From assembly GCA_002709755.1 (NCBI GenBank), contig PAQN01000026.1:36115-79676 (forward strand): a DNA stretch of 43,562 nucleotides, read 5' to 3'. The notes under the pieces are model-generated. The model was not told where the DNA came from. It did not search any database and saw nothing but the letters and a program-made list of their open reading frames with translations. The stretch is from Phycisphaerae bacterium. GTDB taxonomy: Bacteria > Planctomycetota > Phycisphaerae > Phycisphaerales > SM1A02. The first letter of the stretch is position 1. Each line of letters opens with the position of its first letter. The position numbers were made by a program, and so were the translations under genes. Positions 1 to 43,562 of this stretch are shown one piece after another.

Positions 1-452
1 AGCGCGCCATTTGTCATGGCAGCCTCGCATCGCATCTTGATCTGACGACGGAAGTTCGAGCGCTTCTTGAGCTGCTCGGCGAGGGCTTCGGCGAGAAGGG
101 TCGCATCGATCTCAGGATTTCGGATCTCGACGATCTTGATCACGACCTTTCGTCCGGTCATCGCCTGAAGATCGGCGGTGAGGGACTCGACGTCCTGGCC
201 CTTGGGACCCACGACCTGACCGGGACGAGCCGTCCGGATGATGATCGTGAGCACTTCACGGGTGCGTTCGATGAGAATGTCCGAGACCGCCGCGAAAGGC
301 GGCGTCCTGTTGAGGCGCTTGTCGACGTACTGTCGAATGCGATAGTCCTCGACGAGGAGTTCTCCGAAAAGCGCCTTGGGCGCGAACCAACGAGACTTGT
401 GGGCCTCGGTGATTCCGACTCGGAATCCGAATGGGTGGGTTTTCTGTCCCAT
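1..452 (-). CDS. rpsC: 30S ribosomal protein S3 (partial, C-terminus off the left edge)
   Basis: S3 is a small-subunit protein at the mRNA entry channel. The visible 150 residues start MGQKTHPFGFRVGI, close to the usual S3 start (GQKxxPxGxRLGI). They continue through the N-terminal region and into the KH domain, where a VVGPKGQDV segment fits the family GxxG loop. The start codon is at 450-452. It lies 69 nt downstream of rplV, in the canonical S10-operon order. The rest of the protein lies outside the window. Identity is secure from sequence and position. Confidence 0.95.
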   Translation of the reverse strand, partial: MGQKTHPFGFRVGITEAHKSRWFAPKALFGELLVEDYRIRQYVDKRLNRTPPFAAVSDILIERTREVLTIIIRTARPGQVVGPKGQDVESLTADLQAMTGRKVVIKIVEIRNPEIDATLLAEALAEQLKKRSNFRRQIKMRCEAAMTNGA

Positions 453-521
453 GTACTGGTCCTTGCAGCGACCTCGAGGGTCGCGTCTTGATCTAGAAGT
501 AGATCGACTGATTCAACTGAT

Positions 522-851
522 TCAACGCTCGGCGAGCCGGACGTGGATGTGACTGGTTCTCTTGCGGATCGGGTGGGCCCGACCTCTGTCCTTGGGCTGG
601 AAACGCTTGATCGTGGGCCCTTCGTCGACCCAGGTGGATTCGACGTAGAGGTTCGCGACATCGGCGTCACTTTCCTCGGCGTTCGCGATCGCACTCTTCA
701 GGACGCCGCGCAGGAAGTATGCACCGCGTCTCTTGGAGAAATCGAGGGCTGCGATCGCCTGTTCGATGCTTTCGCCGCGAACCAGATCCGCGACCAGGCG
801 AGCCTTGCGCGGGGAGATTCGAGCGAAACGATGTGATGCTTGGTAGGTCAT
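522..851 (-). CDS. rplV: 50S ribosomal protein L22
   Basis: L22 is a large-subunit protein whose extended hairpin lines the peptide exit tunnel. The 109-residue product has the family core: an RISPRKARLVADLVRG segment near the N-terminus, an AIANAEES segment in the middle and a basic GRAHPIRKRTSHI tail corresponding to the tunnel hairpin. The length is normal for bacteria. It lies between rpsS (48 nt upstream) and rpsC (69 nt downstream) and should be co-transcribed with them. Confidence 0.96.
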   Translation of the reverse strand: MTYQASHRFARISPRKARLVADLVRGESIEQAIAALDFSKRRGAYFLRGVLKSAIANAEESDADVANLYVESTWVDEGPTIKRFQPKDRGRAHPIRKRTSHIHVRLAER

Positions 852-899
852 CTTGAGTGTCTCCGGGAATGGAGTGCGTGGCGAGGAACGCCCTGCACG

Positions 900-1178
900 T
901 TAATTCCTGATGCCTTCCTTCTTGTTGGTGTGGCCTCTGAACAGGCGGGTGGGCGAAAACTCACCGAGCTTGTGCCCGACCATGTCCTCGGTGCAGAAGA
1001 CATCGACGAATGCACGTCCGTTGTGCACCTGGAAGGTGTAACCGACGAACTCGGGGACGATGGTGCAGGATCTTGACCAGGTCTTGATGGGGACGCGCTG
1101 TCCGCTTTCGACCTGCTTCTGCACCTTCATGTAGAGCTTCTCGTCTACGAATGGGCCTTTTTTCGTTGATCGCGACAT
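900..1178 (-). CDS. rpsS: 30S ribosomal protein S19
   Basis: S19 sits in the head of the small subunit, in complex with S13. The 92-residue product begins [15 protein letters not shown] and has the signature segments [24 protein letters not shown] and [13 protein letters not shown] followed by a short basic tail, as expected. It starts 16 nt after the stop of rplB and is followed by rplV. Nothing is unusual in length or motifs. Confidence 0.97.
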
Positions 1179-1194
1179 GTCTGCCTCGTGTTCC

Positions 1195-2049
1195 TTAGAT
1201 CTTCAACTGTCCGTAACGCACCGACTTGCGGCGACGAATGATTCTGGCGTCACTGCTCTTGCCGCGCTGCCTGGTACGACCGCCCTTTGCACCGGTACCG
1301 GCTGCATTGGAAGGCTCGCGTCCACCCTTGGACTTACCGTCACCACCGCCATGGGGGTGACAATGGTGACTCATGGCCACACCACGGGTGGTTGGTCTTC
1401 GGCCGAGCCATCGGGCGCGACCGGCCTTGCCGAGCTTCACGTTGGAGTGATCGGAGTTGCCGAGCACGCCCACCGAAGCACGACATTCCATGGAGATCTG
1501 ACGGATCTCGCCGGAAGGCAGGACGATGGTCGCCCAGCGCCCTTCCTTGTTCGTGAGACGAGCGCCGACGCCCGCGCTGCGACAGATCTTGCCGCCGCGA
1601 CCGGGTTCGAGCTCGAGATTGTGAAGCACGAGACCGGTGGGAATGTGCTTGACCGGCATGCAGTTGCCAGGCTTGGGCTCGATCGCGTCGGCCGAGCTGA
1701 GGAGCACGTCGCCATCGGTGACACCCTTGGGCGCCAGGATGTAGCGAAGGGTGCCATCCTCGTACTTCAGCAGAGCGATGTGGCAGGATCGATTGGGGTC
1801 GTACTCGACACCGACGACGACCGCGTTCATGTCGTCCTTGGTGCGACGGAAGTCAATCCGTCGGTAGCGGCGCTTGTGACCGCCACCACGACCTCGAACG
1901 GTCTTCTTGCCTTGATTGTTGCGCCCGCCGGTCTTGGAGAGCGGTGCGAGCAGTGACTTCTCGGGAGTTCGCTTGGTGACCTCGACATGGAGGTTCACCG
2001 ACGCGTTGCGTCGTCCTGGAGTCGTCGGCTTGTAGATTCGAATCGCCAT
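1195..2049 (-). CDS. rplB: 50S ribosomal protein L2
   Basis: L2 binds 23S rRNA near the peptidyl-transferase centre and is needed for subunit association. I chose the ATG at 2047-2049, giving [18 protein letters not shown] (284 aa), because a start eight codons upstream adds residues not seen in L2. Family segments include [32 protein letters not shown] and an [13 protein letters not shown] loop. The last contains the His of the functionally important L2 loop. In most bacteria this loop reads NPVDHPHGGG; here it is preceded by MSHHC. The rest is canonical, ending in a basic [13 protein letters not shown] tail. Confidence 0.97.
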
Positions 2050-2109
2050 GGGAATTTCCGTTCGTAACTTCAAATGAACCAGCGCTTGACGGGTTCCTCG
2101 GTGAGAGGA

Positions 2110-2388
2110 TCAGAAGAGCTGGATCGAGTCCTCCGAGTGAACTTTCACGATCGCTCGCTTGATCGAGCCCGTGGTGACATAGCCGTGCTTGCGACGAAGT
2201 GTCTCACCGCGGCGACGCTGGGTGGCGACTCCGACGACACGAACGCCGTAGATCTCCTCAACCGCACGCTTCACATCGGCCTTGGTGGCTCGACGATCGA
2301 TTTCGAAGGTGAAGCGGTTGTACTCGCTGGAATCGATCGTCGCCTTTTCGGTGATGACCGGCTTCTTGATGATCGTGGTGGCTTCCAT
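2110..2388 (-). CDS. rplW: 50S ribosomal protein L23
   Basis: L23 lies at the tunnel exit and is the docking site for trigger factor and SRP. The 92-residue product has the family start (IIKKPVITEKAT), an FEIDRRATKADVKRAVEEIYGV helix segment and the basic loop (QRRRGETLRRKHGYV). Its ATG overlaps the TGA of rplD by one base at 2388, the tight coupling expected in this operon. The 60 nt between it and rplB holds only a short spacer. Confidence 0.96.
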   Translation of the reverse strand: MEATTIIKKPVITEKATIDSSEYNRFTFEIDRRATKADVKRAVEEIYGVRVVGVATQRRRGETLRRKHGYVTTGSIKRAIVKVHSEDSIQLF

Positions 2389-3065
2389 CAGGCGGCCTCC
2401 TTCTCTTCGCTGTCCTTGCCGTAGCAGGAGGAATCGATGAAGGATTCGAGCGAAGCTCGATCGATCACCAGATAGCGGTGGTTGAGAACGTCGAACGCGT
2501 TGAGCTGATCGACGCGAATGGTGTCGACATTGGCCAGGTTCCGTGCGGAGAGCGCGGCATCCCGGTTGGTCGGGTCGAGCGCCACCAGGCAGGTTCGGTC
2601 CACGCCGAGGGCCTTCAGAATGGCGGCCATTTCGCTGGTCTTGGGTGCGTCGAAGTCGAGATTGTCGACGACCTTGATCTCCTCGATCATGGCACCCTCG
2701 TAGTTCATCATCTTGGCCAGAACCGAGTTTCGGTTGGCGAGACGCCGCATCTGCTTGCTCATCTTGCGACGGAAGCTGTCACGGGTCTTCGCGAAAGCGA
2801 CGCCGCCGCCGCGTCGGATGACGGTGCGGTTCGCACCCATTCGCGCGTTGCCGGTGCCCTTCTGGCGATAGATCTTTCGAGTGGACCCCTTGACCATGCC
2901 GCGGCTCTTCGTGCGAGCGCTGGCCTGACGCTGGTTTCCGTGGACGATCACGTAGGCCTGCTTCAGCAGTGCGCTTCGGATCTCGGGTCCGCCAAGGGTG
3001 GTTTCGTCGATCTCGACGGTATCCACCTTGGCGCCGCTCTTGTTGTAGACAGGAAGTTCAATCAT
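2388..3065 (-). CDS. rplD: 50S ribosomal protein L4
   Basis: L4 binds 23S rRNA and its loop reaches the exit tunnel. In E. coli and some other bacteria it also represses its own S10 operon. The 225-residue product carries the conserved internal loop (RQASARTKSRGMVKGSTRKIYRQKGTGNAR, about residues 48-77, in two parts) and a C-terminal Rossmann-like half. It begins MIELPVYNKSGAKVDTVEI. An AAGG-type ribosome site lies about 10 nt before the start. A 6-bp GC stem with an AGAA loop on the transcribed strand (3082-3097) lies just upstream and could affect its translation. Confidence 0.96.
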   Translation of the reverse strand: MIELPVYNKSGAKVDTVEIDETTLGGPEIRSALLKQAYVIVHGNQRQASARTKSRGMVKGSTRKIYRQKGTGNARMGANRTVIRRGGGVAFAKTRDSFRRKMSKQMRRLANRNSVLAKMMNYEGAMIEEIKVVDNLDFDAPKTSEMAAILKALGVDRTCLVALDPTNRDAALSARNLANVDTIRVDQLNAFDVLNHRYLVIDRASLESFIDSSCYGKDSEEKEAA

Positions 3066-3225
3066 CGTCTCATTACCTTGCCGGGCCTTCTGGCCCGTTT
3101 TCGCCGTTCTCTCCGCGCATCTGTCGTTTCCGATACGGGGCAGAGGTTGACTCAGGTCCTTGGGGTTGTCACGAACGAGTGGTTCCGTCCCATTCCGTGG
3201 GACACGGCCTTCTCGATCTCAGCGG
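3066..3225 (-). other. rplC-rplD intergenic region with two inverted repeats
   Basis: This gap is unusually wide for an S10 operon. It contains two inverted repeats: 3187-3192 with 3198-3203 (GTCCCA/TGGGAC, 5-nt loop) and 3082-3087 with 3092-3097 (CGGGCC/GGCCCG, 4-nt loop). The second lies about 16 nt upstream of the rplD start on the transcribed strand. No open reading frame with a recognisable product is present. Whether the hairpins are processing, pausing or translational-control elements cannot be told from sequence. Confidence 0.4.
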
Positions 3226-3921
3226 TCAGCCTTTGTCGGCTGCCGCCTGTGCCTTTGCTTTCGGCTTGTAAAGCCTCGAGGGTGTCTTGATGTGGAGAAT
3301 GCCGGTGTTGGGACCGGGAACCGGACCCTTCACAAGCATGAGATTTCGTTCGTTGTCGATCGAGACCACGTCCAACGAGCGCATGGTGACGCGTTCGCTG
3401 CCCATGTGGCCGGACATGCGTCGGCCCTTCTTGATCTTCGGTCCGGTACCGAGGTTGATGCCGCCACCGCCGATGGAACCGGGGGAACGGTGCGCGCGCT
3501 GGACACCGTGAGATGCCTCGAGGCCTCGGAAGTGATGTCGCTTCATGACACCCTGGAACCCCTTGCCCTTGCTGACGCCTTCGACGTCGACATAGACGAG
3601 GTGGGACAGCGCCTCGACGGTGAGAACCTGTCCGAGCTCGTACTCGGCGACCTCATCGTCGGAATCACAGCGGAATTCCGCATGAACGCGCTTGGGGGCG
3701 GCGCCGGCCTTCGCATCGTGAGCGATCTGCGCACGGGTCGAACGACGGGCCTTCATGTCCTCGAAACCGATCTGAACCGCGCTGTATCCGTCGGTCTCGA
3801 CGGTCTTGAGCTGCGTGACGATGCATGGACCCACTTCGATCACGCTGACGGGAATGTTCTTTCCGTCTTCGGTGAAGTATCGGGTCATTCCAATTTTTCT
3901 TCCGACGAGTTCGATGGGCAT
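3226..3921 (-). CDS. rplC: 50S ribosomal protein L3
   Basis: L3 is an early-assembly large-subunit protein near the peptidyl-transferase centre. The 231-residue product starts MPIELVGRKIGMTRYFTEDG and has the hallmark central region (GFQGVMKRHHFRG, GSIGGGGINLGTGPKIKKGRRM, GHMGSERVT). The GSIG segment matches the family's GSIGxxxxPGRVxKGxxMxGxxG signature with a GGGINLGTG substitution. The C-terminus is extended by an Ala/Lys-rich tail. It is preceded by 106 nt after rpsJ and followed by 160 nt before rplD, the widest gaps in the operon. Confidence 0.95.
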   Translation of the reverse strand: MPIELVGRKIGMTRYFTEDGKNIPVSVIEVGPCIVTQLKTVETDGYSAVQIGFEDMKARRSTRAQIAHDAKAGAAPKRVHAEFRCDSDDEVAEYELGQVLTVEALSHLVYVDVEGVSKGKGFQGVMKRHHFRGLEASHGVQRAHRSPGSIGGGGINLGTGPKIKKGRRMSGHMGSERVTMRSLDVVSIDNERNLMLVKGPVPGPNTGILHIKTPSRLYKPKAKAQAAADKG

Positions 3922-4027
3922 GTCTGTCTTTCAGAGGTGCGAGGTTGAAGTCAGAGGTTCTTGAACGTGACTGGAGTGTGAATTGAAGAAGGCCGCTCGA
4001 ACGCGAGCGACCTTTGAATGCTGCGGG

Positions 4028-4336
4028 CTAGGCCTTGATCTTGACGAACACGCCGGCTGGGACCACGAGACGGTTGAGAGCCTCGACGGTGCGCGGATTG
4101 GGTTCGGTGATGTCGATGATGCGCTTGTGCGTGCGGATTTCAAACTGCTCGCGCGACTTCTTGTCGATGAAGGGCGAACGGTTGACCGTGTAGACCTCAC
4201 GTCGAGTTGGCAGGGGAATCGGTCCAGCGACGATCGCTCCAGTTCGCTTTGCGTGATCGGCGATTTCCTTCGCCGACGCATCGAGCGCCTGGTGATCGTA
4301 GGCTTCCATTCGAATGCGAATCTTGCCGCCGTCCAT
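4028..4336 (-). CDS. rpsJ: 30S ribosomal protein S10
   Basis: S10 is a small-subunit head protein that also acts with NusB in antitermination. The 102-residue product has the family elements: [20 protein letters not shown] at the N-terminus, [35 protein letters not shown] in the middle (in two conserved blocks) and a [10 protein letters not shown] end. It is the first gene of the operon. The start codon at 4334-4336 has no clear Shine-Dalgarno sequence, with only a weak GGAT about 10 nt upstream. No fusA or tuf gene precedes it; the region upstream is a leader and promoter. Confidence 0.96.
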
Positions 4337-4611
4337 AGTGGATCAATCCAAACCAATTCAAAGAGGAGTGTCACCGAAGCGGTGAGTCGTCCCTGCCAGT
4401 TGAAGCGATGGACTGCACGTTGCGATCCATCTCGCACGCCTGCCCACGAGGACGTCCAGTGTCTTTTCGCTGCGTTCGAAGGAGACTTCGAAACCGTTGA
4501 CGCCTTGAGGACAGGCCGAATGAGAACACTTGGAACTCAGAGTGTTTCGACCATCATGACGTGCGGTGGGGACGCGTTAAGACAGGACGCCTGCACGAAG
4601 ACAGGCGCGAA
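4337..4611 (-). promoter_or_regulatory. Structured 5' leader of the S10 operon
   Basis: The predicted transcript has a leader of about 275 nt before rpsJ. In order from the 5' end it holds perfect inverted repeats at 4588-4593/4602-4607, 4525-4530/4541-4546, 4475-4481/4486-4492 (7 bp, 4-nt loop), 4407-4412/4426-4431 and 4371-4375/4381-4385. The last lies about 35 nt before the start codon. This arrangement resembles ribosomal-protein autoregulatory leaders such as the L4-controlled S10 leader of E. coli. That function is inference, and no match to a known RNA family was established. Confidence 0.5.
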
Positions 4612-4617
4612 TCGGAG

Positions 4618-4645
4618 ATGATAGAGATTCCACCCCCCCTGTCAA
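4618..4645 (-). promoter_or_regulatory. Sigma70-type promoter of the S10 operon
   Basis: On the minus strand a perfect TTGACA (4640-4645) is followed after 16 nt by TATCAT (4618-4623), five of six matches to the -10 consensus. Transcription would start near 4611. This is the best-matching promoter found in the window, as expected for a ribosomal operon. Confidence 0.75.
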
Positions 4646-4723
4646 CACACGAAACGGACTCATGACATCTTTCTTCTGGATCCTCCCTGTCGCTGCGAGG
4701 CGGTCGTGCGTCCGAGTCTTCGC

Positions 4724-4729
4724 TACCAT
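4724..4729 (+). promoter_or_regulatory. Putative -10 box for the 4739 gene (leaderless-type)
   Basis: TACCAT ends nine bases before the ATG at 4739, so the predicted +1 falls at or next to the start codon. No convincing -35 box or Shine-Dalgarno sequence is visible. Confidence 0.35.
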
Positions 4730-4738
4730 GACGATGAC

Positions 4739-6316
4739 ATGAACCTCAATCCACACGACACAGTTCGAAGATGCGCCGGCCCTCCCTTCCTGGGGCTGCT
4801 GATGATGCCGCTGATCTGGCCGATAGGGTCTCCAAGCGACTCTCAGAATTGCTTTTATCAGACGGCGGCTTTCGCCCACGTCCTCACGACGTCGACGAGC
4901 CAGGCAGGCATGGCTTCAAACACCCCTCAGGACCAACTGCAAGGCGACCTCGAGGCCGAAACGCGCGAATTCTCTGAAAAAGTGGGCCTGCATTTCATCG
5001 TGCCGTCCGGAGCAGGTGCACGAGATGTCCGGCAAGGCGGGCGGGACGTCCTGATGATGCTGGATGAGGCCACGCCCCCGAAATGGTCGATCACGTTCCA
5101 AAGGCTTGATAATGGGCAACTTGGAGAAACGACCACCTCCCGAATCGACAGCCTCCTGGAGGGGCTGAAAGCCAGAAACGACCCTGCCACCCTGATGGAA
5201 CGGACCAAACTGAAGATCAGAGTGATGGGTGGCACCGAACCCCAGGGATTTCCAGCCGAGCTGATGTACCTCAACGTGCCCCTCGATGGTGATCGAGTGG
5301 GCATCAGCGGCCTTCTGATCATTCAGACGGGTTTGTCGAACTTTCTCTATGGAACCCTCTTTGCGGAGGGCCAAGGCTTCGAAGCCACCCTGAAACCGAT
5401 GCTTAACGAGCTCTATGCGAATCTTCGCATCGAACCCGAAGACACTCGAAGGGAGCTCGATTCGAAGAGAATCGCTTCAGGAACGCAATTGATCGAGCTG
5501 ATCACCCCGGATGTTCTTCGCACGATCGCGACGGAGACCGAACCGGAGATCTACAGGATCTATGAAGAAGGACAGGATGGGACCCCCAATGAAATCGGCT
5601 GGCAGAGGCTGACCGCGAGACTGGCCCCGGTCGAGGCGGTCGAGGGCAGGACGCCATCCGATGTCGATCCACGGGACATGGGTCTTCTGATCACGCTCGA
5701 AGGGGAGATCGTGAGTGGATTCGCTCAGTCCAGAGTGACCACGGACACCATCCGACGGCACTGGATTTCATTGGACAGGAGCCGGGAACGCTGGTCGGTG
5801 CAACGCACCCCCAGAAGGCTCATTTCAACCAGCAACCGAAGGGTCGAGTCCGAAGTGGGCAACACGCAGGCCGAAACGGGTGTGAGAACACCACCTCAGC
5901 CGAGGGCCACGATCACGATCATCGACTCCGAGGGGATGAGAAACACGCTCGATGTCCCTCAGCCCCCGGTTCCCTACATGACCCAGACGGAGCTCTACGT
6001 GTTGGGGAGAATCCTCAAACAGATCTCCCTCACCGACGAGGTCAAGGCCGACTGGTACGTCCTCGATCGTTCCATACCCAGAGGGGATGGCATCAGAAAA
6101 CGACAGGACCACATCGTTCCCGCCGACGAAGGGCGGGGATGGAGGGTCTCGACTCTTGGACCCTCGGGCACCTTCGAACAGACATTCGACGGCCAGGGGT
6201 CCAGGCTCTTCAAGAAAACGCCCATCATCGAGGGGGATCGTCTTCTGATCCTCGAGAAAACGGACCCCAATCGACTGCTCGAACTCTATGCTGAACAGGG
6301 TATCCCCACTCGCTGA
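4739..6316 (+). CDS. Hypothetical exported protein
   Basis: I do not recognise a family for this 525-residue protein. The ATG at 4739 gives MNLNPHDTVRRCAGPPFLGL, where a basic start is followed by a hydrophobic stretch (LGLLMMPLIWPIG). This suggests a signal peptide or membrane anchor; an ATG at 4706 is possible but adds a charged front. The body is hydrophilic, mixed alpha/beta in appearance and rich in Glu, Arg and Thr. No metal or catalytic motif stands out. The C-terminal quarter, from MTQTELYVLGRILKQISL on, looks like a separate domain. It precedes a glycosyltransferase by 51 nt and may be co-transcribed with it. Envelope function is only a guess from context. Confidence 0.7.
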   Translation: MNLNPHDTVRRCAGPPFLGLLMMPLIWPIGSPSDSQNCFYQTAAFAHVLTTSTSQAGMASNTPQDQLQGDLEAETREFSEKVGLHFIVPSGAGARDVRQGGRDVLMMLDEATPPKWSITFQRLDNGQLGETTTSRIDSLLEGLKARNDPATLMERTKLKIRVMGGTEPQGFPAELMYLNVPLDGDRVGISGLLIIQTGLSNFLYGTLFAEGQGFEATLKPMLNELYANLRIEPEDTRRELDSKRIASGTQLIELITPDVLRTIATETEPEIYRIYEEGQDGTPNEIGWQRLTARLAPVEAVEGRTPSDVDPRDMGLLITLEGEIVSGFAQSRVTTDTIRRHWISLDRSRERWSVQRTPRRLISTSNRRVESEVGNTQAETGVRTPPQPRATITIIDSEGMRNTLDVPQPPVPYMTQTELYVLGRILKQISLTDEVKADWYVLDRSIPRGDGIRKRQDHIVPADEGRGWRVSTLGPSGTFEQTFDGQGSRLFKKTPIIEGDRLLILEKTDPNRLLELYAEQGIPTR

Positions 6317-6367
6317 GTGACCAGCTCGAGATCGAGACAACCTAAGACATGTTTCACGAGGCATGAC

Positions 6368-7129
6368 ATGAATCAAACGTCGCACGAATCCACGAAGGAT
6401 CGCTCGAGAATTCTTCTGGCGATACCCGTCTACAACGAAGCCAAGTACATCGAACCGGTGCTCAGCGAGGTCGGTCGATACGCACGCGACATCCTGGTCG
6501 TCGACGACGGCTCCACCGATGAAACCCCTCTGCTGCTCGCGAAGCATCAGGTCGAGGTCATTCGACATGCCGTGAATCGAGGGTATGGACACTCGATCAC
6601 CGACATGCTTCGTTGGGCTGATTTCGACGGCTACGACTGGCTGATCACGATGGACTGCGACGAACAACACGAACCCGCGGCCATACCGTCGTTCGTGGAA
6701 GCCATCGAGACGATGGATGCCGATGTCATTTCGGGCAGCCGATATCTGATTTCTGAAGAAGGCAGCGACACCCCACCCGCGGACCGCCGTGCGATCAACG
6801 GCATCATCACCGAGGAGATCAATCAACTGCTCGGCTTCGAACTCACGGACGCCTTCTGTGGTTTCAAGGCCTACCGGATCGCCTCATGCAGGGACCTGGC
6901 GCTCGACATCACCGGCTATGAATTTCCGATGCAGTTCTGGGTTCAGGCGGCCGCCCACAAGCTGCGGATCGAGGAGATTCCGGTTCGATTGATCTACAAC
7001 GATCCGACGAGAAGCTTCGGGGGACCGCTCGACCAGTCGGAGAACAGACTCGCGTCGTATCGTTCCACGATTCAGAGAGAACTCAACCGCTGCGCGGACA
7101 GGCTTCCGATGTTGAAGCTGAACGGGTGA
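6368..7129 (+). CDS. Family 2 glycosyltransferase (DPM1-like)
   Basis: Predicted GT-A-fold inverting glycosyltransferase of 253 residues, likely transferring a sugar from a nucleotide-sugar to a lipid or glycan acceptor. Key segments are LLAIPVYNEAKYIEPVL at the N-terminus, VVDDGSTDET (nucleotide binding), the acidic TMDCDEQHEP in place of the usual DADxQ/DxD metal motif, and SGSRY. It has no transmembrane helix, unlike polyprenyl-linked members with C-terminal anchors. The ATG at 6368 was preferred over a GTG at 6317 because the latter adds 17 unrelated residues. The next gene follows after 4 nt, so the two are probably translated together. The acceptor is unknown. Confidence 0.85.
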   Translation: MNQTSHESTKDRSRILLAIPVYNEAKYIEPVLSEVGRYARDILVVDDGSTDETPLLLAKHQVEVIRHAVNRGYGHSITDMLRWADFDGYDWLITMDCDEQHEPAAIPSFVEAIETMDADVISGSRYLISEEGSDTPPADRRAINGIITEEINQLLGFELTDAFCGFKAYRIASCRDLALDITGYEFPMQFWVQAAAHKLRIEEIPVRLIYNDPTRSFGGPLDQSENRLASYRSTIQRELNRCADRLPMLKLNG

Positions 7130-7133
7130 ACCG

Positions 7134-8354
7134 ATGAGTCGACGGACTCTCCTCTGCGGACACCAACCAGGTTTTCATCACCCGGGGATCCTCGCGAAGA
7201 GAATCATGCAACATGAACTCGCCGAGGCCGAGGGGCTTCGGCCTTCCTGGATCATCGTTGACCAGGACGTCGGTGACCCCGGAGCGATCCGCTATCCGGA
7301 TCTCGATGAGCATGGCCGGCTGATAGAGAGAACATGGCATGCCGTCCCCCACGCCCCGGGCCATCCCACTGGAACGACCGACTGGCCGAACACCCTGACG
7401 GAACCCCCTGAGGTTTCAGGAGCCATTCCGGACTCCGTGCAACGCGGACTCAATGAGATGCATCAGGCCCTGAAAGACGCCGAGGGCGACACGCTCGCGG
7501 AACGGTTTCATGATGCACAAGAACGACTTCTCCAGGCGAGACTGCCCGGACTTGTCGGTCCTCCGCCGGAGCTTCTTCGTGCCACCACCATCCTCGGGAC
7601 CGAAGCAGGCATGTCGGCGCTTTCCTCAATCCTCGAGGAACCTGAAGCATGCAGGAGCATGTGGAATGAGGCGGGACGCCTCGTCCCGGGAGCGGCACGG
7701 ACCTTGAGACATGATTCCCATGATCCGAGCCTGACCGAAGTGCCCTGCTGGACCCTGGACGATTCCAGACGACGCATTCCCGCGACGGTGGATCACCTCA
7801 GGAGGCATCAGGCGGGTGCGTGCGTCATTCATCCCAGAGCGTTCCTGATGACCTCGGTGTTTCGATCGACGAGTCCCCATCCCATGATTCATGGAATGGG
7901 GGGTGCGCGCTACGAACTGGTGACGGATCGATGGACGCGGGACTTCCTTGGAATTCAACTTCCTCCCATTAGCGTGTGCACAGCGGACCTCCGACTGCCG
8001 CTCGAGGCGGCCGGTGCGGAAACGGTCGAACCCGATCCTAACGACGCGCTCAGACGACTCGAACACGACCCATGGCCGGGTGAGACCACGAAGATCGATC
8101 TCGTGGACGCGATCGCACGCGCCCCACGGCGAAGCTCTAAACGACGCCAGCTCTTCGATGAGATGCAGGAACGACTCCGAAAGGCGAGAGCACGCCACGA
8201 GACACGGCTCTCCGCGCTGCGGGAGGAGGCCAGACTTCAGGGAGACAGGGCCCGACAGCGACGAATCGCGTCGGACAGAACATGGCCATGGCCGCTGCAT
8301 GAGGATCGTGCAATTCTCGGGCTGGAGCTCAGGACATCATCCCTCGAGGGATGA
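7134..8354 (+). CDS. Uncharacterised protein with GHQPGFHHPGILAKR start
   Basis: A 406-residue protein I cannot assign with confidence. It begins MSRRTLLCGHQPGFHHPGIL. A His-Gln-Pro motif close to the N-terminus followed by HPGxLAK recalls the start of WbqC- and BshC-like proteins, but the rest does not show a clear match. A later segment, CVIHPRAFLMTSVFRS, then HGMGGARYELVTDRWTRDF, looks like a second conserved block. The C-terminal 100 residues are very Arg/Glu/Lys-rich and probably form a coiled coil, ending in LELRTSSLEG. No signal peptide or membrane helix is seen. It follows the glycosyltransferase by 4 nt. The stop codon lies inside a perfect 26-bp palindrome. Confidence 0.75.
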   Translation: MSRRTLLCGHQPGFHHPGILAKRIMQHELAEAEGLRPSWIIVDQDVGDPGAIRYPDLDEHGRLIERTWHAVPHAPGHPTGTTDWPNTLTEPPEVSGAIPDSVQRGLNEMHQALKDAEGDTLAERFHDAQERLLQARLPGLVGPPPELLRATTILGTEAGMSALSSILEEPEACRSMWNEAGRLVPGAARTLRHDSHDPSLTEVPCWTLDDSRRRIPATVDHLRRHQAGACVIHPRAFLMTSVFRSTSPHPMIHGMGGARYELVTDRWTRDFLGIQLPPISVCTADLRLPLEAAGAETVEPDPNDALRRLEHDPWPGETTKIDLVDAIARAPRRSSKRRQLFDEMQERLRKARARHETRLSALREEARLQGDRARQRRIASDRTWPWPLHEDRAILGLELRTSSLEG

Positions 8355-8358
8355 TGTC
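8333..8358. terminator. Perfect 26-bp palindrome between convergent genes
   Basis: The 13 bases at 8333-8345 are the exact reverse complement of 8346-8358, and the palindrome spans the stop codon of the 7134 gene. In RNA it would form a hairpin with a small loop for transcripts from either side. There is no T-run on either side, so it is not a textbook intrinsic terminator. It may protect 3' ends or act with another factor. Confidence 0.5.
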
Positions 8359-8452
8359 GAATGAACCATCATTCCAACTCTCCCCTGTCGGTGAAGATGC
8401 CAGAACGGATTGGGCACAACTCCGAGTCGATCGTCCCGGTACCGGACAGGCG

Positions 8453-9457
8453 TCAGACCGGGCTTGAGGGATCCGGCCTGTAGATCTTGGTCTCGAGCGC
8501 CCAGATCTTCTCACTGAACGTCTGTCCGGGCTTGAGATTGGATCGATCCGCGGCGGACAACGCCATCGCGGTCTTCGCATCGAGATTGTCCAGCTGCGAG
8601 ACGAAGATCGCTTCGGGCGTGGACGGAAGCACGGGGGAACCGTACTCGCGTTTCCCATGATGACTGAGAATGATGTGCTCGATGCAGTGACGAAGAGGAA
8701 GCGGGAAACGTTCGCCACCGAGTGCCTGCTCGGCGACCTTGATCTTCACACCGAGCAACTGGACGCCGAAGACGATGTGGCCGACGAGATTGCCTGTCAG
8801 CGTGTAGTCGAAACCGCGCTGCCACTGTAGTTCGTACCCCTTCCCGAGATCATGCAGGAAGAGACCGATGAGAATCAGATCACGATTGAGTTCGGGATAC
8901 AACGGCAACGAGGCATCGGCGATCTTCAACAACTGCCGGGTGTGTTCGAGCAGGCCGCCGATGAACGCATGATGCAGCGCGACCGCTGCGGGAGCCTGAC
9001 GAAAACGGCGCATCAACTGCTCGTCTTCGAGGTAGCTGTCGACCAGGGCGCGGATCATGGGATCCTTGACGGAACGCATGATCCCGCACACCTCATCGAA
9101 CATGGCCTGAACGTCCTGCGTGGTGTGCGGAAGCAGGATCGCGAGATCGGCATCGTCCGGTTCGTAGGACTTGATCTCCTCGATCTTGAGCTGGATCTGA
9201 TCCTTGTAGGTCTCGGTGCACCCTGAGATCCAGGCGTAACCGGTGCGCGTGATCTCCTCGGCCGAGGCGGGATCGATGGACCAGAGACGGGCCGGTATCT
9301 CTCCGGTGGAATCACGCACCAGACACTTGAAGTACGGAGACCCGTCACGCTTGGGCGCCACTTGCGGGTTGACCAGTGAATAGGCGCCATCGACACGGGT
9401 GCCTGAAGTCATCTCCGAAATGTCGAGGTGATATCGTCCGTCCGAGTACTGAGCCAT
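8453..9457 (-). CDS. YhaM-family 3'-5' exoribonuclease (OB fold plus HD domain)
   Basis: A 334-residue protein with the YhaM/CBF1 architecture. An N-terminal OB-fold (about residues 15-100, with YFKCLVRDSTGEIPARLW) should bind nucleic acid. An HD domain follows, seen as LHHAFIGGLLEHTRQLL, LIGLFLHDLGKGYEL and IILSHHGKREYG, which supply the metal-binding His and Asp residues. The C-terminal TPEAIFVSQLDNLDAK segment is typical of the family. Members degrade RNA or single-stranded DNA from the 3' end. The ATG at 9457 has a strong AGGAGG nine bases upstream, which decides the start over a codon at 9484. It lies 33 nt behind nnrD, probably in the lysS operon. Confidence 0.85.
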   Translation of the reverse strand: MAQYSDGRYHLDISEMTSGTRVDGAYSLVNPQVAPKRDGSPYFKCLVRDSTGEIPARLWSIDPASAEEITRTGYAWISGCTETYKDQIQLKIEEIKSYEPDDADLAILLPHTTQDVQAMFDEVCGIMRSVKDPMIRALVDSYLEDEQLMRRFRQAPAAVALHHAFIGGLLEHTRQLLKIADASLPLYPELNRDLILIGLFLHDLGKGYELQWQRGFDYTLTGNLVGHIVFGVQLLGVKIKVAEQALGGERFPLPLRHCIEHIILSHHGKREYGSPVLPSTPEAIFVSQLDNLDAKTAMALSAADRSNLKPGQTFSEKIWALETKIYRPDPSSPV

Positions 9458-9490
9458 TGGGTGAGGCCTCCTGTTCGAGGACAAGTGTAC

Positions 9491-10393
9491 TCAAGAATGC
9501 GATTCGAACGCGGCGATCGCACCGGGAACGGCTTCCAGAAGCTCGCGAGAGATCAGTCGGCGAGTTCCTCTGGAATCACAGACCTCACGGGCCGCGGCGG
9601 AATGCACCCTCACCGCGATCGCCGCCGCCTGGAAGAGATCGAGACTCTCGGGAAACTGCGAGGCGAAGCCCGCGCAGAGCCCGGTGAGGACGTCACCGGA
9701 ACCGGCCGTCGCCAGCGCCGGATCGATGGTCGGTTCGACGAATGCCCGCAAGCCATCGCTGACCACGGTTTCAGCCCCCTTGAGCACCACCACCACGCCG
9801 AGTCGTGACGCCAGAGAAGCGGCGGCATCCAGACGCTCCTGATCGGTTCTGGGCGCGGGCTCGAGGCCCAGCGGTTCGGCGAGCCGCTGATACTCGCCGG
9901 GGTGCGGCGTGAGAATCGCAGGGGCGCGGAGATCCGATTGCACCGAATCGGTCATGGCGAGCACGTTCAGAGCATCGGCATCGAGCACGAGACGATGGGA
10001 TTCGCGGCCGATGAGACGCAGCACGATCTGACGCTGGGCCTCGCCCACTCCGAAACCGGGCCCGACCGCCAGAACCCGGGCCGCGCCCAACTGCTCGTCG
10101 ATGCGCGAGGCCGCTTCGGATGCGATCGGATCTCCCATGGAAGAGACCGGGAGACCGAATCCCGTCGCTTCCGGCACGAGCTCGAGGATGCTCGGCAGAA
10201 CGGGTTCGGGCGCCCCGACGATCGCGAGGCCGCAGCCGCAGCGCAGCGCCGCTTCGGCGGTGAAGGCCGGCCCGCCAACCATCATGCGCTCGCCCGCGGA
10301 ACCGCCGATGACACCGACCGAACCGAAGGTCCCCTTGTGACCACGTGATTCACGGACGGGCAGGGACACGCTGGAGATCATTTCGAGAGTCAT
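9491..10393 (-). CDS. nnrD: ADP/ATP-dependent NAD(P)H-hydrate dehydratase
   Basis: Repairs damaged NAD(P)H by dehydrating the S-hydrate, using ADP (bacterial type) or ATP. The 300-residue YjeF C-terminal-type domain has the ribokinase-like signatures HKGTFGSVGVIGGSAG near residue 19, LTPHPGEYQRLAE in the middle and GSGDVLTGLCAGFASQ near the end, where the Asp is the usual catalytic base. The N-terminal epimerase domain (NnrE) found fused in many bacteria is absent. The ATG overlaps the TGA of the transglutaminase-like gene by four bases, so translation is probably coupled. A signal peptide is not seen, consistent with a cytosolic enzyme. Confidence 0.92.
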   Translation of the reverse strand: MTLEMISSVSLPVRESRGHKGTFGSVGVIGGSAGERMMVGGPAFTAEAALRCGCGLAIVGAPEPVLPSILELVPEATGFGLPVSSMGDPIASEAASRIDEQLGAARVLAVGPGFGVGEAQRQIVLRLIGRESHRLVLDADALNVLAMTDSVQSDLRAPAILTPHPGEYQRLAEPLGLEPAPRTDQERLDAAASLASRLGVVVVLKGAETVVSDGLRAFVEPTIDPALATAGSGDVLTGLCAGFASQFPESLDLFQAAAIAVRVHSAAAREVCDSRGTRRLISRELLEAVPGAIAAFESHS

Positions 10394-11889
10394 CGGTCAT
10401 CACCTTTTTCGAGGCCGGGCTCATCCAAGACCACACCATCGACGCAGATCACCTCGACGCGCATGCGTCCCAGCAACGGAAGCATCTCCGACAGCGCACG
10501 CTCGCCGGCCCCACCATCGAGAGAACTGGTCGAGACCAGGAGATGCCCCGCATCGAATCGATTCTCGCGGGTGGCATCGAAATCCCACCAGACCCCGTCG
10601 ATCATCACCTGCGTCCACATGTGCCACGCGAACGCTCCATGCTCGAACCCCGCCGCCGGAGCATGAACAAGACCGGTGGCGACACGTGCCGGAAGACCGG
10701 CGAGCCTGAATCCCGCCGCCAGAAGGACCGCATGTTCCGTGCAGTCACCGGAACGCGAACGCAGGGTGTCGCTCGCGCTTCCGAAGGCGACGTCGAAGGT
10801 CTTGTTCGAGATCCGTCGCGCGACGGCGGTGCGAAGACGCTCGCAGGCTTCGAGCGTGGTGTCGGTCGGACTCCGCCTGAGCGTGCGGAAGAATCGCCGA
10901 ACCGAGGGGTCGTCCAGATCGATGTAGGCGGACGCGGAGAGATACGCGGGGTCGGAACGCTCGGCCTCGCTCGCCGAGGAACCGCTCGCGGCATCGATCG
11001 TGACTTCCAGAACACCTGAGCCGAGCGTCCTGACATGCTGCGCACCGGCATCCGGCAGTCCGCGGGGCGTCTCGGTCTCGAAGCGGACCCGGTAGCCCGC
11101 CGTGACCGAGTCATCGGTGCTGCCGACCATGTTGGCGACGGGCACCAGCGTCGAGTCGAGGAGTTCGGGCGGAGTCGAGTTCAGAGCCTCGAGCGCGATC
11201 TCGCGATCGACCAGTTCGATCGACATGATGCCGAGGCCCACGTCCGCGATGCTCGAGACCAGAACACCCTGGTCGGTGCGGAGCTCCTCGGAGACGATCG
11301 AGGATCCGTCGGACTCGACTCGCCAACGGCCCAGATCCAGAGTGCGACCGAGCACGTCGTGCCGTTCGGTTCCCAACCGGGTCATCTCGATGTGAAGCGT
11401 GCTCATTCCGGCGTAGGGATCGAGGGTGCGATAGCTGATGCGGGTCGCGTCCGACGAGATCCTCGCCTTGAGAAACGCACGCACTTCGGCGGGAGTCAAC
11501 CAGACACCGTCGTCATCGTTTCGTGCCGGCGAGCCGTCGGGTTCGAAGGAACGATCCCGGGGTTGGCCATCGTGAAAGTCGTAGTCATGACGCACCGGTC
11601 TCCCACCGGTCTCGACTCGAACGGTGGCCGACAACGGAGCGCCCCGACCATCCTCCTCGAAGGTGAGGGACTGACTCAGTTCGACCACCGACCCACCACG
11701 ATCGATTCGAAAGCGCTCGGAGGATTCGGTTCTGATTCGCCCGTCGTCTTCGGTCACGGTCTCATGGAGGTACCCGCAGGGGCTGTCACGAATCGAGATC
11801 CTGTACCAGAACTCCTGCTGTTGGGCGCCCGCGAAGAAGGCGGAGACCGTCGTCACCAGAGCGACGACGAGACTCAGCCCGACACTCAC
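10390..11889 (-). CDS. Exported transglutaminase-like superfamily protein
   Basis: A 499-residue protein with an N-terminal signal peptide (MSVGLSLVVALVTTVSAFFAG). Residues 25 to about 340 form a beta-rich region of unknown family. A C-terminal transglutaminase-like domain follows, with Cys383 in GDCTEHAVL, His423 in FAWHMWTQV and Asp at 436-438 in WWDFDATR. These form the expected Cys-His-Asp triad, so it is likely an active periplasmic cysteine protease, amidase or crosslinking enzyme; the substrate is unknown. The start is GTG at 11889 and overlaps the lysS stop by four bases, while the stop overlaps nnrD by four. It is therefore co-translated with housekeeping genes despite being exported. 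Confidence 0.85.
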   Translation of the reverse strand: MSVGLSLVVALVTTVSAFFAGAQQQEFWYRISIRDSPCGYLHETVTEDDGRIRTESSERFRIDRGGSVVELSQSLTFEEDGRGAPLSATVRVETGGRPVRHDYDFHDGQPRDRSFEPDGSPARNDDDGVWLTPAEVRAFLKARISSDATRISYRTLDPYAGMSTLHIEMTRLGTERHDVLGRTLDLGRWRVESDGSSIVSEELRTDQGVLVSSIADVGLGIMSIELVDREIALEALNSTPPELLDSTLVPVANMVGSTDDSVTAGYRVRFETETPRGLPDAGAQHVRTLGSGVLEVTIDAASGSSASEAERSDPAYLSASAYIDLDDPSVRRFFRTLRRSPTDTTLEACERLRTAVARRISNKTFDVAFGSASDTLRSRSGDCTEHAVLLAAGFRLAGLPARVATGLVHAPAAGFEHGAFAWHMWTQVMIDGVWWDFDATRENRFDAGHLLVSTSSLDGGAGERALSEMLPLLGRMRVEVICVDGVVLDEPGLEKGDDR

Positions 11890-13535
11890 TCCGTCACCTC
11901 GGCGGCGGAATCATCGGAGCCCATGCTCACGGGGCGCATCAGGGGAAACAGGATCACGTCCCTGATGGAGGCGCTGTCGGTGAGCAGAATCACGATGCGA
12001 TCGATGCCAAGCCCGAGTCCACCGGCCGGAGGCATGCCGACCCGCAGGGCGTCGAGGAAGTCCTCGTCGAGGGAACGAAACGTGGTTTCCTCGTCGTCGA
12101 TGCCGGAGAGTTGTTCGGTGAACTTCTCGTACTGCAGATCCGGATCGTTCAGCTCGGTGTAGGCGGGCCCGATCTCCATGCCGCCGATGAAGAGATCGAA
12201 TCGTTCCGCGAGATTCGGGTCGTCCTTGCGAGGCCGGGTCAACGGCGAGATCACACTCGGCCAGTCGAGCACGAACGTGGGCCTGGCGGGATCGATCGTG
12301 GTTTCGGCGCATTCCTCGAAGACGGCGTTCACCGCGAAGAAATGATCGAGTCTCTCGGCATTCTCGACACCGATCTCCCGAGCCTTGGCGAGCACCTTCT
12401 CACGATCGTCGGCGGGGAAACCGAGCGCCTCCTCGAAGAGTTCGAGAAACCGAACCCGTCTGAAGGGCTTGCCGTAGTCGACCATGAGCTCTCCGTAGGG
12501 AAGACGCGGAGCCTCGTCGGTTCCCAGGTCCAGTTCGCTGCCCGCTTCGAGCAGATCACCACGCCGGGCCCGTGCGAGCTCGTGGATCAACGACTCGGTC
12601 AGCTCCAGCATGGTCTCGTAGTTGCCGAAGGCCTCGTAGACCTCCATCGATGTGAACTCCGGATTGTGCGAGCGGTCGATGCCCTCGTTCCGGAAGTTGC
12701 GATTGATCTCGTAGACCCGCGGCAGACCTCCGACGAGAAGGCGCTTCAGGTAGAGCTCGGGCGCGATGCGCATGAAGAGAGGAATGTCCAGGGCATTGAG
12801 ATGCGTGGTGAAGGGTCTTGCCGCGGCGCCGCCGGCCATCGGCTGCATCATCGGAGTCTCGACCTCGAGGAAGTCACGCCCGTCCATGAAGGTCCTGATC
12901 CTCGAGACGATTTTGGACCGGGCCTTGAAGGTCTCGATCGTCTCGGGATTCGCGTACATGTCGACGTAGCGACGACGGTATCTGGCTTCCGGATCGGCGA
13001 GACCGTGGTGCTTGCCCGGAGGGGGTGCGAGACTCTTGGTCTGGATCTCGAAATGATCGGCCCACACGCAGATCTCACCGCGCTTCGTGCGGCCCATGCG
13101 TCCACCCGCGACGACGATGTCGCCGTAGTCGATCTTCTTCGCAAGCTTGAAACTGCCTGTGACGAGTTCCGATTTCGAGATGCTCAGCTGAAGGTCTCCG
13201 GTGTGATCGCGCAGGACCATGAAGACGAGCTTGCCCACGTCGCGATGCTGGACGACGCGCCCCGCCACGAGAACCTTCGCGCGATCATCGACGAGTCCGA
13301 CCGACTCATCCTCCTTGCGGGCGGCGACGGAGGCGGCGTGCGCCTCGTCCGCGGCTTCGTCGAAGAGGCCGCGTGCCTCCCGCAACGGGATCAGGCCATC
13401 GACCCGTTCACCGAAGGGATTCAATTCGAGTTCATCGCGAATCCAGGCGAGCTTCGCACGGCGAGCTGCGATCAGGGAACCCTCATCGGGTTCCGCCTGT
13501 TGATCCTGCACGTTTGGTTCGTTGGTCTGGGCCAT
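11886..13535 (-). CDS. lysS: Lysine--tRNA ligase, class II
   Basis: Charges tRNA-Lys with lysine using ATP. The 549 residues hold an N-terminal OB-fold anticodon-binding domain (KVLVAGRVVQHRDVGKLVFMVLRD, about residues 100-190) and a class II catalytic core. The core shows motif 1 around FLEVETPMMQP, motif 2 (YEINRNFRNEGIDRSHNPEF) and motif 3 (GLGLGIDRIVILLTDSASIRDV). An acidic N-terminal extension of about 50 residues precedes the core. It is the first gene of the run lysS, transglutaminase-like, nnrD, yhaM. A TACCAT box six bases before its ATG suggests a leaderless transcript. Confidence 0.96.
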   Translation of the reverse strand: MAQTNEPNVQDQQAEPDEGSLIAARRAKLAWIRDELELNPFGERVDGLIPLREARGLFDEAADEAHAASVAARKEDESVGLVDDRAKVLVAGRVVQHRDVGKLVFMVLRDHTGDLQLSISKSELVTGSFKLAKKIDYGDIVVAGGRMGRTKRGEICVWADHFEIQTKSLAPPPGKHHGLADPEARYRRRYVDMYANPETIETFKARSKIVSRIRTFMDGRDFLEVETPMMQPMAGGAAARPFTTHLNALDIPLFMRIAPELYLKRLLVGGLPRVYEINRNFRNEGIDRSHNPEFTSMEVYEAFGNYETMLELTESLIHELARARRGDLLEAGSELDLGTDEAPRLPYGELMVDYGKPFRRVRFLELFEEALGFPADDREKVLAKAREIGVENAERLDHFFAVNAVFEECAETTIDPARPTFVLDWPSVISPLTRPRKDDPNLAERFDLFIGGMEIGPAYTELNDPDLQYEKFTEQLSGIDDEETTFRSLDEDFLDALRVGMPPAGGLGLGIDRIVILLTDSASIRDVILFPLMRPVSMGSDDSAAEVTE

Positions 13536-13541
13536 GCCTCA

Positions 13542-13547
13542 ATGGTA
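13542..13547 (-). promoter_or_regulatory. Putative -10 box for lysS (leaderless-type)
   Basis: TACCAT on the minus strand ends six bases before the lysS ATG. A GAGG lies too close to the ATG to act as a Shine-Dalgarno site. No -35 box is evident. Confidence 0.4.
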
Positions 13548-13614
13548 CGTCCTCGGCACAGACGGGGGGAGAGGTCACGAAGACAAGAATGGAATCGGAC
13601 CGCCCTGACAGCCC

Positions 13615-14997
13615 CTACTCGGAGGATGTCGACGGTCGCGAGAGATCCATCAAGGATCTTCGCCCGGAGGCATCCACACGATGGATTCGCCCCTCGTCGT
13701 AGAGAAGGCCCTCGGCCTCCGACGGATCACGCCAGGCCACGTCGATCCCGATCAACTCCGGGCGATCATCGATCGGACCGATTTCATCGACCACGGTGTG
13801 ACCGACGACCACATGTTCGACATCGTGCCGCCTCAGAATGGCCCGGATCGAGTCGTCATCGGGACGGCCGCCCCAGCGCTCTGCATGCTGAGGGAAGTAG
13901 CCTCGATACCAATGCGGCCCCTGCTGATGCCAGATGAGCCCGGTGCGAAGATCGGCTCTCGCCGAAGCCGGCCAGGCGGGTGGACCGAGGCCATCACGAA
14001 TCGTGCGGTTGATCTCATCGAGTTCGATCCCCAGCCGATCGAGTTCGGGCGAATAACCTGCATGCACGAAGAGAAACGGACCGACCCGCACCACGCTGTT
14101 GTGATTTCGCAGCCAACGGCCAAGCTCGGTTCCGACGCCGTGCAGCTCGTCGTAGGAGAGACCGATCCGCTCCGTGCTGAATCGATAGTTGGGATGGATG
14201 TAGCGCAGATCCCCAGCCATGACCATGGACTCATGGTTGCCGAGGACGTAATGGACACGCCCCCCCGCCTCCCTGGCCTGTCGCTCCAGACGTCGGATGA
14301 GCCAGAGCAGTTCGGTGACTCGATCTCCACGATCGACCATGTCACCATTGAGCACCAGATGCCCGTCACCCCAGATCCAGTCGCCGGAGTCGTCCACGAC
14401 ACCGTTTCCCTCGAGAAAACCGCGAAACGTCTCGTAGTTCCCCTCGAGATCACTGACGGCGAGAATCCGTCGGGCCTCCGGACATGACGCGGAAGGCAGT
14501 TCCGCCGGGGCGCCGACCGTGATCGTGGGAACCAGTCGGCTCGGTGTCTCAAGAACGTCTCCGACGGCCAGATCCTCCAACTCGGTCCGGACCACAGAGC
14601 CGTCCAGGACGGTGACCAGAGTGGCGTCGGTGGCGTCCTTCCAGATCAGATGCGGTCCGTCCTGAACGACTTCAGGACCGTGATCGAACAGTTGCATCCG
14701 AGTGACGTGACGGGTCCCGTCACGAAGGTCGTACTGCACACGCACGAGTCGACCGGGAACCGGAAGCGGCCTCTCGGAGTTCGCAGCGCTCACCGGCAGA
14801 ACCACGGAAGAGCCGGACTCGACCACGTAGACCTCTCCACCGATGGTCCAGACGCCCGCGGCGTCGTCGCCCGCGGGTTCGAATGATTCGAGCACGCCGA
14901 CCACGTCATCGCACGTGGCCGGGGAGGTGCACACGAGACAGAGGAGACCGATCGCGGAAAGGATCCAGAGAGAGGAGTGCGGGATGATACGGGACAT
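13615..14997 (-). CDS. Exported metallophosphoesterase (Shewanella-like phosphatase type)
   Basis: A 460-residue protein with a signal peptide ending near TSPATC. A beta-rich region of about 150 residues is followed by a calcineurin-like phosphoesterase domain. Its motifs are SDLEGNYETF, LNGDMVDRGDRV, HYVLGNHESMVM, LFVHAGYSPEL and HVVVGHTVV. The first motif normally reads DxH; here it is DxE, so one metal ligand is altered. Substrates of such enzymes range from phosphoproteins to small phosphates, and none can be assigned. It has a GGAG ribosome site before ATG 14997. It is separated by 65 nt from the upstream phosphofructokinase gene and may share its transcript. Confidence 0.87.
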   Translation of the reverse strand: MSRIIPHSSLWILSAIGLLCLVCTSPATCDDVVGVLESFEPAGDDAAGVWTIGGEVYVVESGSSVVLPVSAANSERPLPVPGRLVRVQYDLRDGTRHVTRMQLFDHGPEVVQDGPHLIWKDATDATLVTVLDGSVVRTELEDLAVGDVLETPSRLVPTITVGAPAELPSASCPEARRILAVSDLEGNYETFRGFLEGNGVVDDSGDWIWGDGHLVLNGDMVDRGDRVTELLWLIRRLERQAREAGGRVHYVLGNHESMVMAGDLRYIHPNYRFSTERIGLSYDELHGVGTELGRWLRNHNSVVRVGPFLFVHAGYSPELDRLGIELDEINRTIRDGLGPPAWPASARADLRTGLIWHQQGPHWYRGYFPQHAERWGGRPDDDSIRAILRRHDVEHVVVGHTVVDEIGPIDDRPELIGIDVAWRDPSEAEGLLYDEGRIHRVDASGRRSLMDLSRPSTSSE

Positions 14998-15062
14998 GGT
15001 GGTCTCCGAGAGGGACTATGTGATCGATGCGTACGGATCCGGTGACACGGACGTTCCTGAAC

Positions 15063-16355
15063 TCAGCGCAGAACGAGAGGCGGCGGCTCGTCGTCGACCA
15101 GATACGCGAATCGCTCGCGGAACTCGTCCGACGAAACTCCCGCGGTCGAGGCGAGTCGAGCAAGCGTCTGGGTATCGGAGAAGTCGGAGCGACGCAGTCT
15201 GATCATGTAGCTTCGAGAGATCGCGTAGCGGGTGCTTGACACATCGATCATGCGAACCTGCATCCGACCGGTCGTCGAATCGATCAGTTCGTCGAGCGGA
15301 ATCGGAATGAATCGTCCGCCCTGAAGCGAGATCAGGTCGCCGGAGCCTCCCTCGAGGAGATACTTGCCCGCGCAGTACCCGAGATCACGACAGTATTCCA
15401 TGTCGCTCGGCACGGGATCGGCGCATCGAAGTTCGTACCCGATGTTCTTGGAGACGAGGGTGCAGTCGATTCCCAATGCCTGCAGACGCTCATGCACGGC
15501 ATCCTTGAGCAATGAGCCGAGGTCGACCTCGGCGAGCCTGATGTGGCCATGCTCGTCACGCTCCACGTTCTCCAGAGCCTCGAGCTCCTTCGGATCGAAG
15601 GCGAGCGCCACACCTTCGGCGACGACCGCGACACCATCACCACGACCTTCCGAACGACGCTTGATGATCGACCCGGCGAGGGTGTCCGCGAGTCGATCGA
15701 GGGACATGCCGGAGGTTTCGCATTCCTCGGGAACCACGGTGAGCGTCGCTCCGGCGGCCTTGCCTATGCCGAGTGCGAGATGACCGGCCTTGCGCCCCAT
15801 CGCGATGACCAGATACCAACGATTGGTGGTCTTCGCGTCGACCATCAGGTTCTGGACCACCTCGACGCGGACCGCCCGGGCGGTTTGATAGCCGAAGGTG
15901 TCGATCGAGGGAGGCAGGTCGAGATCGTTGTCGATGGTCTTCGGCACATGAGCGACGGAGAGAGCGCCATTCGATCGGCTGGCCAGCCGGGAACAGGAGA
16001 AGGACGTGTCGTCACCTCCGATGGTCACCAGCTTGTCGATTCCTGCGGAACGGAGATTCGAGAGAACCCGATCAAGCAGTTCATCACGTCGGGTCGGGTT
16101 CGCCCGGGATGTCCCGAGCATCGAACCCCCTCGAAAATGAATCCGTGAGACGTCCCGGATGTCGAGCTCGCGAAAGGCCTCCGCATCATGGGCATCAGCC
16201 TGCATCAATCGCTCGAATCCGTTCTGGATGCCGACCACACGGGTCCCGGAGAGCCTCGTTCGAATCGTCGCCGCGGCGATGACGGCGTTGATCCCCGGCG
16301 CGGGACCTCCGCCCACCACGATGCCAAGCGCACCTGTCTGCTGACCGTCGGCCAT
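15063..16355 (-). CDS. 6-phosphofructokinase, probably pyrophosphate-dependent
   Basis: Phosphorylates fructose 6-phosphate in glycolysis. The 430-residue product has GIVVGGGPAPGINAVI at the N-terminus, GGDDT with Asp115-Asp116, and VPKTIDNDL with Lys139 and Asp142. From family knowledge, the second Asp of GGDD and the Lys of PKTIDND mark pyrophosphate-using enzymes, while ATP enzymes have GGDG and a Gly. PPi use is therefore predicted, which would also make the step reversible. The ATG at 16353-16355 is preceded by GGAG at a good distance. The gene starts 5 nt after the aminotransferase stop, so the two form an operon. Confidence 0.88.
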   Translation of the reverse strand: MADGQQTGALGIVVGGGPAPGINAVIAAATIRTRLSGTRVVGIQNGFERLMQADAHDAEAFRELDIRDVSRIHFRGGSMLGTSRANPTRRDELLDRVLSNLRSAGIDKLVTIGGDDTSFSCSRLASRSNGALSVAHVPKTIDNDLDLPPSIDTFGYQTARAVRVEVVQNLMVDAKTTNRWYLVIAMGRKAGHLALGIGKAAGATLTVVPEECETSGMSLDRLADTLAGSIIKRRSEGRGDGVAVVAEGVALAFDPKELEALENVERDEHGHIRLAEVDLGSLLKDAVHERLQALGIDCTLVSKNIGYELRCADPVPSDMEYCRDLGYCAGKYLLEGGSGDLISLQGGRFIPIPLDELIDSTTGRMQVRMIDVSSTRYAISRSYMIRLRRSDFSDTQTLARLASTAGVSSDEFRERFAYLVDDEPPPLVLR

Positions 16356-16360
16356 CGAAC

Positions 16361-17581
16361 TCACTCCTTCTCGGCGTAGGCCGCCAGTCCGGCCTCGAGG
16401 ATCTCGACGCACCGCGAGATCACCTGCTTGTCGAGGACATAGGCCATGCGAACCTCGTTGCGTCCGAGCCCCTCGGTGCTGTAGAAGCCTCCCAGAGGGG
16501 CCATGCAGAGCGTTTCGCCATCCAGATCGAACTCACTGACGAGCCAGCTGCAGAAATCCGCGGCATCATCGACCGGCAGGGGCACGGCGATGTAGAAGGC
16601 GCCCTGCGGCGCGGGTACCGAGATGCCGATCGATTCGAGCCCGGCGACCAGAACGTCGCGGCGCTCTCGATAGGTCTCGATCACGTCCGTGAAGTACTCG
16701 GGAGGTGTCGACAACGCGGCCAAGCCGGCGAGCTGATCGACGGTGGCGGGAGAGAGACGCGCCTGAGCGAAGTGAAGAGCGGCGCGACGGACATCCTTGT
16801 TGCGAGTGACGAGACATCCGACCCGGGCGCCGCAGGCACTGTATCGCTTGGACACGGAGTCGATCACGATGGCGATGTCCTCGGCGCCGGCAACCGCGAG
16901 CATGGAAGGCGCAAGCGTTCCCGCGGGCTGGTCGTACACGAACTCGCGATAGACCTCGTCACAGATGAAGAAGATCCCGTGGCGAAGACAGATCTCGGTG
17001 ATCTTCTCGAGGTCACCGAGGGACAGGACGACACCGGTGGGATTTCCCGGCGTTGGGAGCACCAGCGCACGGGTCTTTTCGGTGATCGCGGATTCGATCA
17101 TCGCGGGATCGATCTGATAGCCATCCCGGACATGGGTGGTCACGGGTGATGCGGTCACCCCGAGCAGATGGGTGTATCCGGCATAGTTCGTGTAGTAGGG
17201 TTCGCAGACCAGGACGTCGTCGCCCGGATCCGTGACCGCGGCGATCGCGAAGAGGAGCGCCTCGGACCCCCCCACGGTGACCACGATGTCCTCGGCCGTG
17301 ATCGGCGGAAGAGAACCGACGACCTTGTCGTAGTAGTTCGAGGCGAGAGCTTCGCGGTAGGCCGGATAGCCATCGCTGGGGGAATAGGACAGAACCTTCT
17401 CGTCATAGGAGCGATAGGCGTCGATCATGCCTCTCGGAGTGGCGATGTCGGGCTGCCCGATGTTCATGAAATGGACGGTCTTCCCTGCATCGACCGCGGC
17501 ACGTGAGGCCGCTTCAAGCGCACGAATCGGCGAGGTCGGGGCGTTGAAGCCGCGAGAGGACGGGGTGATGGTGGTGGTCAT
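16361..17581 (-). CDS. Class I/II PLP-dependent aminotransferase (aspartate aminotransferase-like)
   Basis: A 406-residue fold-type I transaminase. It shows NIGQPDIATPRGM near the start, SPSDGYPAYREAL, TPGNPTGVV, ICDEVYREFVY and the PLP-binding lysine in DSVSKRYSACGARVG, plus the substrate-carboxylate Arg in NEVRMAYVL. SKRYSxCGARxG-type enzymes are annotated as aspartate-family aminotransferases, but the amino donor cannot be fixed from sequence. I chose ATG 17579-17581, which has GGAG upstream; the open frame extends further upstream but without family similarity. It heads the operon with phosphofructokinase and faces gmhB divergently across 94 nt. Confidence 0.9.
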   Translation of the reverse strand: MTTTITPSSRGFNAPTSPIRALEAASRAAVDAGKTVHFMNIGQPDIATPRGMIDAYRSYDEKVLSYSPSDGYPAYREALASNYYDKVVGSLPPITAEDIVVTVGGSEALLFAIAAVTDPGDDVLVCEPYYTNYAGYTHLLGVTASPVTTHVRDGYQIDPAMIESAITEKTRALVLPTPGNPTGVVLSLGDLEKITEICLRHGIFFICDEVYREFVYDQPAGTLAPSMLAVAGAEDIAIVIDSVSKRYSACGARVGCLVTRNKDVRRAALHFAQARLSPATVDQLAGLAALSTPPEYFTDVIETYRERRDVLVAGLESIGISVPAPQGAFYIAVPLPVDDAADFCSWLVSEFDLDGETLCMAPLGGFYSTEGLGRNEVRMAYVLDKQVISRCVEILEAGLAAYAEKE

Positions 17582-17660
17582 AGGTCTGCTCCGAAACCCG
17601 GATTGAACGTTCTGGACGTGGGATCCTATCAACGAAAAGGCCTTGGCATCGGAACGAGGG

Positions 17661-17666
17661 TATCTT
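17661..17666 (+). promoter_or_regulatory. Putative -10 box for gmhB operon (leaderless-type)
   Basis: TATCTT ends nine bases before the ATG at 17676. No Shine-Dalgarno sequence lies between them and no clear -35 box is seen. Confidence 0.4.
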
Positions 17667-17675
17667 TGCCTCACG

Positions 17676-18230
17676 ATGACAGCAGCAATCTTCCTCGATC
17701 GTGACGACACCCTCATTTCAAACGGCGGAGATCTCGGAGATCCCGCGGCGGTGGTCATGCTGGATGGCGTCATCACCGGACTGGAGAGGCTCAGTTCGAT
17801 GGGGTTCGAACTCGTGGTCGTGACCAATCAAGGGGGCGTGGCACGCGGCCGCTACGGGGAGAAGGACGTGGAACTCGTCCATGAACGTCTTCAGCAGCTC
17901 GTGGGCGAGACCACCCCGCTTCATTTCTACTACTGCCCGTTTCATCCGAACGGAACCGTCGCGGAGTACGCCCGGGAACACCCCTGGCGCAAACCGGCCC
18001 CGGGGATGTTCTATGCGGCCGCCCAGCAACTGGGCCTCGATCTCTCTCGATGTTGGGTCATCGGCGATCAGCATCGAGACATGGACGCCGGTCGCTCCGC
18101 AGGCTGCCGAACCATACTCTTCTCGCGACCCGGCACCAGAGCGGAGGAAAGAAGAAAGGATCCGGACCACACGGTGAAGTCCTTCGAACAAGCCGTGGAG
18201 ATCATCAGACGGGCGGAGAGCGACGGATGA
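17676..18230 (+). CDS. gmhB: HAD-family phosphatase, GmhB-like (heptose bisphosphate phosphatase)
   Basis: Predicted to remove a phosphate from D-glycero-D-manno-heptose 1,7-bisphosphate in ADP-heptose synthesis. The 184 residues show HAD motif I as FLDRDDTL (nucleophile Asp; DRDG is usual), motif II VVTNQGGVARG, motif III Lys in WRKPAPGMF and motif IV GDQHRDMDAG. GmhB enzymes usually hold a structural zinc through Cys-x-His then Cys-x-Cys; here CPFHP keeps the first pair but the second reads EHPWRKP without cysteines. The downstream heptosyltransferase supports the heptose role, although HisB-N-type histidinol phosphatase is a possible alternative. Its stop overlaps the next gene by four bases. 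Confidence 0.82.
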   Translation: MTAAIFLDRDDTLISNGGDLGDPAAVVMLDGVITGLERLSSMGFELVVVTNQGGVARGRYGEKDVELVHERLQQLVGETTPLHFYYCPFHPNGTVAEYAREHPWRKPAPGMFYAAAQQLGLDLSRCWVIGDQHRDMDAGRSAGCRTILFSRPGTRAEERRKDPDHTVKSFEQAVEIIRRAESDG

Positions 18231-18490
18231 GTTCAGGGGTGAGGCTCAATGCACTCGTCGGGAGGCCACTCGCGGATGTGGGTGTTCGCGAGATCGTGAC
18301 GTCGACGGCCGAGGCGATCGGTGAACGAAACGGCATCGACGTCCGAGTGACCTTCGTCGGCGATGATGCGATCGAACTCGAGGTCGAAGGCTCGCAACTC
18401 ACCGCCACCGCGGCAGCCGCGGAACTGAGACGGCTGACGGACCAATGGCATCGAGGCCGATACGACGCGCCTCTCTGGAGCGCCACATGA
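18227..18490 (+). CDS. Small hypothetical protein
   Basis: An 87-residue protein that I do not recognise, beginning MSSGVRLNALVGRPLADVGV. It lacks cysteines, a signal peptide and membrane segments, and looks like a compact alpha/beta domain with a central VRVTFVGDDAIELEVEG strand pair. Its ATG overlaps the gmhB stop and its TGA overlaps the heptosyltransferase ATG, each by four bases. This tight translational coupling and consistent position argue that it is real and expressed with the heptose genes, but no function can be given. Confidence 0.75.
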   Translation: MSSGVRLNALVGRPLADVGVREIVTSTAEAIGERNGIDVRVTFVGDDAIELEVEGSQLTATAAAAELRRLTDQWHRGRYDAPLWSAT

Positions 18491-19512
18491 CGGGGATTCC
18501 CGAACATCTTCTCGTGGTGATGCCTTCGTGGATCGGCGACATCGTCATGGCGACCCCCGGGCTGCGTGCACTGAGACGGGCGCATCCGGGCATGCGCATC
18601 ACCGCGACGGTGCGACCCGGACTTCGACCGATCCTCGAAGGCGCGGCGTTCGTGGATGCGATCGAGGAAGCCGGCTTCCGAGGCCTGATGGGACCGTTCA
18701 GGGACGGCCGCCGACTGTCGCGGCTCTGCGCGGACACCGCTCTTCTGCTGCCCAACAGTCCTCGCTCGGCGCTCTTCGCACGCATGACCGGATGCTCGAG
18801 ACGCATCGGATACGCGACCCAGGGAAGACGCTGGCTGCTCACCGAGCCGATCGAATCAGTGAGACGATCGGTCACGCCGACGACCACGCTCGATGACTAC
18901 GCACGACTGATCGAGCGGGCGTTTCAGATCGAGGTGTCCGATCGAACGCCCGCACTCGACCTCGATGACGCCCAGCGAACCGCGGGAGACGACCTGCTTC
19001 GTGGACTCGAGGGTCCGTTCATCGTTCTGAATCCGGGCGCGAACCGGGAAGACAAGCGGTGGCCGGCGGAGGCGTTCGCGGCCGTGGCGGACCGGATTCG
19101 TGCGAGCCACGAAGTGACGGTCCTGATCAACGGGTCACCGGCGGAAGCCGAGCTGGTGAACCGGATCACCCGACTCGCGAAACCGGGTGTGATCGATCTG
19201 CCAGCACGGGGCGGTACGATCGCAGCCTTGAAATCGGTGCTCTCGCGATCGAAGCTTCTCATCACCAACGACACCGGTCCGAGACACCTCGCCGCGGCCC
19301 TCGGCACACCCTCGGTGGTCCTCTTCGGGCCGACGGACCGACGCTTCACGGTGCTTCCGGGGATCAGGGAAAGACACCTGGTGGCGGAACCGTTTCTGAC
19401 GGAGGAACACGTCGCCGATGACCATGCGAAGGCATGTCGGATCGGACGAATCTCAATCGGCGACGTGATGCACGCCGCCAGCATGCTTCTCGAGGAGGAT
19501 TCACGCTCATGA
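18487..19512 (+). CDS. ADP-heptose:LPS heptosyltransferase-like protein (GT9)
   Basis: A 341-residue GT-B glycosyltransferase of family 9, predicted to add heptose from ADP-heptose to the LPS inner core at the cytoplasmic face of the inner membrane. The N-terminal domain begins MPSWIGDIVMATPGLRALRR, matching the family PxxIGDxxxxxPxLxxLK start. The C-terminal domain has LNPGANREDKRWPAEAF and the donor-site TNDTGPRHLAAALGTPSVVLFGPTD segment (in two parts). It overlaps both neighbours by four bases (ATGA). With gmhB it indicates heptose-containing LPS. Whether it is heptosyltransferase I or II type is not resolved. Confidence 0.87.
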   Translation: MTGIPEHLLVVMPSWIGDIVMATPGLRALRRAHPGMRITATVRPGLRPILEGAAFVDAIEEAGFRGLMGPFRDGRRLSRLCADTALLLPNSPRSALFARMTGCSRRIGYATQGRRWLLTEPIESVRRSVTPTTTLDDYARLIERAFQIEVSDRTPALDLDDAQRTAGDDLLRGLEGPFIVLNPGANREDKRWPAEAFAAVADRIRASHEVTVLINGSPAEAELVNRITRLAKPGVIDLPARGGTIAALKSVLSRSKLLITNDTGPRHLAAALGTPSVVLFGPTDRRFTVLPGIRERHLVAEPFLTEEHVADDHAKACRIGRISIGDVMHAASMLLEEDSRS

Positions 19513-20252
19513 CTTCCACCGGCTGGCTGATCTGGTGCCTGATCGCATTTTCATTCGGTTCGATCCCATTCGGCGTCCTGCTGGCGAAATTGAAGAAGGT
19601 CGATCTTCGAACCGTCGGTTCGGGCAACACAGGAGCGACCAATGTCGGTCGAGCGCTGGGCCGCAACTGGGGTATTCTCTGCTTCGTCCTCGATGCCGCC
19701 AAAGGGGCGACCCCGGTGGTTCTTGCCGGCTCGATCGCAGGCATCATCGGCCAACCGGCCGGGGCACTGGCCCCTTCGGAGGCCTCGGGATGGCTTGCAG
19801 TCGGCGTCGCCTCGATTCTGGGCCATGTCTTCTCCCCCTTTCTCAATTTCAAGGGTGGCAAGGGTGTGGCGACCGCATGTGGCGCCCTTCTGGCGATGTG
19901 GCCCCTGATGACGATTCCGGTTCTGGTCGCGGCGGGCGTCTTCATCGTGATGATCCTGGGCCTGGGTTTCATGTCTCTAGCCAGCATGGCGGCGGCCAGT
20001 GCGGTGCCCTGCACCGCATTGATTCTGGGTCTGGTGGGCGATGGCACGCAGGGCGATTCGGGGTCCGTCCTGCCTCAGACGATCACGGGACTGGTGATCG
20101 CGTTCATGGTGATCTGGAGACATCGCTCCAACCTCGCAAGACTCCTTGACGGAACCGAACCAAAGGTCTTTGGGGCCGGTAGGATGACCCGCGAATCCAA
20201 TCAGGGAGACACGCCATCGGATCGCAACACGACATCTACCAATCGCCACTGA
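19509..20252 (+). CDS. plsY: Glycerol-3-phosphate acyltransferase PlsY
   Basis: An integral membrane enzyme that transfers the acyl group of acyl-phosphate to glycerol 3-phosphate, the first step of phospholipid synthesis. The 247 residues have several hydrophobic helices and the three PlsY signatures: GSIPFGVLLAKLKKVDLRTVGS with GSGNTGATNV, then GHVFSPFLNFKGGKGVAT, and the late IWRHRSNLARLLDGTE. The C-terminus carries a hydrophilic tail of about 30 residues beyond the core. The ATG at 19509 overlaps the heptosyltransferase stop by four bases. The 3' end appears to overlap the true start of purB by 37 bases. Confidence 0.93.
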   Translation: MTSTGWLIWCLIAFSFGSIPFGVLLAKLKKVDLRTVGSGNTGATNVGRALGRNWGILCFVLDAAKGATPVVLAGSIAGIIGQPAGALAPSEASGWLAVGVASILGHVFSPFLNFKGGKGVATACGALLAMWPLMTIPVLVAAGVFIVMILGLGFMSLASMAAASAVPCTALILGLVGDGTQGDSGSVLPQTITGLVIAFMVIWRHRSNLARLLDGTEPKVFGAGRMTRESNQGDTPSDRNTTSTNRH

Positions 20253-21655
20253 CCGCACGCAGCGCGACGCGTGACATGGCGGAACTCTTCTCGCCGAAAA
20301 AACGCATCACGACCTGGCGTCGGATCTGGCTTGCACTGGCCGAGGCGCAACACGAGCTCGGTCTTGAAATCACAGAGAATCAGGTGCGCCAGCTTCGTGA
20401 TGCCCTCGAAGACATCGATTTCGAAGCCGCCGCTGCTCACGAGAAGAAACTTCGCCACGATGTCATGGCACATGTCCATACGTACGGCGAGGCGGCGCCC
20501 GATGCACTCGGAATCATCCACCTCGGAGCGACTTCGCAGGACATCGTCTGCAATGCCGACCTGCTTCTCTTCAACGAGGCGCTGGAGCTGATCGCACGAA
20601 AGATCGCTCTGGTGATCGACCAGCTGGGCACGTTCGCGGAACGGTACCGGACGCTCCCCACGCTCGGATTCACGCATTACCAGCCGGCCCAGCCCACGAC
20701 GGTCGGACGACGCGCCACGATGTGGGCACAGGATTTCACCATCGCCCTCAAGGACGTGGAACAGCGGATCGATGCGATGAGACTGCGGGGCATGCGTGGT
20801 GCGACCGGCACGCAAGCCTCGTTTCTCGGTCTTTTCGATGGCGACGGCGCCAAGGTCGATCAACTCGAGCGAAAGATCGCGGAGAAACTCGGCTGGAATC
20901 CCGAGCGCTGCTGGGACGTCAGCGGCCAGACCTATCCGAGAATGGTCGACGCCCAGATTCTCTCCGCGCTTTCCCTGACCGCCACCGCGATTCACAAGAC
21001 CTGCAACGACATCCGTCTTCTGGCGAATCTCCGAGAACTGCAGGAGCCCATCGAGACATCGCAGATCGGCTCCAGCGCGATGGCCTACAAGAGAAATCCG
21101 ATGCGATGCGAACGCGCCACCGGCCTGTCCCGGTTCGTGATCTCACTCTGGCAGAATGGCGTGGATACCGCCGCCACGCAGTGGCTCGAGCGCACTCTGG
21201 ACGACTCCTCCAATCGACGCATGAGCCTTCCTGAAAGCTTCCTTGCCCTCGACAACGCGCTGGACATCATGGGCAACGTGACCGACGGCATCGTGGTCAA
21301 TGAAGCGATCGTCACGGCCAACCTGGCCCGTGAGCTGCCGTTCATGGCCACCGAGGATCTCATGCTGGCCGCCGCCCGTGCCGGTGCCGATCGCCAGGAA
21401 GCCCACGAAGTCATCAGGACCATCTCTCGCGAGGTCGCCGCGGAACTTGCGGAGGGATCGATGCAGAACGATCTCCTGGAGCGTCTGGCAGGCGACCCCC
21501 TGTTTGCCGAGGTCGAACTGAGTGCCTTCGAAGATGCCTCCCGATTCGTCGGGCGGGCTCCCGAGCAGGTTGATGCCTTCATACATGAGGTCGTACACCC
21601 GATTCGAGCGAAATATCGGGCCTCTTTTCCTCAGAAAGCAGAGCTTTCGGTCTGA
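20216..21655 (+). CDS. purB: Adenylosuccinate lyase, eukaryote-like type, probable ATC start
   Basis: Cleaves adenylosuccinate and SAICAR in purine synthesis. The core (LRHDVMAHVHTYG, IIHLGATSQD, GFTHYQPAQPTTVG, TGTQASF, SSAMAYKRNPMRCE, WLERTLDDSSNRR, LPFMATEDL and a KAELS end) resembles the animal ADSL type. The signature usually reads SSAMPYKRNP; here Pro is Ala. The first ATG is at 20276 (459 aa). Homologues have a conserved YxSPLxxRY segment before that point, and in frame upstream is HDIYQSPLTARSATRDM. No ATG, GTG or TTG exists between the TAG at 20180 and 20276. An ATC at 20216, preceded by GGGAGA at 6 nt, is the likely start (479 aa), unless a base error hides an ATG. Confidence 0.93.
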   Translation: MGSQHDIYQSPLTARSATRDMAELFSPKKRITTWRRIWLALAEAQHELGLEITENQVRQLRDALEDIDFEAAAAHEKKLRHDVMAHVHTYGEAAPDALGIIHLGATSQDIVCNADLLLFNEALELIARKIALVIDQLGTFAERYRTLPTLGFTHYQPAQPTTVGRRATMWAQDFTIALKDVEQRIDAMRLRGMRGATGTQASFLGLFDGDGAKVDQLERKIAEKLGWNPERCWDVSGQTYPRMVDAQILSALSLTATAIHKTCNDIRLLANLRELQEPIETSQIGSSAMAYKRNPMRCERATGLSRFVISLWQNGVDTAATQWLERTLDDSSNRRMSLPESFLALDNALDIMGNVTDGIVVNEAIVTANLARELPFMATEDLMLAAARAGADRQEAHEVIRTISREVAAELAEGSMQNDLLERLAGDPLFAEVELSAFEDASRFVGRAPEQVDAFIHEVVHPIRAKYRASFPQKAELSV

Positions 21656-21719
21656 AGACCGGCGAGCAGACGGAACTTCATTCTGTTCAGATAGTTAGCG
21701 CCTCTTGCGGCCCTCGTCC

Positions 21720-21751
21720 AATGGGTGCTTTTCTGGTAAATACCCATTTTT
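21720..21751 (+). terminator. Possible terminator after purB
   Basis: AATGGGT (21720-21726) pairs with ACCCATT (21742-21748) across a 15-nt loop and runs into four T residues. The stem is AT-rich and the loop long, so termination may be weak. The rest of the 218 nt between purB and the next gene holds a possible promoter but no gene I can support. Confidence 0.35.
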
Positions 21752-21775
21752 AGCCCAATATCGGCGAAAAACGTG

Positions 21776-21803
21776 GTGACAACACCGCATACGTCCCGAT
21801 AAC
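21776..21803 (+). promoter_or_regulatory. Weak promoter candidate for the Hc1-like gene
   Basis: GTGACA (21776-21781) and GATAAC (21798-21803) are spaced by 16 nt upstream of the 21874 gene. The match is modest and a leader of about 60 nt would follow. Confidence 0.3.
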
Positions 21804-21873
21804 GTGGATAGCACATAGCCACCGTGGAGCCCGGTCGGGCCGGACTCCCTCATATAGAGAGGTCTTCAAGAAA

Positions 21874-22053
21874 ATGGTCACGCAGCACTACGAGAACATG
21901 AAAAGAGTCCTGGCCGAATGCGAAGCAGATGTCCTGAAGGCCGCTGGCGGCAACAAGGCAGCTGGCACTCGGGTCCGCAAGGCGATGCAGGATGTCAAGA
22001 ACATTGCACAGGAACTCAGAAAGTCGATTCTGGACGCTCAGAAGAGCGACTGA
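21874..22053 (+). CDS. Small histone H1-like Hc1-family protein
   Basis: A 59-residue basic protein, MVTQHYENMKRVLAECEADV at the start, with the characteristic GGNKAAGTRVRKAMQDVK segment and a C-terminal helix rich in Lys and Gln. The GNKAAxxRVRK core is the hallmark of the Hc1-like nucleoid proteins of chlamydiae and planctomycetes, which bind and compact DNA. Here only the N-terminal helical region is present, and the long Lys/Ala-rich tail of chlamydial Hc1 is missing, as in planctomycete versions. The gene stands alone, with its own terminator. The start ATG is at 21874-21876. Confidence 0.8.
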   Translation: MVTQHYENMKRVLAECEADVLKAAGGNKAAGTRVRKAMQDVKNIAQELRKSILDAQKSD

Positions 22054-22083
22054 ATCCCGCGCTTCGGCGCATTCACAGGAATC

Positions 22084-22125
22084 AAGCGAAGCTGGTCATG
22101 CAGATGAACGGCTTCGCTTCTTTTT
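22084..22125 (+). terminator. Intrinsic terminator of the Hc1-like gene
   Basis: AAGCGAAGC (22084-22092) pairs perfectly over 9 bp with GCTTCGCTT (22111-22119). One C and then five T residues (22121-22125) follow. The loop of 18 nt is long. It lies 30 nt after the stop codon. Confidence 0.65.
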
Positions 22126-22184
22126 GTCCATATGATCGAAACGACCCATGTCCCGGAGGGAAATCCTCAGGTCGATTGAGTTTG

Positions 22185-22214
22185 GTGACAAGAAACCGAC
22201 TTCTCCTCTATCCT
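22185..22214 (+). promoter_or_regulatory. Promoter of the FabZ-like gene (leaderless-type)
   Basis: GTGACA (22185-22190) is followed after 18 nt by TATCCT (22209-22214), which ends seven bases before ATG 22222. The predicted +1 therefore falls on or beside the start codon. This is one of the better-supported leaderless candidates because a -35 box is also present. Confidence 0.5.
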
Positions 22215-22221
22215 CTTGGAC

Positions 22222-22716
22222 ATGACCAAGACCCCCCAGCCACTCGCCTCTGATCGATTCATCGTCGATCTTTCAGGAATCGATTTCGAACAAGTGATGG
22301 GGGACGTCGAAGCGATCGAGTCCATCAACCCTCACCGGGGCGACATGAGACACCTCGACAAGGTGATCTGGTGCGACGAGGAACGGACCAAGGGCGTCGG
22401 GGTCAAGTACATTCGTGATGATGAATTCTGGGTCGCAGGCCACATCCCCGGCAGACCGATCTTTCCCGGCGTGCTGCAGATCGAGGCCGGCGCGCAGCTT
22501 TCGAGCTTCGTGCTGCGACATCGCTTCCCTGAAGGCTTTCTCGGGTTCACTCGAGTGAGGGACTGCTCCTTCCGCGGACAAGTCGTTCCGGGTGACACGC
22601 TCATGCTTCTGACACGCGAACTGAAGGCCAATCGAAGGCGTTTCATCACGGACATCCAGGGGATCGTCGAAGGCAAACTGGTCTTCGAAGCGCAGATTTC
22701 CGGAATGGTCTTCTGA
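22222..22716 (+). CDS. FabZ-like 3-hydroxyacyl-ACP dehydratase (hotdog fold)
   Basis: A 164-residue hotdog-fold protein. The motif GHIPGRPIFPGVLQIEAGAQL gives the catalytic His in GHxPxxPxxPGV and the acidic residue in the helix, as in FabZ, which dehydrates beta-hydroxyacyl-ACP in fatty-acid synthesis. The C-terminal half has the usual FRGQVVPGDTLML strand. It lies outside any lpxA or fab cluster, and a role as an accessory dehydratase is equally possible. The ATG at 22222 is preferred over a TTG at 22216. The N-terminal 40 residues are longer than in E. coli FabZ. Confidence 0.85.
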   Translation: MTKTPQPLASDRFIVDLSGIDFEQVMGDVEAIESINPHRGDMRHLDKVIWCDEERTKGVGVKYIRDDEFWVAGHIPGRPIFPGVLQIEAGAQLSSFVLRHRFPEGFLGFTRVRDCSFRGQVVPGDTLMLLTRELKANRRRFITDIQGIVEGKLVFEAQISGMVF

Positions 22717-22729
22717 AACCGGGCGAACC

Positions 22730-23788
22730 ATGACACTGCCACCGCTTGCATTCGTACCCATCTTGAAACACCGAGCCTGGGGAGGCCGTCTCCTGGGGTC
22801 GTATGGTAAGGAACTTCCGAAGGAAGGCCTGATCGGCGAGTCCTGGGAGATCGCGGACCTGCCGGAATCGATCACGGATGGTTGTTCACAGGTGGCCGAG
22901 GGTCCGTTCGAAGGACAGAGCCTCAGAGCGCTTGCAAGAACGCACCGCCACGAACTCCTCGGCCGGGCCGCTCCCGGCCCGGATGGCGGTTTCCCGCTGT
23001 TGATCAAATTCCTCGACGCGCGGGAGAATCTGTCGGTTCAGCTGCACCCTTCCGCGCGCTACGCCGAGGAACACCCCGAGGCCGCGCTCAAGACGGAGGC
23101 ATGGATCGTTCTGGCAGCCGAGCCGGGGGCGAAGGTCTATGTCGGATTGCATGACGACGTCGATGAAACACGGTTTCGCGAAGCGATCGAGACGGGTTCG
23201 TTTCTCGACATTCTCGAAACCGCAGAAGTCTCGCCCGGAGACGCCATCTTTCTCGAAAGCGGCCTGTGTCACGCCCTTGGCGAGGGCATCCTGGTGGCGG
23301 AGGTTCAGACGCCATCGGACACCACGTTCAGGACATGGGACTGGAATCGAGATGATCCGGCCAGACCGCTGCACATCGAACCCGCATGCGAATCGGTGAG
23401 ACTGGGTGAGGCCCAGAAGACCAGATGGCCGAGGATCACCAAGGGGTCGGACGCCAGAACATTGGCCACCGAAACGGTGAAGACCAGCCGGCTGATTCGA
23501 TGTGAATTCTTCGAGATCGATCACCTCGAACGCTCTGCCACGCTTGCACCGGATGCGCCGCTCGACTTCGAACAACCGACCGGAGGCAGCCCGCTGGTGC
23601 TGATCTGCACGGGAGGTTCGGGTGTGATCGAAGGCGCGGGTGAATCACTCGAACTTTTCCCGGGTCGCAGCGTATTGATCCCGGCATCATGTGACGTTTC
23701 GAAGATTCGACTGCAGGTCCGGGATAATGAAAAACCATCCCTGCTGCGTGTCAGGCCTGCCGATGTGCTCGATAACACATTAGCCTGA
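22730..23788 (+). CDS. manA: Mannose-6-phosphate isomerase, class I
   Basis: Interconverts fructose 6-phosphate and mannose 6-phosphate, feeding GDP-mannose and glycan synthesis. The 352 residues form the double cupin of class I enzymes. Zinc ligands are visible as Gln and His in LSVQLHPS, Glu in KTEAWIVL and His in the GLCHALGEGILVAEVQ segment, followed by TFRTWDWNR. The start ATG is 13 nt after the preceding stop, so the two may be co-transcribed. No fused guanylyltransferase domain is present. Confidence 0.92.
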   Translation: MTLPPLAFVPILKHRAWGGRLLGSYGKELPKEGLIGESWEIADLPESITDGCSQVAEGPFEGQSLRALARTHRHELLGRAAPGPDGGFPLLIKFLDARENLSVQLHPSARYAEEHPEAALKTEAWIVLAAEPGAKVYVGLHDDVDETRFREAIETGSFLDILETAEVSPGDAIFLESGLCHALGEGILVAEVQTPSDTTFRTWDWNRDDPARPLHIEPACESVRLGEAQKTRWPRITKGSDARTLATETVKTSRLIRCEFFEIDHLERSATLAPDAPLDFEQPTGGSPLVLICTGGSGVIEGAGESLELFPGRSVLIPASCDVSKIRLQVRDNEKPSLLRVRPADVLDNTLA

Positions 23789-23854
23789 AAAAAGATGTGA
23801 ACGGAAATTCGAGCTGAATCATCAGCCTGCCGAAGGTATAGTCCTGAGAAGCCC

Positions 23855-24181
23855 ATGAACATCAACGGACCCAACTCAGCGATCAACCTCTACACAGGCA
23901 TGCGCCCGATCAGGCCGGCCTCGACGGGATCGTTGCAGCCCGATGGAACCGTGACGAATCCGGATGGCGCCACCCGAGACTCCGATGCCCTCACCCGGAC
24001 CGACCGACTCCAGGAGCTTGTCGCAGGGACGGTCCGGAGCGGAATCAACCGCGGAGTCGGTTTCGACGCCCCCACCAAGGGCGACCGGGCGGATGCGATG
24101 CAGCTCTACACCAGTGACGCCGAGCGGGTCGAAGCCGCCACCGGCGTGGCCAGGGGCCAGATTCTGGACACCACGGGCTGA
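23855..24181 (+). CDS. Small orphan protein
   Basis: A 108-residue protein that I do not recognise: MNINGPNSAINLYTGMRPIR at the start, a low-complexity Asp/Thr/Pro-rich middle and a helical end (ERVEAATGVARGQILDTTG). The first residues recall the MxIxGP openings of some planctomycete anti-sigma-like (FlgM-type) proteins, but the FlgM helices are not evident. It has no membrane segment or cysteine. A TATAGT box lies 12 bases before the ATG (23837-23842). The 168 nt up to atpD hold only promoter-type sequence and a GC hairpin near 24186. Confidence 0.55.
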   Translation: MNINGPNSAINLYTGMRPIRPASTGSLQPDGTVTNPDGATRDSDALTRTDRLQELVAGTVRSGINRGVGFDAPTKGDRADAMQLYTSDAERVEAATGVARGQILDTTG

Positions 24182-25792
<1,611 letters not shown>

Positions 25793-25811
25793 TTCGAAAG
25801 ACACGACCAAG

Positions 25812-25849
25812 AAAGTCCGTCGAAGCCCATCGCTTCGACGGACTTTTTT
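25812..25849 (+). terminator. Strong intrinsic terminator after atpD
   Basis: AAAGTCCGTCGAAGC (25812-25826) pairs perfectly over 15 bp with 25832-25846 across a 5-nt loop, and a T-run follows to 25849. It starts 20 nt after the atpD stop, showing that atpD ends its transcript here. Confidence 0.9.
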
Positions 25850-25877
25850 CATGTCGACACTTCGCAAGATGACAGGG

Positions 25878-26276
25878 TCAACGACTTCGCGATGGGATCA
25901 TGTCGGGAAACTCGACGGGACGGGGTCCGGAATGCCTCGCCATCGGAGACTGAAGCTTGATGACCACCCCGTCTTCATCGAAGAAGACGGCCCAGACCTC
26001 GTCACTGGGAAGATCCGAAAACACCATCCCCGTGGCCAAGGTGCTTGGAGTGTCACCGTACTGCCAGCGTTCGAAACGAACGAGCACCCCATCGGTTCCG
26101 ATCTGACGATCGTAGGTCGAGGATGGCTCGCCGAGAATCTCACGCACCTGGCTCTGATCCATCCCGATCTGGACCCGTTCGAAACCGGGCGTATCGAGAG
26201 TCCGACAACCGCAAAGCGGATTGAGCAGCAGGAGGATGCCGGAAAGAAGCCATGACGCTGGGGAAAGATGGTTCAT
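25878..26276 (-). CDS. Small lipoprotein, BamE/SmpA-like fold suspected
   Basis: A 132-residue protein with a signal peptide and lipobox: MNHLSPASWLLSGILLLLNP then LCGC, so Cys would be lipidated. The mature part, FERVQIGMDQSQVREILGEP followed by RFERWQYGD, fits the SmpA/BamE pattern (xIxxGMTxxQVxxILGxP) and has a beta-hairpin-like end. BamE acts in outer-membrane protein assembly, but this fold also occurs in unrelated lipoproteins, so function is open. The ATG at 26276 replaces a longer open frame that lacks a signal. A TATCCT box lies six bases upstream. Confidence 0.75.
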   Translation of the reverse strand: MNHLSPASWLLSGILLLLNPLCGCRTLDTPGFERVQIGMDQSQVREILGEPSSTYDRQIGTDGVLVRFERWQYGDTPSTLATGMVFSDLPSDEVWAVFFDEDGVVIKLQSPMARHSGPRPVEFPDMIPSRSR

Positions 26277-26282
26277 GGTCAC

Positions 26283-26288
26283 AGGATA
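26283..26288 (-). promoter_or_regulatory. Putative -10 box for the small lipoprotein (leaderless-type)
   Basis: TATCCT on the minus strand ends six bases before ATG 26276. No Shine-Dalgarno sequence intervenes. Confidence 0.4.
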
Positions 26289-26299
26289 CCGCAGTCCAT

Positions 26300-26330
26300 A
26301 GAAAACGAGGGCGCCCTTTGAAGGGCGCCC
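26300..26330 (-). terminator. Intrinsic terminator of the C25 peptidase gene
   Basis: GGGCGCCCTT (26309-26318) pairs with AAGGGCGCCC (26321-26330) over 10 bp with a 2-nt centre. Read on the minus strand it is followed by TCGTTTTC. It lies 32 nt after the stop at 26363 and separates that gene from the lipoprotein promoter. Confidence 0.75.
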
Positions 26331-26362
26331 CCGGGTGGAATCCATGAAGAGGAAATGAGTGA

Positions 26363-28651
26363 TCATTTCCAGGCTGCGAGGAGTCGTGCAAGATCCGCAC
26401 CATCGACCTTGCCGCTTCCATCGAAGTCGCCTGCACCGCTCTGCCCCCATGAAGCGAGAAGCTGTGCAAGGTCGGCTCCGTTGACGCTGCCGTCACCGTT
26501 CAGGTCCTCGGGAGTCGAGGCGCCGGTGTCGACCGCGATCGAGCTGACGTGATCGATTCCATTTCGATCATCGACCCAGGCACGAAGGGTCAATTCCTCG
26601 TGATCACCCAGATCGAGACCGGCAGGGATTTCGAACGCACCGTCCGGGCCGCTCAAGCCCGAGAAGATCGGTCCTTGAGGACCACTCAGCGTGACGATCG
26701 CATCGGGAACGGCATGCCCCAGATCATCGAACACCGCGAGCTCAAGAGGAAGTCCGGGGTTGAGAACCTCAAGATCAGGGAAGAAGATCTTGATTCGGAA
26801 GGGAGCCCGGTTGAAGACGCGCATCTCGGGATCTCCGAAGACCGAATAGACCTGCTGGTTCCAGCGCGATAACTGATCCGCATGCGTCATCGCCGCGGAA
26901 TTGAGCGATGACATCGTGGTCGCCGCGATCGAGTTGAGTGAATCGGACTGCAGCCAGATCCAGGCGTATTCCGCGAAGGTGTTGTTCGCCCAGCGATAGG
27001 ACGGATGCATGGCACCCACGCTGGCACTCGCTCCAGCCTGGTAGTACATCCACTCACGACCGATCGCGTCCGCGTCGAGCTGAATGGCATGGTTGCTGCA
27101 GGCCACGTTGAAGACGACGGGATTGTGCTTGGTATCGGTGAGCGTATCGAGGTCGTTGTCGTTGAGGCTGTGACCGTCGAAATCCCAGGGAGACCATGCA
27201 CTGGTCGAGCCATGACCTCGGAACATCACCAGACCGACATTCTTGACGTCGATGTCGGAGATGACATGCTCGTCCTTGCCGTCAGCGGTGTCACCGCCAC
27301 GATCGATGAAGTTCCGGTGCCGATCGTAGAGATGCGTCTGAGCCATGATGGTGTCGATGCAGTCAAGATAGGCGTTGACCTCGCCGGGATGGGCGGCGAG
27401 AGTCGCGGTCTCGTAGAAATCGATGTCGAAGAAGGCATCCGTCTGATAGGCGACGGACTTGTCCACCATGATCTTGCACTCGGAGGCCGACTCGGCGGGG
27501 AAACGCCCGATCCAGAGACTCGGCGAGTTGTCAGAGTGGATGAAGGCGTAACGCATGTCCGAGCTGCCCCATCCCATCAGGGGATCGAACATCGAGGTCT
27601 GTCGGTGCGGTACGCGCGAGGTGTCTCCGACAAGCAGCACGTACTTCTCCTCGAGCACAGGCGCGTCGAAGTACCAATCCTTGATCTCATCGAAGAAATC
27701 ATCGGAATCCACGCTGTTGATCGATTCGATCGTGATGAGGTCGACGCTGTATCCACGCTGCTCCTTCAGATCGATGAGAGGTTCGAGCTGATCGATCCAT
27801 TCCTCGGGGTGAATGATCAGATATCGCCCCTTCCACTGTCGAACCGGACCCAGGATGAAACCCTTGTCCCGCAGCCAGTCGAAATTCTCCAGGAAGCGGG
27901 AAGCCGCCTGGGACCAGCTGCGCGAGAGCTCGAAAGGCTGTGTCGTCTCGCTTCTGAAGACGAGATCGAACTCGATCTCACGGGCGACATTGAGCTGATT
28001 CTTGCTGGGATTGTATTTGAACATCTGCAGGTTGGTCCTGGCGTAGGGCAGGGTTCCGAACATGTGATCGGGACCAGCGGAGGCGGACCCGGGGCCCTGG
28101 GGCCATGCATCCGGATAGTTGCGGTAGAAATTCTCATCGATCTTGAAGGAGGCGGACTGCCCCTCCCCCCCGACAGGTTCGAGATCCGGCCCCTGGAATG
28201 GAAGGATCGGAGCGTTGTCGAAGGTCGCGTAGAGGCGAAGATCCGGCGCATCGATCTTCACCTGCGAGGTCATTCCGGGAAGACCCAGTGCGGTACGAAT
28301 CATCGGAAGCTGCGGTAGACCGATCTCATCCGTCACACCCATACCGGGGACACGAACTTCTAGAAACGAGAAATCAATCTCGGAGTCGACGTTGCGATGT
28401 GGTTCGACCCAGAAACCATGGACGCGGGCGAGCACCTTGTAGCGCTGTTCGTCGCCCTGTGAATCGTATTCGATGGAGTAGGTCGGCATCGCTCCGACAT
28501 TCTCGCGACCATGGTCATCCAGAGGAATCCAGGTCGGCGAGTCCGAAAGTGAGGATGGGGTCGGGAAATAAGGATCGCCCGGAACCCAGTCATCCCCTCC
28601 CTGAAGGAATGGCGTGGCCGCGAGCATGAGGCATGTGAATGAGAAAGACAT
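26363..28651 (-). CDS. Secreted gingipain-like (C25) peptidase with dockerin-type C-terminus
   Basis: A 762-residue exported protein. A signal peptide is followed by an N-terminal beta-rich region to about residue 260. A C25-type domain comes next, with the catalytic His480 in MFRGHGSTSAW and Cys518 in NVACSNHAIQ, both with typical neighbours. An Ig-like C25-associated domain follows, with EVLNPGLPLELAVFDD. The final 49 residues hold two calcium-loop repeats, DLNGDGSVNGADLAQLL and DFDGSGKVDGADLARLL, of the dockerin-like type common in planctomycete secreted proteins. It likely cleaves proteins outside the cell or at the surface. The ATG has AGGAGA six bases upstream. It is transcribed alone and ends in a good terminator. 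Confidence 0.9.
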   Translation of the reverse strand: MSFSFTCLMLAATPFLQGGDDWVPGDPYFPTPSSLSDSPTWIPLDDHGRENVGAMPTYSIEYDSQGDEQRYKVLARVHGFWVEPHRNVDSEIDFSFLEVRVPGMGVTDEIGLPQLPMIRTALGLPGMTSQVKIDAPDLRLYATFDNAPILPFQGPDLEPVGGEGQSASFKIDENFYRNYPDAWPQGPGSASAGPDHMFGTLPYARTNLQMFKYNPSKNQLNVAREIEFDLVFRSETTQPFELSRSWSQAASRFLENFDWLRDKGFILGPVRQWKGRYLIIHPEEWIDQLEPLIDLKEQRGYSVDLITIESINSVDSDDFFDEIKDWYFDAPVLEEKYVLLVGDTSRVPHRQTSMFDPLMGWGSSDMRYAFIHSDNSPSLWIGRFPAESASECKIMVDKSVAYQTDAFFDIDFYETATLAAHPGEVNAYLDCIDTIMAQTHLYDRHRNFIDRGGDTADGKDEHVISDIDVKNVGLVMFRGHGSTSAWSPWDFDGHSLNDNDLDTLTDTKHNPVVFNVACSNHAIQLDADAIGREWMYYQAGASASVGAMHPSYRWANNTFAEYAWIWLQSDSLNSIAATTMSSLNSAAMTHADQLSRWNQQVYSVFGDPEMRVFNRAPFRIKIFFPDLEVLNPGLPLELAVFDDLGHAVPDAIVTLSGPQGPIFSGLSGPDGAFEIPAGLDLGDHEELTLRAWVDDRNGIDHVSSIAVDTGASTPEDLNGDGSVNGADLAQLLASWGQSGAGDFDGSGKVDGADLARLLAAWK

Positions 28652-28811
28652 GGAGGTTCTCCTAAAAACGGGTGAATCATGCCGAGCTTGGTACCGGCAA
28701 GAGGGGATGTGACGGAAGACTTCCGCAGTCAGGGCCCGTTTCTCTCAGCCAAAAGAAAAAAGAAGCCCACCACCCCCCCGATAAAGCTCCTGAATCCCGC
28801 TCAGGGGCGAC

Positions 28812-28817
28812 TATCAT
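28812..28817 (+). promoter_or_regulatory. Putative -10 box for the M3-like peptidase (leaderless-type)
   Basis: TATCAT ends six bases before ATG 28824, with no Shine-Dalgarno sequence between. The 172 nt between this gene and the C25 gene hold only divergent promoter sequence. Confidence 0.4.
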
Positions 28818-28823
28818 TGGGTC

Positions 28824-30782
28824 ATGAGCACCACAACGACCACGAGCGGCACTCGAAGCACCATCACCCGACTGATCGAGGAACATGGCGAATCCCATCG
28901 CGAACGCATCGAAAACGGCGTCGAACGATGTGCTTCGATCTGGTCGGAGGCCGATGGCAACGAGACGGAATTCGACCAGTTCTGCGTCGATCACTTCATC
29001 GCCGACCCCGCGGACGTGGCGCGGCTGGTCGAACGCCTAGAGACATCGATCGCGCAGGTACGGGGCCATCTCTATGAGATGCGACGGACCCTCAGGCGGT
29101 GGGCCGATCTCCGAGGTGACGAGATGGAGAACATAGACGAACTTCTGGCGACCTTCGATCCTGCACCCGACCTGTCGGAGCAGGTCTACGTCCAGAAACT
29201 CGCACATCTCGCGCTGCTCAATCTGGATCGACCATCTCTTTCCGAGATGCTGGAGGATGGCGATCAATGGACCACCGACGACTGGGCGAGGACTCGGATT
29301 TCCCGACACTTCGGCGCACGGGTTCCGAAGGATGTCGCGGACATGGCACGTGAGCTTGGATTCAAGGCGTCCCACTGGGTCTCCAACTTCCATGTCCCGG
29401 TCGGGACGATGGTCGACGCGACCGGGAAGCGCTGGTTCGAATCAGACCGGAAGCTGGTCGCCCACTGGCTGATCCGTGAGGAACTCAAGGGCGGCTACAA
29501 CGAGCCCGACGGCGTCCACAAGCAGCGGGCACTTGCATGGGTCCTCGGAAGACACATCGACGGATCGATCCCCCGGTCGGTGATGGACGGAAGCAACGAA
29601 CTCGACTGGGATCCGGGCATGAACACGCTTGGAGGCGAGAAGGCGGAAGATCTCGTCGGACTTGAAAGATACGACCATTGGATGATGCAGGTCGAAGTCG
29701 CGAAGGCTCTGGATCCACATCACCCGGAGCACCCCACGGCGATCGCCAGAAAGTGCGAGCTGCACCGCGAGATACCGGAGAAAGACGTCGAGAAGATGCT
29801 GGTCGATCTGCTTTCGTCGGAGGTACGCAAGGATCTCTCCAGGATGATGGAGAAACGGCTCGATCGCGAACTCGAAGCCCATGACGTCTACTTCGACGAT
29901 CTCTTCGAGTCGCGAAAGGCCGCTGAAATGGATGCCGCGGTGAAAGCGCACTTCGAAGACGAGAAGGATTTCGAACGAAGACTTCCCGAGGTCCTTCGAG
30001 GCCTCGGATTCGAGGATGAACTGGCTGAATTCCTTGGAACCAGAATTCGAGTCGAGATCGGCAAGGGTGCGGGACATGCGATGAGGCCGATGCTGCATCA
30101 ATACGATGCATGGCTGCGAACGAGCCGGCTCAAGGATCAACTCGGGTGGGATGGTTTCGACACCGCGATGCATGAACTGGGACACAATCTGGAACAGCTC
30201 TGCTCGTGCTACTTCGCTCCCAGACCGATCCTCGAAGGCGTGCCGAACACCGCGTGCACGGAAGCATTCGCATTCCTGTATCAGTCGCTGGCGAAACGCG
30301 TGCTCGGCATCGAGGACGCGGCAGCCGCTCAACGCGCCTTCCATGAAACAACTCTCAGCACGATGCTCATGGCATGCCAGATCGCCGGCCCGTCGTTGAT
30401 GGAACTTCGCACCTGGCGGTGGATCTACGAGAACCCCGATGCGGATGCGGCCGCCCTGCGGGAGACCGTGCTGCGGCTCTCGGACGATGTCTGGGCGGAG
30501 TTCTTCGCCGACCACTTCGGACAGGACCCCTACCGGATCCTTGGAGCCTACCAGCACATGGTGGCGCATCCGCTCTATCTGCCGGACTATGCGATCGGAC
30601 AGATGATCAGCCACCAGGTGAGGGCGCATGTCAGAAACAAGGACATCGCAGCGGAGACCAAGAGGATCTGCTCGATCGGCCGGCTCACCCCGGCGGCATG
30701 GATGAAGGTCGCCGTCGGCGGGGAACTCTCCGCGATGCCGCTCATCAAGGACAGTGAACGAGCGATCAAGGCGCTGTGCTGA
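28824..30782 (+). CDS. Cytosolic zinc metallopeptidase, M3/gluzincin-like
   Basis: A 652-residue helical protein with a zinc site: His450-Glu451-x-x-His454 in MHELGHNLEQL and a probable third ligand Glu480 in NTACTEAFAFLYQ. The spacing and the helical body fit an M3-like (oligopeptidase) gluzincin, but the M3 motif around the third ligand is not canonical, so the family is tentative. No signal peptide is present, so it probably degrades peptides in the cytosol. The N-terminal 200 residues are highly charged and helical, and the C-terminal third has the GRLTPAAWMKVAVGGELS element seen at the end of some M3 and M32 enzymes. It is a single-gene unit. Confidence 0.75.
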   Translation: MSTTTTTSGTRSTITRLIEEHGESHRERIENGVERCASIWSEADGNETEFDQFCVDHFIADPADVARLVERLETSIAQVRGHLYEMRRTLRRWADLRGDEMENIDELLATFDPAPDLSEQVYVQKLAHLALLNLDRPSLSEMLEDGDQWTTDDWARTRISRHFGARVPKDVADMARELGFKASHWVSNFHVPVGTMVDATGKRWFESDRKLVAHWLIREELKGGYNEPDGVHKQRALAWVLGRHIDGSIPRSVMDGSNELDWDPGMNTLGGEKAEDLVGLERYDHWMMQVEVAKALDPHHPEHPTAIARKCELHREIPEKDVEKMLVDLLSSEVRKDLSRMMEKRLDRELEAHDVYFDDLFESRKAAEMDAAVKAHFEDEKDFERRLPEVLRGLGFEDELAEFLGTRIRVEIGKGAGHAMRPMLHQYDAWLRTSRLKDQLGWDGFDTAMHELGHNLEQLCSCYFAPRPILEGVPNTACTEAFAFLYQSLAKRVLGIEDAAAAQRAFHETTLSTMLMACQIAGPSLMELRTWRWIYENPDADAAALRETVLRLSDDVWAEFFADHFGQDPYRILGAYQHMVAHPLYLPDYAIGQMISHQVRAHVRNKDIAAETKRICSIGRLTPAAWMKVAVGGELSAMPLIKDSERAIKALC

Positions 30783-30783
30783 A

Positions 30784-30797
30784 CCTCCTTTCGGAGG
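30784..30797. terminator. Small hairpin between convergent genes
   Basis: CCTCC (30784-30788) pairs with GGAGG (30793-30797) over a TTTC loop in the 22 nt between the peptidase and the membrane protein. It has no T-run and is weak. Confidence 0.2.
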
Positions 30798-30804
30798 GGC
30801 GGTC

Positions 30805-31227
30805 TCAGGCGACTGTCGTGACGCTGCGCGATCTCACTCTCATCGCAAGGGACGCCGCATACCAGGCCGTCAGCAGGTAGCAGGGCAATTCGAGCCACAT
30901 CCATGGTGGATGAGGAAGATCGATGAGGTTGATCACACCCCCGATCAGGCTCAGCACTCCGATCACGAGGGCCATGCTTCGAGGCCGGTCCCGGCTGATC
31001 AAGGCCGCGACGAGGCCCCCGAAGAAGGCCTGCCCGAGATGTGCGACCAGAATGATCGCGAATCCCGTGGCTGGAATGCTCGCGAAATAGGCGGGCATCG
31101 CTTCGGTCTCGGAGAAGTCGACGCCCTCAGGCATGGGATATAGAAAGAGTGCGAGCAGGACGAAGGTCATGTTGACCGCCATGCCCGCAAGCATTCCCAG
31201 GACGACCGCAAGCAGATCCCTCAACAT
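30805..31227 (-). CDS. Small four-helix membrane protein
   Basis: A 140-residue integral membrane protein of unknown function. Four hydrophobic segments can be read, near LLAVVLGMLAGMAVNMTFVL, GFAIILVAHLGQAFFGGLV, LVIGVLSLIGGVI and LELPCYLLTAWYAASL, linked by short loops with a conserved-looking LPHPPWMW. The N-terminus is probably inside and the C-terminus basic (RVRSRSV). It lies 48 nt after iscA on the same strand and may be transcribed with the Fe-S genes, but nothing ties it to their function. Confidence 0.7.
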   Translation of the reverse strand: MLRDLLAVVLGMLAGMAVNMTFVLLALFLYPMPEGVDFSETEAMPAYFASIPATGFAIILVAHLGQAFFGGLVAALISRDRPRSMALVIGVLSLIGGVINLIDLPHPPWMWLELPCYLLTAWYAASLAMRVRSRSVTTVA

Positions 31228-31275
31228 GGAAGATGGACCTTTGCCGAGTGAGACGCAGAACCCACGGAATTCGGA

Positions 31276-31644
31276 TCAGGCGGAGAAGCTGGAGCCGCAT
31301 CCGCATGAGCTGGTCGCATTCGGATTGTTGAAGACGAAACCTCGCCCCATCAGCTCATCCTTGAAATCGATCGAAGTTCCGTTGAGGTAGAGATATGACT
31401 TGGGATCACAGACGACGTTGATGGAGACATCACGTTCGTTGCCACCATCCTTGAGGGTGTAGTCATAGGACCAACGCTCATCGGAATCCTTCTGGACTTC
31501 GGTCAGATCGAGCAGATACGAGAATCCGCTGCAGCCTCCACCTTTCACGCCGACGCGGAGGTGGATCTTCTTCGCATCGAGGTTCTGCTGCTTGATGATT
31601 GATTCGATTTCACGGGCGGCGGTATCGGTCACGGTGACGGGCAT
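31276..31644 (-). CDS. iscA: A-type Fe-S cluster carrier (IscA/ErpA family)
   Basis: Carries or transfers Fe-S clusters to target enzymes. The 122 residues have the HesB fold and three conserved cysteines: the first in GGGCSGFSYLLDL and the last two in SSCGCGSSFSA. The start MPVTVTDTAAREIESII is typical. The gene lies 18 nt after iscU on the minus strand, in the order iscS-iscU-iscA. I cannot tell IscA from ErpA by sequence alone. Confidence 0.93.
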   Translation of the reverse strand: MPVTVTDTAAREIESIIKQQNLDAKKIHLRVGVKGGGCSGFSYLLDLTEVQKDSDERWSYDYTLKDGGNERDVSINVVCDPKSYLYLNGTSIDFKDELMGRGFVFNNPNATSSCGCGSSFSA

Positions 31645-31662
31645 AACTCGGAACTCCGTATC

Positions 31663-32118
31663 TCAATGGTCGTGGTCGTGGTCGTGGTCATGATCATGGT
31701 CGTGGTCGTGGTCGTGGTCGGCCACGCCATTCTTCTTCTTGTAGTCGGCGATCGCACTTCGGATCGAATCCTCGGCGAGAACCGAGCAATGGATCTTCAC
31801 GGGAGGGAGACTCAGCTCCTCCACGATCGCGGTGTTCTTGATCTTGAGTGCGTCATCGACGGATCGGCCCTTGATCCATTCGGTCGCAAGTGAGCTTGAC
31901 GCGATCGCGGAACCGCATCCGAAGCACTTGAACTTCGCATCTTCGATCATGCCATCGTCGTCGACCTTGATCTGAAGCTGCATCACGTCGCCGCATTCAG
32001 GGGCTCCGACGATGCCGACTCCGATGTCGTTGCGCTCCTTGACCTCGTTGGAGGCGCCGAAGGAACCGACGTTGCGGGGGTTCTGGTAATGCTCGACGAC
32101 TTTTTCACTGTATGCCAT
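31663..32118 (-). CDS. iscU: Fe-S scaffold IscU with Asp-His repeat tail
   Basis: Scaffold on which IscS-derived sulfur and iron form [2Fe-2S] clusters. The 151 residues retain the ligands: Cys42 and Asp44 in GAPECGDVM, Cys68 in FGCGSAIASSS and His111-Cys112 in KIHCSVLAED. The LPPVK motif for the HscA chaperone (SLPPVKIHC) is intact. After the normal end at GVA the protein continues with nine Asp-His pairs to the stop, a repeat encoded by alternating GAC/CAC (with two CAT and one GAT). Such a tail should bind metals such as Ni, Zn or Fe. IscU usually ends shortly after the last helix. Confidence 0.95.
   Translation of the reverse strand: MAYSEKVVEHYQNPRNVGSFGASNEVKERNDIGVGIVGAPECGDVMQLQIKVDDDGMIEDAKFKCFGCGSAIASSSLATEWIKGRSVDDALKIKNTAIVEELSLPPVKIHCSVLAEDSIRSAIADYKKKNGVADHDHDHDHDHDHDHDHDH
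31666..31719 (-). repeat. Short tandem repeat coding for (Asp-His)9
   Basis: A near-perfect hexanucleotide tandem repeat at the 3' end of iscU, reading GTGGTC on the plus strand. Nine units are present, with ATG/ATC variants near the middle. Such repeats can change copy number by slippage, which would change the number of His residues. Confidence 0.85.
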
Positions 32119-32142
32119 GTCTGAATTCCTTGAGAGATCCGA

Positions 32143-33381
32143 TCAGTGGCTCTGCCACTGGATGGTGCTGATGTCGATGCCTTCGTTGTGGAGATCGTAG
32201 AGGGGACTCATCGAGCGAAGGTGGTTGACTGCATTGATGATGTTCTCGATCGCGTAGTCGACCTCCTCGGCGGTGGTCCAGCGACCGAAACTCATGCGAA
32301 GGGAGGAGTGCGCGAGGTCGTCGCCGACCCCCAGAGCCTTGAGAACGTAACTGGGCTCGAGACTGGCGCTGGTGCAGGCCGATCCGGAGGAACAGGCGAT
32401 GTCCTTCACACCCATCATCAGCGACTCGCCCTCGACGAACCCGAAGGAGATGTTGGTCAGATTGGGAAGACGTTTGTCGGGATGTCCGTTGACCTGGACC
32501 ACGTCGATCGCATCGACGAGGGAACGTTCCATGTGCTGCCGAAGCTTGAGCAGACGTTCTCCCTCGGCCTCCATCTCGCGGCCGGCGATTTCGCAGGCCA
32601 TTCCCATGCCGACGATGCCGGGGACGTTGAGTGTTCCGGAGCGCATGCCCCGCTCGTGCCCCCCACCGTCGAGCATCGCTTCCAGACGGACACGGGGTCG
32701 TCGTCTTCGAACGTAGAGCGCACCGACTCCGTTGGGACCGTAGAGCTTGTGACCGGAGAAGCTGAGCAGGTCGATGTTGTCGGCCTCGACATCGGTCGGC
32801 ATCTTGCCGACCCACTGCGTGCCGTCGGTGTGGAAGATCGCCTTGCGCTCGTGACAGAGCGCCCCGATCTCGGGCACTTCGTTGATCGTTCCGATTTCGT
32901 TGTTGGCCCACATGATCGAGACGAGAATGGTGTCGTCTCTCATGGCGCCGGCGACCATGTCCGCGGTGATGAGCCCGTCGGCGCCGGGCTCGAGCCAGGT
33001 CACGTCGAACCCCTCGCGCTCGAGTCGTTTGCACGGGTCGATCACGGCCTTGTGCTCGTGGATCGCAGTGATGATGTGCCCACGTCCGGTCTGTCCGGCA
33101 GGCGCCTTGGCATACATGCGGGCGGCGCCCTTGATCGCGAGATTGTTGGCCTCGGTGGCGCCGGATGTCCAGATGATCTCCTTGGGCCCGGCACCGATCA
33201 GATCGGCGACCTGACGTCGGGCATTGTCGACACCGTCCTCGGCGGCCCAGCCGAAGGAATGGTTCCGGCTGGAGGGATTGCCGTAGGTGTCCAGGAAGAA
33301 AGGCAACATGGCTTCGAGAACTCGAGGATCGGTGCGAGTGGTCGAAGCGTTGTCCATGTAGATGGGCAGATCAAGGGTCAT
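32143..33381 (-). CDS. iscS: Cysteine desulfurase IscS
   Basis: PLP enzyme that takes sulfur from cysteine as a persulfide for Fe-S assembly. The 412 residues include IYMDNASTTRTDPRVLEAML at the start, HEHKAVIDPC, HTDGTQWVGK, the PLP lysine in LLSFSGHKLYGPNGVG and the active cysteine in DIACSSGSACTSAS. The ATG at 33381 was chosen because upstream codons add no homology. It is the first gene of iscS-iscU-iscA. No iscR-type regulator gene lies next to it, but a perfect dyad in its promoter may be an operator. Confidence 0.94.
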   Translation of the reverse strand: MTLDLPIYMDNASTTRTDPRVLEAMLPFFLDTYGNPSSRNHSFGWAAEDGVDNARRQVADLIGAGPKEIIWTSGATEANNLAIKGAARMYAKAPAGQTGRGHIITAIHEHKAVIDPCKRLEREGFDVTWLEPGADGLITADMVAGAMRDDTILVSIMWANNEIGTINEVPEIGALCHERKAIFHTDGTQWVGKMPTDVEADNIDLLSFSGHKLYGPNGVGALYVRRRRPRVRLEAMLDGGGHERGMRSGTLNVPGIVGMGMACEIAGREMEAEGERLLKLRQHMERSLVDAIDVVQVNGHPDKRLPNLTNISFGFVEGESLMMGVKDIACSSGSACTSASLEPSYVLKALGVGDDLAHSSLRMSFGRWTTAEEVDYAIENIINAVNHLRSMSPLYDLHNEGIDISTIQWQSH

Positions 33382-33448
33382 GAGGCTCTCTCGAATGATA
33401 TTCCGAAGAGGTCGGAACAGGCCTGAAGGAGGTGACGTTGGAGACTCT

Positions 33449-33480
33449 ATTGTACCAGTGCTCAGGTGGTATCTCCACCT
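33449..33480 (-). promoter_or_regulatory. iscS promoter with overlapping dyad
   Basis: On the minus strand TACAAT (33449-33454) makes a good -10 box. A perfect AGGTGG-N5-CCACCT dyad at 33464-33480 covers the expected -35 position. No TTGACA is present, so an activator or repressor binding the dyad could control the promoter. The leader to the ATG would be about 60 nt. Confidence 0.5.
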
Positions 33481-33537
33481 TGAAACAATCCATATGATGA
33501 AGGGCGGACCGATCGAACCCTTCAACCGGTAACTGGA

Positions 33538-33543
33538 TATCCT
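33538..33543 (+). promoter_or_regulatory. Putative -10 box for panC (leaderless-type)
   Basis: TATCCT ends seven bases before the GTG start of panC at 33551. No Shine-Dalgarno sequence or strong -35 box is visible. Confidence 0.4.
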
Positions 33544-33550
33544 AGACATC

Positions 33551-34453
33551 GTGAAAATCATCACCACTGGTTCAGAACTCACCAAAGTGACGCGAAAACT
33601 CCCATTCGAGGACTCGCGGCCGGTGGTCGTCATGACCATGGGAGCCCTCCACGAAGGCCATTGCTCCCTGATAAGAAGGGCCGCCGAGATCGGTCGCCCG
33701 GTGCTGGTCAGCATCTTCGTGAACCCCACCCAGTTCGCCCCGCACGAGGATTTCAAGGACTACCCCAGGGATCTCGATCGGGACTGCAGGATCGCAGAGG
33801 ACTCGGGTGCGGATCTCCTGTTCGCTCCGGATGCGGATGAGATCTACCCGGAGGGCATCAAGAACGCGATCTCCACGGCGCAGAGACTCAAGCTTCCGGA
33901 TGTCGCCACACGTCCGGGCCTGGAGGATGCGATCAGACCCAATTTCTTCAGCGGAGTCTGCCTCGTCGTGAGCCGGCTCCTCGAACTGACGAAGCCGAGA
34001 CATTGCCTCTTCGGTGAGAAGGACTATCAACAACTGCTTGTCCTGAAGGAACTGATCAAGGAAAGAGCGGATCGCTTCGGCATCATCGAAGTCGAAGGCT
34101 CCCCCACCATCCGAGCGGAAAGCGGACTTGCGCTCAGCTCTCGCAACATGCATCTGAGCGAAGAGCAGAAGGAACACGCTCTCGGACTCCGACGCTCCCT
34201 GGAAGCCGCCAGCAGCTGCACCACGATCGAGGAGGCTCAGGTCAGAATGCGCCAGATTCTGGTGGAGCATGAACTCGACATCGATTACGCGGCGATCAGG
34301 GATTCCGAAACGCTGACACCACCGACGCAGTCCGATCGCCCTCTGCGCGCGCTCGTGGCCGCGAGACTGGGCGCGGTGCGCCTGATCGACAACTGCGAAA
34401 TCACACTTGCCACGGCCTCACCGGAAGAGGAAGGCGAACCGCGGGACGCGTGA
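33551..34453 (+). CDS. panC: Pantothenate synthetase
   Basis: Joins pantoate and beta-alanine with ATP to make pantothenate, the precursor of coenzyme A. The 300 residues have the nucleotidyltransferase-type signatures MGALHEGHCSLIRRA, VSIFVNPTQF, the FSGVCLVVSRLLEL region, LFGEKDYQQLLVL and SGLALSSRNMHL with the ATP-binding Ser-Ser-Arg. The start is GTG. The usual partners panB and panD are not in this window. The thioredoxin-like gene begins about 70 nt downstream. Confidence 0.95.
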   Translation: MKIITTGSELTKVTRKLPFEDSRPVVVMTMGALHEGHCSLIRRAAEIGRPVLVSIFVNPTQFAPHEDFKDYPRDLDRDCRIAEDSGADLLFAPDADEIYPEGIKNAISTAQRLKLPDVATRPGLEDAIRPNFFSGVCLVVSRLLELTKPRHCLFGEKDYQQLLVLKELIKERADRFGIIEVEGSPTIRAESGLALSSRNMHLSEEQKEHALGLRRSLEAASSCTTIEEAQVRMRQILVEHELDIDYAAIRDSETLTPPTQSDRPLRALVAARLGAVRLIDNCEITLATASPEEEGEPRDA

Positions 34454-34525
34454 GTTCGTGGTTCGATCCGGACGGCAGGAGGTTCGGATTTGTTCGAAAT
34501 ATTCCAACCAATGAGGATGACGCCA

Positions 34526-35761
34526 ATGTCTCGACGACGACTCTTCGCGACCGCTCTTGGGGTTTTGATTCTCTACGCTCCAACGACCGCATCGCACTCG
34601 GAACCATCGAATTCCCTGCCGACGAAGGAAATACTCTCTTCCGACAGTCAGCTTCGCTTGGAACGGACCTCGGGCGGGGAGAAGACCGAACAACTCTGGT
34701 TGGAACGCCTGAACAAGGCCGACGCGATGGCGGCCTCGAAAGCCGCGGGCTGGGCCGCCCCACCATTTCCCGAGGATGCAAGGTGGTTCTCGGGAACAGG
34801 GCCCGAGCTGGAGGATCTCAGAGGCAGGGTCGTGGTGATTCAGACCATGTCCACGAAAGGGCCCGGCAAGGCCGCCGGAAACAGACTCGGGAAGACCCTT
34901 CGAGACCTGAAGGACGAGGAGGACCTCGCGATCATCGCGGTCCATGTCCCTGACAACCTGAAGAGAGCCGAGTCCATCCTCGAGTCGATGAGCATGACCG
35001 TGCCGATCATGATCGACGAGGACGGTTCATGGTGCGATCTGGTGGGAGCCTACGAGAGACCGATGATTCATGTCATCGATCGCAGAGGGAACCTCCGGTA
35101 CGCGGGCGTCTCGGGCTCGAAACTGAAAAAGGCAGTCAAACATCTGCTCGCCGAGCCCCGTCCGACCGAGGATGAGATGCCTCGAGCCCGGCCGACCAGG
35201 GAGGAACTCGAGAAGCTGAATCCCAAGACCCCCTTTCCCAAGACGACGGGCTCGGTCAGATCCGCCACGGACAGACGCAATCAACGGGCGGAACCCTTCT
35301 ACGTGGAATCCTATTTCCTTCCCGCCGCAGGTGACGCGACGGGGAAGGTGGTGATTCTCGATTTCTGGGCCACATGGTGCGGCCCATGCATCAGAGCGAT
35401 ACCTCACATGAACGAGATACAGCGCCACTTCGGCCAGGAAGTGATCTGTCTCGGCATCTCCGACGAAAAAAATTTCAAGGTCGATTTCGCCGTTCGAAAA
35501 CTGAAGAAGCAGGATTTCGACTACGGACTGGCGGTGGACACCAGTGGCCGACTGAAGAACTTCTTCGGAATCAGCGGCATCCCCCACGTGGCGGTCCTGA
35601 GCTCGGACTGGGTCGTTCGCTGGCAGGGGAATCCGATGTCGCTGACGACCGACATGATTCAGGAGATCGTGGATGCCAACGCCTCGATGGTCGATTCGAA
35701 GGAGCCGCTGGGCGCACTTCCCGAGTCGCGCTGGAGAAATCGGCTTGGTCGCTCGAATTAG
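34526..35761 (+). CDS. Exported double thioredoxin-fold protein (TlpA-like)
   Basis: A 411-residue secreted protein with a short signal peptide (MSRRRLFATALGVLILYAPT). Two thioredoxin-like domains follow. The first, about residues 85-200, has VVVIQTMSTKGPGKAAG where a redox-active site would lie; Ser109-Thr-Lys-Gly stands in place of CxxC, so it is redox-dead. The second, about residues 265-395, has VILDFWATWCGPCIRAIPHM with Cys285 and Cys288 and the cis-Pro segment GIPHVAV. TlpA/ResA proteins act in periplasmic thiol reduction, cytochrome c maturation or copper transfer; which applies here is unknown. The ATG at 34526 was chosen because the signal peptide starts there. Confidence 0.87.
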   Translation: MSRRRLFATALGVLILYAPTTASHSEPSNSLPTKEILSSDSQLRLERTSGGEKTEQLWLERLNKADAMAASKAAGWAAPPFPEDARWFSGTGPELEDLRGRVVVIQTMSTKGPGKAAGNRLGKTLRDLKDEEDLAIIAVHVPDNLKRAESILESMSMTVPIMIDEDGSWCDLVGAYERPMIHVIDRRGNLRYAGVSGSKLKKAVKHLLAEPRPTEDEMPRARPTREELEKLNPKTPFPKTTGSVRSATDRRNQRAEPFYVESYFLPAAGDATGKVVILDFWATWCGPCIRAIPHMNEIQRHFGQEVICLGISDEKNFKVDFAVRKLKKQDFDYGLAVDTSGRLKNFFGISGIPHVAVLSSDWVVRWQGNPMSLTTDMIQEIVDANASMVDSKEPLGALPESRWRNRLGRSN

Positions 35762-35784
35762 CCGGTGGCCCGAACTCGGACGAA

Positions 35785-36780
35785 TCAGGCCTGCCGGTCG
35801 ACAACCGCATCGGCGAGCGAATGAAGCAGATCCCGGGCGCTCGAAGGCTCGAAGGCGGACAAGCCGTTCTTGGCCTCGCTCACGAGACGGTTCGCTTCCG
35901 CCCGGGCGGCTGAGATCGATCCTGAATCCTCTAGACGCTGACGAAGTCCCGCCTGATCGCACTTCCTGATCATCGTGATGGTCTTCTTGCGTTCTGCTTC
36001 GGACTCCTTCTGGAGGTGGAGAAGCAGAGGAAGCGTGAGTTTCCCGGTCGCGATGTCGCGTCCGGTCGATTTGCCGACGACCTCGAGGTCACCGAGAAGA
36101 TCAAGAAGATCGTCCTGAATCTGGAAGGCGACGCCCAGGTGACTGCCGAATCGCTCGGCGGCATCGACCATCGCATCCGGCGCGTTCGAAAGCGCCGCTC
36201 CGAGACGACAGCATGCACCGACAAGCACGGCGGTCTTGCGACGAAGAATCTCCATGTAGGTCTGGACATCCAGCTCGAAGTTCTCGCGATTGGAGAGCTG
36301 CAGAAGCTCCCCCTCGCAGAGAGTGTTGGTCACGGATCCGAGCAGCTCGTTGATCGATGGTTCGCCTTCGGTGGAACAGAGATGGAAGGCATTCGAGATC
36401 AAGTAGTCGCCGAGCATGACCGCGGTCTCGTTTCCTCGGAGTGAATTCACGGTCGCACCCCGACGTCTGAAATCTGCCTCGTCAAGCACATCGTCATGAA
36501 CGAGGGTCGCCATGTGGATCATCTCGAGCACGGTCGCCACGGTTCGATGTCGAGGGGAGATCGCCGAACCGTCACAGGGATCCCCCTCGACGGCCAGCGC
36601 AGTCAGCAGAAGCAGGGTCGGCCGGAGCATCTTGCCGCGATATCGCTCGACGTGCTCGCAGAGTGCGTTGACATCGTCGAGGTCACTGTGAAGCTGACGA
36701 GAGAAGATGATGCCGACCTTCTCCAGTTCGGCGCGGAGAACCTTGGCGATCTGGAGATGTCTGGGTGCGGTCTGAAGCAT
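35785..36780 (-). CDS. Polyprenyl diphosphate synthase (long-chain type)
   Basis: Condenses isopentenyl diphosphate with allylic diphosphate to build the side chain of menaquinone or another long isoprenoid. The 331 residues have the first Asp-rich motif in LVHDDVLDEADFRR and the second in IQDDLLDLLGD, with the Lys in STGRDIATGKLTLPLL. A small residue (Ala) at position -5 before DDxxD suggests a long product, as in heptaprenyl or octaprenyl synthases. The ATG at 36778-36780 is preferred over a TTG at 36789, because a TATGAT box (36789-36794) covers that codon. It converges with the thioredoxin-like gene across 23 nt. Confidence 0.92.
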   Translation of the reverse strand: MLQTAPRHLQIAKVLRAELEKVGIIFSRQLHSDLDDVNALCEHVERYRGKMLRPTLLLLTALAVEGDPCDGSAISPRHRTVATVLEMIHMATLVHDDVLDEADFRRRGATVNSLRGNETAVMLGDYLISNAFHLCSTEGEPSINELLGSVTNTLCEGELLQLSNRENFELDVQTYMEILRRKTAVLVGACCRLGAALSNAPDAMVDAAERFGSHLGVAFQIQDDLLDLLGDLEVVGKSTGRDIATGKLTLPLLLHLQKESEAERKKTITMIRKCDQAGLRQRLEDSGSISAARAEANRLVSEAKNGLSAFEPSSARDLLHSLADAVVDRQA

Positions 36781-36788
36781 CGTGTCCA

Positions 36789-36794
36789 ATCATA
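36789..36794 (-). promoter_or_regulatory. Putative -10 box for polyprenyl synthase (leaderless-type)
   Basis: TATGAT on the minus strand ends eight bases before ATG 36780. It lies in the 36-nt gap after the methyltransferase gene, so the synthase may have its own transcript. Confidence 0.4.
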
Positions 36795-36816
36795 GGCAGC
36801 AAAGACCCGGGTTCAC

Positions 36817-37683
36817 TCACTTCTCGGCGACTATGTAGACAATCCATCCGGCACAGGCCTCGCCCACGGTTTCGGCGGTGAATTCACCGTTGCCGTCCTC
36901 GCCATCCTCTTCAGTACCCTCCCAGTAGACCGAGGCCTTGGAAAAACCGGCTTCGAGGAGAAGTTCGGTGATCTCGGGAAGGGTCCATAATCTCCACTCG
37001 TAGATGAACGCATCCTTCATCTTGGTGCCATCCGGGAAGTGAAAGTGGATCTTGTTGACCACGTCCCCGTTGATCGGGTTGTAGTGATTCTGATCCCAGA
37101 CGTAGGTGAAGCCGTCGAGATCACGCTCCTCCTCCATCTCGGTGAAGGAATCACTGCCGCCGTAGGCGTCGAGGACGAACAGCCCGTCATCGACCAGGGA
37201 CGCATGCACCTTCTCGAAATAACCCCGCAGATCATCTCGGGTCTTGAAGAGGAAATAACTGAAGTTCATCGCAAGCACGGTCTCCACCGGTCGGATGGAG
37301 ACATCAAGAACGTTTTCCAGTCTGATGTCCATGCGTTCGAGCTGATCTTCGGTCAGGCGCTCACGATTTCTCGCCATGCCCCAGGCGACGACCTCCTCGT
37401 CGAGATCGACGCCGATCGAATGGTTGTCATCGCGACGGCGGATCCATTCGGCGCTGGTCTGCGCGGTGCCGCAGAAATCCTCCCGAAGAACGGTCGCGGT
37501 CCGCCCGCGAATCTCGCTCCAGACCTGCTCGACGAAATCGATCTCGGCCTCGGTGTTCTGGACGGATCTTTCGTAGAGATCGTGCCTGTCAGCTGTCTCG
37601 AGGGTCTCCCAATGGGCTCGGGCTTCGGCCTTCTCCTGCGCCTTCTTGCGGCGCCGCTTCGACTTGTTCTTGGTGTCGCTCAT
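36817..37683 (-). CDS. Class I SAM-dependent methyltransferase
   Basis: A 288-residue protein with a basic Lys/Arg-rich start (MSDTKNKSKRRRKKAQEKAE) and a Rossmann-like methyltransferase core. VLREDFCGTAQTSAEW is motif I, and SIGVDLDEEVVAWG supplies the acidic residue for the ribose of SAM. A MNFSYFLFKTRDDL segment follows, then FVLDAYGGSD. The substrate is unknown; the basic tail could contact nucleic acid. The ATG at 37681-37683 was chosen from the abrupt start of the basic segment. A TACACT box lies nine bases upstream. It runs toward the polyprenyl synthase on the same strand but has no close functional link. Confidence 0.82.
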   Translation of the reverse strand: MSDTKNKSKRRRKKAQEKAEARAHWETLETADRHDLYERSVQNTEAEIDFVEQVWSEIRGRTATVLREDFCGTAQTSAEWIRRRDDNHSIGVDLDEEVVAWGMARNRERLTEDQLERMDIRLENVLDVSIRPVETVLAMNFSYFLFKTRDDLRGYFEKVHASLVDDGLFVLDAYGGSDSFTEMEEERDLDGFTYVWDQNHYNPINGDVVNKIHFHFPDGTKMKDAFIYEWRLWTLPEITELLLEAGFSKASVYWEGTEEDGEDGNGEFTAETVGEACAGWIVYIVAEK

Positions 37684-37692
37684 AGGTGGACA

Positions 37693-37698
37693 AGTGTA
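37693..37698 (-). promoter_or_regulatory. Putative -10 box for the methyltransferase (leaderless-type)
   Basis: TACACT on the minus strand ends nine bases before ATG 37683 in the divergent gap with the ChaN-like gene. The match is weaker than at the other sites. Confidence 0.3.
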
Positions 37699-37759
37699 AC
37701 GAACGCCCGCTTCAACGTGCGGGTTTGACCGATGACCTCGGTTCGAGGATCCTCGGTAC

Positions 37760-38680
37760 ATGGCAGTGATGAAATCAACTCTTCTGGCGCTTGCAACGCT
37801 CCTGGCGGCAGGATGCTCGAGCCACGGCCCCGTGCTCGATCCGGACAGCACCCCCCCACGATCCCTGACGATCCATCAGGGTGACACGGGAGCGCCAACG
37901 GCGTTTCTGGATCTGATCGCCCTCGGACTCGAGGGTGCGGACGTCATCGTGATTGGCGAGGAGCACGACGACATCCTGGGCCACAGGCTGCAACGTGAGA
38001 TCGCGCTCGAACTGATCAGACGCCGACCGGGACTCGTGATCGGCCTGGAAATGCTCGAGCGGGACAAGCAGGAGGCCGTTGACGCCTACATGGCCGGGGA
38101 GATGGACGCCGAAGCGCTGCTCATCGAGCTGCATGATGGCCCGAAGGCACGCGCCAACTTCTCGCAGTTCTCCCTTCCGATGCTCGAGCTCGCCAGAACA
38201 CATGACATTCCGGTCTTCGCGGCGAACGCCCCCAGGCGGTACGTCAAACGTGCGAGACTCGAGGGCTACGAGGCGCTGCAAGCGCTGCCCGATGAAGAAC
38301 AGGTTCTCTTCACGCTTCCCGAATCGCTTGACGAGGGGGCCTATCGGGACCGTCTCAGTGCACTCATGTTCAAAAATGGAGCCGAGCCGGACGAGGAGAT
38401 GTTGATTCCCTGGCAGAGAGCTCAGGAGGTGTGGGATGCGACGATGGCCGATTCGGTCACCAAGGCCCTGATCGAGAACGGCGACCCGGTCCTTCTGGTG
38501 GTCGGACGATTTCACGGTGATTTCGAGGGTGGCACCATTGCACGCATCGCCGCATCGAACCCGGAAGCCGACATTCGATACGTGGTCATGGTGGGCTCGC
38601 CTTCAGGGCCACTGCAAGACGAAGATCAGGGGCGCGGCGACTTCGTCATCTACACTGATGCCCGACGAGCCAACGACTGA
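37760..38680 (+). CDS. ChaN-like haem-related lipoprotein
   Basis: A 306-residue protein with a lipoprotein signal (LLALATLLAAGC, Cys at the lipobox). The body matches the ChaN/DUF399 family (erythromycin esterase-like/Tiki superfamily), with the GEEHDD motif, IGLEMLERDKQ and GRFHGDFEGG, which carry the His/Glu residues of the family. ChaN-like proteins bind haem or act as outer-membrane-linked proteases or metal proteins; the reaction here is open. The ATG at 37760 is used, with a second ATG at 37769 also possible. The downstream sulfotransferase gene overlaps if its earlier start is used. Confidence 0.82.
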   Translation: MAVMKSTLLALATLLAAGCSSHGPVLDPDSTPPRSLTIHQGDTGAPTAFLDLIALGLEGADVIVIGEEHDDILGHRLQREIALELIRRRPGLVIGLEMLERDKQEAVDAYMAGEMDAEALLIELHDGPKARANFSQFSLPMLELARTHDIPVFAANAPRRYVKRARLEGYEALQALPDEEQVLFTLPESLDEGAYRDRLSALMFKNGAEPDEEMLIPWQRAQEVWDATMADSVTKALIENGDPVLLVVGRFHGDFEGGTIARIAASNPEADIRYVVMVGSPSGPLQDEDQGRGDFVIYTDARRAND

Positions 38681-38699
38681 CCCCGGGACGTCCCAGAAC

Positions 38700-39665
38700 A
38701 TGACGATCAGAAACAGCATGCATGATGATTCGAAGACGGACGGGCAGGACCTGGTCGCATTCATTGGTGGCTCGGGGCGAAGCGGGTCGACACTGATCGA
38801 TCTGATGCTGAACAACCACCCATCGGTGCAGTCGGTCGGGGAGGTGCACCGACTGAATCTCTATGCACGAGAGAACAATGAACCGTGCACGTGTGGGAGT
38901 CCGGTCTCGGAGTGTCCGTTCTGGCTCGAGGTCGAAAGCGAGGTTCGACGCCGGCTCGGCTGGAGCGCGGAACGACATCCACTTCATGAGACCGAGATCA
39001 TGCTGGTGCGCGAGGATGTGCATCCCACTCTGGCGCTGATGCAGAAAGCGATGATGCTTGCCGCTCCCCGCAGGGTTGGCCGGTGGATGAACGGTCTGCT
39101 GGCCCCCGCTCATCAGAGGGCCATCGAGATGTCCCTCGTCTGGCACGACGCCATCAGGAGCGTCACCGGCACGAGCGTGATCATCGACTCCTCGAAGGAC
39201 GCCCGCAGACTCAAGGCGCTGTATCTGAACGCACCGGGACAGTTCAGATTGATCAACATGGTTCGAGACGGCCGGGCCGTGAGCGCCTCCGCCATTCGGA
39301 GGACGGGCATGTCGATGAAACAGGCCGCCTACGAGTGGAAACGCAGCCAGAGGCACACCCGCCTGAGCTCGTATGGAATCCCCTCCGGGAAGAAGATGAT
39401 GATTCACTACGAGGCGCTGTGCCGGGATCCTGAAGCGACCATGACGAAGGCATGTGCGTTTCTCGGCGTCCGCTTCCACCCAGAAATGCTCACGCTTCGC
39501 AAATCCGAAGCACACAACATCGGAGGGAATCCGATGCGATTCAAGACCGGTGACCGTGAGATCAAGCTGGACGAACGATGGCGGGAGCAGCTGTCCGAGA
39601 AGGAACTGCTCGAATTCGACAGGGTCGCCGGAGACGAGAACCGAAGACTGGGGTACGACTCCTGA
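38700..39665 (+). CDS. Sulfotransferase family protein
   Basis: Predicted to transfer sulfate from PAPS to a hydroxyl group. The 321 residues have the PAPS 5'-phosphosulfate-binding loop FIGGSGRSGSTLIDLML near residue 19 and the 3'-phosphate segment INMVRDGRAVSASA in the middle, plus conserved histidines in the VHRLNLYAREN region. The ATG at 38700 is preferred; an earlier ATG at 38658 would overlap the ChaN-like gene by 23 bases. Sulfated surface or extracellular glycans are common in marine planctomycetes, but the acceptor cannot be named. The gene ends 24 nt before the convergent STAS gene. Confidence 0.83.
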   Translation: MTIRNSMHDDSKTDGQDLVAFIGGSGRSGSTLIDLMLNNHPSVQSVGEVHRLNLYARENNEPCTCGSPVSECPFWLEVESEVRRRLGWSAERHPLHETEIMLVREDVHPTLALMQKAMMLAAPRRVGRWMNGLLAPAHQRAIEMSLVWHDAIRSVTGTSVIIDSSKDARRLKALYLNAPGQFRLINMVRDGRAVSASAIRRTGMSMKQAAYEWKRSQRHTRLSSYGIPSGKKMMIHYEALCRDPEATMTKACAFLGVRFHPEMLTLRKSEAHNIGGNPMRFKTGDREIKLDERWREQLSEKELLEFDRVAGDENRRLGYDS

Positions 39666-39689
39666 GCCGGCCCGACCGACGGGACAGCT

Positions 39690-40070
39690 CTAGAGCTTTT
39701 TCAACCACTTCTCGAGCGCCTGGTCGTTCTTCTGCATGTCGAACATCTTGTGGAAACGCATCATCTTGAAGAGTGCGTCGAGATCGTCGTTCAATCCATG
39801 GATCGCGACCTTCGCGCCGGCGCCCATCGCATGGTTGCGAAGTGCGACACAGGCACCCAGTCCCATCGAAGACATGAACGTCACGTCGGAGAGATCGATG
39901 ACCAGTCCCTTGAGGTTGTCTCCCGCCAGTTCGAAGAGGCCCTTGACGTCGGTGTCGATGATGGGAGCCTCCCTCTGACCCACATTGGGTCCGACGGGCT
40001 TGACCGTGATGACGAAGGCTGAAAGCTCGGCACAGACGATTGGATTCTTGACCGTATGTTCGGACGACAT
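39690..40070 (-). CDS. STAS-domain anti-sigma factor antagonist-like protein
   Basis: A 126-residue cytosolic protein with a single STAS domain. VIDLSDVTFMSSMGLGACVAL holds the serine that is phosphorylated by anti-sigma kinases in SpoIIAA and RsbV, followed by the AKVAIHGL strand. It may act in a partner-switching stress pathway, but no anti-sigma factor, kinase or phosphatase gene is nearby. The start is ATG 40070 with a GAGGT ribosome site seven bases upstream. It is transcribed alone and converges on the sulfotransferase. Confidence 0.87.
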   Translation of the reverse strand: MSSEHTVKNPIVCAELSAFVITVKPVGPNVGQREAPIIDTDVKGLFELAGDNLKGLVIDLSDVTFMSSMGLGACVALRNHAMGAGAKVAIHGLNDDLDALFKMMRFHKMFDMQKNDQALEKWLKKL

Positions 40071-40185
40071 GGTTTGACCTCGAGTGGACTGGGCAGATGG
40101 AGGGTCGTAAGTCTATCATCAAATGAGACCGATCAGCAGCCGACGGACTCGAGCCATGCTGGCAAACTAGCCCGAATGGAGAGAC

Positions 40186-41421
40186 ATGACTGAATTTCTT
40201 TTCAAGAACGGCCGCATCCTGACGATTGCGGGCCAGGGCAGGCAACCACGACGCAACGAAGCCTTGAGAGAACTGTCCGCCTTGGAGTCGGGCTGGGTGC
40301 TGGTGAAGGACGGGCTGATCCATGATGTGGGTGACGGACCCGGACCGGACACACGAGGTCGAGTCATCGATCTGGAAGGACGAGTTCTGATGCCGGGCTT
40401 CGTGGACTGCCACACGCATGCGTGCTGGGCAGGGTCACGCTACGACGAATTCGATCGCAAACTCGCGGGTGCGAGCTACCTCGAACTGCTTGCCGAAGGC
40501 GGCGGGATCATGTCTACCGTTCATGCCGTGCGTCAGGCGTCGGTCGAGGAACTGAGCGCGAACCTGATACACAGGATCGAGCAGATGGCGCGGCTGGGGA
40601 CCACGACGGTCGAGGTGAAATCCGGATACGGACTCAGCACCGAAGCGGAACTCAAGATGCTGGATGCGATTCGAATCGCGTCGGACACGATGCAGTCCAC
40701 GGTGATCGGAACGTTCCTGGGCGCCCATGCGATCGACCGGGACACCCCGGAGTTCGTGCGCACCACGATCGATGAGACCCTGCCCGCGGTGGTGGAGGCG
40801 CATCCGGGGATCACCTGTGATGCGTACTGCGAGGAGGGCGCATGGTCACTGGAGGAATGCAGAAGGCTCTTCGAGGAGGCACAATCGATGGGATGCCCCA
40901 TCAGGGTGCATGCGGATCAGTTCAACAGTCTCGGAGCGACACACTTCGCGGTGGAGGCGGGCGCACGCAGCGTCGACCACCTGGAGGCGACGAAGAACGA
41001 GGATCTCGCGCTGCTCGCACACTCGAACACGATGGGCGTTCTTCTGCCCTGCAGCGGTTACCACCTGGATGACCGGTACGCGGCGGGACGAGCCTTCGTG
41101 GATCTCGGCGGTGCGGTGGCGATCGCGAGCAACTGCAATCCGGGCTCGGCCCCCACGCCATCGATCCCGTTCACGATCCATCTGGCGGTGAATCGATGCC
41201 GGCTCAAGCCCGCGGAAGCCATCGTGGCTGCCACGTACAACGCGGCATGCGTTCTGGATCTTCAGGATGACCGCGGGTCGATCGAACCGGGCAAGCGTTC
41301 GGACCTGATCGTGCTGGACACACGCGATGAACGATCCCTCGCGTGGGAATTCGCAACTCCGGGCCCGAGGATGGTCATGATCGGAGACAGCCTTCACGAT
41401 CTCACTCCCTTCGGTGGCTGA
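40186..41421 (+). CDS. hutI: Imidazolonepropionase
   Basis: Opens the ring of imidazolonepropionate in histidine degradation. The 411 residues form an amidohydrolase barrel with FVDCHTHACWAGSRYDEF (metal-binding HTH), GGGIMSTVHAVRQAS, EVKSGYGLSTEAELKML, HADQFNSLGATHFAVE and SNCNPGSAPTPSIPFTIH, all matching HutI. Other hut genes are absent from the window. The ATG at 40186 has GGAGAG upstream. The gap of 41 nt to the map gene would allow co-transcription, but that gene also has its own -10 box. Confidence 0.94.
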   Translation: MTEFLFKNGRILTIAGQGRQPRRNEALRELSALESGWVLVKDGLIHDVGDGPGPDTRGRVIDLEGRVLMPGFVDCHTHACWAGSRYDEFDRKLAGASYLELLAEGGGIMSTVHAVRQASVEELSANLIHRIEQMARLGTTTVEVKSGYGLSTEAELKMLDAIRIASDTMQSTVIGTFLGAHAIDRDTPEFVRTTIDETLPAVVEAHPGITCDAYCEEGAWSLEECRRLFEEAQSMGCPIRVHADQFNSLGATHFAVEAGARSVDHLEATKNEDLALLAHSNTMGVLLPCSGYHLDDRYAAGRAFVDLGGAVAIASNCNPGSAPTPSIPFTIHLAVNRCRLKPAEAIVAATYNAACVLDLQDDRGSIEPGKRSDLIVLDTRDERSLAWEFATPGPRMVMIGDSLHDLTPFGG

Positions 41422-41449
41422 GAACGAGGTCACGACGGGTCCCACTCGA

Positions 41450-41455
41450 TATCAT
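41450..41455 (+). promoter_or_regulatory. Putative -10 box for map (leaderless-type)
   Basis: TATCAT ends seven bases before ATG 41463. No Shine-Dalgarno sequence lies between them. Confidence 0.4.
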
Positions 41456-41462
41456 CGAAGAC

Positions 41463-42278
41463 ATGATTCTTGAATCACAAACTGACATGGACGGCGCCCG
41501 AGCCGCGGCGGAACGGGTCGTCACCGTTCATGAACGCCTGGTCGAATGGCTGAAGCCCGGACAGACTCTGGCGGAAGTCGATGCCTTCGTCGCCCGGACG
41601 CTGAAGGACCTCAAGAGTGAAAGCGCTTTTCTCGGATACAAGGCGAGACCCCACCCGAGGTTTCCCTCCCACGCCTGTCTTTCGGTGAACGACTGCGTGG
41701 TGCACGGAACACACGACATGACCACTGCGCCCCTGAAGGAGGGCGATGTCTTTTCGATCGACATCGGCGTTCTTCATGAAGGGTGGATCGGCGATGCCGC
41801 CTGGACCTATGCGATCTGCGGGACGGATCCGCAGAACCTCGCGCTCATGAACGCTGGAAAGGACTGCCTTGCCGCGGGGATCAAGGCGATGCAACCGGGC
41901 CGGCCGTTGCTCGACTGGGCCCGAGCGGTCGAGGACGTCGCCGAGAAGAAAGCGGGATTCAAACTGATTCGAGGCCTCGGCGGGCATGGCTACGGCCGGA
42001 CGCTCCACGGACCTCCGTTCATCTCGAACGTGATCCCGAAGCACTCGGGTGAATGGAGCGATGCGTTCACGCCATTCAAGACAGGGATGCTGGTGGCGGT
42101 CGAACCCATGCTCACCGTGGGAACGTCCTCGGTCCGTTCGGAGGGAAGAAACTGGCCGCTTTTCTCAAGCGACGGCTCCATGAGCGTTCATTACGAAGCG
42201 GATGTCCTCATCACTCCCGAGGGGCCGCTCAATCTGACCGAGGGACTCTTCGATCTCCCCGACGTCGTCGGAACGTGA
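41463..42278 (+). CDS. map: Type I methionine aminopeptidase
   Basis: Removes the N-terminal Met from new proteins. The 271 residues hold the five metal ligands: Asp in FSIDIGVL, Asp in GDAAWTYA, His in GHGYGRTLHGPP, Glu in AVEPML and Glu in HYEADVLIT. The fold and spacing match type I enzymes. An earlier in-frame start at 41343 lies inside hutI and is unlikely. ATG 41463 is preferred over ATG 41487. The 28-nt gap to serA suggests co-transcription. Confidence 0.94.
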   Translation: MILESQTDMDGARAAAERVVTVHERLVEWLKPGQTLAEVDAFVARTLKDLKSESAFLGYKARPHPRFPSHACLSVNDCVVHGTHDMTTAPLKEGDVFSIDIGVLHEGWIGDAAWTYAICGTDPQNLALMNAGKDCLAAGIKAMQPGRPLLDWARAVEDVAEKKAGFKLIRGLGGHGYGRTLHGPPFISNVIPKHSGEWSDAFTPFKTGMLVAVEPMLTVGTSSVRSEGRNWPLFSSDGSMSVHYEADVLITPEGPLNLTEGLFDLPDVVGT

Positions 42279-42306
42279 ACCAGACCAGCAAGAGAGGCGC
42301 TCCCGA

Positions 42307-43527
42307 ATGGATCACATGAAACATGGCAGGATCGTGCTGCTGGAGGGGATCCACCCCAGCGCGGAAACACGCCTCGAGAAGACGGGCATGGAGATCGTCA
42401 GAGTCGACGGCTCGCTCGGCAAGGGTGATCTTGAAAGCGTCCTCCACGAGGCGACCATGGTCGGCATCAGGAGCAGGACCCAGCTCGATGATGAATTGAT
42501 TCGCAAAGTACCGAATCTGCAGGCGATCGGCTGTTTCTGCATCGGCACGAACCAGGTCGACCTCGAAGCCGCCGCGGGGCTCGGCATTCCGGTCTTCAAC
42601 GCGCCATTTTCAAACACCAGAAGCGTTGCCGAACTGACTCTGGCGGAGATCGTGATGCTGATGAGGCGCATTCCGCAGCGAAGCGCGGACATGCACTCGG
42701 GGAAGTGGCGGAAATCCGCTGCCGGCTCCCGAGAGGTCCGAGGCAGAACGCTTGGAATCGTCGGATACGGTCACATCGGATCGCAACTCTCCATTCTGGC
42801 CGAAGCGATCGGCATGAAGGTGATCTACCACGACCACATCTCCAAGCTCCCCCTCGGCAACGCGCATCCGGCCCGTGATCTCGAGGAACTTCTCTCGACA
42901 GCCGATGTGGTGAGCCTGCATGTTCCCGCCACCCCCGCGACTCGGAACATGATCGACGCCGGTCGTCTCGCGATGATGAAACCCGAAGCGCTGCTGATCA
43001 ACAACTCCCGCGGGAACGTCGTCGAGATCGATTCCCTGGTGAGCGCTCTGAAGAACGGCCGACTGGGCGGCGCCGCGATCGACGTGTTTCCAGAGGAGCC
43101 GAGAAGCGGTGACAGTGCGTTCGAAACGCCACTGGCAGGCCTTGAAAACGTGCTTCTGACGCCACACATCGGAGGAAACACGCTCGAAGCCCAGGCATCG
43201 ATCGCGGACGAGGTGGGCGAGAAGATGGTGCGTTTCGCCTGCGAAGGCTCGACTGGAACCGCGGTCAATCTTCCAACAGTGGATCTCCCGTCCCGTGGCT
43301 CGGGACAGCACAGGATCCTTCACTTTCACAGGAACGTACCCGGAGTGCTTGGAAGCATGCACTCCGCGCTCGCGGGCCTCGGTGTCAACATCAACGCCGA
43401 ATACCTTCGATCACAGGACGACCTGAGCTACGTGATCCTCGACGTCGACCCCGCCGACGAGGGCGCCATCAGATCCGAACTCGAAAAGATTCCCGAAACG
43501 ATACGCATGCGTATCATCGTGGACTGA
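42307..43527 (+). CDS. serA: D-3-phosphoglycerate dehydrogenase
   Basis: First step of serine synthesis: oxidises 3-phosphoglycerate with NAD. The 406 residues fit the E. coli type of about 410 residues. They include a substrate-binding region (AIGCFCIGTNQVDLEAA), the NAD-binding TLGIVGYGHIGSQLSIL, the NNSRGNVVEIDSL Arg, the catalytic His in LLTPHIGGNTLEAQ (usually PHIGGSTxEAQ) and a C-terminal ACT domain (HRNVPGVLGSMHSALAGLGV onward) for serine feedback. Two ATGs at 42307 and 42316 are possible; the second begins closer to the family start. It follows map by 28 nt. Confidence 0.94.
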   Translation: MDHMKHGRIVLLEGIHPSAETRLEKTGMEIVRVDGSLGKGDLESVLHEATMVGIRSRTQLDDELIRKVPNLQAIGCFCIGTNQVDLEAAAGLGIPVFNAPFSNTRSVAELTLAEIVMLMRRIPQRSADMHSGKWRKSAAGSREVRGRTLGIVGYGHIGSQLSILAEAIGMKVIYHDHISKLPLGNAHPARDLEELLSTADVVSLHVPATPATRNMIDAGRLAMMKPEALLINNSRGNVVEIDSLVSALKNGRLGGAAIDVFPEEPRSGDSAFETPLAGLENVLLTPHIGGNTLEAQASIADEVGEKMVRFACEGSTGTAVNLPTVDLPSRGSGQHRILHFHRNVPGVLGSMHSALAGLGVNINAEYLRSQDDLSYVILDVDPADEGAIRSELEKIPETIRMRIIVD

Positions 43528-43554
43528 TGCAAACCCACCACCCAGAGAGAAACC

Positions 43555-43562
43555 ATGATCAC
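43555..43562 (+). CDS. Possible start of the next gene (partial)
   Basis: An ATG at 43555 follows a GAGAGAAACC purine-rich sequence that could be a ribosome site, 27 nt after the serA stop. Only the first codons (Met-Ile and two bases) are in the window, so the product cannot be named. Confidence 0.3.

Follow-up and report, generated by a model that had tools for sequence, protein, structure and literature searches.

A translation-gene promoter element and a 5′-terminal RNA hairpin at the S10 operon of Phycisphaerae

The region upstream of rpsJ in the window (the whole 43,562-nt stretch of contig PAQN01000026.1 from a Phycisphaerae bacterium that was analysed) is the promoter and 5′ untranslated region of the S10 operon, and its conserved feature is a promoter element together with an RNA hairpin at the 5′ terminus. 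This feature is smaller and more widely shared than an earlier sequence-only reading had proposed, which saw a strong promoter and a long leader of at least five hairpins, possibly used for autoregulation by ribosomal protein L4. The best explanation, to which we assign a probability of roughly 0.45, is a class of strong promoters for translation genes whose transcripts would be stabilized by a 5′-terminal hairpin. Computation yielded the position and conservation of the feature, its covarying arms, the bias of its mismatches toward the RNA strand and its recurrence before other translation genes; the stabilizing function is what these properties suggest. The coordinates are collected in Table 1.

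Table 1 Features of the S10 promoter, leader and first operon genes in the window
Feature	Position	Strand	Basis or remark
−35 element TTGACA	4640..4645	−	Motif scan; exact TTGACA in 98/111 S10 promoters of the order
−10 element TATCAT	4618..4623	−	16-bp spacer here and in 109/111 S10 promoters of the order
Discriminator / first transcribed bases CGATTCGC	4607..4614	−	Conserved; column frequencies in 111 S10 promoters
Predicted transcription start	4610..4612	−	6–8 nt past the −10; inferred from −10 spacing
H1, conserved 5′-terminal hairpin GCGCCUGU-CUUCGU-GCAGGCGU	4587..4608 (inverted repeat 4607-4588)	−	Fold, position-specific excess folding, arm-swap, G.U tolerance
H2 inverted repeat	4525..4546	−	No conservation seen outside the closest relatives
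H3 inverted repeat	4475..4492	−	No conservation seen outside the closest relatives
H4 inverted repeat	4407..4431	−	Almost invariant across three relatives; uninformative
H5 inverted repeat	4371..4385	−	Inner pair broken in both close relatives
rpsJ (S10), heading the operon	4028..4336	−	Pfam Ribosomal_S10, PF00338
rplC (L3)	3226..3921	−	Pfam PF00297
rplD (L4), same operon as rpsJ	2388..3065	−	Pfam PF00573

The strong promoter suspected before rpsJ was confirmed. TTGACA and TATCAT together gave 11 of 12 matches, and the S10 promoter was the sole occurrence of TTGACA-N15..18-TANNNT in the window (0.13 expected); the rpsJ ATG lies 281 nt downstream of the end of the −10. The bases after the −10 read CTC-CGATTCGC, and a start about 6–8 nt past the −10 is supported by locus L180, whose promoter carries the same element and has a tRNA gene beginning 14 nt past its −10. 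The divergent neighbour of rpsJ (window 4706-6316, + strand) encodes a 536-aa protein that gave no Pfam match.

Comparison across the order revealed that this arrangement is general at S10. Of 121 genomes, 118 contained a match to rpsJ; omission of the three in which S10 was cut off (G041, G044 and G050) left 115 upstream loci, which were read. A promoter score of at least 10 was reached by 111 of the 115 upstream regions, compared with 10.1 expected after shuffling; the remaining four were L016, L021, L043 and L078. Conservation in these 111 promoters extended beyond the hexamers and the spacer (Table 1) into the bases after the −10, with C at positions 3 (0.55) and 4 (0.86), G at 5 (0.70), A/G at 6 (0.80), T/C at 7 (0.99), T at 8 (0.78) and C at 9 and 11 (0.76 each). 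The exact form N3-5-RTTCGC occurred in only 34 of the 111 S10 promoters, so the CGATTCGC-like element is a consensus and not a fixed word; the same form was found in 14 of 30 rplM promoters, and other families of the order carry different forms of the discriminator element.

Folding of 32-nt sliding windows, compared with dinucleotide shuffles, revealed an excess confined to the beginning of the S10 leaders: mean z was −0.85, −1.13, −1.32 and −0.55 at offsets 0–12 after the −10, and −0.34 or weaker beyond offset 12. Across the S10 loci the hairpins begin near the predicted transcript end, and their stem sequences differ. A stem of at least 5 pairs starting at positions 6–16 was present in 74 of 111 loci, against 38 expected and 28 in a segment 45 nt downstream; the other 37 transcripts, taken from their predicted starts, lack a qualifying 5′ stem. 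The H1 stem of the window occupies positions 10–31 after the −10, which places it 2–4 nt past the predicted start; a distance of 2–4 nt from the 5′ end is about the limit for protection by 5′ hairpins in E. coli.

The pairing of the two arms was analysed by cutting the sequences 20 nt after the −10 and exchanging the 3′ halves between species (arm-swap), with the 111 S10 sequences thinned to 90. Natural sequences averaged −12.97 kcal/mol compared with −10.04 kcal/mol for the chimeras (sd 0.22, z −13), and controls at offsets 30, 60 and 90 gave z values of −1.7, −2.2 and −0.2. A similar result was obtained at rplM (z −6.8, n = 26, thinned from 30 loci). The H1 stem itself is identical in the two closest relatives of the window; its covariation therefore rests on more distant genomes.

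Mismatches inside the stems pointed to the strand on which the structure matters. From 164 hairpin sequences, 147 of them distinct and 97 of these with a helix (60 starting by position 16, the others further in), we counted 33 G.T and 6 A.C mismatches, where 54% G.T was expected from composition (p 7e-5); control segments 45 nt on contained 9 G.T and 6 A.C. Because a G.T on one DNA strand corresponds to an A.C on the other, the predominance of G.T points to selection at the RNA level. The same asymmetry disfavours a DNA palindrome bound by a repressor.

The element is largely a mark of translation genes. In the window's own genome, TTGA-N17..19-TANNNT-N4..6-TTCGC occurred at the S10 promoter and at one other site, before rplM-rpsI (L13-S9). 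A search of 76 family genomes for TTGAC-N16..18-TANNNT-N3..5-RTTCGC gave 81 matches in 46 genomes, compared with 6 in the reversed control, and 72 of the 81 preceded translation genes, nine being before other or unassigned genes. The 72 comprised S10 (32, most assigned by their position beside rpsJ matches), L13 (21, of which 11 agree with places found in the rplM search and 10 come from translations), S16 (4), L32 (3), IF-1, L35 and EF-G (1 each), tRNA (5) and rRNA (4; one 16S and three 23S). For S16, L32, IF-1, L35 and EF-G, a single example of each was checked with Pfam, the last matching GTP_EFTU and being called EF-G by eye. At the 30 rplM loci read, out of 59 genomes with rplM matches, every promoter scored at least 10 and 29 had the 16-bp spacer. 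At two tRNA-Met loci (L180 and L181) the element takes the form CAGTTCGC or CGGTTCGC and the 5′ leaders are very short, the tRNA starting just 14 nt past the −10.

A clear hairpin marks S10, L13 and the stable RNAs; at the other protein genes it is putative. Arm-swap of stable-RNA promoters gave z −5.2 (n = 11, thinned from 14, five of the loci being without the exact element: L148, L151, L154, L327 and L338), and the S16, L32, IF-1, L35 and EF-G promoters gave no significant signal (z −0.7, n = 8, thinned from 10). Some sign of a hairpin also came from a mixed set of 19 promoters before other genes (z −2.8). One locus, L333, was missing from these comparisons. There was little indication that the element is a general feature of strong promoters: among non-S10 promoters (54 matches, 3 in the control) it was rare by eye, but these sets are small and include some chance matches, and the hairpin test at other genes gave the z of −2.8.

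The hairpin reaches further than the element, through the class and weakly beyond it. A stricter form of the element, sought in 392 genomes of the phylum, was present in 8 of 10 genomes of the window's family (its own included), in 7 of 21 from the order's other families, in none of 10 from elsewhere in the class and in 1 of the 351 remaining; the controls had 0. Of 25 stretches of named assemblies with a strict form, 13 were Phycisphaer- by name, 8 belonged by name to other planctomycetes and 3 to other phyla, and 1 had no lineage. Arm-swap of S10 sequences from other orders of the class gave z −7.0 (n = 23; 21 loci from other orders, after a search in which 29 matches gave new loci, plus L290 and L291), and S10 sequences from other classes of the phylum gave only z −2.0 (n = 17, cut from 21 loci read by promoter score).

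These results are consistent with a promoter class, TTGACA-16-TANNNT-N3-CGRTTCGC-like, that would serve the genes of the translation machinery. Transcription would start about 6–8 nt past the −10, and the hairpin would hold the 5′ end paired, which may slow 5′-end-dependent decay of the RppH/RNase E type and so yield long-lived, co-ordinately expressed ribosomal transcripts. Decay machinery of the appropriate kind is present: RNase_E_G (PF10150) was detected in 20 of 21 genomes, the single miss being a genome that is 54% complete. Stabilization is a weaker reason for the hairpin at rRNA and tRNA genes, whose precursors are processed and yet carry the element and in part the hairpin. Because the hairpin stands on rRNA precursors, a co-transcriptional role is the strongest rival, in which a hairpin in the nascent RNA prevents backtracking or R-loops and speeds promoter escape at heavily used promoters. 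Its occurrence on mRNAs and also at promoters of rRNA and tRNA would fit such a role, as would a fixed distance from the −10 combined with a free stem sequence; at the two tRNA-Met promoters mentioned above, however, no hairpin is possible before the tRNA, and we consider promoter escape rather unlikely as the main function.

The 5′ UUCGC and the hairpin could also be read in trans, by an RNA-binding protein or a small RNA that would co-regulate a translation regulon, similarly to TOP mRNAs, in bacteria without ppGpp synthetases. The element does mark many translation genes. Of 21 genomes, one alone (G012, a weak partial match) gave a match to RelA_SpoT (PF04607), and the window's own genome gave none, whereas 11 of 14 control genomes matched; PMC3153485 likewise reports zero RSH proteins in PVC bacteria. 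Rhodopirellula under stress is reported to repress 18 of 51 ribosomal-protein genes (PMC2754498). Loop lengths, stem lengths and stem sequences vary, however, as the binding sites of a specific protein usually do not, and the candidate factor is hypothetical, making this explanation improbable. We regard as rather doubtful, though worth stating, a broader proposition: that Phycisphaerae, apparently lacking RelA/SpoT, tag their translation transcripts with the element and the 5′ hairpin to co-ordinate ribosome synthesis without ppGpp, whether via initiation, 5′-end stability or a binding factor, in an analogue of eukaryotic TOP control. The ribosomal operons of this RelA_SpoT-less lineage (the weak G012 match aside) look ordinary.

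It is improbable, too, that the element acts purely as a DNA-level core promoter class, in which a CGRTTCGC-like discriminator sets initiation and the hairpin is incidental. Some tRNA, S16, L32 and L35 promoters do carry the element without a clear hairpin, but covarying arms and the excess of G.U over A.C on the transcribed strand are unexpected if only the DNA is read.

The remainder of the leader was examined in view of the proposal that L4 represses the S10 operon through the five hairpins, as E. coli L4 does by attenuation and translation repression. The inverted repeats themselves stood up to analysis: five perfect stems of at least 6 bp with loops of up to 15 nt were present, compared with a shuffle mean of 0.8 and none of 400 shuffles reaching five, and with loops of up to 12 nt there were four (shuffle mean 0.68, reached in 2 of 1000). 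The idea of a structured leader held in part, since the whole leader folded more stably than its shuffles (z −2.63, equalled by 1 of 200), but the predicted minimum-energy fold differs from a row of five hairpins, the arms of H1 pairing instead with remote stretches of the leader. When the sequence was extended into the start of rpsJ, z was only −1.21 and was equalled by 10 of 100 shuffles.

Compensatory changes, which the sequence-only reading had suggested looking for in all five stems, were found in the first hairpin, in the more distant genomes, and stayed at shuffle level in H2–H5. Among the 115 loci, only those of G001 and G004, from the same genus, could be aligned with the window over most of the leader. 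In this three-leader alignment, which has little power, the H1 stem was invariant, H2 had a single compensatory change alongside two broken pairs, the changes in H3, H4 and H5 all broke pairs, and helices 2–5 together contained 8 unpaired cells; double-sided changes affected 1 of 33 pairs, and 337 of 500 shuffles did equally well, so no covariation above shuffles was seen in H2–H5. Leader length in the 111 S10 loci of the order, the window's own included, had a median of 110 nt and a range of 23–474 nt, with 60 leaders shorter than 120 nt and 11 of at least 250 nt. Since leaders beyond G001 and G004 differ in both sequence and length, a five-hairpin L4 switch is not a common feature, and the remaining ~240 nt of the window leader, with H2–H5, is peculiar to the closest relatives, and any role for it would be hypothetical.

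Searches for known regulatory structures agreed with this picture. Rfam at gathering scores gave zero matches in the window, and a loose threshold applied to the leader added only chance-level ones, to sR55 and, on both strands, to mir-28; a simple consensus scan for terminator-like sites found 0 in 3500-6000, where the shuffle mean was 2.3. The S10 leader of E. coli resembles the present one in preceding rpsJ in an operon that encodes L4, and it is unlike it in that here no conserved multi-hairpin leader, terminator-like site or H2–H5 covariation was found. An L4-specific element is also disfavoured because the conserved first hairpin occurs before rRNA, tRNA and other operons. Thus, although the operon encodes L4 and the inverted repeats exceed chance, E. 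coli-type autoregulation is very unlikely, and that part of the earlier proposal was not borne out. A stringent-control promoter is hardly credible: conserved G+C-rich bases at positions 3–5, between the −10 and the start of translation-gene promoters, do recall ppGpp-sensitive discriminators, whose G+C content correlates with ppGpp repression elsewhere (PMC9825172), but the near-absence of RelA_SpoT from these genomes and the reported absence of RSH proteins from PVC bacteria (PMC3153485) make ppGpp control unlikely.

Among known systems, 5′-terminal stabilizing stem-loops are the nearest. As in E. coli ompA and papA and B. subtilis aprE, a short stem of free sequence lies at or near the 5′ end, here a predicted one, of a presumably abundant transcript, the structure is conserved while the sequence is not, and the decay machinery is present (RNase E/G, as above). 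In both species such stem-loops slow the decay of certain mRNAs (PMC3997798), and the cases described there are single genes, whereas here the hairpin, with a putative stabilizing effect, goes together with a promoter element and is repeated ahead of rRNA and ribosomal-protein operons. The 20 r-leaders of Eckert and Weinberg (PMC7247131) likewise are covarying RNA structures in the 5′ UTRs of ribosomal-protein genes; each ligand there has one specific structure, expected before the ribosomal-protein genes of the ligand's own operon, whereas here one simple hairpin is common to several operons and rRNA, the element standing also before rRNA (4) and tRNA (5). The string planctomyc- is absent from the main text of that paper, and its Table 1 contains no planctomycete leader. 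A Rhodopirellula-1 motif in Planctomycetes is named in PMC2864571. Among the literature matches listed (titles and abstract starts, in a coverage outside which most subscription journals fall), there was no description of a planctomycete ribosomal leader or of such a 5′ hairpin.

For the co-ordination of ribosome synthesis without RelA/SpoT in planctomycetes, the 5′ hairpin of S10, L13-S9 and rRNA transcripts offers a concrete candidate that can be mutated. The element also predicts where transcription of translation genes begins, and does so in a group without mapped promoters among the literature matches listed, and most of the long leader in the window is not the conserved part.

Analysis of antitermination signals gave no support for a boxA/NusB-S10 mechanism in the S10 leader. 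At least 9 of the 11 positions of the boxA consensus (GCTCTTTRACA) were matched in 4 of 111 leaders, compared with 1.9 expected and 4 in the reversed control. The CTCTTTG core was present in 9 of 111 S10 leaders (~1 expected) from few lineages, including the window (4365-4359, − strand) and both close relatives. A boxA-like GCTCTTTGACA was seen by eye in the rRNA leaders L148 and L177–L179 and, with one change, in L118.

At five loci a 23S rRNA gene lies ~300–400 nt behind its own TTGACA-N15/16-TATNNT promoter (L148, at G000:C3:62760 in the window's own genome, and L177, L178, L179 and L338), and no 16S gene was found beside these promoters in the stretches examined; 16S and 23S thus appear to be separate transcription units in the family of the window organism. 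Elsewhere in the same genome, the promoter at L149 (G000:C4:24980) overlaps the palindrome TGTAGCCATGGCTACA in two near copies, and downstream of this promoter lie, by eye, a gene resembling a DtxR/MntR-type regulator and then a component of a metal-binding ABC system.
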